Origin: Botrytis cinerea B05.10
Lineage: Eukaryota > Ascomycota > Leotiomycetes > Helotiales > Sclerotiniaceae
DNA length: 64,000 nucleotides
NCBI RefSeq assembly: GCF_000143535.2
Contig: NC_037313.1
Coordinates: forward strand, 1,309,501-1,373,500
Reading direction: 5' to 3'
Numbering within the stretch: position 1 is the stretch's first letter; every line of letters begins with the position of its first letter. Both the position numbers and the translations under genes were made by a program. The notes under the pieces were generated by a model, which saw nothing but the letters and a program-made list of their open reading frames with translations, was not told the DNA's origin and made no database searches. Shown here piece after piece: positions 1 through 64,000 of the stretch.

Positions 1-643
1 ACCAAAAGCATACGCGATTTGACATTTCTTGATTTTTGGAGCATCGTTCATTAAAGTTGCCAACCTCCATGTACATGTTTAGTCTAATATACCAAATGCG
101 ATGCACATACCTATCCACTCCAACGGTCATATATACGAATGACAGCTGAGAAATCCTCACAAGGTATCCACAATTCTTGGCGATCAATTTTCCTTTCCCA
201 GAAAGGCAGGTGTGAGTACAACAAAACCGTTCCTGGGGAATTCCGACATCGAGTTATCTTTTCCGATCCATTACCTGCCCCACGTGTAAGAATTTGTCAA
301 GGAGGGGTCGTTAGTTACACTGCAGCACGTTCCTGAGCACCTGCCTTTCCTTTATTTTCTTCTGTATATTTTCAAGCCATTGATAAGTTGCCGTCTTTTG
401 GTCCTTTCGGGTTTGCGCGATACTACGCTGTTGGGCTAGCATCTCTAACGAATTCGGGAAGAGTTCCTATACGGTAATCAGCTAGATTAATGCATGTTCG
501 ACGTGACCGAGCTGAGCTAAAAGTTTGGCCAACGACTTTTGTTTATATTTAAGATCCAAGGTAAGTTTGGATGTTTCTTGGACAAACTTCTTTTTGCTTG
601 CGCTTTCTCAATTACGCCTTCAAGTTTTCGGAAAACCTTCAGG
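1..643. other. 5' flank without a recognised gene
   Basis: I see no supported gene here. Short open frames lack homology that I recognise and lack convincing intron structure. The last 150 bases before the RNase T2 start are the probable promoter and leader of that gene. No tRNA-like or repeat structure was noticed. Confidence 0.5.
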
Positions 644-1873
644 ATGCAGGCCGTTAAGATCACTGCGTTTCTCGCTCCTCTGCTGTTCCCATTTCAAGGT
701 GTACAAGCATCGTTATACGGAGAAAGCAGTCTCAATCACACCTGTGAATTAAGTGCGTATTTACTCTTTGCAGCAAAATCACAATTGCATTTCTATGAGA
801 GAGTAAAATATATCTAACAAAAAATAAGAAACACCATATCTTTCCTGTTCCAAAAATGCCTCTCCGGACCTCACCGATTCCTGCTGTACCGAGACCTTTG
901 GGGGTCTAATTCTCAGTACACAATTTTGGGATACGTATACTGGGTACGAATCAGAGGGACAATTGTTGCCCAAAAATTCGTGGACGTTGCATGGACTTTG
1001 GCCTGATTTTTGTAATGGGAGTTATACGCAGTATTGCGATTTGAGGTTTGTGGATTTTATTTGAACGTCAAGAGAGAAATATGGAACTAATGTTGTAAAT
1101 TTGTAGTCGCCAGTACGATCCAGCTCCATCTCCAAATACTACAACCGGGACGGCGAGTGGAACGCCTGTGCCTCCTTATACCGGAAAGCCAATCTCGGAA
1201 ATCATCAAGAGTTATGGGAAATATGATCTCCTCGCCTACATGAACAAGTAAATCTCCGCTCTCTTTTCTCCTCCTGCCCCTCTATTCCTTCCCGAAACTA
1301 ACACCCCATCACAGCTACTGGATCGCCCAAAACCAACCCAACTGGTACCTCTGGGGACACGAATTCTCCAAACACGCTACCTGCTTTTCCACCTTCGACA
1401 CTCCCTGCTACGGACCAACCTACAACTCCACCCCCTTCTCCGACTTGATCTCTTTCTACACCACCGCTCTCTCCTACTTTTCCACCCTTCCAACTTTTGA
1501 TTTTCTCAGCAAACACCATATCGTACCTTCTAATACCACTACATATACGCTTTCCTCGCTACAATCTGCGTTGAAGAAGGAGTCGGGAGCGGTGCCATAT
1601 ATTGGATGTTCGGGTCCAAGATATAATGCTACGGAGCAGGGCAAGGGAAGTTTGGATAACGGATATACGGTGTTCAGTGAGGTGTGGTATTACTTCCATG
1701 TGCTTGGAAGAGTGCAAGATGGGAAGAAAGCCCCTGTAGGAGCGGATATTAATGGAGGTAGTATAAGCAGTTGTGCGACTACGAAGGGAGCATTAAAATA
1801 TTATGAACGGAGTGCAGGGTCTGTAAGAAAGGGAAGTGGTGCTTATGAGTTGGAGAGTGTTTTGGAATCATGA
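644..1873 (+). CDS. Secreted ribonuclease T2
   Basis: Four exons give a 341-residue protein: 644-752, 829-1045, 1107-1247 and 1315-1873; all junctions are GT-AG and keep frame. The N-terminus (MQAVKITAFLAPLLFPFQG) is a typical signal peptide, so the enzyme should be secreted or vacuolar. Both RNase T2 catalytic boxes are visible: CAS I as WTLHGLWPD in exon 2 and CAS II as HEFSKHATC in exon 4. The His of each box and the Lys/Glu of CAS II are the known catalytic residues that cleave RNA through a 2',3'-cyclic phosphate. Cysteines near the N-terminus (LSC, DSCC) match the fungal disulphide pattern. Several NxT/S sites suggest glycosylation. The start at 644 was chosen because it opens directly onto the signal peptide; longer upstream ATGs do not. 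Confidence 0.93.
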
Positions 1874-1975
1874 AGTGGTTTTGATGGGTGATTTAATGGG
1901 TGGTTTAATGAGGTTGTGAATAGGAATGATATATATGCTTATGAGATATAAATTCAGATTTAATTATGTAAATTT

Positions 1976-3188
1976 CTATATATGTTTCGTAATCCCTGGT
2001 TCAACTTTCTCTAACGCCTCCATGACCTCAGTATAAACCCTCATCTGTGCACCCTTTCCCTTTTCGCTCCTCACGTACTTACTTGGTTCACTGACCATAC
2101 AATCTACCATGTACGCCCCGTGACTTTCTTCTCCAGCAGCCGCTGCCGCAACCAAAGTCCTACTACCTACCTCGGTTGTCCTCGCCAACAAAGATTTACC
2201 AATGCACGCAAGGATATTCAAAGGAAATACAGCATGCCGCATAAGGTCAGAATGACAGAATCCGGGAGTAAGCGTATTGAGTATTATTTGTTCTTTGTCG
2301 GATTTAGATAGTTGGGGAGCGAGTTCGCGGATGATGAAGATTTCGAGGAGTTTGGAGACGTTGTAACGGTCTTGTTGAAGTTCGGGATTCTTGAGGGCGG
2401 GGAGGATGTGCGGGGAGGCTTGTTCTTTGAAGTGGGCCTAGAAGGGTGTTTGTGTTAGTTTCTGAATATTCTAGCCGTATTTCCATATTGAGGTGGGCAG
2501 TTCGGAAATCGCTAACCCCTCGCCAAATTCAAATATTGAGAATTCGGACAACAGATGAAGAGGTAAAAACATACCTGCTCATGCGCATCACTCGCTACAA
2601 TTGTCAATCTCGGCACTATATTAAATTTCGCAGCACTCTCCCTCAATTTCGGCAGTACCAGTAATGCCATTAAAAATGTGCTCATCACATTAACCGTAAC
2701 CGTACTTTCCATTCCCTCAAACTCTTCATATTTCGGCACTGCCAGTCCTGCATTCTCAAGCATAACATCTAGCCGATCGAGCTGATCTACTTTTACGCAG
2801 AATGCTTTGACGGAAGCATACGAGGTAAGATCCACTTGCCATACCTCGATGATAGTTTTATGATTAGGAAGCGAGGCGGAAATCGAAGCCACGGCAGCTT
2901 CGCCTTTGGAAATGGTTCGACATGCGAGGATCACTCTTGCAGCACCGAGTCGAACAATGTGTCGGGCGGCTTCGAGACCAAGTCCTGTGTTTGCGCCGGT
3001 GATGATTATGGTTTGGCCTGCAAACGAGGTCTCTGGATATGGGAGTTTCTTGAACTGCGATTTTAAGAAACGACCGAGGAAATCGGTGGGACTAGAGAGG
3101 GAGAAGTTAGAATGTGGATTTGGAGTAATCGAGAAGATGAGGGTGGTGGTTGAACCTACAGATTAAAGTTTCCGAATAGATTAGGCAT
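1976..3188 (-). CDS. Short-chain dehydrogenase/reductase (WW-oxidoreductase/retinol dehydrogenase-like)
   Basis: Three exons (3188-3160, 3091-2575, 2437-1976) give 335 residues. The Rossmann NAD(P)-binding motif TGANTGLG lies near the start of exon 2. It is followed by RVILACRT, a conserved segment of classical SDRs. A DVMLENAGL segment stands where the usual NNAG motif lies (here ENAG). The catalytic YNVSK (YxxxK) is at the start of exon 3. The fold predicts an NAD(P)H-dependent oxidoreductase of unknown substrate. The short first exon encodes MPNLFGNFNL and is joined by a GTAGGT donor; this leader is common in fungal members of the family. The gene is divergent from the CorA-like gene with about 730 bp between them. 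ENAG in place of NNAG is a small departure, so activity is likely but not certain. Confidence 0.88.
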
Positions 3189-3917
3189 GATGATTATATT
3201 CTGATATTAGTGAATCTGATAAATTAGTATCTGGGAATGAAGCAAGAGATATTTGTAGCAATAATTCAAACACATTTTGGTGTTGATGATCAATTGTTCG
3301 ACGTCGAGGTCTGAAACCATGGCGAACAGCTTCAAACACATCCTCCTGGAGTTCTTGTCGGAAGAGATGGCCCGTGAGCTTGTCTAGTAGCCCACGATTT
3401 TAGTCTTTCACGTGCAGAGGTTGAACTTTTGTTCTCTTTACTCCCAAAATATTTTTCCTCAGAATAGGTTTGTTAAAGATCCCGCTAGTTGGACATCCAA
3501 AAGCTGTTTCTGAGTAGCAAACTTCCAAGGACATTCATTAGAGGCGCTATGCATATGAATCAACCGTGAAATACGATAAGTATCAACCGTTCATCACAGA
3601 AACATCGAACGAAAAGGCACGTCTTTTTTATTGCTGTAGATGCTGTAAGTTATTGGTTTGGATAGTTCCAATTCCGATTTGACTGCAATTGTAAATCTTG
3701 ATACGGTTAAGGGGAAAATATGAACAATACTTGGGCCTATCGAATGCCGGATACAGGCTTCGCGCTGACAAGGCCCGACTGGCATATTCGATGCTGAAAT
3801 TGGCCGACTGCATGCTCGAAAGCACAGGTGTGCATTTATCCCATACCCTCATCAGGCGCTCGTGTTTTGTACCTCAAGATATGGACAGTGTTCGCATTGA
3901 CATAAACACAACACACT
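3189..3917. other. Divergent intergenic spacer (SDR / CorA-like)
   Basis: Shared upstream region of two divergently transcribed genes. I found only short unsupported open frames and no recognisable repeat. Confidence 0.5.
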
Positions 3918-5796
3918 ATGGCCCCAAATGATTATAACCTCTATACTACCAAGCGTGCAGCACATCAGGAAGCGTGGCATGTTCCAGGTACTGAGTGGAA
4001 TCCATTCTCAAAGACTACTCGGAGAAGTAGTTCATTTCCAGCCCAGGTCCAGGGCGAATTTGCGGCACGCCAGGAGGGGTGGCATGGTCCAGACAATACG
4101 AGTAATCGACATCTAGCCCACATCCGGCAAGTCTACTTGCAGCCGAAAGTTATCGACGCTGAGACTAGATCCAGGATTGAACGTATCAAATTGGAGTATT
4201 GTCGCGAAGGTAAACTACAGGATACAAATGATTTCAACCACAACAATAGTAAACCACAAAATGTGGAAGAGCTCTACTGGGATCCCATGGGAGAGTTATC
4301 AAACTTTGAAGCCGGGGCGCTTTCGGTGTCAGAATACCTCTCTGTCAATATTCGTACCGAGTCTCGTGAAGATGCGCTACCCATTGACATGCATGTCCTG
4401 GAACTTGGGCCTTCGGGCAAACTTTTCAAGATTATCCTCAAGGACACAGAGGGATTATCGGAGTATTTAGAGCAGACCCCAACCGAAGAGCGGCTAAATG
4501 TTGTATACCTCTTACAAGACATATCGATCGATGCATCGCCAATAGTCAGCCGATTGTTGGGTTGTAGCATCGATGTTTTTCGAGACCATTTTAAGCGTGC
4601 CAGCGATGACGTCGCCTTTATGCTTCCGAGTGAAAGCTGCAAGCAGAACCATGTGGTCATACCCTATCAACGTTGCTATAGACGTAGCTCTGCGAAATCT
4701 TCCTGCGAGATCCAAAACAAAAGGAGTACATTCTGCCATGGTAATTTGGTTTCCTCGGAAGAACACGTCACAATATGGATGTCACAGACTAACCAATACC
4801 ATTCCACCTGTATGTTGTTATGTTTTTCAATGATCCCCAATGTCACAAAGCACCAGAATTTCTATCATCTCTTTTAGATGGCCTGAGCTTATTTCCAACA
4901 TTCATAGCTTTGATCATCTGCGATGCAGAACCCAAGCAATGCGGTGATCGCTTTGGCATCTCCCAAACTATGCGTTTAAAAATCGAAAACAAACTCCAAG
5001 AAAATTACCAAAATTCAGCCAATGAGTGGTAAAAAAAAAAACTTAAGCATGAAAGCCTCATGGATAGCATTGAGTACTGCTAGCAGTGAATGGCAAACCG
5101 TCATCCGCGAGCAGGAAGCATACATGCTCCCAGGTTTCAAACCTCAATATCTCGCCACTACTGAAGTAAGACTGTCGGAGAAAGAGTCATTCGAGGAGTA
5201 TCTCAGACAGACATGGAGTATGCTAAAGATGAATCTCCGCGTCATCGATTCTCTGAGAAAAAGTCGATTTTATCACGGTGAACAATATTCTGGTGAATAC
5301 GAAGATAGATTGAAAGACTACCAATTCCTTGAAAATAAAGTCATGATTCAAATGAAGCAAAACAGTGCCAGTATACCAATACTCACAGCAATGATAGCTG
5401 TTGAGGAGAGTAGAAAAGCAATACAGCAAGCCAATGACGTCAAGTAAGTTGCAAATATCGTCAAACATGTCCCATATCACAATGCTAACAAACTACAGGG
5501 CTTTGACAGTCCTTGCAACGGTGTACATTCCATTATCATTCGTTGCCGGCGTTTTTGGTATGAATGTGAAAGAGCTCAATTCTGGAATTGATGTGGATAT
5601 TTGGCTATACTTTGCTATCAGCATACCTGTCACGATAGCATCAATGGTCCTATTATGGAAATGGGAATGGCTGACAAGGACAGTCAAAAACTTTTCAATC
5701 AGACCGAATAATAATTATAGTCCAAGAAACACCGTTTCAGAAGCTCTTTCCTCCATGATTTGGAAAAATAAATCAATGGCACTTGGGCGTAGTTAG
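3918..5796 (+). CDS. CorA-like Mg2+ transporter family protein, frame uncertain
   Basis: The C-terminus (exon 5499-5796) has the CorA hallmarks: a helix VLATVYIPLSFVAGVFGMNV carrying the GMN signature, then a second helix WLYFAISIPVTIASMVLLW. CorA proteins are pentameric Mg2+/divalent-cation channels; fungal CorA-like members often have long divergent N-terminal regions, as here. The last intron (5444-5498, GTAAGT...ACAG) is clear. Upstream, the coding signal moves from frame 0 to frame 2 near 4800-4815 and back near 5030-5085. The second shift can be an intron (5029-5083). The first needs either a 110-nt intron (4741-4850) or a one-base indel. With three introns the gene would encode 552 residues. 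A duplicated HQEAWH/RQEGWH motif occurs near the N-terminus. It may be a functional but divergent gene or a young pseudogene. Confidence 0.6.
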
Positions 5797-6425
5797 TTTT
5801 GGCACAGTCCCCATCGCTCAGCTGCATACGAATCTCTTATTTTCTTTTCATTATTGAATGATCTTTATATCGAAGTGTGGCCCTATCCTACACCAGGGGC
5901 CTATACCGAACTAGTTTACTTTCTGAAAATCCAGTACAAGATCAGGGTATTAATATCAGAGTTACTACAGGCAGAGAGCAATGTGCAGTCCTGTTCTGTG
6001 GGCGAAAAACGCATGAGCTAAAGTACCACTGGAACGCTCGTATATGAAACGAGGCGGGAGGAAAGAGAGATGTACTGTCAGCTTACTGTGGATTATAAAG
6101 ATATTCCTTTTACTTCTGCTTCTTATCCGTGTTGAAAATACCATCTCATCTATCTTTCAGTTCACAGGATATGAAAACAATCAATACATTTCCACTCTCA
6201 TCGCATTGTAGTGCGTTTATTAATATGGAGTCATAAATACATCAATTATAGAAAGTAGATATCTATCCACACCTGTTTAGTGTTTCCACACCCAACACTC
6301 CAACCACCAGACCTAACGTCCCATCTCCATCTCCATCCCAACCCCAATCTCAAATTCCCCCTCTCCAATGCATACCACCACCTAAATAAATACGCAAAAC
6401 TCCTTTTATATCTATCTCCATCTCC

Positions 6426-6449
6426 ACATCCATCCATCCATCCATCCAT
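6426..6449. repeat. Microsatellite (CATC)n
   Basis: About six near-perfect CATC units are visible directly in the sequence. Confidence 0.9.
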
Positions 6450-6929
6450 TCAACAAATAATGCCCAAATTCCAGATTCCCAAAACAAATCACAAAATTAG
6501 CCTCACAAGCATCCTGCATATAACGAACATCATTTCTCTCCGTGTCAACTTCTCTCATTTGACAAGGAGGAAGATCTTACTCTATCCTATCCTACTCTAT
6601 TCTATCTATACACGCAATACTTTATTTCTATATTACCATATCGTTATATCACAACATATAACATCCAAAGAATTTATCCACCATACAACCTCATTCAAGA
6701 AGTCTTGATTAATTTCAAAATAATAATAATGATGATAATGATGATAATCACAACAACATGCTTTATTAAAAAACAAGAATATACTCACTCGTACAGAAAC
6801 TCACTCCTTACTTGATATTTATCCATGTTCCAATGACTTGCAAATGTTCTCGCGGGAGACAAAGTACGGATCCTCATACTGTTTACTCAACTTGTGTGTT
6901 GAATTGGTTGGGAATATTGGGTTTGTAGT

Positions 6930-6947
6930 AGAGAGAGAGAGAGAGAG
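6930..6947. repeat. Microsatellite (GA)n
   Basis: An uninterrupted GA run, followed 60-90 bp later by GGAGA pentamer-like repeats at about 7008-7045. Confidence 0.9.
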
Positions 6948-7175
6948 GCAACCTGACTCCTACTCCTGTCATTCTACTCGTACTATACTTTCTAAACTTT
7001 GGGATGGAGAGGAGAGGAGAGGAGAAGAGAAGGGAGGGGAGGGGGGAATTCAAGTTCGTATTCATGTTTGTTTGAGTATTAGAAATAGAAATAGAAATAA
7101 AATATATTTACTGTAGAACTTCAGATTTAGAGGTATTGAGAGATGGTGGGCTTGTTATAAGTTTGATTAATATAT

Positions 7176-8047
7176 TTATTCAGATGGGACTATAGGTAGA
7201 GCATCAAGTTTTTCCTGAATTTCTCCTTCTCTTTGATTTTCATTTTCATTCTCGTTCTTGTTTTTCTCCTCTTCCCTCTCCCTCTCCTCCCTAACCCTCG
7301 CATCACAAACCCCCGGAAACGCACACTCACAGCCCATCTCAGCCCCTCTCTTCACACTCCTCATCGTAAGACTCCATCTTCCCTCCCTCCTCCTCTTCAC
7401 CCCCTCCCCATCAAACTTCCTCCCCCTAATCCCATGCACAAACCCATACCTCGCCTCCCCCCTCATAACCAACAAACTCCTCTCCCCCAACCAAACCTCC
7501 CACTTCTCCTCCCCATCATCCTGCGCTTGCGCCCTCGCCCTCCCACTCCCCACCCCACCCCCTCCCCCAACGACCTCTTCGGCCTCCTCATCTTCCTCGC
7601 CTCATTCTCTCCACACCTCTTAAACCCCATCGGCACCGCCGACCCCAAACTCAAACTATACAAAAACTCTCCAAACGCCGAGTGCGTATCCACATGCGGC
7701 GGGATGCCCGTGCCAGGGGGATAATACTGCACGGTAAACTGATCGACCGTGCCCCCCTCCTCCCGAAACGGCAACCGCCCCACCAACCTCTCAATCCACC
7801 CCGGAACATCCGTCCACATTTCCGACGCGCAGAAAGTCGTATAGTCGAAATGCGCACCGTAATGCATCGTCTGTCGCTTACCGATTCCGCACCAACGATC
7901 ATCTTTCTGGATCGAAGCGATGATTTCGGCTTCTTCTTGAGGCGTGATGAAGTTGGAGTAGAGCGCGAGTCCATTTTCCCAATGTTGGATGGAGGGATCG
8001 TGAGGATCAGGGGTGGGAAATGGATTCGTGCTTCCCATATTTTCCAT
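7176..8047 (-). CDS. AlkB-family 2OG-Fe(II) dioxygenase (ALKBH8-like), frame broken
   Basis: The N-terminal frame (from 8047) encodes the AlkB core up to about residue 160. It includes the iron-binding HxD motif as HVDTH (H118, D120, H122) and the strand YSLSLGSAVPMGF. The remaining core lies in another frame ending at 7176. It carries ERSLLVMRGEARYGFVHGIR, which contains the distal iron-binding His, and RWSLTMRSV, whose Arg would bind 2-oxoglutarate. The two halves fit the family without a gap, but no intron joins them. The shift falls in a G-run on the coding strand (plus-strand C tracts at about 7541-7570). AlkB proteins oxidatively demethylate nucleic acids; the ALKBH8 type acts on tRNA wobble bases. 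An assembly indel in the homopolymer, or a real mutation, are the main options. Confidence 0.75.
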
Positions 8048-8375
8048 GGTTTGAGTCTTTCACGTGCGAGGATTGGATGCGTTTTTTATGACGAATTTTT
8101 GCTTTCCAATTAAAAGTTTTTTTGGTGACTAATTGCTCGTCAGTCTTGCAAACGGTTAGAGATTACTTTTTTATAATCACCGATAGTTATATTAGAGATG
8201 GGAATCTTTTGGTCCCGAAAGAAAATGTGAAGACTGCTTCCAGCATATTTTCTTGCTGTGAAAGAACTAGCGAGGTTTGTCCGAGATTATTCAGCAAGAG
8301 AAGTTCGTTCTTCAACCGATCAGAAAATGTTACATGAGCGGGGTGAAAACGATGGAGTCACTTCGAATGAACTCA

Positions 8376-8399
8376 TGTGTTGTAGGGCATACTACAACA
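8376..8399. repeat. Short inverted repeat (8-bp arms)
   Basis: TGTTGTAG ... CTACAACA with a six-base spacer forms a small perfect hairpin. Confidence 0.6.
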
Positions 8400-8469
8400 T
8401 GGACATTCCGCAATGAGCTTAGCTTATTGCATAATGAACTAGGGCATGGCTCAATAAACTAGGTTTGGT

Positions 8470-8509
8470 GTATCCTGAGCTGTAGCTCAACAAATTGAAA
8501 TCAGGATAC
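8470..8509. repeat. Inverted repeat with nested hairpin
   Basis: Arms GTATCCTGA (8470-8478) and TCAGGATAC (8501-8509) are perfect reverse complements. Inside lies a second small hairpin, GAGCT-GT-AGCTC. Confidence 0.75.
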
Positions 8510-8540
8510 TGCGCAACAAATATAAGCTTTCAAATTCTAA

Positions 8541-8567
8541 AATTATAGGCTTTAAAAGCCTATAATT
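8541..8567. repeat. Near-perfect palindrome, 13-bp arms
   Basis: Arms at 8541-8553 and 8555-8567 (AATTATAGGCTTT and its complement) are separated by a single base. Part of the arm (TATAGGC) recurs at about 8646. Confidence 0.85.
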
Positions 8568-8689
8568 ACTTTTTTTATTTTAATATAAAATAGTTTATTA
8601 CACAATTGTTACAACGGATTAGTAACAGGCTGTAGAATCACCAACTTATAGGCTATAGTAGTAGAGGGAATCTGTTAAATAAGCTTTAA

Positions 8690-8900
8690 AGCTTTCGATT
8701 CTTTTAAAACTTTTGATTCTTTTAAAACTTTCGATTCTTTTAAAACTTTCGATTCTCTTAAAGCTTTCGATTCTTTTATAGCTTTTGATTCTTTTAAAAC
8801 TTTTGATTCTTTTAAAACTTTTGATTCTTTTAAAGCTTTTGATTCTTTTGAAACTTTCGATTCTTTTATAGCTTTTATAGCTTTCAATTTTTTTTATAAC
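8690..8900. repeat. 18-bp tandem repeat array
   Basis: About eleven units of the type TTCTTTTAAAACTTTTGA, varying at a few positions (AAAAC/ATAGC, TTGA/TCGA). Because the period is a multiple of three, the minus strand reads as a repetitive K-E-S-K-x-L peptide, but there is no surrounding gene evidence. Confidence 0.88.
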
Positions 8901-9273
8901 TCTTATAGCTTTCGAGGAAGAAGGCCCTAGTTGTCACCTTGCATTTGTTCTTTACAGGTTTTCATTTCGAGAGAGAAAAGAGTGCTAAATCGGTATATCA
9001 TTAGACGCATTAGCCTGCAATCAACAATCACATTATAAAGAAAGGCATCAAGGCTTACTTTTTGTGTGACGAACCAGCTGGCAGTCAAACTTCACGTAGA
9101 CACATCAATAATAAGGATTGTTGAAGAATATTCATTTTTTTATGAAGTCCATTCGCTCGTTATATGCATACAATCTCATATCTATCACCCAACAAAACTT
9201 TGGTACAAGCTAAAGCAAGAAATGCAAACCACCATACCGCTTCCCCCAAAACAATCGCCTATTATGCTTTCTT

Positions 9274-12200
9274 TTACTCATCGGTAACCGAAGCGAACTT
9301 ATCAGTCATAGCTTGAACAAGATCCTCGTACTATAAAAATGTTAGATATACATACTATCAGAAAAGTGAATACTATGGATGAATGTACCTTCTTTGTGAT
9401 CTTTTCCTCGCCTTCACTTGGAACCTCAAATTTCATACTTCTCAATTGGGATTGAAGATCTCCAGTAGCTTCACGTACTTTAGCCCAACTTTGACCTTGT
9501 GCGACTGCTTTTTGAGCCTCGTCGTGGAATCCCATCATTGCCTTCATCATCCATTCAGTCTTCCAAATAGGACAGAATTGATCATAGTCACTGTAACCAT
9601 TTTGTTGCAAGAAATCTTCCTTGATCAATGAAGATACATCCAAAGTAATCTTGTCAGGGTCGGATAATGCTGATTTTCCAACCAATTGTACGACTTGATC
9701 TAATTCTTCAGAATCAGATAGAAGTTGCTTGATGCGGTCTCGAAGTCTGGGAAATTCGGGGAAATCCTTTTCGTAGTATTTGTCGAGAACGGTAGTATAT
9801 TTACTGTAACTGACTGAAGTGTTGATAGAAGGGAAATGTTTACGTTGAGCAAGTTTCTTATCGAGACCCCAGAAAACTTGCACAATACCCAAAGTACTAC
9901 TTGTCACAGGATCGGAGAAATCACCACCAGGGGGACTGACGGCACCGACAATACTGACACTACCTTCACGGTCAGGTCCACCAAGTGCTTGAACTTTACC
10001 AGCACGTTCGTAGAAACTAGCAAGTTTAGCTCCAAGATAGGCGGGGAAACCTTGATCAGCAGGCATCTCTCCCAAACGACCAGAAATTTCACGAAGAGCC
10101 TCAGCCCAACGAGATGTGGAATCAGCCATCATGGCGACATCTTTACCCTGATCGCGAAAGTATTCTCCTATCGTGAGACCTGCGAAATCGAAATATAATT
10201 AGCAAATGAATGTACAATAATTGAGCCATTGGTAAATGAGCCAGTGAGATGTAATGATGTCCAGTAGATAAGCCGGTAGAGTGTTGTCCTATGGATGGAG
10301 CCAGTAGATCGATTTGTCGATAAAGCCAGTAAATGAGCCAATGAACGACCCTGTCGATTGTTGTCAAATGAGATAGATCGAAGATAGTTGATGATAGTTG
10401 TTGGGATTAGGATGGGTAAGAATAGTCCAAGAAACATCAGAAATCTAAACAGATTCTAATTTCTTTTTGTGCGATGGAGTAGCATTATGACGATTCAATG
10501 CCCAATTGGTGTCGAAGGACTTGTTGCAGGTGTTGCAAGAATGTTCGCCACTAGCTTTTGCATTGGCACGTATGGTTTTTCGGTTGATGGAATACTGAGA
10601 CATCTCAGGCTTCTCAATCCCAGCCACAGAATCAGCATGACTTTGTGTCAACAGATGTTTATCGAGTGCTATCTGACTTTGTAGAGACATTTGGCAAACA
10701 TCGCAAGAAAAGCGATTGCTAGATAGAGCATTTCCTCTAACTTTAGCCGCAGTTTGGTTGACTTTGTCTCGGTTTTTAGCAGCCCAAGCATTCTTCATGA
10801 TCCGATCTCGCGCAAGATAAGCATCGATGTCTTTGTTTCGTACGGTTTCTCGATGTCGTTTTGATCTATCAGCTCTTCGTTGAACTTGTTTGGCGGCAAT
10901 GATCTCAAGTTCTTCTTCCGTTAACTTAAAATCCCCAACCAGCTTTTCCTTAATAGGAAGATGAGTGCAAGATGGCTCCCAGCTAACTGTGTCACATTCC
11001 CAAAGTAGCAGATGTTCGTAGTATTCATCTGTGATCATCTTGAACTTGGCGTGAAACAAACAAGTGAAAATCGACTCCAGTGCTAAAATGCGAGCTCTAA
11101 CACGAGGAACGAGACCAGCAGATGGTAATGGAGTCCAGCAGAGCAGACCAGAGTGTGCCAATCGATAGCCATCTTGATACCCTTGACGTACAAAGCGAGG
11201 GAGAACTCTATGTTCCATATTTTCGTAACTTTTAAGTCGATGTTTGACGCCATATACTGCATCTGTGCCAGAGCCGATATAGATCTTGGGTTTGCAATGG
11301 ATTTTCTTGATAACAATAACATAGACCCCCCAAACTCTCTCCACAGGCTTGGGTAGGGATTGGAGAAAGTCGATGTTGGGTGGATGTGAGGATGTGAGAA
11401 CTTGATGCAGGTTTGGTGCAAGTTCAAGAGGCGAACATGTAGCTATGCTATCATAAGAAGATCGGCTATCAAAGACAGCTCTGAAGGTGTTATTGATGTA
11501 CCAAGAAGGTGCATCAATGTTGATCAATGCCCATGTCTTGTCTTCCAACATTTGGCAAACATCATTGTGGAAGGGATTGCTGTTATCAACATCAGAATCA
11601 TCTGAGTCGAACTTGGATTTGGAATCCATTGATTGCAGCTTGAGCAGCTTCGAACTTTCCGCGAGTACCATGAACGATAGTGATTGATGTTGCTAATTGT
11701 TATAGTTTATAGATCCTGTATAATGGCATTTGAATCTCGTTGCTCCAGATAGTGAGGTGATGAAAGAAAGATCAGGACCAGGTGGCTGCTGATTTCCAAT
11801 AACTCACCGACTTACTGACTGATGAAGGGAAGGTGCTGGTGTAGGTGCAGGTGTAGAGTTGAAAATACGGAAAGAACATGTTGGGGGGACTTGCCAGTAT
11901 AAATAGAAGCTTCACGAGCAGCGACAGGCATGTTGGATGTGTTAGCAATAAGTGTGGTACGCTTCATGATAGGCTCTTTACGTCCATCTATGTCAATGGA
12001 AAGTTCTGGGAAATCCATCAAGACTTCAGCCATCTCGTTTCCACGCTCTCCACTGTATTTGATATTAGTACAATGACGCCGTGAATTAAAAAAGATGAAA
12101 ACTTACCATCCAACATATACAATAATATCACTGTTCGAGAACTTGGAAACAGATTGACTAATAACAGTCTTACCACAACCGAAAGCACCTGGGATGGCAA

Positions 12201-13139
12201 CGGTTCCTCCTTGAACACTAGGGAAAAGGGCATCCAAAACACGTTGACCAACGATAAATGGCTTGTCTGCTGCCAATTTTTCGGTAGTTGGTCGTGGCAC
12301 ACGTACAGGCCATGTGTGCATCATGCTATATTCGGTCTTCTTGCCATCAAATTCAACCTCGAGGATCTTTTGGTCGACCTTGTAGCTTCCCTTTTCAGCG
12401 ATGCGGGTAATTGTACCTCTGGCTCTGGGTGGGAAAAGAATTTTGTGGTCGTCCAAGAGGGAGTTCTCGTAGACGGTACCCCAAATATCGCCTCCAGTAA
12501 TGTGATCTCCAACCTTCATAATCGGCTTGAAGTCCCAATCCTTTTCTCTGTTTAAAGCCGGAGCGGAAACACCACGGGGAATGTAGATACTTTGGGAATT
12601 GTCTGCGATAGCTTTGAGAGGTCTTTGAATACCATCGTAAATTGTTTCCATAAGACCTGGACCCAACTCGACGGACAAAGGCTTTCCAGTGCGCACAACG
12701 GGATCTCCAACAGTAACACCAGCTTTATACCCCAACAGTCAGTTATAAATCCAACCTAATGCCTTGTGTTTTCCCATACCTGTTTCCTCGTACACTTGAA
12801 TAGTCGCTCTATCCGCTTCGATTCGAATAACTTCACCGACAAGGTTATCGTGACCGACTTTGACCTATTCATAAGTTAGCAACACAATAGTTGGGTTAGA
12901 TTGTCAAATCAAACTGACCAACTCGTACATGGCAACTCCGATCATGTTCTCTGCCACCACGACAGGACTAAGATATAATTAGCTAGAGAAAGGCAGATTG
13001 ATGGAGTCTTCCACAAACCCTGATACGGAGTAAATTGAACCTGTCGACGGGCGATTAGCAATTACGTTGGTAGGATACGGAAAACAGGCCCAGACGTACC
13101 AAATTGATCCTCTCCGTCTGCATCTCGTTGAGGGGCCAT
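9274..13139 (-). CDS. vma-1: V-type H+-ATPase catalytic subunit A
   Basis: Eight exons (13139-13100, 13040-13019, 12967-12919, 12864-12780, 12722-12107, 12052-11895, 10179-9389, 9330-9274) join in frame to 605 residues, close to other fungal VMA1 proteins without intein. The Walker A segment [11 protein letters not shown] lies in exon 5. EASIYTG closes exon 6, and [14 protein letters not shown] with the PPGGDFSDP loop follows in exon 7. Subunit A hydrolyses ATP in the V1 sector that acidifies vacuoles and endosomes. The fifth intron splits the Cys codon of YVGCGERGNE, exactly where the yeast VDE intein is inserted; here there is no intein. The sixth intron (11894-10180, 1715 nt) has a GC donor (G|GCAAGT) and an AG acceptor, and hosts the nested nuclease ORF. 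The other introns are about 56-80 nt. Confidence 0.97.
10180..11894 (-). other. Giant GC-AG intron 6 of vma-1
   Basis: The intron lies between EASIYTG and LTIGEYF. Splicing here restores a perfect conserved protein sequence, which fixes both ends. Its 1715 nt is more than twenty times the other introns of the gene. The donor is GCAAGT rather than GT. A strong AG acceptor-like site follows at 11820-11819, with GTAAGT (11815) and GTGAGT (11807) donor-like sites just downstream, so the first 76 nt could be an older, normal-sized intron into which the element arrived. The tail (10180-10444) is noncoding. Confidence 0.9.
10445..11671 (-). CDS. Nested GIY-YIG nuclease with C2H2 zinc fingers (intron-encoded)
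   Basis: A complete 408-residue ORF with ATG and stop lies on the host strand wholly inside vma-1 intron 6. A GIY-YIG nuclease core is visible. GVY (residues 115-117) and YIG (131-133) are present; R145 follows in KHRLKSY, and a probable catalytic Glu (E199) lies in [11 protein letters not shown] basic, helical stretch (about 250-310) leads to two C2H2 fingers with CX2CX12HX5H spacing (C323-H345 and C379-H401), suited to DNA or RNA binding. GIY-YIG enzymes with separate DNA-binding domains are typical of homing endonucleases in mobile introns. The ORF is not fused to the host frame, so it is not an intein. Promoter and expression are unknown; it may be made from its own transcript or from intron-containing pre-mRNA. 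Confidence 0.85.
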   Translation of the reverse strand: MVLAESSKLLKLQSMDSKSKFDSDDSDVDNSNPFHNDVCQMLEDKTWALINIDAPSWYINNTFRAVFDSRSSYDSIATCSPLELAPNLHQVLTSSHPPNIDFLQSLPKPVERVWGVYVIVIKKIHCKPKIYIGSGTDAVYGVKHRLKSYENMEHRVLPRFVRQGYQDGYRLAHSGLLCWTPLPSAGLVPRVRARILALESIFTCLFHAKFKMITDEYYEHLLLWECDTVSWEPSCTHLPIKEKLVGDFKLTEEELEIIAAKQVQRRADRSKRHRETVRNKDIDAYLARDRIMKNAWAAKNRDKVNQTAAKVRGNALSSNRFSCDVCQMSLQSQIALDKHLLTQSHADSVAGIEKPEMSQYSINRKTIRANAKASGEHSCNTCNKSFDTNWALNRHNATPSHKKKLESV

Positions 13140-14793
13140 GTTGGCGATTTCTTTGCTTGGATTAGGAACTATGAATTGGATTGTTGTTGGAGAGGGTGAT
13201 AGAGGAAGTTGTGGTAATGGCTCTGGATTAAGCTCGACTGGAGCTATTGACAAGGTATCAATATGTTGGATTTTGATGAGATCTAAGAATGAGGGCCGAG
13301 CTTTCAAACGAGGACGAAGACCAAGTGACATAAAAGGATCAAGGATGGAGGGAGACGATGGGAATTTAATTATCAGCCAACCAACTGCAGATTGGAAACT
13401 AGGTGGGAGTGGAATATGTACGATGTCAGTATTATGTACGAGTACATGACATGTAAGTACTTGGTAGGTAGAGAGTTCAATTATCAAACAAGTGGATGTG
13501 GATATCGGTCGGTCAACGGAAGGAGCCTTGGAGTACGTGCCAGCCTTATTATTATTGTTACAGTTACACGCGGGAAGCTTTCACTCGAGCGCTTCCACAG
13601 AGTACATCTATCTAGATACGTACCTGGGCATGTACCTGACGGAGCGTAAGGAACATGTATTTGCTAAACAGCTCGCACCGCTCTAGACACACGCCTTCGT
13701 TCCCATCGTTCCTATGCTGAGTCTCCCCCACCATTGACGATCTTGAACGATGCACGCTTTCGATTGGTGCGGACAGCGGTGAGGGCGGATAATGGCGAGA
13801 ATGGTTGGTGAGTAGATGGCGGGAGGATGATAATGAGGGGGGTTCATCTATCACAACTCTAGCTCTCCGTAGTAATAATGAATGTATTCGGTACCGTACC
13901 TGATCTGAGCGAGTAGGTCGGAGGTATCTAGGTCGGCCAGTATGTCTGGAGATGTCGCCTTCTCTTCTTCAAGAATCTCTGCGAAGATACTCACCGGCGC
14001 GATACTATATATATCACACCGGAGCTATACTACATACATTCTTATCCGATGATTCATCCATTCACTCGCCCTCTCATCTTCATCTCCCTCCCTTCTCGCC
14101 CCCCCTCTCTCAATCACAAGCTGAAGACGGTGCATTTCATGTGATGAGGTCACATCTCCCTTCTTGCATGCACCTCCTTCTCAACCTAGTACCAGTCAGT
14201 CCCATGTGCAGATGTGCAGATGTGCAGATGTGTAGTGCTCCAAGTGGGTTGGGTGTTGATTGAGTTTACATGTAGCACACATATAAAGTCTCATAGCTTA
14301 CGCTTTCGTATCTACTCGGACGTGTCTGCGAGGACTTGATAAGAATCATTGGCAGACTGACTTTCCAGATCCAATGGTCCACCGTATTCATCCATACCAC
14401 ACACACCCACCACTAGTCCAGCCCACCTAGGTATCGTCCATCCATACATACCTCATCCTTCGATTACGGTCTGACAGCTACAATGAGAAATACCTACCTA
14501 CGACATACGTGAAGAGACTTGAAATCGTCACAACAAATAATAAAATAAGTATGTGAATAACATTAACAAGATCCTTTGTAATTCATTCATCCATCGATTC
14601 TACCTCTCTGCATGAACCTTCGAATTCACTCCACAAGTTTGCTTCGAACCCACCTCTTTGACTGATTCTAATCGTTCGCTCTGTTAGCAGCTTCCACTTC
14701 GCTCGAGCTTCTGTTCGTCTTTCAGATGCCAAAGCAAAAGCAATCATTTAACCACGACAACCCCAAACTTTCTACCCTTGTCTACTTTAACTT
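13140..14793. other. Divergent promoter region (vma-1 / WDR26-like)
   Basis: No gene is supported in this 1.65-kb spacer. It holds pyrimidine-rich tracts (14050-14115), a short GATGTGCA repeat near 14208-14232, and the leader regions of both flanking genes. Confidence 0.6.
14208..14234. repeat. Short tandem repeat GTGCAGAT
   Basis: Three consecutive 8-bp GTGCAGAT units plus a degenerate fourth are visible. Confidence 0.8.
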
Positions 14794-17377
14794 TTGCCTG
14801 CATTACAACAACTTGCATCTTTGTGCTTCGATTTAACAACCCCCAATAAGATTCTGGAGGCCCCTCTCTTGAATCTATATTCAAGCAGCGGCACTTCCGC
14901 AGATTTCGTCCTGGCAGACGACAACCCCCATATACCACCACCATCCTTATCCATTCCCGACGACCCACCCATCCCGACTTCCCCTCGACGATCAACCAGC
15001 ACTGTCTTCTCAGCCCAAGCCCCTCTACCGCCATCTCATCGCAGAACAGATCAAATCGACTCTCCGCCTTCTTTCGACAGATATAACATAGACTCTACAA
15101 CAAGGCAAGCTGCTAGAACTCGCGGTACACCTCAAGCTGAGCTCCGGCCGAGACGTGCTCAAGACCAAGTCCTCGGTCGTAGACGTCGAGATAATACTAT
15201 TGACCGAGGGGAACAATCAAATACCTTTTCGAGTCCTGGAGACTCTTCGAATCCTCCACACCTAGAAAGCGAACATCGTAACAAAAGAAGACGTCAAAGT
15301 GCTAGTATGAGATCTCCAGGGGAGGATAGTACTTCGAACGGTAGCTCAAAACCGTCCTCAAATGGAGCCGGGTCATCTCGTCTACACAAGGCAGCCCTCT
15401 CAAATTCTACCAATGGTGCACATTCTTCCTCGGTAACCATGAATGGATCAAGCACCAACGGTCACTCAGATGCGGGTGCCAAAACAACATCTACATATTT
15501 TGGGCATGATAGAGAAGAAGTTACGAGGATCTTGATCCAAGCTTTGACGGGTTTGGGTTACAATGGTGCTGCAGCGAGATTAAGTCAGGAAAGTGGTTAT
15601 GATCTTGAAAGTCCGATTGTAGCAGCTTTCCGAAATGCAGTTTTACAAGGCGAGTGGACCGAAGCTGATGAACTGCTTTTCGGAGGATCGACAGAGGAAG
15701 GCGGTGTCAATATTCATGGGAATGGATTGGTTCTCCGAGATGGTGTGGACAAGAACGTTATGAGGTTTTGGATGCGGCAACAAAAGTTCTTGGAATTACT
15801 TGAACGAAAAGACATGGGCAGAGCAATAAATGTCTTGCGATCTGAGCTTACTCCACTATATCAGGACATCGCCAAGTTGCATTTCCTATCAAGGTATGTT
15901 TGTGTTGATATGTCTCTACAAGCTTTATCTAGATTAAGCACTGATCACATTTACTAGCTTACTGATGTGTACTCCTGAGGATCTTAAGGTCAAGGCTAAC
16001 TGGGATGGGGCCGCTGGAGAATCCAGACATTTACTACTCTCACAACTGTCTAGTAAGATTTTTGTTAATGTCATGGGTTACTACTGATACTAACACTCTC
16101 CTAGGATGTATTTCACCATCAGCCATGTTACCTGAGAATCGTTTAGCCACCCTTTTTGACCAAGTAAAACAACATCAGATATCGACATGTGTTTATCATA
16201 ACACGCACGATTCCCCTTCGCTGTATCAAAACCACACCTGTGACCGAAATAATGTTCCATTGCTGCCCATCATGGAACTTACCAAACATGCTGGTGAAGT
16301 ATGGGATACAAAATTCTCACATGATGGAACTCTATTGGCGAGCTGTGGGAGCGATGGGGTTCTTGTTATTTATAATGTTCCGGATTTCAGTGTTCACACT
16401 ACCTTTTCTGAACATGAAGGTGGAGTCTGTTCTTTTGCTTGGAGTCCTGATGACACGAGAATGATTACATGTGGCCGTGATAACAGAGCTTTATTGTGGA
16501 ATACTGCAGTAAGTTAAAAGTCCCTATTCAAAATCTCCTCACTCATTTCTTAGACTAGCGATTTATTGATGAAGCTTCCTCGTTTTGGGGAGCCTGTGTC
16601 CTGTTGTGTATGGGCAGCGGATGGACAATCATTTATCACAGGCAGCTTGGCTACTACGAAGAACTTGTGCCAGTGGAATCTTAACGGTGAGATCGTATAT
16701 GATTGGGGCCGAGATCATCGTATTCGAGATATAGCACTCACGCCAGACGGAATCCGGTTAGTGGCTATCGAACACTTGACCCATCTCTATGTTTATAACT
16801 TCATAACTCGCGAGCTTGAATATGAGCTGGACCTCAAAGTTCAACTATGTTCGATCCGCGTCAGCGATAATTCAAAGCACCTACTGATACATTGTAACTC
16901 TGGAGAAACACGCATGTTGGATATAGACACTGGCGAAACAATTCGAACTTTCGTATCTGGGGACAAAGGGGGTGAATTCATCATCAGAAGCTCTTTCGGT
17001 GGTGCCAATGAAAGTTTCGTAGTTAGCGGAAGTGAAGGTAAGATTCAGATTTTAGATTGCACGCCTGCATTACTAACACCTTCACTTATAGAAGGCAATG
17101 TTGTGATATACCACCGAGAGAACGGCTCAGTGGTAGAAAAACTAGAAGCTCACAAGAAAGGTTGCTGCAATGCAATTTCTTGGAATCCAACGAATCCAAG
17201 AATGTTCGCTTCCGCTGGTGACGACGGCAAAGTTCGAATGTAAGCTTCATACCATTTGATCACAGCATGAATCGAGCTAACAAAATTGCCAGATGGTCAA
17301 GCGAAAATAGCCTTCAAGGAGTTTCTTCTAAGCAAACTGTCTTCAACGACTCGCAGCGTGAATCCAACGGCTGGTGA
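14794..17377 (+). CDS. WDR26/Gid7-like WD40 protein with LisH-CTLH
   Basis: Six exons (14794-15893, 15958-16052, 16105-16508, 16554-17037, 17092-17239, 17293-17377) encode 771 residues. The first ~230 residues are low-complexity, Ser/Asn/Arg-rich. A LisH-like segment (EVTRILIQALTGLGYNGAAA) and a CTLH segment (about residues 280-360) follow. WD40 repeats run from about 440 to the end, with blades such as HAGEVWDTKFSHDGTLLASC and AISWNPTNPRMFASAGDDG. LisH-CTLH plus WD40 defines WDR26 in animals and Gid7 in yeast, a subunit of the GID/CTLH ubiquitin ligase that degrades gluconeogenic enzymes. The start at 14794 is the first ATG of the open frame; a later one is possible because the N-terminus is not conserved. 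Confidence 0.88.
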
Positions 17378-17932
17378 TTGGAAATTTCACGCCAGTATAC
17401 GGGTGTCTCATAACATTTTATGAGAAATAACACTACAATTTCTCGTTTCATTGTTTTGCATCATTTATCAACTTTATTCTTATTCATTCACGTTACATAC
17501 AACTTTCGGGGCGGCGAATCGGTGGGATGCAGAAAGGATTGCATATGGGTAGGCATCAATGGTGTTTGGGACATTACATGCGGTACCGGCAATGGAGTTT
17601 TAGTCGGTGTGCGTTTTTGTAAATTGTTTTGCAATGCTTTAGACCTTTCACGTATACGCTGGTGGATTGATGGCGAGTAAATCGAGTCATGGCTATTGAA
17701 TGAGATGTGGTTGAATGGAATGGCTAGGCAAGGCAGATGCATGGCATGCCAAGATAGATATCATCTAATGCATTTAATGCGAACTAACTGGATGGTAACA
17801 TTGAAGTCTTTAATCTTGACGTGTCAAATACTCTGCTAGCATTTATCTGACTCTCTTTTATGGATGGAGAGGAATCTCTAAAATTTTCAAGAATTATAAA
17901 TTCGAGTACCTAGCTAGGTAGCAGGTAGTAGA
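17378..17932. other. Convergent 3' intergenic region
   Basis: This is the space between the 3' ends of the WDR26-like and ribokinase genes. Nothing recognisable is present. Confidence 0.6.
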
Positions 17933-19682
17933 CTAATTCCTCTTAACATCAATCTCATCAGCCCATGGAATCGCACTCTGAGCACCTTCTTTCTCGACTG
18001 TTCGGGCGGCAGCTTTACAAGCTTTTCGGACAGCGGAGAGCAGGATTTGATCTTGATCTTGATCGGTGGGTTGAGTGGCTGAAGCAGTAGAGGAAAATGC
18101 AGATGGAGAAGTATGGCGCACGAGATCGACGGCGTAGGCGCCGACAAATGTGTCGCCCGCGGCAGTGGTGTCGACTACTTTTATGTTGGATTCGGCGGGG
18201 ATGTGGGTGTAGGTTTGGGGGGTGGCGAGGATGGCTCCTGTTGGGGGAGGGGGTTAGTTTTGGATTTGGGGTTGGGTTGAAGGAGGAGAGAATAGAGATG
18301 TGGAGGGCATGAATATCTTTTGAGTTTGAGAAGTGATGCTATACGAACCTTTAGACCCGAGCGTTACGATAACGGTCTTGACGCCTCGACCCAGAAACTC
18401 ATCTGTGACAATTCGCCAATCGAACGAGGGGTCTTCGACAGCGGAGACGGAACGCGAAGTCAGGATGGCGGCTTCGGATTCGTTGAGGATGAGATGGGTT
18501 ATGCTGGGGTAGGCGGAGTCGGGCAGGAGAACGGCGGGAGCCGGGTTGAGGAGGACGGGGATGGAGAGGCTGGAGGCGAGGGAGAGGATTTGCAGAACCG
18601 TTTCGAGGGGGATTTCGAGTTGGAGGACGAGAAGGGAGGGGAGGGGGGTGCTAAGGGAGGAGGGGGCGCTGAAGGCGGGAGGGAGGAGGGACTGTGGTTT
18701 GGGGTTAGTGGGGTGTGGTTTGTGAAGGGGATCGGGTTGGAATGGTGGGAGGTGAGATGATTGATGATGAAAGTTGGTTTGGGTGACTCACGTGGTTCGC
18801 GCCTGGGGAGAGGAGAATGCGGTTTTCGCCGCTGGAAGATTCCACGAGGATTACTGCTACGCCAGTAGATTGTGCGGGGATGGTCTGGATCGAGGTGGTG
18901 TCGATGAGAGAATTTTTGAGGGAGGAGATGAGGGAGGGACCGAATCTTTGGGGATGTTAGTTTGTAGAGTTTTGAAGGATTGGGAGCGGAATTGATGTGG
19001 GATGCTTGGGAATTTGAATTTGAATATGAATTTGAATTTGAATATGAAAGTGATGAGATGTTGTATTCATTGTGCTTGGGGGAACAGGGGAAGTGTGATG
19101 ATTTTTGATGATGGTGGCATTTCTTCCCCGAGGGTATTGAAGATTCATTTCTATGTCTCCATATCGACAGTTTGAAATGTCAAAACTGGTGGAACATAAG
19201 GATAGGCTGAGAACCTTTTACTGTCCGAAAGCTTGTACTATCCATGTTCTAAACCGAATGGATTGGTACTATAAAACCATTCGCACAGCAAGACAGCCGT
19301 GTATAGAAGCCTTACATAAAGTCCTTGACTTGAAAAACGTAAAGATAACAGAACGAGAGAAAACCACTCGTAGGTAGGTAGGTAGGTATGTGAAACGAAA
19401 AATTGTATTGCGATTTTTAGTCAAGGAGACATAAAAGACCTACTCATCGTCACCAACGGCACCAATCATCTTGACCAAAACATCGCTAGTGTGAGATGGG
19501 GCGGAAGCGGGATTGGGTCTTGAGAGACGTGCACATGCCACAGCTTGATTGGCACCTTTTCCGCCAGGACCGGTACTGAAGGAAGTAGCGGTTAAAGTTT
19601 CGCCGCCGGTGGGAACGCGGGGAGTCAGCGTTACGAGGTCGGTATTGAGAGATCCAATGACGGTGATGATTTTTGGCGACAT
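17933..19682 (-). CDS. Ribokinase (PfkB family)
   Basis: Four exons (19682-19444, 18945-18792, 18691-18349, 18237-17933) give 346 residues. The N-terminus has [10 protein letters not shown] and the PfkB signature around [14 protein letters not shown], where ribose is bound. [14 protein letters not shown] lies in exon 2. The second signature, [12 protein letters not shown] in exon 4, carries the catalytic Asp and anion hole. The enzyme phosphorylates ribose to ribose-5-phosphate in the cytosol. The first intron is 498 nt, unusually long for this window, and contains a GAATTT-type microsatellite (about 19012-19046). The other introns are about 100-111 nt. The gene is divergent from vps1, with about 800 bp between the starts. 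Confidence 0.93.
19012..19046. repeat. TTGAAT-type microsatellite in ribokinase intron 1
   Basis: Six-base units TTGAAT/ATGAAT repeat about six times. Confidence 0.75.
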
Positions 19683-20479
19683 GGTTGGGTTGGGCGGTGG
19701 ACGTTATCCGCGTATTCGTAAATGTCGGAAAGGGGGTTGGGCACGTGCTTGTCTGCTGTGATGTACAATACACAGATGCCTAATGCTCTGGCGAAAATGC
19801 GTCGTAACTCGTACGGGTGATGACGAAGCTAATGGGCTTGTTTGTTTTTTGGGCTGTGTCGGTATGTAAAAGTGTACAAAGCATTCACTAAGCTAGAGAC
19901 CAATAGATGAGCAAATGTCTCTGCTATGGTTTTAGTACCTAATAATATGTGCACTATGTGAGCTGTTTCTGACTCCTCAACACCCTCCTTGGCTTGGGTA
20001 TCAACCCCGCGCCCCCGCTGGCTTTCAGAGACTTCTCACCCATTCCAACATTTCAAGGTTTTGAGATCTAACAGACAGATCCTCCTGGGACACTTGGGGC
20101 TCACTCACCGTTTGCTCTTTTCCCAGCAATTATCAAAACGATCAATCTTCTAGTCTCAAGATACAAGAGACTGACAACCATACGATAAACTAGACCCAAG
20201 CCAAGCCCAGCCAAACACTTTTCTGCATCAAAGGGCTCCATCTCGCTGAGGATCTGAGCACGGACCATATTACTAGCCTCACCTCGTGGAAGTTGGCCTC
20301 GCACGCCGGTTTGTTTTAAACAACAGAATATCAACAGGAGTCGCATTTTAAAACAGGAAACTTCTCCAACTTCCATTTTCCTAAATCAGCAAAGACCAAC
20401 AAGTGACAAGCTTGCCGACAGATCTTGCTATACCCTCAAACCATCTATCTCCCTTGAAAATCAACACTCATACGCAATC
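19683..20479. other. Divergent promoter region (ribokinase / vps1)
   Basis: About 800 bp between two divergent start codons. No ORF or repeat of note was found. It should hold the promoters of both genes. Confidence 0.6.
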
Positions 20480-22832
20480 ATGGCCGCACAAGGCGGTATC
20501 TCTGACCCCGGTCTTATAACGTTGGGACCTCCTTAAGCTGTATCTCATTGCGCTGGATGGCTAACAAATGCTGCAGATTGGTGAATAAGCTTCAGGATGT
20601 ATTCACGACCGTCGGTGTCCAAAATCCTATAGATCTTCCTCAAATCGCAGTGGTGGGAAGTCAGTCGAGTGGAAAGAGTTCGGTCTTGGAAAACATAGTT
20701 GGTAGAGACTTGTGAGTCTGCCACGTACGTACCCGTAGTGTTATACATATGCTAAATCTATGACGATGCGCAGTTTACCTCGAGGAACCGGTATTGTTAC
20801 TAGACGACCACTTATCCTACAACTTATCAATCGACCCGCTCCTGCGAAATCAAACGGGGTAAAGGACTCGGAGGACCTGGCTGCTGGAGGTGATAAAGAA
20901 GCGAATGCTGATGAATGGGGCGAATTCCTTCATATCCCCGGGCAAAAGTTCCATGACTTCAACCAGATTAGAGAGGAGATTGTGAAGGAGACAGAGGCGA
21001 AAACTGGTCGAAATGCGGGAATCTCTCCAGCTCCCATCAACCTTCGCATATACTCTCCAAATGTTCTCACGCTTACCCTTGTCGATTTGCCTGGTTTGAC
21101 CAAGGTTCCAGTTGGAGATCAACCAAGAGATATTGAAAGACAGATCAAGGAGATGGTTCTCAAGCAAATTAGCAAACCAAATGCAATCATTCTTGCTGTT
21201 ACAGGTGCCAATACCGATTTGGCCAACTCGGACGGATTGAAGCTTGCGCGAGAAGTCGACCCAGAAGGTCAAAGAACTATTGGTGTTTTGACAAAGGTCG
21301 ATTTGATGGATGATGGAACTGATGTTGTGGACATTTTGGCTGGAAGAATTATTCCCCTGAGATTAGGTTACGTTCCAGTTGTCAACAGAGGCCAAAGAGA
21401 TATCGACAATAAGAAGCAGATTACCGCGGCATTGGAAAACGAGAAGAACTTCTTCGAGAACCACCGGGCATACAAGAATAAGAGCACATATTGCGGAACT
21501 CCATACCTCGCCAGAAAGTTGAACCTTATCTTGATGATGCATATCAAGCAAACTCTCCCAGATATCAAGGCTCGTATCCAGACTTCGTTACAAAAGTACA
21601 CTGCAGAGTTGGCAGGTCTTGGAGATTCGATGCTTGGAAACAGTGCAAACATTGTGCTCAACATCATTACAGAATTCACAAATGAATGGCGGACAGTCTT
21701 GGAGGGTAATAACCAGGAGCTCTCCAGTATCGAACTTTCAGGTGGTGCTAGAATTAGTTTTGTCTTCCACGAACTTTATTCGAATGGTGTTAAGGCTGTG
21801 GATCCTTTTGATCAAGTTAAGGACATTGACATTAGAACTATTCTATATAACTCCTCTGGTTCTTCGCCTGCACTTTTTGTCGGCACCACTGCTTTCGAGC
21901 TAATCGTTAAACAACAAATTAAGCGCCTGGAAGAACCAAGTTTGAAGTGCGCTTCTTTGGTATACGACGAGCTGGTCAGAATCCTTACTCAACTTCTTGC
22001 CAAGCCACTATTCCGCAGGTATCCTCAACTTAAGGAGAAATTCCATGCCGTTGTCATTTCCTTCTTTAAGAAGGCCATGGATCCCGCGAATAAGCTCGTA
22101 AAAGACTTAGTGGCAATGGAATCGTGCTATATCAATACTGGTCATCCCGACTTCCTCAACGGTCACAGAGTAAGTTTGATATTCATCACTATATAACTTC
22201 TACTAATTTATTTTACAGGCCATGGCTATTGTTAGTGAAAGACATAATGCATCAAAGCCCGTTCAGGTTGATCCCAAGTCAGGAAAGCCAATCCCATCAA
22301 CGCCTGCACGTACAGCAAGCCCAACGCTTGATGGAATGGGCGAACAAAATGGAGGCTTCTTTGGAAGTTTCTTTGCTTCTAAAAATAAGAAGAAGATGGC
22401 TGCCATGGAAGCCCCGCCACCAATTCTTAAGGCCTCTGGAACTTTGTCAGAGAGAGAAGGCACAGAAGTTGAGATTATTAGTAAGTCTAATTCCAGCACT
22501 TTCAGTTGTCATTGCTAACGCCTTTTAGAATTGCTCATCAATTCGTATTACAACATCGTAAAGCGAACCATGATTGATATGGTACCAAAAGCCATCATGC
22601 TTAACCTTGTCCAGTAAGAACCCCTGAGTAATTCGCTATGTATATGTAACTAAACTGTTGCAGATACACCAAGGATGAAATGCAACGAGAGCTTCTCGAG
22701 AACATGTACAGAACCGATACTCTTGATGATTTACTCAAAGAAAGTGACTACACCGTTCGGAGAAGAAAGGAATGTCAACAAATGGTTGAATCACTTTCAA
22801 AGGCGAGCGAAATTGTTAGTCAAGTACAATAA
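20480..22832 (+). CDS. vps1: Dynamin-like GTPase Vps1
   Basis: Six exons (20480-20520, 20577-20711, 20774-22169, 22219-22480, 22529-22613, 22664-22832) encode 695 residues, the usual fungal Vps1 length. The dynamin GTPase motifs are complete: G1 GSQSSGKSS (residues 41-49), the dynamin signature [11 protein letters not shown]3 DLPG and G4 TKVD. A middle/stalk region and a C-terminal GED follow ([14 protein letters not shown] ... [10 protein letters not shown]). There is no PH or proline-rich domain, as expected for Vps1. It acts in vacuolar protein sorting, peroxisome fission and endocytosis. The first donor (GTTGGG) is weak, but the junction restores a conserved LVNKLQDVF segment. Most other introns are about 50-60 nt. 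Confidence 0.96.
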
Positions 22833-24797
22833 AGCTACTGTCCGAAGATTAAATGCAGCGATCCTTCCGGGTCAAGAAAGTCCGAGGCAGGGAAGCAACC
22901 GAGGAACGTTGATTAGATACTCACCGCAAGTACTGTGTTGGCCCATTTACCTTAGACTCTTTTTTTTTCTATCTCACAACCACATACGATACCTACTTTT
23001 CTTTGGCATGGAGCATAATGATGTGTGGAATACATGGACGCGGTGATGGAGGGGAAAGGGAAAGATCGTACCGAGAATACACCGATTCGAGAATATCTTG
23101 GTTTGAAAGCATAAGGCGAATGAATGAATGGCAAGCTTGACTTTAATGTTGTTTACAGCGAAATGGTTGTAACTCTTTAGTTCTTTTTCTTCAATCTTTT
23201 CCCGCCTCGTTTGTTGGTGCCTACAGTTAGTTTCAGGGACATAACTTAGTATCTAGATAGTTGCCCCATTTGCAAAGAAAGAGAGAAATAATTCCTACCA
23301 ATGACCTTTTTGCATTGAAAATGGGACATTACACAGCATGACGTGCTCGCGCTACCACACCGGCGGAATCACACACAATCGTAAGATTTGCTCGTATCGA
23401 GTGTTAGTGTTTCATCAACTTCCCTTCCGTAAGACATAGCTGCTTAAATTTGGTTGGATGTAACGCGAATCTCGAATAACGTTCTTTGCCTCGCTTTGTC
23501 TGGGGTTGTTTCTCCTCCAAAATGAAGCAAATATGCGGGGAAATGGGGACAGCGACCGATTCGAGAAAACGAAAGGAGGTCACACCCGTGTATCGGGAGA
23601 ATGTCCAGATCGTACACAAGATCTCTTGAGAATACAAACGGGGAAACGGGGATACGAGTAACGCTCTGGAGATGCTTGTTTATTTGGTGTAATTTGTGTG
23701 CGTCTTGGTCGGTGGGGAATGTGTGTAGAGAGTGTGTGTCTTTTTCTTTTCTTTTCCTTTTTGGTCGCGAAGATGGGTACTGCCTACTGGGTTTCATGTC
23801 CGGGTCCTTGGAATGGCGGAGAATGTAATGTGTGGCGGGACGCGGGGACGAGTGTACAAGTACCGTGCTGGTGGTATTGTGGAGGAGCGTTGGTTTAATA
23901 CTTTGTCTTTGTGAGGATTTATGTGTTTGTACGCACATACGTACGTGTGAAGAGTAGAATAAGGTGGAGGAAGTGGTGCTTAATTGTGCGAGGCACTGGA
24001 ACGAGAGCTGCAAATGCCTGCAGACAAATCAGGGGTGCAGCGAGCCGGGGAAGATGAGCCATCATGCTGCTGGTAGGTGGAAAGGTCTGAGGAAGGATAT
24101 GCAGACATTCTGAGGATGAGTATTGGATACATGCAATGCGAAGCAATGACGCTTTCCCGATATCGCTTCTCTTCTGCCTCTCCTATCTGCGGTGAAGGGT
24201 TCCAAATAATGAGATTGGCGAAATGTGATTTGTCGCTTTTCCGAATGTTTGCTTCTGGAACGCGTGGAAATTTTCTCTGGTTCCCGCTTCCCGGGTGATG
24301 GACTGTTGTTCTCTATTTGTTTTCTTGCGGTGTGTTGTTATTGCGAGCGTTTTGTGTGTGCGTGTGTGTGCGTGTGTGTGCGTGTGTGTGTGTGTGTGTG
24401 TATTCCCGAGATTTGGAAGGCTTCGTTCAACGAGTATCTATCTATTGGAAATGGGTTCTGGAAAACAAGAGGCTAAGAGCCAAGACCGAATGAATGTCAC
24501 TGCCCTCTCGAGGCTTCCAAGAGCCGTCGGGAGCACTGTTGTATGTAGGGTCTAGACAGGGCTTAAGTGTGACAAAAGCAGGTAGAAGCATTTTGCGGGT
24601 ATCGAAGACGCCCATGGAACATTTGGGGATTTTATGATAGATCTAGAATCTGGGAGGAACAGCACAGGTATTTAAGTACAATAGAAGGTCGGCAAAGAAA
24701 GTGGTTTCTTGAGCCAAGTGCTTTTTAGAGACTTTCAGCTTCCATCCAACTAATTCTCCGAAAGTGGCTTGCTTGCCTACATTTACTTTTTTGAGTA
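22833..24797. other. Intergenic region downstream of vps1
   Basis: About 2 kb with no supported gene. Open frames are short or begin at non-ATG codons. A TG/CG-rich microsatellite lies at 24352-24402. Confidence 0.55.
24352..24402. repeat. Microsatellite (TG)n with CG interruptions
   Basis: Runs of TG interrupted every ten bases by C, then a pure (TG) run. Confidence 0.92.
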
Positions 24798-25406
24798 TCA
24801 TATTCCTTCTTGCGGAAGATAACCGACCTTATCTATATTTGATTCGGAGTTTATGATAAATTCTTCTCCCTTGTCTTCTATATATTTTCCACAATTTCCC
24901 TTCGGATCAGATAAGAAAGATGGCGATCGCTCAAGTAAATATTTCCTCTTCACGTCTTCAGCAGCGTCGGCGTAAAGCTGCTCCTCCAGCTCTATCAATC
25001 GGAGTTCCACCGGTCCGAGCACCTCACCAACGAGTATCTCATCATCGAAAAGTCGAATTGGTTTCGGCATCGAATATGTCAAGAGATGATCCACCATCTC
25101 CTCCTCCAAACCCTCCTCCAAGTCCGTCGATGCTCATTGAGCTAGATGATGATGATTTCAAGATTTGAGTTGTAAGTCTATTTCATGATGGCTCATGTTG
25201 TTTAACTTTGAACTAATCTCTGTTAAAGGTGGTTCTGCATTCGAAGCCCAAGCTGGAGTTTTGTCGAGATACAAATTTGCTGCATTCGCTTGGGGGCATA
25301 TCATTGGTGGTCGGGGTGTGGAAACGGAGTTACTATAGGGTTGGTAGGCGGGGTCGGCTCGAGGTTTTTGTTCGGGTTCTGGTCCTGAATATTGGAGTAT
25401 AGACAT
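24798..25406 (-). CDS. Possible small acidic hypothetical protein
   Basis: Two minus-strand open frames look weakly protein-like: one opens at 25406 (MSILQYSGPEPEQK), the other ends at 24798 and is acidic, with VDHLLTYSMPKPIRLFDDEI. They can be joined by an intron (donor near 25215, acceptor near 25130), but the donor GTTCAA is weak. No homology was recognised. A plus-strand ORF (24920-25168) overlaps the second part and is Pro/Ser-rich; it looks like the shadow frame. Confidence 0.3.
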
Positions 25407-25496
25407 TTGCTTGGGGCGTTTTAGAAATGATAACGGAGAGCGTGGTAATGAATAGGAGAGTCGACGTGTTTGAGATGGGATATAATGGTGAATGGA

Positions 25497-26768
25497 TCAT
25501 AATTTCGAATGTTTCTTCCTAACCAAACCACCATTTTCTATATCATAGTCTTTTCCTCTTTTCCATCCTAGCCATTGATCGAGTGTTGTCTCCCCGCCTT
25601 GTCCAGGATACAATGGTTTGCCAGTGTAGCTTCCCCCTTCGACGCCAGGGCCTTGGCCAATCGATGGGTCCTGACTATCATGTTTAGATATTGCGAGAGA
25701 CGGTGTCTCTCTAAGCGTAACGACCGGTCTTTGATCACCTTCTCTGGCAGGATCTTTTTCGAGTTCATCAAAACCAAGAACAGGTGTACAACAAGCATCA
25801 GTTCCATCGAAGATATTCTCCCACTCAGACCTCGCTTTTTCTTTGAACAACCTAGTAAAAGTTTCCCTCATCTCTGGCCATGTACTTCTATCCATTCTCG
25901 TCTCCTCAATATCAGTTTCTCCTAGTCCTAGCCCCTTAACCAGCTCTTTGAAAAATTGTGGTTCCAGAGCACCCACCGCCATATATTTCCCATCCTTTGT
26001 TTCGTAAGTATCATAAAAAGGGCTCCCAGAATCTAATGTGTTCTCTCCTCTCGGTTTATTCCACATAGGAGTCTTCATCAACATCCTCGGAAACGTTACA
26101 AGATATGCACTTCCATCGACCATATTCGCTTCCACGACTTGCCCCTTTCCGCTTTTCTCTCGCGCTAGCAAGGCGAGTAAAATTCCCTGGAACAACGTAG
26201 CTCCTCCTCCCGCGAAATCACCAAGTATATTCGCCGGTGGTAATGGCTTCTCGTTTTTTCGCCCAAGAAGTGATAATGCCCCCGAAACTGCTATGTAGTT
26301 GATATCGTGCCCGGCCATATCTTTGTACTTCCCATCACGGCGGAACCCAGTCATTCGGGCAAGAATGATACGAGGATTGAGCTTGAGGAGAACATCTGGT
26401 GAAAGTCCCAATTTTTCCAAAACTCCTGGGCGGAATGGATCGATTATGATATCAGCATGCACAACGAGAGACTTGACGAAGGATATTCCCGCATTTGCTT
26501 TGAGGTCGACTGCAATGGAGGATTTGTGTCGAGTAAGGAAGTCGGCGGTCGCCGGAGGAACTGAGGAAGAGTGTGTGAGATTAGGAACGGCGCGATCGAT
26601 ACGTAGGACTGATGCTCCATAATCTGCCAGGAGAAGTCCTGCGAAAGGTCCTGCAATTGATGTTAATGGGGATGTGATGGAATCTGGGGTAATGCGGGGG
26701 CATCTACCTGGAGCTAGGCCTGCGAATTCGAGAACGCGAACTCCCGTCAATGGCGGTGCTCCTGTCAT
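25497..26768 (-). CDS. Alpha-methylacyl-CoA racemase-like CoA-transferase (family III), peroxisomal
   Basis: Two exons (26768-26708, 26650-25497) give 404 residues. The family III CoA-transferase pattern is clear: [17 protein letters not shown] at the N-terminus, [12 protein letters not shown], then [15 protein letters not shown] and [13 protein letters not shown]. The catalytic Asp of AMACR corresponds to the one in GHDINY or the nearby GDFAGGG. The C-terminus is SKL, a canonical PTS1 peroxisomal import signal, which fits a role in branched-chain fatty acid beta-oxidation (2R/2S-methylacyl-CoA epimerisation). The 57-nt intron is open in frame, so unspliced transcript would add 19 residues inside the nucleotide-binding loop; splicing restores the conserved GPFAG. 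The gene is divergent from the FAD monooxygenase. Confidence 0.92.
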
Positions 26769-27457
26769 TGTCGCTAATGTAAGATACCAATATGCTAAAT
26801 TGACTCACATGTTTAGGGTAGCAATTCGTATTGTCTCAATGAGTACCTTGATACCAGATGATACTTCTATGATGGCGGGAGCATGCTCGACCCCTGAACC
26901 GAGGTTCAATCGGGCTTATCAGCATTTGCCAATCATCCATTCCATGGCAATTTTTGAATCACATATAACTATACAGAATCAACAACGCAAGGAGTCCACG
27001 GCGAAGAATTGGGATAGCACCAAGCTCTTGCATCAAAATTTACCAGTGGAGAAAACAGCATTTCTTTGAAGACAGGTACAATAATTATTTATCGGTTGTC
27101 TGGTGTGTACAATGCAATGCTCACAAGTCAGCAATCTCGGGAATTAGACGGACCCGAAATCTTCTCGGGCCCGTCAAGGCGGATCTCCTGGGGCAAAGAC
27201 GTCCGCAACTATATTTCTCAATCAGGACCTGTTGAATGGCCCAAATGGCCCGAAGCTCCTTAAATCACACTGCATAGTTAGATACACATACGAGGCATTG
27301 CGCGAGATCGTGTCAGGTCAAATATGAGGCTAGTTACTTAAAGAACATAAAAGAGTCAACCAAAGTACTGAATCTATATCATTCTGTCAAACTACTTCAG
27401 AACAATGAAGCACAGCTTGAAAGTTATATAGATTCCAGCACTTCGATTCATCCACCC
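26769..27457. other. Divergent spacer (AMACR-like / FAD monooxygenase)
   Basis: No gene is supported. It holds a short GC-rich near-palindrome, CCGAAATCTTCTCGG, near 27151-27165. Confidence 0.5.
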
Positions 27458-28651
27458 ATGCTTCCAAGAATATCCATTATTGGTGCAGGGCCATCCGGCC
27501 TAGTCCTGGCTTCTCTCTTCCACCGCAACAAAATACCCTTCGCCATCTATGATCTCCGATCTCGTCCCTCTGCAGATTTTGTCAATGTTCCATCCGGCTC
27601 TCTAGATCTTCACGTCGAGTCAGGACAACGTGCACTTTCACAATGTGGGCTTCTCCAAGCATTCCGCCCACTCACCACAGAATGCAGCGAAGAGCACATC
27701 ATCTGTGATCGTTTTGGAGACATAAAATTCGAGGCTCCCAACTATAATGAAGAGCGACCTGAAATTTCAAGGAACAGTTTGATCGAATTGCTTCTATCTT
27801 CACTGCCCGAGAATATCATCCAATGGGAACATAAAATTAGATCCGTTTCTCCAAATCCCTCAAACCCCCACCAACAAATTATCACCTTCCAAGATAAGAG
27901 TTCTCATTCTTGTGATTTGGTAATTGGAGCAGATGGAGCATGGTCAAAGGTTCGCCCGCTCTTGACGGACGTGAAACCATTTTTTAGTGGCGTGCATTGG
28001 ATGACGTTAACGATTCCAAATATTACCAAGAGGTTTCCAGAAATAGCTAAGATGATTGGAACTGGAACTTTCTGGGCCCTGGGTGGTAAGAGATTTGTTA
28101 TGAGCCAAAGGGGCTCGATGGATTCAGCAAGATTGTATGTTGCGATACATAACAAAGATATCAACCATTGCAAAGACGCAGGCTTAAATTCTTTAGACAT
28201 TGAGCAGATAAAAGAGAAAACTCTCGGCGAATCTGGTATCTTTGCCGATTTTGGCAAAGGGGTCAAGGAGTTGCTAGAAAGAGGTTTGGAGGAGGAGAAA
28301 ACCCCAGAGTTCTTGCAGATGCATATGTTACCCATCAATCACACGTGGGAGCATAAAGCAAACGCGACATTAGTTGGAGATGCGGCACATCTCATGACGC
28401 CTTTTGCAGGAGAAGGGGTTAATTCGGCAATGTTAGATGCTTTAGAGTTGGCGCAAGGAATTATTTCGGCTGTGAACAAGGACACTTCGATCTCGGATGC
28501 TGTGAGGGATTACGAGATGAAAATGTTTGTCAGGGCGAAAGAGAATGCGGAAGAAACATGGACGAACTTGGAGAAAATCTTTGAAGACAATGCACCGAAG
28601 GCGGTAGTAGAGTGGTTCAATAGTTTTAGTACACCGCCCGAGCAAGTTTGA
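27458..28651 (+). CDS. FAD-dependent monooxygenase (PHBH/TetX-like)
   Basis: A single exon encodes 397 residues. The dinucleotide-binding motif IIGAGPSGLVLASLF (GxGxxG) opens the protein. The DG motif appears as VIGADGAWSKVR. The second FAD motif is LVGDAAHLMTPFAGEGVN (GD). These three motifs define group A aromatic-type flavin monooxygenases, which hydroxylate small organic substrates with NAD(P)H and O2. The similarity is to the TetX/salicylate hydroxylase branch of fungal genomes; the substrate cannot be read from sequence. Intronless structure is common in this family, and transfer from bacteria is possible but not shown. The divergent neighbour is an AMACR-like gene. Confidence 0.92.
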   Translation: MLPRISIIGAGPSGLVLASLFHRNKIPFAIYDLRSRPSADFVNVPSGSLDLHVESGQRALSQCGLLQAFRPLTTECSEEHIICDRFGDIKFEAPNYNEERPEISRNSLIELLLSSLPENIIQWEHKIRSVSPNPSNPHQQIITFQDKSSHSCDLVIGADGAWSKVRPLLTDVKPFFSGVHWMTLTIPNITKRFPEIAKMIGTGTFWALGGKRFVMSQRGSMDSARLYVAIHNKDINHCKDAGLNSLDIEQIKEKTLGESGIFADFGKGVKELLERGLEEEKTPEFLQMHMLPINHTWEHKANATLVGDAAHLMTPFAGEGVNSAMLDALELAQGIISAVNKDTSISDAVRDYEMKMFVRAKENAEETWTNLEKIFEDNAPKAVVEWFNSFSTPPEQV

Positions 28652-29892
28652 GGGTGGTGTCCGCTGAGTTCTAATGGTATTTGGCCCAAGATATTGAAAT
28701 CTGAAATTTGTTGATTTTGATGTCGAAGCGCCAAGGTAAAATGTGCATGGAGATATACACTCGGCTCGCTTAGACAATGATCATTCTCTGTGACTGAGAT
28801 GGTTCGGATGATTTGAAACAGATCCTAGTAGTAATAGCAGAATCAAATAGTCCACCAACGTGTAAGCCAAAATTTACAGATTTATACAAAAACTGGGGTA
28901 TAAGAAAATGGAAATTTTGGAAAACATGGAAAAATGAAGAGTTGAACAGTAGTTGGGAGAACAAGGGGGAGCTGGGAAAAATAGAGAAAACGAAGTAACT
29001 CGATAGAATGAAAGAAGAAAGGAGATGATTACGAGTTGAGAAGTGGAATTAGAAGATCAATAGTTGGCACAATAACAGATTTCAACAAAGCAAAGCATAG
29101 ATAAAACCGAATCTAATTTAAGTTTTTAATTACGCATCCACCGATCCTTTCGAAATTTCATTTTTGCACATATTCTATAGATTTGATACAAGATTTTCAT
29201 GTGCTTTCTCTAATCTCTTGTTACATTGTGCCAATTCGTATATTACAATCCTTCTCATCCTCGCTTGTACTTAATCTCAAGCTACAGAATTCTAATTTCA
29301 CATCTCGATTCTTTCGACAGATTATCAGGCTATCAACGAAGTCTGAAATCCACGGGCTGATATCCATAACATTTGATCCCCATGATTCATTCCAGTCTTC
29401 TCAACATTTCAATTAAAAACAGAGCGATTTTTCTAATATTTCGCGACGATGTCTCGGATTATTCGTTCCAAAAAAAAGAGTGAAAAAAAAAAAAAAACAT
29501 TTGTGAAAAAAAAAGTTAGCATGTAATTCAAAAAATCTGGAAAACGTGCAAAGCTTACAAAATGGTCGAGAGTGATGAATGGGGTTGATCCGTTAGCCCC
29601 TCACTTGAGGGTTTCCAGCCAGAACGACGAGGACGTGGATCATTTCTGGCCACCTAGATTAGTAGTTAGTGGGGGGGGAGGGAATACTTGCGTTTTTGTC
29701 CGGGGTCCAGGAGTCCAGGGTGATTCATGTATGTGTCTTTTCATTTATTTGTAGTTAAAGATTCCTGGAGGCTGGTGATTAGTGGTTAGTTGGTTTGTTA
29801 GTTCACTGCATGGGGAAGGGGAAAGGAAGGGGGATGGTGATTAGCTCGCATGTTAGTTCACTCGCATGGGGGGAAGGGGAGGGTGATATAAT
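28652..29892. other. Intergenic region, AT-rich with poly-A runs
   Basis: No gene was recognised. Long A runs occur at about 29470-29515 and a G-rich, TTAG-containing stretch at about 29660-29890. Confidence 0.55.
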
Positions 29893-31623
29893 TTACCATT
29901 TCCAAAGGATCTTTGGAAGGATTATTGCGGCTGCAACGAGGGTCCATGTGGCGACCGTTTTAATGGTCGAGGAATTCCGGGACATCCAGGATTGCACTGG
30001 GGCAATGGTCCATGGGGTGGTCTCGGGCTCCGGTGTGTCCAAGGGGTCATCGTCCAGAGAGGAGGGATAACCCGCGGTGGTGTCCGATTCATCCGAGGAT
30101 GAGGATGAGGATGAGGTATATGTGACAGTGGGAACCATGGGGGAGAGCATGGGTGGAGGTGGAAGTGGGCGCGCATCGTGAAACCTACCAAAGTTTCCCC
30201 TGAGGATGTCCTGGGACCTGGGGGATGGACTGGGCACTGGGGATGGAATGGGTACCGGGGATGGACTGGGCTCTTGGGATAGGCAGAAGGGATCTGACAA
30301 AGGAGATTGAGCGATAATTTCACAACCAGAGTCCGATGTTGCCATCGGACTTTGACTCAAAGGTCGAACTGGTGTGATGATGTGGGCTCGGGATGCGATG
30401 GTTTGCTCTTCAAGGATCATTTCTGACCACCGCTGGGTAAAAGTCTTGGGTTTGGCTAGCCTGAACAACCGGGGCTGCGAGTATACTACAGGTAGCTGGG
30501 GGGGAGTGGAAGGGGAGGGAGAAGGGAAGGGGGAAGGAGAGGGGGAAGGAGAGGGGGAAGAAGGATTTGAACCATCTTCTGCTGACCACCGCTGGGTAAA
30601 AGTCTCGGATTTAGCTAACCTGAACAAGCGGGGCTGCAAGTATACTACAGGTAGCTGGGGGAAAGTGGAAGGAGAGGGAGAAGGAGAGGGAGAAGGGGAG
30701 GGGGAAGGGGGATTTGAACCATTTTCTGCCGAGACAGAAGAGGAACGAGAGTGGCCATTGAAGGGGTCCAGAGAAATGGGGACCATTGAAGGGGATCCAG
30801 AGGAAGTGGAGACAGTGTGGTGGACCGAAAAGGAATCCTTGGACGATGGGGTGGTGCCTGGGCTAGGGGTGGCCTCACGGAATACATACCTTTTGTAGGG
30901 GGGAGGGGGAAAGATTCCAGACCCGGAGGGAAGGCCAGTGGGGGGAGCCAAGAAGCAGTCCGATGGTTCGTCAGCGACGATGGATTTGGGAGGAGAAGCC
31001 TGAACATTGGGATGATCCAAGAAAGGGTCCGATGGATCATCTTCAACGTATGGCCTGGGAGGAGGGGCCTTGACATCAAGTAGAAGGCCTACATTGATGC
31101 AAGGGGAACCGATGGGGAAATCCTCACTGGATCCGGTGCTAAAGTTAGAGGATGTATGTTCCTCCTGAATGGATTCAGAATACATGGTAGGGGACCTGTA
31201 GGGTTTGGGAGCCATGGGATGGGGTTTGATCTCAAGAGCCGACCAATCGATCGACTCGTAAGATCCACAAGAATCTGAATAATTAGAAGATGAAGATGCA
31301 GAAGAAGAAGAAGAAAGCAAACGCAATGACAAAGGAGAATTTTTTTTGGTTTTTTTGGCCTGCGTAGAGGCTGAAGTTGTGGAAGAAGATAGGTTTCCAG
31401 GCCTGTTAGATGGTGGATGGATGTTTGGAGGATCCAAAGAGAGTTCCATTTGTTGGTCACACACGTATGGGACGTGGAGAGGATGGATGATTGGGGAATG
31501 GAGAGAGTTAGAGGTTTGTGGAACTTGATATCCACGACCGCGAGGGGCCGACGTGTTTGTAGAGTTGGAACTGGCAGCCCCAGGAGCACTGCCAGTGGAA
31601 GAAGAAGAGTGAAAGCGAGACAT
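29893..31623 (-). CDS. Ser/Pro-rich protein with internal repeat and C-terminal anchor
   Basis: A single open frame of 576 residues with no recognised domain. It is dominated by Ser, Pro, Thr and short acidic patches, so most of it should be disordered. A 53-residue unit occurs twice in tandem (DNA period 159 bp, about 30424 and 30583). Each copy consists of a (PS)n run, then QLPVVYxQPRLFRLAK and TFTQRWS. The last 25 residues contain one hydrophobic segment (TWTLVAAAIILPKIL) followed by WKW, typical of a tail-anchored protein of ER or mitochondrial outer membrane. The homology of the repeat implies recent duplication. The function is unknown. Confidence 0.6.
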   Translation of the reverse strand: MSRFHSSSSTGSAPGAASSNSTNTSAPRGRGYQVPQTSNSLHSPIIHPLHVPYVCDQQMELSLDPPNIHPPSNRPGNLSSSTTSASTQAKKTKKNSPLSLRLLSSSSSASSSSNYSDSCGSYESIDWSALEIKPHPMAPKPYRSPTMYSESIQEEHTSSNFSTGSSEDFPIGSPCINVGLLLDVKAPPPRPYVEDDPSDPFLDHPNVQASPPKSIVADEPSDCFLAPPTGLPSGSGIFPPPPYKRYVFREATPSPGTTPSSKDSFSVHHTVSTSSGSPSMVPISLDPFNGHSRSSSVSAENGSNPPSPSPSPSPSPSPSTFPQLPVVYLQPRLFRLAKSETFTQRWSAEDGSNPSSPSPSPSPSPFPSPSPSTPPQLPVVYSQPRLFRLAKPKTFTQRWSEMILEEQTIASRAHIITPVRPLSQSPMATSDSGCEIIAQSPLSDPFCLSQEPSPSPVPIPSPVPSPSPRSQDILRGNFGRFHDARPLPPPPMLSPMVPTVTYTSSSSSSSDESDTTAGYPSSLDDDPLDTPEPETTPWTIAPVQSWMSRNSSTIKTVATWTLVAAAIILPKILWKW

Positions 31624-33735
31624 TGAAAATGTGTGAGCTTGTAGAGTGTAGAGAGTATTTGAAAGTGACAGGAAGAAGAAAAGAGAAAAAGAGAATCAAG
31701 GAACAGAAATTGAAACGAAAGATATATCAATTCTCTGGCGCGTCTTCACAAGTGCGAAAATTGGCGCGTTTTTTTAGACGAGAATTTGTCACTTGGGCTC
31801 TAAAAGCGTCTCTTTAGACTGTTTCTGTCATCTGACCGAGAGAGAAGAACCAGTAATGATACAGAAATAGAAACCCTATATGTTTAACGGAAAATATCGC
31901 CGATCGTAATACGCGACGCGTAGACATGAAATCTATTATCATGGAAAGGAGGGAAGGAGCGATGGGTATGTGCGACAGGAAGCGATACGATATAGCCTAT
32001 CAAAATCTAGACGTAATAGATAAAGCTCAACATGTGAGTCAAACAATTCAAATAACGAGGTAGCTATGAAGATAAACCTGTACAAGAGTTGTATGATTTG
32101 TGTTAGTCTCCAAATGAAAACAATCCCTTATCTAGCAGTTCATGTGCTTAATGAGGAAGGAGTGGTGGTTGGAAGAATGATAGTTTAGTAAGACCACAAC
32201 AGAACAGGAGCCTGTCTAACAATAATTGAAGAGATACCTTTAGATGGTGTGTAAGGTAGTTGATGTTACCTTTGACTAATGAGTAATGTATGTTCCAGAG
32301 CTTACTTCAATCAGGAAATTTTCCGAAATCTCACCCTGCGAGAAAACTTCTACAGTTCCAACAGAACACATAACTTGAAATCGGGCATTATCGGTTACTT
32401 TTCCCAGACCTGGCACATACTAATTGAAATACACCTGCGCGCTCTCTAGCTGACACATCTATTCCTGAGGATTACATATGCCAGCATCGCTACCGTCTTG
32501 AAACCGAACGACAATATGCTTTACTAATGACGGAAACCGAAAAGATTGGAATATTACAGGAGCGCAAATGAAGATCGGAAAATAAATGGGTATTTCGTCA
32601 CTAGTCACGGGCTCTGGAGTTCTCAAGATGAGGAAATCCGCACTCATGATTACGACTTCGAAACCAGAGGCATTCTAAGATTTGACTTCACTACAGACGC
32701 TACATAGCAGATAGAGTGCTGTGTTGTATCAAAACGAAGACAAGACATTTTGTGCAAAGGAAGAGATGTCGTCTTGATGACAGCGGGTAAAAGTGGAGCA
32801 AATATTTAGAGGCTAAACTATTTACAGCACACGCAAAGACTTTTGCAGCACTACATCCGTACATCTGCGCCTCGGAACATATTTTGGAAGATTTGATAAT
32901 ACCGCAGAGCGTCTAGTCAGATCTCAGCGAGCGTCTGGGAAAAGCGAGACTTCTCACAATACTAGCACAAACGATATCCCGAATCTGCGATTTGCGACTC
33001 TTTCAATCAGATGCGACACAAACATCACAAGAAGGGGAGTACCATATAGCCGCGGAAACATAAATCGAAGCTGAAATCTGCGATTTAGTTCCCATTGAAC
33101 CATCTCATTGATGACACCCTCTTTCTTCTGAGAAATGGCAGAAGCAACAGCTCATTGGAAAACATTTTCTTGTGCAAAGATTATTTTGCGACCCAAAAAA
33201 GCGGAGCCCAACACACTTGCAAGATATCTGCGACACAAAGGAAAGAGAAACTTATGAGAGCAAGTATGGTGTCTGTTTGAACGATAGTACAGATGTTTTA
33301 TGATGGAGAACTCAGCATGGTGAATGGGGTGGGCTGCAAAAATGACCCCACTCCACTATTTCTCGAGATCGACAGCTCGCTGACATCATCACTACTTCAT
33401 CTTTCCTAGTCACACTAGATGTATCTAGGTGATGAAGCTTTGTGAGAAAATCGAAGAAGGAGAATGAAAACAGGAACAATTTGGAGGGACTTGTTTGGTG
33501 ATTTGAACTTAGGAAGGCTTCAGATGTCGTGATTTATGGTTTAGTAGGTAGTTTTCTATCAATACAAGTCTTACACAAAAACTGTATTTAGAAATACGTT
33601 CAAAGTAGGAAGTGAAGCCAAAGGAAATGGCATATTGATCAACTACCCATTAGGCTTTTCGAGCGACAACTCCCAAATAACCTCGCGTAAACAATACTCC
33701 AATTAACCATTTCAAAATGCCATTCAAATCCCATA
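31624..33735. other. Intergenic region without supported genes
   Basis: About 2.1 kb of ordinary-looking sequence. Only short unsupported open frames are present. Confidence 0.55.
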
Positions 33736-34312
33736 TTATCTCTCAAAACAAGCATGCAAATGTTTCATATCAACATCCTTTCTAACTCTTGCTCTTGCTG
33801 GTCGCTTCTGACCCTTGAACATCATCTTGTTCCACCTATTCGCTTTGCTGTTCCATATCTTTTCAGCCGCCAGTTCTTTTCTTTCCTCTTTTTCTGCATG
33901 CTCCCTCTCTAAATAGTCTCTAGATTCTTTCCCCTGTTGGCCTAATTTCCTGGTTCGCTTCTCTCGTCCATCTCCACTAGCTACCGGCAGTAGAGTGGGC
34001 TGTAATATCGCTTGTCCCTGTTGTTGTTTGACTCGTGCACTCTGCCGAGTTGGCTGTAGCCCCTTTTGCCTTTGCTTTTGCTTCCGTTTTCTCTTTATGG
34101 GTACGGGTGCCGGTACTTGTGCTGAACTTTGTGGGGAAGATTCTGCTTCTGCTCTGTTATCGATATTGGCACGGTGATCACTTAGAGGACTTTCAGACAC
34201 TGTCAGCCTATTCGTCTTGGACGAAACCCCAAATAATAAGCACTCACCTTTCTGGTTCCGGCTCTGGTTCGCTGGCAGCGGCACTAGGCGAGAGAGAGGC
34301 TTGATCTGACAT
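33736..34312 (-). CDS. Small basic, probably nuclear protein
   Basis: Two exons (34312-34248, 34189-33736) give 172 residues. The true start is probably 34312 (MSDQASLSPSAAASEPEPEP) with a 58-nt GTGAGT intron. The protein is rich in Lys, Arg, Gln and Glu. A KRKRKQKQRQK cluster looks like a nuclear localisation signal. A charged helical stretch follows (YLEREHAEKEERKELAAEKIW), and the basic C-terminus contains KGQKRPARARVRKDVDMKH. A charge-rich C-terminus of this sort is seen in small nucleolar or RNA-associated proteins. I do not recognise the family. Confidence 0.6.
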
Positions 34313-34789
34313 TTTTATTTTTTGAGAATTGAGGTATCGATTTCAACAGTGCCGTTCTATCAGGGCGAGAATGTTAAAAATCACTCAAATTTGAGGAACA
34401 CTGGAATGCTGAACGAGAAAAGTAGCGGCAGATTGAGAGAACAAAAGAAATTTTATAGCTTTCTCTGGGTATTCAGCTGCCTTCTTTTAGACAATAAAGC
34501 TCTGAGTTCTATTGTCGAACAATCAGTGAATAGAGACCTGATAAGCGAAATAGCATTGTTATAGTGAGAAACATGCATAATGGAGATCAAAGGTGAAGTG
34601 ATGCTGGAAGACACGGGGACTTTCTCCTGGGAACATCAGCAATATTATTATGTAGATACAAAGCTCATTTATTATATATATAGATAATCACATGCAAAGC
34701 GACTAGCTACATCCACAGGAGAATTATAAGAAAAGAAGAACTCAAAAGAAAGATAAGTGTTTGTCAGTGTAGGTCAAGAATTACGAGTC
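34313..34789. other. Short intergenic region
   Basis: The promoter side of the small basic gene and the 3' flank of the permease. AT-rich, nothing recognisable. Confidence 0.55.
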
Positions 34790-36509
34790 TCACAACCCAT
34801 CTGAAGCTGGTGGTCCTTTGTACACTATGCTTCGTTAGTGAATGATAAAATCGAACTTCAGAGAAAAAAACTCACCCTTCCTAGCATAGGCAGCATACCA
34901 GACTGCCGCTATTGCCATAAATCCCACTAACACTACACTTGCATAATTCATCGATACCTTTGTGACAGGCAATGCCGTGGGCATACTAAACAGAACCACC
35001 TCAAAGGCAATCCATACCAAGGCCACTACATTTACAGTCGCTCCGACCATATGCCCACAATTCCACCGTGCGCGAGATACTTCTCGTCTTCTATTCCATA
35101 GTAACGATAAACCAATTGGAATGGCGTACGAAATTGAAAGCGCTATAACGCCTACTGAAACAAAAGCAGTAAATGCACTGCTACTACCGAGGTTAATAAG
35201 ACCTAGGAGCATTTGAACGATAGTAACAAATATGAGAGCATTTACTGGTACGCCTAAAGATTTATTGACAACCGAGAAAATTTTAGAGCCGGGGATTGCC
35301 TCGTCACGAGCGAATGCCCAGGTGCAGCGTGATGCGGCGGTTGTTATACTAATTGAGCAGAACATAGTAATGCCAAGTACCAAAAATGTAAGACCTAGGC
35401 CACCTCCAGGAGAGCCCATGACTCTGTTGAAGATGTACGGGATTGCTTGACCATTAGGTGCGCCAATGACATCAGCGAGAGGTGGCATCGTTACACAGAT
35501 CGGGATGATAAAAAACAGACCAGCTATTCCACCAATGGGAACGCATAGTGCTATTGCTTTTGGAACTTTGATCGTGGGATTGGAAACTTCTTCTGCCATT
35601 GAGGAGATCATGCCAATCGCCGAGAAGGTGTACGCAGCTGGTAGAAGACCGATAAAGAAAGTGAAGCCTCCCCACCCAGCGAAAGAGGTATCATAATTTC
35701 CAAGAGAGTAGCTAGCACTATGCCGGCCTTCCTTCGCTGAGACCGAAAGAGCGATGAGAATGATGAGGATACTAATGGCTGTCCAAGCAGCGCATATTGT
35801 ATCAACCATGGGTAGGAAGCGGTTGCCAAATGTGCATATCACAAATGTGAGGAGACAAATGGCATAAAAGATGAGGGTAAGCTGCCAGCTAGATGCAACA
35901 AAATCTGGATGATACATGGCAACAGTTGCGGATATCAGCGAAGCAAAGCCAAAGTTGACGGATAACGTGATTGTCCAATTTCCAATGAGCCATACCCAAC
36001 CTGTGATGAACGAGAGTATAGTCTTGTGTCTCTTTGCTACCTACAATCATCAAGAATTAGCTGTGATCGAGAATTATGTTTCCATACTCTACTGATAAAA
36101 TTTTGATAGATATCACTTCATCGACTCCATAGAACTAGATCATAGAGTCGATAAAAATCAGATATTTCCTCACCTGGAAAGACCAATAATAAGGTCCAGC
36201 GGAGGTTGGATACCTCGATGCAAGTTCACTCAATGATAAAGCCACGCATTCATCTAAAATAAGAACCACGATCCAACCAACAAATATGGAAAGCTGACCC
36301 CCTCCATATATAGCATTAATCAGCGGTCCACCTTCTCCATAGGGTATTGCTGCAATTGCAAGCGATTGAAAGAGAAGAGTAAACAACGATCGATTCCGTT
36401 GAAGCTCTTCAGTATATCCAAGTGCTTCCAGATTATCCAGCTCATTAGAGCCCGGTGGGGAAGTTGTCGAAGATGTTTTCTTTTCCTCGTCAATCATTGT
36501 CGTATTCAT
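34790..36509 (-). CDS. APC-family permease (amino acid/choline/GABA type)
   Basis: Three exons (36509-36174, 36040-34876, 34824-34790) encode 511 residues. The N-terminus is cytosolic and acidic. About twelve hydrophobic helices follow, with PYGEGGPL in the first and SLSELASRYPTSAGPYYW, a hallmark of the ACT branch of APC transporters that includes yeast Hnm1 and Uga4. The loop after helix 7 (RDEAIPGSKIF) is also conserved. The protein imports a small amine or amino acid in symport with protons at the plasma membrane; choline, GABA and polyamines are the candidates. The start at 36509 was preferred over an upstream ATG at 36587, whose extension does not look conserved. The last exon adds VYKGPPASDGL, typical of this family's tail. 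Confidence 0.9.
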
Positions 36510-38044
36510 TCTCGTGAAAGGTACTTGGAACCCTAGGTACCGGATATTTCCTAGGTAAAGAGATTCACGATGTAGTATATAGTACACGGAAAAGCGACAG
36601 AACTTTGTTCGGACAGGCTCATGCGCGATATATAAATTGTCTGTCGAGGACTCCGCAATTGATTGGGAGATATCTGCGGGGGTTATGAGACACAGAGGCG
36701 GCTACACCAACCTTTAGGATAAGTACAAGTTAGAACCAATACAGAAGCAATTTCCTGCATTCATTTTACCATTTTGACGACGGTGGTAGTGATGCCATGG
36801 TGAGATTCTATTGGGCCTATCTGGTTATCAGATGTGATAAGGTTTATCTCCAAGGATGGATTCGATTACACACGAATTCAAGGTAGGTAATCTCTTGGTA
36901 GATATACATGCCGCGTGGAATGCATATGAATTCCACGAACGGAACATGATCAAATTGTACTCTGCAAATCGCAGCCAGGTCGAATCATGAGAAGGAAGCG
37001 GTGGCGACAGTCCAGAACCATCTTGAGTTGAACTTTCTGTCAGAACGAACCCTCTTCTGTCCTTTCAGCCCTTTTCGTCGAGTCATTGTATGCCGGTTAA
37101 ACCTTATGGTGAGATGATCAATTGGATGTACAAGTACCGCACCCCAATCCACAGATCCTGGCAGGTTAATGGTGGAAAATCGAACTGTTTTTGGCAACGC
37201 GGGGAACTTTATATCTTCAGCTACGGAATCGGTCCGAGCGTTGAGCTGACCAAGGACATGATAGCCAGCTGTTGAGACAAGAGCTGAACGAAATCCGATG
37301 CTCACCAAAAGCGATTTATATCGCGTCTTTTGAGGACAAAAGGTAACAAAATTTGAATTTTTAGTGCAGATTATATTACGGGAGCTGCCTCTCGGGTTAT
37401 GTGGAAGTGTCTAGAGATCTCTCGAAATGATTTAGACTAAACTTCATGTAAGAACTCGATAATGTGTGTGGTAAAACGTGATCTAAAGGTCACGTGACCA
37501 TTTTACCTTAATATTTACATAGTTTCTCCTCCTGTAGACTAAAGAAGACACTAATTTCCTAACCTTCTAACTTAACCTCTACGTTGTGTGCTGCTGCCCC
37601 AAGTGTATCCCTGCACCTCGCTGTCGCTACGTAGTGACTCACTTTTATTCACTATACGTAGGTATTAGATTGACTATGGTATATGCGAAGGCTTTTCTTG
37701 TTTGACCCCCACCACCTTCTACTCTTTTACAGTATACCTAAATTTTCCTCAATCTATCCTTATGATTTCCCTAATTCATATACCTGAATAACTCTAAAGC
37801 ATCGAGTTTACCAATTTTGATATGATTCATAATTCTTATCCTCACCATCAATCTCAATTATTTTATTCAAATTGTTTTAAAAAACATTAAAAAATTCGAA
37901 TAATGGAAGAATTTTTAATTGAAGTATAGGAAATAAGATAAGGTGGCTAAAACAGAGTTTGTTTAAGTGAGTGGTGAGCGATAGTCACAACTCTTATCTT
38001 TTTAGCCATTATATTTTTGTATATCATAATATTTGTTTCTTCCA
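36510..38044. other. Gene-poor spacer
   Basis: No gene was recognised. The block is AT-rich, especially 37740-38040. Confidence 0.55.
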
Positions 38045-38860
38045 ATGCCGTTCAAAGGTATGAAGACTCAGAGGAGCTCTTTGTCTGCGTTGCCTGATTA
38101 ATACTGAACGGCGTCCACCCCCAACCAAAAATATCTCCATTGACTGGTCCAGGGAGCTCTATGAGGCCTAGAGCAGACAACCCCTTCCCGATCCATGATG
38201 AGATTGGGTTCGCCCAATCTTGGTATCCTATTAGAATTGATCCTCTTGATGGGCTCCAAGCGGATGTATCAATCAGAGAAATAGAGTTTTGCCATCGCAA
38301 TGTATCATTTGGCGGGTTATATTGGGAGCTTTTCTCGTAGTATTGACGGAAGTTGTCAAATTCATACGCTTTATCACCAGTTAGGCTGGCCCATTTCTGG
38401 TATGCTCCTCTCGAAGATCTCGACTATATATGAGCAAGAAATAATCTCAACAGATTCCGGCGATGGCAGCTTACCAGTGGAACCACATGAAGTTTCGGGT
38501 ACTTCCACCAAGTACTTTGGCCGAGGGTAAGAAAAGACTTCTACCCCTAGACCCTATTGTGCACAGTATTAGCGCTGATGCAATATTTTTCTTTGAGAAT
38601 CAGATAAATCTACAGTCTGATTTGTCGTGAATTGATACCAGTCAAGGAGGGGATTTCTGGCAGAGGTGCTGATGAAAGCAGAAGCATCAGCTCAGATCTC
38701 GCTCAAATTTCCATTGGTAAATTCATAGAAGTCACCAGCCTCCACGACAGCAACTGAATAACTGCAATTTTTCACCAACCTTATAGCGATAGACAATCCA
38801 GCGGTACCCCCACCAAGTACTACGTAGTCAAAAGAGGTAGCAACTCCAGGTACTTCGAAG
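38045..38860 (-). pseudogene. GMC oxidoreductase pseudogene (truncated)
   Basis: Read on the minus strand from about 38850, a GMC N-terminus appears: DYVVLGGGTAGLSIAIRL is the FAD-binding motif, followed by VVEAGDFYE. Then come NPLLDWYQFTTNQ and degraded HYARGKTLGG-like sequence. Further on, FDNFRQYYEKS and WxxxxxLIDTSAW-like pieces appear, in shifting frames. At least four stop codons and frame changes interrupt it, and nothing resembling the C-terminal half with the catalytic His is present downstream. Aryl-alcohol or glucose oxidase-like enzymes of this family make H2O2 outside the cell. This copy cannot encode one. Confidence 0.8.
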
Positions 38861-39721
38861 TGAGAACTGTGCGAGTACTTGTTCTGAGAAATTTGTACAA
38901 GATTGTATTCTTATTCAATATGCTTAAAGCATCTATATATAAGATCTGTAGTTTCATAACTTCTATGGCCATCGAGGTTCTTGAGGGTTGGATAGAGTAG
39001 AGGGTATCAAGATTTTTTCTAGCTATTTTAGAGTTGTGGCATTTGAAGTCCAATCGTTTTCAATTGTAGTGAAGTGTTGATCTTTAAAGGTATTGAGTGT
39101 AGTAGGAGATCATTGTTGTTGAATTGATTTACACTTAAATATGACCAGGGGAAAATGATTGGTCGGCAGCAGATTTCTCTAATTTTTCTCATTACGCCAT
39201 CACTCGCATAATCCCTCGCTTGTCACCAGCTCCAACCCTACAATGTGCGATTAATCGAGCATTTACCCCATGCTCAAAATTGATACTGGCGAGATTTAAG
39301 TCTACACGTAGCGCCCGGTTATGTATACTCTAATGTATTCCTGAAAGATCGAGGATGTATGTACCACTACTGCACTGCGATGCAGCCGATTATCAGGAGT
39401 CCATAAATCATATTTCAGTTGTTAGGGGGGTTGGTAAGTGCTCTTCAACTGCGAGCATTGGAGTTGAAGAATCAGACTTAACCACGCATGATATTAGGCA
39501 TCTTTAAAATGGTATTTTAAGGATCACTGCGAGTTAATATCGAGGCTGATGTCAAGAAATTGAGCGAAAATCACTCTTAGTCTAATTGTCACAAATTTCG
39601 ACAAGAGCTAAGCGACTCTTACAGTAACCGAGACTAACCTAGTATGAAAGTCTGTGCGTAAAGCGGTCAATAGTCTGTAATGTAGGCTTTTTTTGTGTGG
39701 TATCAACCTTTGTTCTCAAAG
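38861..39721. other. Spacer upstream of the gag-like gene
   Basis: No gene was seen. I looked for a terminal repeat matching the far side of the gag-like gene and did not find one by eye. Confidence 0.5.
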
Positions 39722-41074
39722 ATGGCTGATACATCTCGCACCCCGTCGACAACTCCAGTAGATATTTCTACCCCTGAATGTTTGAGGAAACACATTCGAA
39801 CCTTCTTTACGAACTGGCCACTCTTAGCCCATGAGCTATCAAAGGTCAATGATGAGGAATTGAGAGACCCGTCTATGATTTTCCAATTGCCAGAGAAGGC
39901 GCAAGAATATTTTAATTATATGTGCAACACAGCTGACAATTCACTAGGTGCTTTTCACACTCTTCAAAAGACTTTCGATGCCAAGTTAGAGAATGATATA
40001 GCAGCTCGACAAGCACTAGAATATCAATCACGAGAACAAGCAAAACTGATCACTAAATTACAACACCAGCTTTCCGAACTACCTGATTTAACATCAGAAT
40101 CAAAACATCTTTATCAACTCCGAAAAGCATCCAAAACCACAAAACCATTCAAGGCAGACAACACAAGTGCTCTCGCACTACGGGACGAGTATTGTTTCTG
40201 GAAGCAAGGCTTACAAATTTTCTGGGCTATAGACTCGGCCGCTTTCGATACCGATAGGAAGAAGTTTCTTCATATGATCTCTTTGCTTGAAGGCACCGCA
40301 TGCCAAGAGCGATGCAGGGATATCGATGATATTATTGAGGATAAATCAGCATACACAACCGCGGAATTGTTCTTTGAGAAGCTCGACAGTCTCTATATTT
40401 CTGCCGAAAGTGAACTCGAGGCTGCAATCAAATTCGACAAACTCAAGATGACAGAGCAGCAGACTTTTTCGACGTTCTATGCACGATTGGAACACCTCGG
40501 TAATGCTTACTATAAATCACCCCAAGGGATGGTGTTCGCGTTGAAACAGAAAGTCACTGACGAATTGCTGCTCATGGTCATAAGGGACTCCAATCCATGT
40601 GCTAGCGACGATCTAGATTGTTGGAGGAAGAAATTTCAGGCTTGGTATCAAATCTCCCAGGAGAATGAACACTACAATATTGCAGCTACAAACGCGATTT
40701 ATCCTCGCCCATTCATTACCCTCACACTTAATAGTCCCACTACCCTTCATGATTCTATCAAACTGAACAGATTTCATACATCGAATAGAGAACAGCAACG
40801 ACAAAGAGAAATTCGTCTGGGCCTTTGCCATTACTGCAAGAAATCCGGCCATTCAGTTTGGGATTGCGAGGCAAAAAAGCAGGCTGATGCGCAGAGGGCA
40901 GCCAGGGATTATACAACAAGATTTCAAGGCGGTGGCTACAATCAAGTTTCTGGCGCGAGTAACCTTCAGTCGTCTGCAAGAAGAGGCTACCAAGCACCTA
41001 TGCGAGGAGGCTATCAAGAATCTGTTCAAAGCAATTCAATGACTCAGAATTACCAATTCTCTTATCCCAGATGA
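39722..41074 (+). CDS. Stand-alone retrotransposon-type Gag protein
   Basis: A single exon of 450 residues. The ATG at 39722 (MADTSRTPSTTP) was preferred over one 27 bp upstream because of its sequence context. After an acidic coiled-coil-like N-terminus (about residues 60-120) comes a retrotransposon capsid region, about residues 140-330, including DRKKFLHMISLLEGTA and TAELFFEKLDSLYISA. A CCHC zinc knuckle follows (CHYCKKSGHSVWDC, Cys369-Cys382). The C-terminal tail is rich in Gly, Arg and Gln (GGYNQ, RGGYQ). There is no protease, reverse transcriptase or integrase downstream and no obvious LTR. The frame is intact, unlike the decayed neighbours. Either this is a domesticated gag gene or a non-autonomous element supplying only capsid. 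Confidence 0.82.
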   Translation: MADTSRTPSTTPVDISTPECLRKHIRTFFTNWPLLAHELSKVNDEELRDPSMIFQLPEKAQEYFNYMCNTADNSLGAFHTLQKTFDAKLENDIAARQALEYQSREQAKLITKLQHQLSELPDLTSESKHLYQLRKASKTTKPFKADNTSALALRDEYCFWKQGLQIFWAIDSAAFDTDRKKFLHMISLLEGTACQERCRDIDDIIEDKSAYTTAELFFEKLDSLYISAESELEAAIKFDKLKMTEQQTFSTFYARLEHLGNAYYKSPQGMVFALKQKVTDELLLMVIRDSNPCASDDLDCWRKKFQAWYQISQENEHYNIAATNAIYPRPFITLTLNSPTTLHDSIKLNRFHTSNREQQRQREIRLGLCHYCKKSGHSVWDCEAKKQADAQRAARDYTTRFQGGGYNQVSGASNLQSSARRGYQAPMRGGYQESVQSNSMTQNYQFSYPR

Positions 41075-44000
41075 AATTTGAACACTTTCCAGAATATGTC
41101 GAAACCGAATGCCTAAGACTTTTCGAAAGCGCCTCTAATATACCTTCTACAATGTCATCACCAGCCGATTCGACAGGTTCGAGAAAAGTGACACCTCCGC
41201 GGTAATTTACACATCGAAGTTATCAGGGAACACAGGATAGATAAAACGTATTATAAATAGCAAAGAGCTAGATATCATATAACAGTTCAGCTTTACAGAT
41301 AGCGCATCTCGATTTGTCCAAATTTTCATGTTCTTAGCGTATATTTCTTTTCTTGAAGTTATGGTTTTAATCGATAGCGAATACTTCGGAAAAGGATTCG
41401 CAGATTGGAATTCTATTGCATATTTTTCCTTGATTACAAGCTTCTAGTTTCGCTTCTTGCTATCAACAAGAGACTGTCCACACTATGCAGATTACTTAGG
41501 AGGAGCTTGATCAGATATCACGGAGGTTACTGAAGGACCACCTACCAGCTTCACAATGGCCACCATACCTCGACGCTTCTCTCGCTTAAGTGATTCCCTA
41601 ATCCCGGATTTATCAGTTCACAAAGTCACGGAAGTCGTACAGTAGCAAGACAGAATTGTGACAATATATATGAGTTTCAATTTCAATTAAAAAGTATTTC
41701 TCATACTCCACTACCCAGATAAGCAGTAACAGTAAATTCAAAGTTCCACCTTCGCCGCAATGACATAACTCCCTTTATACGCAATTGCATGATTATATCA
41801 GAAACCAGTCTATGCGCCAAAGCACTTAGATGAACAAAAAAGTCGAAATCCCATCCCAAATAATTGTACATAAAAAAGCCATGCAATAACAAAAAAAAAA
41901 AAATGCATGCCCCGTAGACCTATATATGTCCGAAGCTCCACCTCCACTTCCCGCTCTAGCTTATCTCTTAATATCGAGACCATGTAAGCGAGGTCGAAGA
42001 AACAAGAAAGAAAAAAAAAAGGAATTGAGTATCTGAAATTCAATATCCAGCAAAAGAAATCAACGAAAAGTTCAAGATAAGATCGACATTCGAAAATGAT
42101 GATCAAAATATTTCATGTAAAGAATGGGTGCGTTTAATAGACCGCCGTCAGAACCATGCGAGAACAACATAACAAGGAAATATCGATATCGAAATAGATA
42201 AAAATAAATGTGACCGAGTCTTCGTTAAAGTGGCATATTGGTGAAAGAAACTGGTGCATATCAAGAAAGTCTCGAAGAGAAAATCGGCCGTAAACAAATC
42301 GAGTTTAGAAAAAGAACCCAGTAGGCACAAAGTTATAGGTGGCGGAAGAGTGGCTCAACGTATTTATCGCAGAACGATGAAATTGCAGAATATGAATCAG
42401 AATTCAACAACATCGGCGCCAATGAAGCTAATATCAAATACCAAGCCAAGTAAACCACACATCTTCCCCAGCACACTCCCTAAGCAGGAGCAGGACATTG
42501 CCCCTCTCTATCATACTGGAAATACCATTCTATTTCCATGTGAAGAGCAAGTGAATTACGTCCTCTTAGCGTATCTTGGTCCTCTCCAACATCCATCCAA
42601 AGACCATCGATCCTGTTTTTTTCCATATACACCACACGAGGTTGGTGCCGGGCCATTCATTGCGGTACACTACATGTGGTATGCCAGATGGATGTTCTTG
42701 GGCGATGAAGAGGGACTTACACTGTAGTAAGGTGTTTCGCCTTTTTTTGGAGCCTTTTTTCAACATTCTACATCGCCACTATGCACTTTTGTCTTCCTCG
42801 GGCTATTGCTAGCTCTTGATATTTCCTGTATTGCCGTTGCTTGTTGTGCTTGTAGACATGGTGTACAGCAAGTATATCCTTCAATTCCCTTTTCAAACAC
42901 CCAAAAAAGAAATATCAAAACTCGTTGAATCTCTGTAAGACCCGCTCTGAAACTGCGTCTAACTATCAAAAACAGCCTTTAATTCTCAAAAATTATACAA
43001 TACACAAAGTTTGATCGAAGCTATCTTGATACTTTCGAGAAAGAAAAAAAGTCCCCCAAACGGGGGCAATCGAAACTAATTATACCCTTTTCAGTCGTGC
43101 TAAGGACTTCAAAAATCCACATATCTGAGCACAAAATATAGTATTCGTATGAGTGAAAAGTTATTTTCGATGATTTATGACTGAATCTTCAAAGAGAAAA
43201 CGTAGAAAACGTGGGATGGGAAGATATATAAAGAGTCTCATGATTCCGAGTGTCTATAGTAGTCATTTAGAATACTCAACAAGTATACAAAAATGACATC
43301 CTCGTCATCGAAATACAGTATATCGAATTACTATGAATGAATATACATAAAAATGATTCTATATCTTTAATAATGAGTTGCAATCTCACAGTAAAAGAAA
43401 CATTCACATCGAGCCTCTCAAGTGATTCCGAGTGTGTGAAGCAGTCATTTAAGATGCTCGATGATGAGTAGTCCTTAAAAAATCTGCAAAAATGCTGTCT
43501 TTCCCATTTAACATAGTATGCGCAATTACTACAAGCGGGTATATATATTAAAACAATTACAAATCCCTAATATTAAGTTCCAGCCCCAAAAATGCAAGAA
43601 ACATTCATATATAGCATCTCGAACGATTCCGCATACATATAGCAATCATTCCATGTCCTCAATTGATAATACCACATTTCACAATGTACTCAAAAGTTCT
43701 CCAAAAGCCATAGATTTACCGCTCACATGTAGTATCTTATATGATTCCGAGTTCGACCTACCAGAGATTCTGAGTTTTCGATGAATACTCCTCACCTTGA
43801 AAAGATTACCTGGATAGTGGAGACAGATATACTCTGAGAAACTCTTCCGCTATATCATGACGCTTTTTTAACCCTCAACAAATCAACTACAAACCTCTCC
43901 CCCTCTCCCTCTCTTCCCCCAAAACAACAAAAGCACACGAGAAAAAAAACGACACAAGCCCAAGATCCACACACACACACAAATACGATTCTCACCAACT

Positions 44001-44567
44001 TTCCCTATGCCATAAATACAACTATAAAACAAACGTAAACTTCTCAATTCAACTCAACCCAACCTAACCCAACTTACACATACAAGAACTGAAATGAGGT
44101 ATCGATATTTCCATAAACTACTAATTTCACTACCCCCAAATTACGACATCTTTGATGAACATCATAGGTCCAAAACTCACGTACTCGTTGAATCATGACA
44201 CTGGCATGTAGAATTCAGTTCATATTACACATACCACCTAGGCGTCAATGAAGTGGCATACGTAAATGTAGTGAACAATCATTTCGATGTGGTTCCAACA
44301 AGCATTCTAGTAGCCTTAACTGTCATACAAAAGATAATAAAGAAAGCTCATAAAAATATCAAGATTTGATCGGTCCAAGATATGGCGAAAAAAGTTCTAT
44401 TTAACTCATCAATAACAAGTCCAACCCCGGACCATAGCAGTGGCGCCTGATGATGCAGAATTGCTACACTCCTCCCTACCTCCCAATCTATCTATCTTAT
44501 CTTTTCCATTCCGAATTTTTATTCTTTCGATTGTGAATATATCAATGTCAAAATAATCTCAGCCTTC
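41075..44567. other. Large gene-poor region
   Basis: About 3.5 kb without a supported gene. The longest open frame (42254-42727) starts at GTG and has no homology I recognise. The distinctive content is the diverged tandem repeat at about 43080-43770; the rest is AT-rich with a CT-rich run at 43890-43925. Confidence 0.55.
43080..43770. repeat. Diverged tandem repeat, ~180-200-bp period
   Basis: A block of the form TGATTCCGAGTGT...AGTCATTTA recurs at 43241, 43423, 43624 (as CGATTCCGCATAC) and, partly, at about 43742. Between copies, the order of weaker matches is kept: TAGTATxxG, AATTACTA, TATATA, AATATTAAGTT, and AAAAGAAACATTCA. Units are about 182, 201 and 118 bp apart, so spacing has drifted. 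Identity is low outside the core words, so this is a judgement by eye. Confidence 0.6.
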
Positions 44568-46073
44568 TTAGCTTACATCAGGAAGTCTGACTGCTATATC
44601 CCCTGATTGGGTGATGTAGCGAACCCAGGGGAGGGATGGGTATTGTAACTATCAAAAATGTCAGACAAAAAATGGACAAAAAATGGAAAAGGAGGACTAA
44701 CCTTTGGCTCAATGATCTTCAGGTACCTGACTTGAATACCACTTGTCGTAAAATAAGGAATCTCAAATTTCACACTGATAGGTCTCTTTGCCCCTTTGCC
44801 TCCAACACCACCCATACTTCCGCCAAATCCTCCTGTCATACCACCTCCATGTTCGTCATCACCCTTCACACTCGGTAGTCCTAACTCTGCTCTCATGAGG
44901 AATTCTTTACTGCCTCCAAATTGTTTGATTTTCCATACTATCGCCGACTTTTCTGGTGCGTAATGAACGGATCCAATATTTGTGCGGAAACGGGGGGAGT
45001 CGGCATCTTCTGGGACTGGAACTGTAATCTCGACGTTGTTGGCTGTGCTGCGACGTTTGAATTGCGCTTTCGCTTTGAGCATATATTCGATTCTTGATCC
45101 AGAATGCGATTCCACGATACATTCAACCCAGATCAATGGTTTGACTTGAGTATTCAGACGGTAGGACATCAATTCGAATTCTCCATCGGGTGGAATAAAG
45201 GAGATAGTTCTATCGTTTTCGAACCGTGAAAGACGAACACATTGATGGAACTTCACATCTTCCATCTCAATGGCCTTCCCTCGAGTTGCGCGTCCAGTGG
45301 TTTCAAACATTACTTTATCGTTAAGACCTAATCGCAATTCTGGCATACCGGACAGGTAACACTTCATCTTAATGGCACCTAAAATCTCGGACCTCAACAC
45401 GTTTCCATTCGACGATACGAGTAAATTGAGTGATTCAACAACATCAAGGAAAACTTCATTCTTCCTGTACCGAATTCCTTCCGATCTCCATGATACTGCG
45501 TTCGTAACCGCTATAGGTGGACGGGCTTGGATCTCTAATTTATGTGATTCTTGCGTAATGTATTCTTGGAGGATTTTCGATTCGGTGGTTTGTGGATATC
45601 CAAAGTCCATCATTTCGTCCAAGAGTTCATAAATAATGACGAAGTTGTCTCGGATGGATTCTTCTTCAAGTTCTTTGAAGTATTCGGTGAAGACTTCGAC
45701 TATTTTGTGCAGGAAGAGGAGGATTTCGGCGGCATTGGTATTGCGTTTAGTGAGGGCGAGGAGGTAGAGGTTATTATGGCGGATGTATAGATACTTGGTA
45801 CTAGTTAAAAACTGCGATCGCAAATAGAAAGGGGTGATGATGTACATTTATTCCTTCGTCTGAGAAACATGGTGGAACGGCGGAACTCTCTTCTTCTGCT
45901 TCACTCAGAAGTATTGGAAACTTCTCAACCGCGGACATGGGAATATCTCCTCTATAATTACGGGCAAGAAGGGTCTGTAGTATTGCGTCAACATGATCCA
46001 GAAGTGAAGTCACCATAGAAAGTGTTGTTTATACCTTGCCCTTTAAATCGAGGAAGAAGACAGCAGATGCCAT
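44568..46073 (-). CDS. AP-1 adaptor complex mu subunit
   Basis: Four exons (46073-46035, 45974-45846, 45793-44702, 44648-44568) give 446 residues. The N-terminal longin domain starts MASAVFFLDLKGK and continues NYRGDIPMSAVEKF and GINYLYIRHNNLYLLALTKR. The C-terminal MHD domain begins at KNEVFLDVVESLNLL, has CVRLSRFENDRTISFIPPDG, and ends with VRYITQSGDIAVRLPDVS. This matches mu1 of the clathrin AP-1 complex, which sorts cargo between trans-Golgi and endosomes by binding YxxPhi signals. A Gly-rich loop (GGGMTGGFGGSMGGVGG) between strands is a fungal peculiarity. The third exon's acceptor (CCAAG|TAT) was chosen because it restores GINYLYIRHNN. It is divergent from the Opi1-type gene. Confidence 0.95.
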
Positions 46074-46639
46074 GTTTGCCAGATAATCAAAGAAAGAAAG
46101 GAGACGATGGTGTTGAAGGATGGAGAGTGTGCCAAGCTGGCTTGTATTATATCTTCACCGAGTTTGTTATCATTCGTGAATTTGGTATGCGTTCCTCTCT
46201 TGATGTGTTGAAATGGAATTGATGAATTAGTTAGATGCCTGGTGTAGGTGTTGTTGACTTGAATAATAGTAACAATCGCCCCACGTTCAAGCTTCCCCCT
46301 TCAGATTGATAGATCTCCAGGTCCCAAACTAGTGAGTCTCGGCGGTCAGCATCGGTTTCCCTTACTAAGGCTGGGCTAGACTTAAAGTGTACTAGCGCTA
46401 GAACGGCAGAATCTTCGACGCTTAAATATCTTTTGGTGGGAAGAAAAACTTCTTCTTTTTTCTTCAACGCGCCCTTTTAGACAGTGCAACTCAATCACAT
46501 AAATATAACTTGTGTTAACATTCTGTTAACACTTATCTTGTTTCCCATTGATGTAGTTAGCGATTTCGCGGCGCGGAGACCAATACCAACGGTACCATAA
46601 GAGCTGGCCGGGCATTGTCTTTTTGGACAACAGGTTGCC

Positions 46640-46906
46640 TGGGCGGCGTCAGAGGGACCATACATATGAAGATACAGGAAAGGGGTTGTATGGGTATGAC
46701 GAGAGACAAGACAAGATACCATAGCAAATTCAAGAGCCGTGATGGTGACTTCTCCCACGTTCAATCGTTCTCAGATGCGATCCGAGAGACTATACAGATG
46801 AAGATAAAGGGAAGGTTTGTTTTGAGGCTATGGTGAGAGACTCGACAAGATGCAGTATAAAATTCAAGAGCCATGATGGTGATTTCAAGCACGTTCAATC
46901 GTCTTC
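46640..46906. repeat. Two-copy direct duplication, 134-bp period
   Basis: The words ATACA(T/G)ATGAAGATA, GAGAGAC, GACAAGAT and AATTCAAGAGCC(G/A)TGATGGTGA occur in the same order in both copies. The last word is at 46729 in copy one and 46863 in copy two, a period of 134. The copies have clearly diverged. Confidence 0.85.
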
Positions 46907-47148
46907 GCATATGTGATCTTTGCTTTGGATTGAAGTCGTTGATACTTCTGCTTGGCTGAGTGTATTCCCTGCGACATGCATATGCCAAACAACAGCAGTA
47001 TGAGGTGATTTATGGGTGGTGGAATGCGGGAAGCATTGTCATTCCTTTCGTATCATGTCGTCTCATGAAACCCGTGATGATATGTTTCTATGTAAAACGT
47101 CTTCAATGCCAGTGCCATTGCTAATAGCATGCCGCTGATCGATTTGCT

Positions 47149-47167
47149 ATATATATATATATATATG
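47149..47167. repeat. Microsatellite (AT)n
   Basis: An uninterrupted AT run. Confidence 0.9.
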
Positions 47168-47188
47168 CATATCTGAGAAAGACCAGCC

Positions 47189-47240
47189 AGCCATCATCCA
47201 TCGCCCATCATCCATCATCCATCATCCATCACCCATCAAT
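47189..47240. repeat. ATCCATC-type tandem repeat
   Basis: The seven-base unit ATCATCC/ATCACCC repeats about seven times. Confidence 0.85.
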
Positions 47241-47619
47241 CGTTTGGCCAGAATCCCCCAACGCATCAAATCGCCATCAAAAGCAAAATCAGCGTCAAAA
47301 TTTCCCTCGTCTAGAGATACACATCACATTACTCCCTCCACCCTCCGCCCTCCGCCCACCATGCATCCAATTCGCCTTTACCGAACCAGCCAAAAGCAAT
47401 CAAGATGGTCACATGTGAATGTTTTTTCCCACGAGCGAGAACCGACCGACATCATCTCCCCGAACTTCATTCGATTGTTTTGCGCCATGTAAATCTGCGA
47501 TCATATACAACTAAAGAGAAAGGGGAGAAAGAGAAGACAGAACTGGATCTGGAGTTTCGTTATCATTCAAGTTTGAGGAAATCATTTGCTTTTTTATTTG
47601 CTTCTATCACAGTAGTTAC

Positions 47620-47643
47620 TCTCTCTCTCTCTCTCTCTCTCTT
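47620..47643. repeat. Microsatellite (CT)n
   Basis: An uninterrupted CT run about 200 bp upstream of the Opi1-like start, as is often found in fungal 5' leaders. Confidence 0.9.
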
Positions 47644-47847
47644 TCTTACAACAGTTAAAGATCATCGTATCACAAGCAAAAAAATTCCCAGAACATTCAT
47701 CAATTCAACGAGTACAAACCCTTTGGAACCTCGACAAATCTGGTTCTTTTCCAGCAGTACACATATGCCAAGTCTTAATTGTCTATTTTCATCACTTACA
47801 ATCACTTTTCAGCCATTTTCATATAGCCGTCGGCGTTTGGTATCGAA

Positions 47848-49619
47848 ATGGAACACGATCACATGTTAAGGGAATGCCCCCCATCCTACGCATCTCACGA
47901 CCCTCGAACCATAAGTTTGCCTTCTGTACCCACAGCAGACCCCCCACCGATTCATCATGAACGAATCCTCCCCCCTCTACCTTCTATGTCTACGGAAACA
48001 AAATATCGACAAGAACCAGTCGCAGAAGCACCATTGACATGGCCATCTTCAAATCCTTTAACCGCATATTATCAGCCGGGCCCCTCACAGCTATCTCCCA
48101 AAACAACAACTAGAAGAAGTACAGATTCGCCGAACGGTATGGACTTAGATTTATCAGACAATAGAGCAAGGAGGGGTGGAAGTGTACTATCTATAGACGA
48201 TCCTGATGTGCGACTTGCTGCTGAAGCATTGGGAGATCTTCGCGCCGGTATGTTTTCGGGAGAATTTTGGAAGAATTCTATGCTGATTTTGTTACAGATT
48301 TTATACAGTCTTCCCCGCGTCAACGCAATGTACCCTCTTCAAACTCACCCCGATTTCGACAAGGTGGTTCTACACAACCCGAACCCCTTCTCTCACTCCT
48401 TACCACGTCCCACCCCCTCATAGGAAACGCGATAGGCGGTTCACTATCCGCATACTCGGCTTCCAAAAATTATAGTCCTCGTTTCAAGTCTAGTGCAGAA
48501 TACGTGGAGAGAAGGATTACTCCGGTTGTCAATACAATTAATTCTGTCAACCGTATTACAGGAGTTGAAGGGGGTGTGCGTTGGTTCCTTGGTGGTCGTA
48601 GACCGAGTCATCATGGACCATCCGACACCGAATCTGATTCCCCTTCTCATAAGCGACGGAAAGTCAATACTTCCTCTCCGGCCGACCTCGAAGGCCAGCC
48701 CATGCAGTTTGAAATAAAATTTGATCAACAGCGCCGCCGTCGTCCTAGTCAGGTTTCTACAACGGACAGCCTTCCTGCATATGACGATCAACGCAGTCCT
48801 AGCTATGAAGCTTCACAGCAAGCGTTAGTACCATCGAACCGAGGATCTGATGAATCTGCATCTTCTGGGAGCTCATGGCAGTCCCGTCTCGTCCTTTCGA
48901 CCTCGGGACTCAGTGTCGCAATGTCGGAAGAGTCGCTCCGAAGCTTAAAATACTGTCTCAGTTGGATTCGTTGGGCAAATGAGCACATTGGGAAACTCAT
49001 TGTGGCATTGAAATCAGTCTTAGAACAATACGACAATTCTGGCACCATTGCTGACACCCCCTATTCCGAAAAGGGAGCTGACAATAATCAACGTCAAGTA
49101 GTGCTTCACACAGATGATCAGCGCTCAGCCTTAACTGCAAAGATTGCACAATTGAACAAGGATGTCTTGAAGACTTTAAAAGAGGTGGTAGATATTGTAT
49201 CTAAATATGCTGGCGGTGCTCTCCCCGAAAATGCAAGAGTTCTTGTACGTAAGCACTTGACATCTTTGCCTCGACGATTTCAAATCGCAAACTCTGTTTC
49301 AAATGGCGAAAGCAGAGGTCATCGGGATGGAGATAGTGATGCCAAAGAGGGCGCACAAAGAGTGATGGTATTGGCCAAAGAAGGTTTGGACATGATGACT
49401 CAAGTATCAGGAGTTTTGGACGGAACAATAGTTAGTGCAGAAGAATGGTGCGAAAAATTAGGGAGAAAGAAAAGGGAAGAAAGGGAGACAAATACCCCAC
49501 AGGATGAAAAAATGATGAATGGTGGGAGAAATGGACGGGACAATGTCTTGCCAGTTGTTGGCGGTGATGTCAAGATGGGGTATACAGGGTTCGGTGAGGA
49601 GAGACCTACCCTTGTTTGA
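47848..49619 (+). CDS. Opi1-domain transcriptional regulator
   Basis: Two exons (47848-48247, 48298-49619) give 573 residues; the 50-nt intron (GTATGT...ACAG) is clear. The conserved region includes DDPDVRLAAEALGDLRADFI across the junction, then HPLIGNAIGGSLSAY, VERRITPVVNTINSVNRI and SEESLRSLKYCLSWIRWANE. These are the blocks of the fungal Opi1 family. In yeast, Opi1 represses inositol and choline biosynthesis genes and is held at the ER by phosphatidic acid. The N-terminus is Pro/Ser-rich, and the middle has the basic cluster SHKRRKVN, a likely nuclear signal. No FFAT-type acidic motif was obvious. The long CT-rich leader suggests a sizable 5' UTR. Filamentous-fungal orthologues may have broader roles, so I leave the gene symbol empty. 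Confidence 0.88.
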
Positions 49620-51235
49620 GTTTGGGGATTTGGAATTATCACTCTTTTGGACTGGACATTCTTTGAGTATGCGCACATATAAGTGATGGAGTATCAGGGG
49701 TACGGAATTGGAAAGATTTAAAGCTTGGAGTATTGGAATCTGATGGTACAAAAGGCGTCAGGTTGTGGAAGAGGAGAACTGGGAAATGAAAGAGCTTTAT
49801 ATCTCTGCGTCTATGGTTCACAGAAGGAATTGATACTCGTGACGAATATTTGTACTACAGAAAGATTTGTGGAACTTTGTTGTTTGCACTCGGAATGAAT
49901 GATATTTATTGATACACAACAATAAATATATTATATTTCTGGTGTTATCTTCACTTTATCCTCTTACTATGTGTGTGATTATGTTTGTTGGGATGACGCG
50001 TTCGAATTCGTATAAGTATTTACGTAATGCTCTTGTATCTCCTGTTGTGACAATTCCCCATCTGCATCTTTATTTACTGCAAGTGGGATGAAAACTGAAA
50101 TGAGAATGGAAATCAAAATGGAGATGAAAATAGAAGTAGAAATCAAGAATCAAGTAAAGAGTTATCTACAAATATCTATCTATCTATTGATTTTTTCAGA
50201 TTTGGAAATCTGGAGATTTTAAGATTTTAAGATTTTGAGATGTGATATAGGATAGGATAGGATAGGATAGGATAGGATAGGATAGTGTAGTTGTGAAGGT
50301 TGGGATGGGGATGGGATGGAGATGAGTGGTATTAGAGGTATTGTCTTTCTGTTTTTGTTATCTTTGGGGGGAGAGTAATGTATGTATATATGTATATAGT
50401 GTAGTGTATGTAGTGCAGAGGAGATACTTATAGTGTGTGTGTGTGTGTACATTGAGATTGAGATTGAAAAGAGTGAAGGAAAGTAAAGTAATGTGATATT
50501 CAGTTTATTGATGTTTTGTTTATTTTCTATTTGTATATTTGTATTTCGATCTACTTAAGCTAGAATGAATGAACTATATAGAGCAGCGCAGAGTAGGATA
50601 GAGTACATAGTAAATACTACATCTAAATCTAAATCTAAATCTATAATATGAGTTCTTTAGTTAATTAGTTAATCGATAAATAGAGTAAGTAGATATTATT
50701 CATAATCACATTATATACTAGATTATATCAATAGAGAGCAAACAATCGGAATAAGAAAACTAAAGAGGGAAGAGATCTTTAAGGGATGTATCTTTCTTTC
50801 TTATGATAAAATATCGCTGAGTGTAAGTTAAGCTAGGCGTAAAAGGCTAGTTGCAAACTAAGATAAGTAAATGTAATGAGATATTACCTGAGTATGTGAT
50901 TTTTGTGAGATGTGATGGCTTTTTTTTTTTTGGAATTGTTTTTTGGTCAAGGTTTGGGTTTGAGTTGGGGGTGGAGAAATGAAATCTAGGATGAGTGGAG
51001 TTGCAGTTGATGTTGATGTTATGAGATATGGGAAATGGGGATGGGCAGTGGATGGAAATAGCTGAAATATGAGGAATAGATTGATTGTCGGGAATTTGCA
51101 TGAAATAGTCAGAGGATGGATAGATGCAAATAGTTCGGAGGGGTTGTGATACCTACGCTGAGTTATCGAGTAATTGTCGGATATGATATCCGAGGCAATT
51201 CCAGAAATAAGCGATATCCAGAAACTACATGACGC
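49620..51235. other. Intergenic region with simple repeats
   Basis: Convergent 3' region of the Opi1-like gene and the two-TM gene. No gene is supported. It includes the GGATA array and short TCTAAA repeats near 50623-50643. Confidence 0.6.
50244..50285. repeat. Pentamer array (GGATA)n
   Basis: About eight GGATA units are visible. Confidence 0.92.
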
Positions 51236-52270
51236 TCATGAACTTTGCGTTAGCGGTCTTGTTATTCTCGATACGCGAGACCGAGGAGCGTTCATAAAAC
51301 CAGGATTGATCTGCAGAGATAGTGGCAAGGTATGGGGTGTTAAGCGAGTCTGAGATGTGATATCTCGTGATTCCTCGGCTATATATGAGACGGGTTGTGA
51401 AGGCTTAGGTGGTGAGGAGTGGTGTACTGTTAACCTGTCATGGGATGTGCTAATTATCGGATTTGTAGTCGGTCTTCTATGGCTATTGGTTTCTTGAGGA
51501 GGAGGTACGGGTTTTCTTTTGATTTTGTTTGCATTTTGCTGTTGAGAAGTAGAACGTGGCCGTGCCAGATTGTGGGAATTTAGATCATTTGGCTGGTCCC
51601 AGGGCTGGAGTGAATGAGCTGGTACGTTAGGGAGATGTTCGAAAGATAGGAATGCAGGTCCCAATGGATTTATCCCAGGATCTTGACCAGGAATTCCAAA
51701 ATCTCTCAATTCAACCCCCTCCCCTGCAAGTTGCGGGTCCTGTCTTGCAGATTCACGACGACTTCGTGAACTATGGCTTCTAACATTGTCTCCACCAACT
51801 GAAGATCTAGACCCATCACTCATTGGCATTCCTATTAACCACCTCAAACACTTCTTTACTCTCCCTTCTTCCTTCCCCCATAATCCTCTTACATGTACTT
51901 TATTCACTCCATGCAACCCAGCCTCTGCTTCATCAACTCCCAACTCCCCGAAACTTTCTCTCAGAAAAAGTATAAAGCGTGATAAGCACCATAAAATAAT
52001 GATGACACCGATAGTTATATACGAGCCCACTATGAAGTTGTAAGGTATAACCCGTTTGTCCACAACAGAATACACGAGAATTACAGTACCTGTGATGAGG
52101 AAGACTGTGAAGAGTGCTAAAGGAAGGAGACGATTGGTGAAGGCTCGGAGCATGTAGTAGCGAGGAGGACGGATGAGAGATGTGGCTGCGGAAGATACCA
52201 AACGGTTGTTTGCAGGATTACTTGCGGAAGGCTGTCTGAATAAAGGTGAGGTATGATTTGGGGAAGTCAT
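51236..52270 (-). CDS. Two-TM protein with long disordered tail
   Basis: A single open frame of 344 residues. Two hydrophobic segments lie at about residues 49-70 (LPLALFTVFLITGTVILVYS) and 79-103 (FIVGSYITIGVIIILWCLSR), joined by a short loop with DKRVIPYN. The rest is hydrophilic, Ser/Pro/Arg-rich and likely cytosolic. I do not recognise a family. A potential 63-nt in-frame intron (GTACTG...CATAG) falls exactly between the two helices. If spliced it would leave one merged helix; keeping it gives a more natural topology, so I kept it as coding. Confidence 0.65.
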   Translation of the reverse strand: MTSPNHTSPLFRQPSASNPANNRLVSSAATSLIRPPRYYMLRAFTNRLLPLALFTVFLITGTVILVYSVVDKRVIPYNFIVGSYITIGVIIILWCLSRFILFLRESFGELGVDEAEAGLHGVNKVHVRGLWGKEEGRVKKCLRWLIGMPMSDGSRSSVGGDNVRSHSSRSRRESARQDPQLAGEGVELRDFGIPGQDPGINPLGPAFLSFEHLPNVPAHSLQPWDQPNDLNSHNLARPRSTSQQQNANKIKRKPVPPPQETNSHRRPTTNPIISTSHDRLTVHHSSPPKPSQPVSYIAEESRDITSQTRLTPHTLPLSLQINPGFMNAPRSRVSRITRPLTQSS

Positions 52271-52764
52271 TTCGAAGAATATTTGCGGATGGTTTGATGG
52301 AGTCGATGAAAATGATGAATGGGTTTGTAGCTATTGTTGATTATTTGATTAATGCGAGGTCTTTGTATACACACACGTTTGGAGAGTTCATTGTGAGTTT
52401 CTCGGTAAGAAGATGCCCGTCGGAGGTTCTAGTTGGATCTTTGATGGGTGTTTTTGATCTTATGTTTCGCGAAAATTAGACGCTCGAGGATTGTAGAACC
52501 CCATAGTAAATATGAGTAATCACCATAATTAGATCATCATTCTCGATATAAGAATCAAGTTGATGATTAAGCGTCCATCCAATGGTTGCGGTTATTTTAG
52601 AGATATAAATTCATTGGTTAAAGCACATTGAAACGTTAGCCCCCACCATCCAAACTCAGAACAAATATTGTATATTGGAAATAAGATAATATGTCGAAAA
52701 TGTTAGACTCATTTCATCCGCTTTGAAATGGCCAGTTGTTGTTAGATTCTTTGGGTGTGATATA
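52271..52764. other. Short intergenic region
   Basis: Between the two-TM gene's start and the ULD gene's stop. Nothing recognised. Confidence 0.5.
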
Positions 52765-55037
52765 TTAACCGTGATGCCGGTGACGTATTTCGACCCATTC
52801 AACATGACAATCAACGCACCTTACATGACAACATGCTTGACAACTTATAATCTGAGTTGTTATTCCTGAAGATGTGTAGTTTCCAGAAGAATCTCGACAC
52901 CAGCAACAGCTCCAAATACAGACACGGCTTTTCCACAATTCTGAAGCTATTACAAATGGTTGAGTTGAAGGCTCCGTATCGGACTTCAAATTGCTTTGTT
53001 GGGGTAGTAAATCTGGTCTAGACTGTATCTTCAGAGTTTTTGTATTGGATTCTGGCTGATTTTGTGGTTTGGAGATATTCTTAAACGGTCGGGTTGAAGA
53101 TTCCATGCCAAGCCCCGGTTTATCGTCTTGTAGCTCTAGAGTATGCTTTAATGATAAATCTGGAGGCAAGATGTCGAATTTTAATACTGGATTTTGTAGT
53201 CTAGAAGAAGCTTCAGACTGCGTGGTGGAAAACGGTGCCTCAAACTCGAATTTGTCTTGTTGCTTCAAAGGCTCTTTAGCCTGCGAAGCCGGAGGCTCTG
53301 CTAGTCGATGATCGCGTCGGTCCAAATCTGCAGTATCAGAAGTCCTAAATTTTTTCTTCTTGAATAGATCGATACTCCGTTCAAGTGAACGCGTGCAATA
53401 TCCCTCGTTTGCGCCGGCAACTTTGAATTCACGTATATCGGTTTGACATGTTAAGCTTCTTCAATCAGCTAACTATTGGATAAGATTCAAAATGAACTCT
53501 ACGAACCATTTTTTCGGCGTTGATCCAGATATGCTGGTTAGAACGCCTGGACAACCGGTGTTTGGGCATCTTTTCTCTGCTGTACTCATATAGTCAAGCA
53601 ACATGGCCATTTCTACGTGGCACCCTGGCTTAACAATACGCGACCAGGTGTCAGCCGTCAAAGCAGCGTTATCTGACCTATTCGCGAGGAAATATGACCC
53701 TCGTTCTACCCAGGGTTTCCCTATTGTATCATGGAAAGACTGGTGTAAAAATACCTGGAAGATCTAAAAATGTCAATAAAGGTTAGCTTTTGTGAGGATA
53801 TACATACTTGAAAGTTATTGAAGATATCAATTTGAAGAACTCTTGGAGGTCGGCCAAGTGCATCATGAAACGTTATGTGATATATCCCAAGAAGATTGGG
53901 TGTCAAGGGCCTCGATAGCTTTAACCCGTTGGCTAGATATAAACTGCAAAAAATCAATTTCTGAAACTTCATGTGAAGGAAGGGTAAAGGTACCATAAAT
54001 TGCGCAAAAACATTCCTGCATATAGAACAATGCTATAATATCTGTAGGGATCAACATCAGCTTGTATCATTGTATTCTGAATACCAGAGAAACTTACATA
54101 TTTCGTAGCGATTGTTTTATCTCCTCGTCGCTCGCTTCGAGTGGATCTATGTTCATTGCTTGAAACAAAAGATTGCTTGCAGGAGGTGATTCGGCATTAC
54201 ATGGCCTTTGTGAGAAACTGCTAATGATTGGCATTTGAGAATTGATGGACATTGATCTTAGAGTACTAGTTATGTGCTCTTTTATGTTGCGAACGGCAGC
54301 ATCCAAAGAGGCATTATTCTCAGGCTTGGAGGCATCAATCTTATAATTAAGCGACTGCAGCAATAGAATGATTTCCTCTGCTTTAGAGTACTGTTCTTTA
54401 TGTTGTTCTCTCCCTTCGCTTCGTATTATAGATATCTCGCTGCGTACAGGATCGAGCATTCCTTGAAGAACTGAAACCATCTGAGGTGTAAGAGTGTTCA
54501 TAAATACTTGTTTAAATTCTTCGGGAAGATTGAGGACGACCTCCCTTAAGGTAACCATGAATTAGTTTGAGTGTTGCGAACAGTAAGGACAGTGAGGACG
54601 GCTCCCAGAAGAAATACGCACAATGTGAAACGATTTAAAAGATTGTCGAGCATAAACGCATGCTCCTTGATTTCCTTCTTTAATTGGTGATGCGAACGCT
54701 TGAAAGTCCACAACATCTTTTGGGGTATGTTTTTCCACCAGCCGGGCGTAGCATTGCTACCTAAGTGTCGTTCGAATTTCTTCATCTCGTCGATAAAACG
54801 CTCCAAGGGTGGTCGAATATTCTCAACCATTTTGTGTATCTCGTCTACGTTCGAAGGATATACCCCCAAGGAAGCAAAGACATGTAGATTTTTTAGTGTG
54901 AGATTAACACTCTCAAGGAAGACAGCCATTTTGCGATACTCATCAGGGGCCCCACTTCCATCATCAAGGGCTTTCACAACCTTAACGATTAAAGATATTG
55001 CCTGCGCAATATCCCCGGCAGACCATCCAAATGACAT
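52765..55037 (-). CDS. NLR-like N-terminal domain plus ubiquitin-like (ULD) protein with Cys-rich tail
   Basis: Six exons (55037-54622, 54544-54098, 54041-53994, 53943-53808, 53754-53507, 53455-52765) join in frame to 661 residues. The N-terminus, MSFGWSAGDIAQAISLIVKV, resembles the helical domain found at the start of many fungal STAND/NLR-type proteins and their partners. A coiled or helical middle follows. Residues about 320-415 match the fungal ubiquitin-like domain seen in such proteins: YHITFHDALGRPPRVLQIDI, then VKPGCHVEMAMLL. The tail is Ser/Pro/Gln-rich and ends in a Cys/His cluster (CCWCRDSS ... CQACCHVRCVDC), likely zinc-binding. Related proteins are usually annotated only as ubiquitin-like domain proteins. 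A role in immunity-like signalling is inference. Donor and acceptor of the last intron were chosen to avoid a stop (AAGAAG|C). Confidence 0.72.
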
Positions 55038-55749
55038 GGTGGGATATTGATGTGATAAAGAACAGCGATTAGGGACCGAACTTCAGGGAGAAAAGATTCG
55101 ATCTTATAAACACCCAACAAGGCTGTTATCTGCTAAGCCACATGTGATGCTGCAAGAAGAGGTACTCTGCATATTACCTTGAAATCGTGCATCAGCATCC
55201 AGCCAATGATTGAAAATCTTATGCACCCCATCCAAATATTTGGGACCTGCTAATTGGTTAGTGGCGGCTCGTTGTTATAGTGAACTGTTTGGTTATTATC
55301 GAAATAATGTGAAATCAACAGCATGTTAGACAGACTTAAGCATGGCATATTCATTGCAAGCGATTAGCTTTGTGAGGGACCGGCTGAATTTGGGGGCAAC
55401 ACATCTCTCAACTTTCGGCCCCTCTGCTCAAATAGTACATTATCCGACATTGAATAAGTCTTGATAGTTCAATTGTGACTTTTCATTAGGCTAGCACTGT
55501 ATGAAAAAAGCACTAAGATGTGCGCATCGAAAACTTTGAAAAGTGGAAGTTAATGGAAAAGAAAATTGCAAACCATAATGGCAGCATAACGTATTATCAA
55601 AATTGAGAAAAACGAGCCATTCCGCCAAGACAGATTTATGTTCCAGCACAATGAACAAAGGCAATCGCTTCAATTATCCGCAAATCTTCAGAAAGTACAT
55701 CTGATGTAGTGAGACGTTGAGAAAGTGCGTTGTTTCACAGAACCGAATC
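55038..55749. other. Intergenic region
   Basis: Promoter side of the ULD gene. No gene is supported. Confidence 0.5.
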
Positions 55750-56571
55750 TTAGTAAATAATGGGTCCATCCATCCATTCCAGACGACGGAGCGCGTCATA
55801 TGTAGAGCCATGTGGATTCTCTGGGTCTAGGTAGATGTTGCTAACGACTCCTCTCTCAGGACATCCTATCTTAGTTAGAGTTTTGATAATCCTTGTGCGA
55901 CCTGGCTTTGATAGCTTACTTCCATGTTCTGCATCGTAAATCCTCAACTGCCCTCGCCATGCAAGGTTATTGACTAGAACATCGTATAGAGTGTCCTCAT
56001 CAGTGCAAGAGAATGCCACTAATGCGACAATGGTAGCAAGATTGCCAGCGAGTCCTTCCGTTGGATGGTTACTACGATGGCGGTAGGTCTGAAGCCCAAG
56101 CTGAGCAATCCAAGTCCCGTCCCTCCCAGCAAGATATTGCTCCTCCACAGAAGAAGATACCCTTGAAAGTGTTCTTTCGTATCGAAATGTCAGGGGATAC
56201 CATCTGTTGTATGGAAAATCTGAAGTCGCTATGTCTATCGTTGTTGCGTCCGCTTCCATCATTTGAAACTGTGTAAATTCATTACACCAAAACAAAGTTG
56301 TACTACCGTAATGTTGAAGCATTTCGTCGTTCAGATAGGCAAATCCTTGCCCATTAAGCCATCCATAATCAGTCCCAGCATATTCGACATATCCGTTAGT
56401 CCATCGAAACATTCGCCCGGGAGTTTGAGGTAAGAAACCATCTCTATAGATGGGTGGCACCCATCGTCCATTTTCGTTTACCCTCGGAGGTCTACCTCCA
56501 TTTTCGGGATCCTCATTAACATGAAGCTCATTCACATTAAAGAGAAAGCTAGTGTAATGTTGATGAGCCAT
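55750..56571 (-). CDS. Hypothetical protein
   Basis: An open frame whose first in-frame ATG is at 56571 gives 273 residues. The frame is open further upstream to about 56658 without an ATG, so a short upstream exon is possible. The sequence is mildly acidic, Trp/Tyr-rich (GRMFRWTNGYVEYAGTDYGW) and contains a conserved-looking segment VALVAFSCTDEDTLYDVLVN. It has no signal peptide and no obvious membrane helix. I do not recognise the family. Good codon-like composition over more than 800 bp makes it likely real. Confidence 0.6.
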   Translation of the reverse strand: MAHQHYTSFLFNVNELHVNEDPENGGRPPRVNENGRWVPPIYRDGFLPQTPGRMFRWTNGYVEYAGTDYGWLNGQGFAYLNDEMLQHYGSTTLFWCNEFTQFQMMEADATTIDIATSDFPYNRWYPLTFRYERTLSRVSSSVEEQYLAGRDGTWIAQLGLQTYRHRSNHPTEGLAGNLATIVALVAFSCTDEDTLYDVLVNNLAWRGQLRIYDAEHGSKLSKPGRTRIIKTLTKIGCPERGVVSNIYLDPENPHGSTYDALRRLEWMDGPIIY

Positions 56572-59210
56572 AGCATTAATAGTTGACGTGCCCAGTTTGT
56601 CGGTTGTCGCGAGGGTCTCTGTGTTGGATGCTGTATCAGAGAATGCTGGAAAGTTCACGAAGATAGCATACTCACATGTGTCTCACAAACCAATATAGGC
56701 TCTACCCTAGCCTTCAAGCTTGTATTGAGAAACAATTAACCAAGTTTAGATTTTAATCAGAAGCACATATCTATCAAACTTGCGACGAGATGTATACTGT
56801 GAAGAGTTGGAAACAAACACTTGTGATAATTCAAGGACAGCTTTGAAGGTTAGCAGGATCATTACCTGGGTATACGGAGATATGGTATAGTCCTCGTGAC
56901 GGAGATTGATTGGATGTCGGCCTGCTTTTTGCACCATCATCCTGGCTGACGATGCACATTATATGCACATTTTAGCAGCCCCATGGGGTGATAGTGACTG
57001 AATGCATATTCAAGCATAGTAATATAGTCCACTCCAAATCATTCCGGTATCGAAAGTGATAAGGCAACCAAGAATTGGCACATTATCGTCTCTCAAAGTA
57101 CACTACAGATCTCATCTCTCAGACTCATAAAATTTTGAGAGTATCTGTTGATTTCAACGAGCGAAATGTAACTATCGATAACTGACCCATGCATTTGCTC
57201 CACATCGTCCACTTAGACAAAAGGAGGGGCACAATACACCACCCTGGTAGATGGAAACCTGTGTAGGATTCGTTCATTACCGATATGGTTTTAGTTGCGA
57301 ACATGAGGCCTATCACGAATGAAGTGGCTGCTGTAGAGCACCCTAAATTGAACACCGATGTGTTCCATCTTGGCAAGAAGAGTCTTTTGCCACCAATCCC
57401 GAAAGTGCTAGAATTGATCAGGAATTCGATGAACAAGTTTACAAAGTACAAAATCCAGGGAAACCAATGTTGTTTCGAATACAATGTACATCCACTTCTC
57501 CTTTGGCAATACAATCTCTGAGAGATAGAGGGTTATTTGCGTAGTCTGAAACTTGCGTAAGCAATTTGTACTGTGTATTGAGGCTCAAAACTCCGACAAG
57601 AAGTGCCGTGAGCTATTAGTTGAGGAGTTCTCCTCAGACAATTGCGAACTTCCGGCCCGTTTGTGCGATCCCAAACGACACATGATTTGTTGAATCAGAT
57701 GTGAGCAGCTGGGTTATTGGTGGGTATGCATAGCCAGGTGAACGAATCATATGTTCTGAAGCCTGTTGTTATTTAGCGATGGCCCAAAGGTTCCAGGTAC
57801 ATGAAAATGAGACGAAGGCATATGAATACATACCACGGGGAAAAGGGGTACGTAGATTTTAATAAATATATATAAGATCGCTTCGACAACAGTCAACCTT
57901 CTTCGTGGTGGGAAGTCCTCAATATATACTTTCGATTCACTGTGAACCATGCAGTCATGGGTCGACTGCTCCTTTCAAACACTTCAATAGAGCTGGGCGT
58001 TCATATTCCTTTTCTCGTTAGCACGGTTGCCTCGTTTTTGGTCACAAAATCTGCCCTGTCTCAATGTGCTACATGTACCAATTAAGGGCCACTCTTGAGT
58101 CAATTCATGCACTTCCAATGCAGTATGGGCCTGCAAGTGACCCGGGTATGCATCTCTTGTGAGAATGAGAGCGTGGCTTATCACTTCAAAAGTTGCAGAA
58201 GCCAAATGATGAACTATGACTTGTCAATTTCTGGTAAGAAATGTGAGTGAAATTTGGAATTTTATATCCCTGGAAATCGGAGGGCAAGGTCCATTTAAGC
58301 AACACATTTGCCCAGTAGCCAGTGGCATACGCAAGGTTTGACAATGTCAGTCAAGGATCGAGAATAATACCTCGCGGCAATTTCTACTCGGTGTACTTCG
58401 TTCGCCATCGTTGCACAAAGCATCCAGAACCTCTGGTGTTCATGTGAGCCTGAAATATTCCTGAAGTTGGCGAGAGAACACAATAGTACTCATCCTGTCC
58501 TTAAAGCGGAAGATATAAACGTCGTAGGAACGCGTATCTAGCGTAAGGAGTAGGTAGGTAGTGCTACACACCGAGGACAATAATCATGGCGCTCAAATCT
58601 TGCAAACAATTGTGTATGTGGGTCTTCCTGAGATTTGTCGTTCCAATGTTAAGATGCTAAATTCTTATTAGCATGGCTCGCTAATTGTTTAGGCCCAGAC
58701 GCTTGGAACACTCGCAAACAATCTTGGCCTCCTCCTCCTAACAAGTGCCGGCCATTTTGTGGTTGCTTGGTTGCGTACAGATGACGACTGGATACTCATT
58801 TCTGTAGCGATATTGGCAAGCTCTCATGAACAAGCTGGAGAATGTTTGAAACGTCCAGATTGAATTCCCAATGATTCGTAATTACATGGCCTAAGGATGC
58901 TTTATACACGAGACGGATACAATCATTACCACGATTTTCTTCAGTGGCACTTTCATCAGAACTCAACTGCAACGCTTCATCGCCCTGTAGCTACAGGCCG
59001 TCTACGATTCTCTACATGCTTCAGTTTTGTTCCATGTTCATTCGCACAGATTTGCACGCATTCGTTCTCGTTTTCATTCTCGTTTTCATTCTCAGTTTTT
59101 ACTCTCACAATTATAGGACAAGCACGATTTCTTATGGAAAAAATGTCTATTATTCTTGATGTTATCTTACACGCTGCTCTTCTCGTATCGTTCAACTCAG
59201 AACTCACGGT
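56572..59210. other. Long gene-poor region
   Basis: About 2.6 kb without a strong gene. A 78-residue plus-strand open frame at 57285-57521 (MVLVANMRPITNEVAA ...) looks faintly protein-like, but nothing supports it. At 59070-59095 a TTTTCATTCTCG repeat is present. Confidence 0.5.
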
Positions 59211-59837
59211 TCAGGGACTGATCTCTGCAAGAGGAATTCTGTTCAATGGGATAGCTCTCGAACAAAACTTCTTCATTGGCTGACAAACTGAACCTAATCC
59301 GTCAGCATCAAGCTTCATTGCACCTCGAAAAACCATCATATCAGTCAAGTCACAATAAAAGAACACAAACAATGAATCGCACTCACCAAAGGTTGTTCGT
59401 GAGTTGTTCGTTGCGCACGCATTTTCCAAAACGCCGAGGCAGGTTGCAATCGCCACTGGATCAATGCCACTTGGTGTACCTGTGGCTGTGGCTTGAGTCT
59501 TGGGGTTTGTCTTCGAGGTCGATTGCGTAGTCGTTGTCGTGGTGTTGTAGAATGGACGGGTCATGGTTCGAAAATGAACCGGGGAGGAAGGCTGGGGAGA
59601 CTTGACCTGAGTTGAGCATGACATTCCGATGACGCCTGGGTGGATCAATAGGAACCCAATGAAAACCCCAAGAAGCGCAATGAAAATGATCAAGATGCAG
59701 ATTACAATTGGGTAGCAACTTCTTTTAGTTTTCTTCATCGGCACGGAATATTTCGTGCTGCGCTCTCTTCTTACCTGCTCTCTTGTAGCTCTAGCTGAGT
59801 GCAAGTCGATGCCAACAAATTCGTCTCTTGAGGCCAT
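59211..59837 (-). CDS. Single-pass membrane protein with Thr-rich stalk and Cys motif
   Basis: Two exons (59837-59387, 59323-59211) give 187 residues. The start at 59837 (MASRDEFVGIDLHSARA) is chosen over upstream alternatives in the open frame. A basic stretch (KKTKRSCYP) precedes one transmembrane helix (IVICILIIFIALLGVFIGFLLI), followed by a Thr/Ser-rich stalk (YNTTTTTTQSTSKT) and a small C-terminal domain with regularly placed cysteines (CLGVLENAC, VCQPMKKFC). The topology is probably N-cytosolic with the Cys domain outside, O-glycosylated on the stalk. The 63-nt intron is open in frame, but its GTGAGT donor is strong, and splicing keeps the frame (TTFGAMKLDADG). No family was recognised. 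Confidence 0.65.
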   Translation of the reverse strand: MASRDEFVGIDLHSARATREQVRRERSTKYSVPMKKTKRSCYPIVICILIIFIALLGVFIGFLLIHPGVIGMSCSTQVKSPQPSSPVHFRTMTRPFYNTTTTTTQSTSKTNPKTQATATGTPSGIDPVAIATCLGVLENACATNNSRTTFGECDSLFVFFYCDLTDMMVFRGAMKLDADGLGSVCQPMKKFCSRAIPLNRIPLAEISP

Positions 59838-60680
59838 GTTTGCAGCTAGTGTTCGGAATTTAGTGTGGGAAATTTGAATATGATTAGGAATAATCTCAAT
59901 GAAATCTTTTGAGCTTTGTGGAATATTGGCTGGGACTAAGGTTTCAAGCTCACAAGATATCGACAATTTGATGAGAAAATGTGCACCACTGCAAGCTTCT
60001 TACCTTTATACACAGATTGTAATAATTGTTTCCAAAAGTTTGGACAGGTCTCGAATAAAACCTAAGGATAAAGTGCATGGGATGAAATATTTCTCGCAAA
60101 AATTTCTTTGTCTTCCAAGAACAATGCTTATTTATTGTCTCTTGACAACACCTGCTGCTTTGTTCGACTGGTCGGGAGATAGTTGGCCACGAAAAGACAA
60201 ATGTGGTATGGATAGGATACCTATGTGTTCAATCCTACTTCCGAGTCCAATCACCAAGATCATTCAATCTGTAGATAGATCCAAAAATGCAAACAACACT
60301 CTTTTCGAGGTCAAGTCTTGAGGTGAAATCAAAGAATGACCAGAGAGCCTTGATGTTCATTTAACCTCTCGAATGCAGTTTCCCAAAAATGCCTTCGCTC
60401 AACATTACCATCAACCTGTCAAAATACCACAATAACATTCATTATTGTACTCTTGAAAAGCTTTATGCCATTACTTACGTTATATTCTCTTTGATTTTGT
60501 TCTGCATGCATCATCCATTTTCCAATTGAAATAATCTCAATAGAAATGATGTTCTTTGTCCCATCAAACTGGATTACCAAATGCTCAAATCCAACACCCT
60601 GAATTCTCAACAACTTTCCACGGAAATTTCATTCAACACCTCGTGTAAACCTCTGCCTGTTATTTTTCCAAAACTACCAA
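59838..60680. other. Intergenic region
   Basis: Between two divergent genes. Only an unsupported plus-strand frame from 59899. Confidence 0.5.
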
Positions 60681-62048
60681 ATGTCTACCCAATCCGGAAA
60701 AGACCCCCTCAAGCGAGAAACCCCACCTCATGAACGTGAAGACACCAAGTACTCAAGCTTCCCAATTTCATCTTCAGAGCGCGACCGTATTTTACAGGTA
60801 GAGAAAGACTGGGAAGAAAAACAACTCGACTACGAAGAAAGACAAAGATATGGTGCCTCTCAAAAGCTGCCTGGCTCTAAAGGCTCGGGACAAAATTCAC
60901 CGAAAAGGAAGTTGGGAAACAGTTCAGGTCATGGATGGGAAGAAATTAAAGATCCTCCCACCGACTATTCAGAGGGAGAGGGAGGCGTACATTGGATCGA
61001 TGCACTCTTTGCTGAAAATCTTTCACTCGCTGAATTTAGTGATAGAATAAAGCAGAGAAATGCAAAAATCGACCCTGACATTGAACGACTAAAGCAACTA
61101 AACGCAGAAATGGATATCAAAATGCGACATCATCGAGAAACAGCAGCTGTAATTCTTAAAAAGAAAGAAGAACTAGCGGCGTTGAGAGCAACGGGGAAAC
61201 CACCGCTAAAGAGGAGAGTGGGGCGGGTAGGAGACCGGAGTTCGACTGAGAATGAATATCAAAGGGTGGAGAGAGAGAGAAGTGCAAGACGGAAAGAATA
61301 TGACGAACCATCTCAGCTACTTGATTGGAATAAGCTCAAGGGTTGGAATAGGAATGGGAGAAAATCAAAGGGATATGAGGATGTAGAAGATTGGTGGAAG
61401 CCAACCCATAGAGAATACCAGGCTCCTACGGTCGAGGTTGCGGATGAGTCAGAGCCTACCAAACCTTCGAATTTGGGAAAATCAAAGGGATATGAGGATG
61501 TAGAGGGTTGGTGGAAGCCAACTCGTAACGAAGCCCGTAATTCTGCGATCTCGCCTCTGGAAGATAGAGTGCGTGCTAATTTTTTGGCTGAGGGTGATAA
61601 ATGGCCAGAAGGTCTTGGTGCGGGCGGGAAACACATACAACCTTTTGCCGGTGGGCATCTACCTTTCCATAACGAACCCGAGGGCCCGCTAGATGCAACT
61701 GCGAAGCTGCAAGAACAACTCGATGCAAACGAGGAAAACAAATACAAATACAAAAGTTCTGCAGCTAAGAAGGTCCAGAAGCCACTCGATGCAATCAAGC
61801 AAGACAAAGTCAAAAAGTCTCTACCCGTTCCCAAAGAAGCGGTACAAAATCCTCCCTCATCGGCTTCACGTCACGATCGCCATTCTCAAAATGACTCCGC
61901 AGTAACTTGGAGCTGGAAACGGGCTCTGATTATCTTAGTTACGGGAATGTTATTAGCTGCAATAATTTTGAGGATTAAAGGCGCTACGCCCGACCGACGA
62001 GATGTTAGTGGGAGTTCGAAGTGGGGATTAGGGAAGACTGTTGAATAA
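60681..62048 (+). CDS. C-terminally anchored, charge-rich protein with duplicated W-rich motif
   Basis: A single exon of 455 residues. The start MSTQSGKDPLKRETPPHERE lies just after a clean leader. The protein is highly charged. A coiled coil is likely at about residues 120-175 (RIKQRNAKIDPDIERLKQLN). A motif KSKGYEDVExWWKPT occurs twice, 39 residues apart (DNA 61361 and 61478). Near the C-terminus there is one hydrophobic segment (WKRALIILVTGMLLAAIILRI) with a short basic tail, fitting a tail- or C-terminally anchored membrane protein. There is no recognised domain. Confidence 0.68.
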   Translation: MSTQSGKDPLKRETPPHEREDTKYSSFPISSSERDRILQVEKDWEEKQLDYEERQRYGASQKLPGSKGSGQNSPKRKLGNSSGHGWEEIKDPPTDYSEGEGGVHWIDALFAENLSLAEFSDRIKQRNAKIDPDIERLKQLNAEMDIKMRHHRETAAVILKKKEELAALRATGKPPLKRRVGRVGDRSSTENEYQRVERERSARRKEYDEPSQLLDWNKLKGWNRNGRKSKGYEDVEDWWKPTHREYQAPTVEVADESEPTKPSNLGKSKGYEDVEGWWKPTRNEARNSAISPLEDRVRANFLAEGDKWPEGLGAGGKHIQPFAGGHLPFHNEPEGPLDATAKLQEQLDANEENKYKYKSSAAKKVQKPLDAIKQDKVKKSLPVPKEAVQNPPSSASRHDRHSQNDSAVTWSWKRALIILVTGMLLAAIILRIKGATPDRRDVSGSSKWGLGKTVE

Positions 62049-62994
62049 GTCGAAAGAAAATGTATCAATTATTTCTGTAATGTACATTGATTTGAGTGGT
62101 ATTTGATGTAAATGTAGATGCAGGAAAAGCATCACTACTGGAGTCTCCTTGTGTTGCTCGCGTGAAATATGTATGACAGAAGACGTTGTGCTTGTAATCA
62201 CCCGCTTGACTTCCGAATTTTAATTTTAGAACGACAGTACTCTGTCGCTAAAGAATCCATCATGATCAGTATGAGGAACTCCTTGACCTTAAACTTTTAC
62301 TCCAAGATTTCCTCTTACATATCCCACAAAACCAACAACACCTCATCTCATCAACCAATTTCCCCAGCAAATTCTACATTTTCACAGACGACTTGCATTG
62401 TTCTCTAACCCCCTCTCCCCCTTGCACTCTCCCTCTTCGCAAATACATACCGTACACCAACATTACGGCAACCCTTCGCTTCAGCCTGCAGCTTCTCTTC
62501 CCGCTCTAATTTGAATATGTCGCTTCCTCCAATAATTGCTCTGCTTGCCTTCCTCGCTCCCTAACGAAAGAGCGAAAAGTACCGCTGCTCCAGAGACGCA
62601 GGTGGTACTAGTAAAAAAGATGTCAGTGGGATTGATGCATGGAAGACCACCATACTAACTTAGCGAAACTCAAATCAACTAATCCAAAAAATACTAGATA
62701 ATGTACATAAATGTAGACCAATATCAAGTATAAAATATATCACATGGCATTGCACGGCAGAAATGGAAACAGAATAAATGAATAGAGGTGAGTACGCTTT
62801 GGTCATTTCACATATCTTCGTTATCCTAACGCCAGTGACCTTTGCGCCTTATATATGGAAGTAGAGCTATTCCATCGTTCCCAAACCAAACAAATGGCAA
62901 CAAATCAACGCCATCCCATCCCATCATGCCCATAAAGTTTTGAACTGGCTTGAAACATGATTGTCGTAGACAACAAGTAGGTATTGTGACTTTC
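62049..62994. other. Intergenic region
   Basis: Convergent 3' region of the two flanking genes. No gene is supported. Confidence 0.55.
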
Positions 62995-64000
62995 TTAAAA
63001 TTCTCCTTCGGTACTTCCAGCACCACTCATAGCCTTACTTCCATACATTCCTACCAATCCCCATACACCAACTCTCCATCCTCTCCATAGTCCCTCGACT
63101 CCTTGTCCCTTCTTTTGAACTTTCTTAATTTTCCTCAATGGCGTCACCGCGCCTACACTAGCGACAGGCTCGGGACTAGATGACTCTCCTTCTTCTCGGG
63201 CAATGGACCACATCGTACCTACTACTCCATTGTATGGACCAATATCGACAATTGTTTTGAGGTCTTGAGCTTCGTTATATTGGGTTGAGGCGAGCACCGA
63301 AGCTTGTCCACGACGTAAAACTGTTTCAATGGGTAGACGGATGAAGACTTCCAGTGTTTGAGCAAGGAATGTGAATGTTGTGTAGCTTGTTGGAGTGAGA
63401 ATAGGATCGATGGAGAGACGAGTTCGAAGAAGTAGCGGAGTGCAGTGTGATATAGTGGGCTTGATGATTGAGTGGAGGATGGTGGGAATGAGAAGCAATG
63501 GAGGACATATATATGAAGGGAGGGTGTTGAGGTTATGGGTGAGCGATCTTTTAGGATCTGAAGTTGGGGTGAGAATTAACCTATTTGAATTAGTATTATA
63601 TTCTGAAGATGGTAACAAATGACTTACTTCGTCCTCACAAGATCAAGAGGAGCAAGAATAAGACCTGCAGTAGCAGCTGCTGCTATTGCTACACTTAACG
63701 ATGTCCATGGGTTAGGAGAACCAGTAACATCAACTTGCGATGCTAATGTTGCTAAACCTGGGTCCGGAATGTTCAGCGCCGCCGATATCATGCTGCTTGA
63801 CCAACTTTCCATTGTTTTCAGTAGAAAGCCGTAAATGAAAGTTGCATTGGAACCCTTCCATACACCCCAAGCTCCCTCTTTTGACCATTCCTGCGCTATC
63901 ACCTCCATTATAGAATCTGATCTCCTAAGGTTTAATTGATGTGCAGGCTTTGGCTTTGGTGGTGTAATTTTAGGAATGGATTTATCCTCCCATCCAGATC
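62995..64000 (-). CDS. Ugo1-like mitochondrial carrier-family protein (partial)
   Basis: The gene runs off the window at 64000. Two exons are visible (64000-63628 and 63580-62995) with a 47-nt GTAAGT intron. The visible part includes GAWGVWKGSNATFIYGFLLK, an amphipathic carrier-type segment. A carrier signature PLDLVRTK spans the splice site, and EVFIRLPIETVLRRGQAS is a second, degenerate carrier repeat. GVEGLWRGWRVGVWGLVGMYG closes the protein. This pattern of decayed carrier repeats matches Ugo1, an outer mitochondrial membrane protein that links Fzo1 and Mgm1 in mitochondrial fusion. The missing N-terminus prevents a full check. Confidence 0.8.

Follow-up and report, generated by a model that had tools for sequence, protein, structure and literature searches.

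The sixth intron of vma-1, the gene for V-ATPase subunit A of Botrytis cinerea B05.10, contains an open reading frame (ORF) that probably belongs to a family of homing endonuclease genes of the GIY-YIG type, which would find shelter in the spliceosomal introns of conserved nuclear protein-coding genes in filamentous ascomycetes. This reading is based on the spliceosomal signals of the intron, a GIY-YIG fold prediction, paralogues in introns, and a homologous insertion site in ATPase genes. An earlier note, made from the letters of this DNA, had suggested a homing-type gene with a spliceosomal intron as its shelter, and the suggestion is supported at the sequence level by two further intronic copies and by gene models that fuse the ORF to host exons, with additional backing from the shared ATPase site, a family tree that sorts by host gene, and an I-TevI-like predicted fold.

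The window, by which we mean the whole 64,000-nucleotide stretch of DNA analyzed, carries vma-1 and the nuclease ORF with the following features (window coordinates).

9274..13139, minus strand: vma-1 (V-ATPase subunit A), the host gene, from the spliced translation of exons 1-7 and sequence; ATG at 13139, stop near 9274, with the stop and the last intron placed by eye
11895..11914, minus strand: 5' exon flank of the putative target, ending ...TTTATACTG
10180..11894, minus strand: vma-1 intron 6, 1,715 nt, GC-AG, phase 1, which holds the nuclease ORF
11889..11894, minus strand: 5' splice site of intron 6, GCAAGT (GC donor)
10445..11671, minus strand (the host strand): GIY-YIG/C2H2 nuclease ORF, 408 codons plus stop
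10955..11338, minus strand: predicted GIY-YIG catalytic domain, residues 112-239
10637..10705, minus strand: C2H2 finger 1, C323-H345 (sequence and Pfam C2H2 match)
10469..10537, minus strand: C2H2 finger 2, C379-H401 (sequence and Pfam C2H2 match)
10198..10203, minus strand: branch-point-like GCTAAT, ∼20 nt upstream of the acceptor (by eye)
10180..10182, minus strand: 3' splice site of intron 6, CAG
10146..10179, minus strand: 3' exon flank of the putative target, GTCTCACGATAGGAGAATACTTTCGC...

In silico splicing confirmed that an intact 408-residue ORF lies on the host strand within intron 6, as the earlier note had described; removal of the intron joins EASIYTG^LTIGEYF in frame in V-ATPase A. 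Introns 1-5 of the same gene measure 59, 51, 54, 57, and 54 nt, as compared to 1,715 nt for intron 6. An intein was considered and rejected: the nuclease is not in frame with both exteins, and the unspliced vma-1 frame, read through the donor of intron 6, meets a stop after 26 codons, well short of the nuclease ORF. Two other elements were seen near the gene, namely a tandem array of an 18-bp unit (TTTAAAACTTTCGATTCT, 10.2 copies, window 8685-8868) downstream of vma-1 and an adjoining minus-strand ORF (window 7463-8047) that by eye looks like a 2-oxoglutarate/Fe(II) AlkB-type oxygenase.

The longest open run in intron 6 spans 415 codons, while the maximum in 1,000 Markov resamplings of the intron was 243; since it exceeds all 1,000 resamplings, the open run is not due to chance. 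The composition of the ORF is nuclear-like, with a GC3 of 0.41 as compared to 0.385 for vma-1, and the frame contains eight TGG codons and no in-frame TGA. Several relatives begin with an M..DSDD-like stretch close to Met15 (window 11629), which may therefore be the true start; the first 14 residues would then perhaps be noncoding.

The residues to which the earlier note had drawn attention are strongly conserved. In alignment A1, which comprises the window protein and 32 of the 55 first-search proteins, GVY (Y117), YIG (Y131, G133), R145, and E199 are invariant in all 33 rows. In a wider alignment, Y131, G133, and R145 are present in 58 of 58 rows, Y117 in 57 (one gap), and E199 in 57 (Lys in P0038). 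We take the Tyr, Tyr, Arg, and Glu columns to be the active-site residues of GIY-YIG enzymes. Both fingers have the CX2CX12HX5H pattern reported in that note (C323/C326/H339/H345 and C379/C382/H395/H401). The predicted structures are confident (pLDDT 91.4 and 91.5), contain the beta-beta-alpha-beta-alpha core of the GIY-YIG fold, and place the GIY-YIG domain first, then a helical linker, then the C2H2 fingers. When the domain alone was submitted to Foldseek, the I-TevI catalytic domain was the best solved match, at ranks 1-3 with E values of 0.02-0.07; no match was obtained at E ≤ 0.001, and the whole protein gave no useful match. An hhalign comparison of the family with I-TevI was weak (probability 8%) and covered 37 columns, from GIY to slightly beyond YIG. 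The Pfam GIY-YIG model was absent among the 10 families matched at E ≤ 1 by the window ORF and among the best 25 of 75 families for 33 family members, and when the family profile was run against PDB sequences, the best 60 of 247 rows matched through the finger end of the profile. Together, the I-TevI-like modeled fold and the conserved catalytic residues support membership of the window ORF in the GIY-YIG nuclease superfamily.

A search for copies in other genes, which the earlier note had proposed as a check, covered the genome from which the window comes (42.6 Mb in 18 contigs) and found two paralogues; one interrupts the mitochondrial F1-beta gene and the other an Ssb-type Hsp70 gene, both as parts of introns.

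L002 3562..1399: paralogue 1, 48% identical, in a 2,164-nt GT-AG intron of the mitochondrial F1-beta gene (atp2)
L003 1121..2509: paralogue 2, 33% identical, in a 1,389-nt GT-AG intron of the Ssb-type Hsp70 gene

Six further proteins used as queries against the genome matched the family at the same three loci only. All three nuclease ORFs lie on the host strand; their introns have GC-AG, GT-AG, and GT-AG ends at vma-1, atp2, and Hsp70, and by eye GCTAAT, TACTAAT, and AGCTAAT, respectively, are found near the acceptors. A B. cinerea database protein, P0056, is 99% identical to the L003 ORF. A 14-nt microexon (L003 1107-1120) was observed directly 5' of the nuclease-bearing intron in the Ssb-type Hsp70 gene.

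From three protein searches we obtained 71 distinct relatives (55, then 10 new, then 6 new), of which 17 are annotated as gene models that fuse the nuclease ORF to exons of a host gene. Nine host genes are represented among these 17 models (eight if both carbamoyl-phosphate synthases are pooled), all of them conserved housekeeping genes, and the models span what we take to be four fungal classes.

ATP2 (F1 beta): Ascochyta, Elsinoe, Alternaria, Pyrenodesmia, Fusarium, Friedmanniomyces
V-ATPase A: Cadophora; the model ends at EASIYTG, which is also the vma-1 insertion site of the window
F1 alpha (ATP1): Aureobasidium
Hsp70: Botrytis
Aconitase, two different sites: Vermiconidia, Zymoseptoria, Elasticomyces
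Clathrin heavy chain: Meristemomyces
Carbamoyl-phosphate synthase: Aureobasidium, Fusarium
Pyruvate carboxylase: Oculimacula, Elsinoe

It should be noted that hosts outside the B. cinerea genome were assigned from automatic gene models, and the majority of these show the insert from one side only. Since a host is visible through fusion and only same-strand ORFs fuse, the 17 of 71 are a biased sample, and orientation outside this genome is not independent evidence. Across species, the VMA1 site is used in two taxa and the ATP2 site in seven, the latter count including P0011, whose boundary is placed to within a few residues; the CGPCIG region of aconitase is used in two taxa, each seen from one side. 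P0038, from Colletotrichum kahawae, has Lys in the catalytic Glu column, and its gene model contains a partial and a longer nuclease copy in tandem; it is perhaps a decaying family member. Scans of viral contigs and prokaryote genomes, which pick up only sequences that have short conserved stretches in common, gave pattern matches, none of them confirmed as relatives.

The insertion sites in V-ATPase A (EASIYTG^LTIGEYFRD), ATP2 (ARVALTG^LTVAEYFRD), and ATP1 (LAPFAG^) fall in one alignment column, 397, in an alignment with one sequence per gene, and the result holds when missing ATP1 and ATP2 residues are masked. F1 alpha, F1 beta, and V-ATPase A split long before eukaryotes, which excludes a shared ancestral intron at this column, and the natural reading of the coincidence, as judged from the alignment, is a common DNA target. 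The exact splice positions of vma-1 (phase 1) and atp2 (phase 0) are 2 nt apart. In the B. cinerea genome ATP1 is uninterrupted at this spot and reads APFTGTSIGEYFRDNGK; by sequence comparison it is a natural empty paralogous site. The carbamoyl-phosphate synthases are a second pair of paralogues with family members. P0064 (82% to L029, 62% to L028) ends at TVMVN and P0065 (85% to L028, 47% to L029) resumes at CDRLYF, about a dozen residues beyond the P0064 break in the same conserved stretch; we take the former to be of the pyrimidine type and the latter of the arginine type from their domain make-up and the database name of P0065. The 40-nt atp2 exon right after the nuclease intron (L002 1359-1398, minus strand) encodes LTIAEEFREQGQD, and the same stretch reads LTIAEYFRDEEGQD in three solved ATP synthases and LTLAEYFRDEEGQD, LTVAEYFRDEEGQD, and LTLCEFFRDEEGQD in three fused models. 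The B. cinerea exon is thus recoded and lacks one residue relative to the LT.AEYFRDEEGQD of the other ATP2 sequences examined; its length is V-ATPase-like and it has ACGATA in common with the vma-1 exon. The change may reflect target-site recoding, giving a resistant target, or a copied or co-converted exon end.

A tree of the family was built from 71 rows, with the fragments P0040, P0042, and P0054 left out, and labels for host gene and fungal class were counted on 19 labeled rows, with the duplicate P0056 left out. A branch with support of 100/99 separates the labeled rotary-ATPase members from members in other genes. Host-gene labels change 7 times for 8 states, which is the minimum, and none of 300 shuffles, which ignore relatedness, did as well; with the two carbamoyl-phosphate synthases split, there are 8 changes for 9 states and 1 of 300 shuffles was as good. 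Fungal-class labels, on our own class assignments, also change 7 times, and 146 of 300 shuffles were as good. On these sequences the tree sorts by host gene and not by fungal class. The vma-1 copies of B. cinerea and Cadophora fall together within a set of 10 rows (100/99), and a topology in which the vma-1 and atp2 copies of B. cinerea are mutual closest relatives was rejected (AU p 0.0057). Horizontal transfer of family members is suggested by the sequences and not proved, because a single clade of the four Dothideomycete ATP2 rows among ATP2 rows was neither shown nor rejected (support 69/15); the one-clade test of all ATP2 rows against the rest was uninformative because unlabeled rows may be ATP2 too.

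A homing cycle in these introns would run as follows. The nuclease would be translated from a transcript that starts inside, or retains, the intron, and it would then enter the nucleus and cut the allele lacking the intron, across the conserved sequence of the joined exons. In the rotary ATPases the target would be TG^LT.xE[YW]FRD, with the C2H2 fingers presumably giving specificity. Repair off the occupied allele would copy the intron and ORF into the cut site, and the spliceosome would excise the intron, so that the host protein would be unharmed. The spliceosome would thereby be the counterpart of ribozyme splicing in group I introns or of protein splicing in inteins.

How the nuclease gene and its intron relate to one another can be read in two ways. 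In the first, which has a fair but less than even chance of being right, the two would move together by cutting intron-less exons, between alleles, species, and paralogues (F1 beta, F1 alpha, and V-ATPase A; the two carbamoyl-phosphate synthases), such that loss of the nuclease would leave an ordinary intron and homing would be a route of intron gain. Somewhat unlikely in our estimation is that mobile nuclease genes invade pre-existing spliceosomal introns which are themselves immobile; for homing, the nuclease would then have to recognize intron or exon-intron sequence, with the intron as a safe landing place. Three introns of the B. cinerea genome that lack a nuclease, each at or near a family site, bear on this choice.

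L036 1234-1501: aconitase, nuclease-free intron of 268 nt, between CGPCIG and QWDR, the region bordering the nuclease in Vermiconidia and Elasticomyces
L028 1416-1465: arginine-type carbamoyl-phosphate synthase, nuclease-free intron of 50 nt, at MINY^NPET, near the site of the family in Fusarium and, in the paralogue, Aureobasidium
Pyruvate carboxylase: nuclease-free intron of 69 nt, ∼5 to 11 residues past the break points of the fused models

These introns suggest that at the three sites an intron may precede the nuclease, and a profile search of the aconitase and arginine-type carbamoyl-phosphate synthase introns detected no nuclease remnant, in line with invasion of pre-existing introns. 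Equally, such introns are what would remain after loss of the ORF, and from their sequences either origin would fit. The pyrimidine-type carbamoyl-phosphate synthase, clathrin, and ATP1 genes of B. cinerea are uninterrupted at family sites. Against pre-existing introns, the column shared by three anciently diverged ATPases, together with an ATP1 that lacks an intron here, points to recognition of exon sequence.

It is improbable that the ORFs are domesticated nested genes, i.e., a host nuclease family residing in introns and serving the fungus. Intact ORFs and nuclear-like composition would be expected of such genes; however, the family is spread over numerous host genes, every one of which is a conserved housekeeping gene in the 17 fused models, it uses homologous sites in paralogous ATPases, and P0038 has Lys for the catalytic Glu. 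The captured nuclear gene that the earlier note held open as an alternative likewise fails to explain the copies, the host range, the shared ATPase site, and the tree. Remnants of mitochondrial group I introns moved into the nucleus are a still poorer explanation, and very improbable, even though GIY-YIG nucleases are, as we understand it, abundant in fungal mitochondrial group I introns. Rfam cmscan of the three loci (L001-L003, E ≤ 5) gave three matches, none of which is a group I or II intron (a missing match being no proof that a ribozyme core is missing), the introns have GC-AG or GT-AG ends, and the ORFs have standard-code, nuclear-like composition and exist as several intact copies, as opposed to the single dead copy of Ustilago maydis (PMC7593156). 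Chance, annotation error, or an assembly artefact can hardly be credited given the open run beyond 1,000 resamplings, the pLDDT values, the 71 homologues, and P0001, a 99%-identical protein with few substitutions whose different source makes the assembly chimera contemplated in the earlier note unlikely.

Homing endonuclease genes shelter in self-splicing introns and inteins because the host gene survives there. Like I-TevI and group I GIY-YIG enzymes, the family has the predicted fold, the conserved Tyr, Tyr, Arg, and Glu, an intron-encoded position, conserved target genes, and a modular design with a separate DNA-binding part; unlike them, it has C-terminal C2H2 fingers, nuclear protein-coding hosts, a B. 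cinerea intron with spliceosomal signals and no ribozyme match, and a sequence apparently too diverged for a Pfam GIY-YIG listing. Inteins are removed by protein splicing, and most of them encode LAGLIDADG enzymes. The family resembles nuclear inteins, such as those of VMA1 and PRP8, in that it would likewise consist of selfish endonucleases at conserved positions within essential nuclear genes, among them VMA1, whereas here the spliceosome would remove the insert, the enzyme is of the predicted GIY-YIG type, and the insertion is at EASIYTG^LTIGEYF and not at what we take to be the site of the VMA1 intein, the P-loop. Introner elements are spliceosomal introns that spread as mobile, transposon-like DNA into many sites; the present introns would likewise be spliceosomal introns spreading as mobile DNA, but the family carries a nuclease gene and its known sites are few and conserved. 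In the nuclear rDNA, according to PMC9548176, spliceosomal introns reportedly interrupt His-Cys homing endonuclease genes within group I ribozyme introns, a case that is similarly nuclear and tied to spliceosomal splicing, although the gene described here sits within a spliceosomal intron of a protein-coding gene. The closest nuclear case found is UMAG_11064 of U. maydis, a GIY-YIG gene in a fungal nuclear genome, which according to PMC7593156 is of mitochondrial origin, telomeric, and disrupts its host gene, and which differs in being a single dead copy outside any spliceosomal intron. In agreement with the earlier note, to which this lifestyle was not known, no report of a nuclear protein-coding gene with a homing endonuclease gene in one of its spliceosomal introns was found in the open-access literature (few subscription journals, no preprints; mostly titles and the starts of abstracts).

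Relative to a 2009 article (PMC2814812), the family would be the missing spliceosomal case. It would also account for fusion proteins in public databases, which are probably mis-annotated. The nuclease-bearing introns resemble the exception to be expected if a homing enzyme is at work. If spliceosomal introns are also used as shelters, nuclear protein-coding genes would be exposed to selfish introns that insert site-specifically, and the gain of introns, for which few mechanisms are known, could be tested with an enzyme and a target that are both defined.
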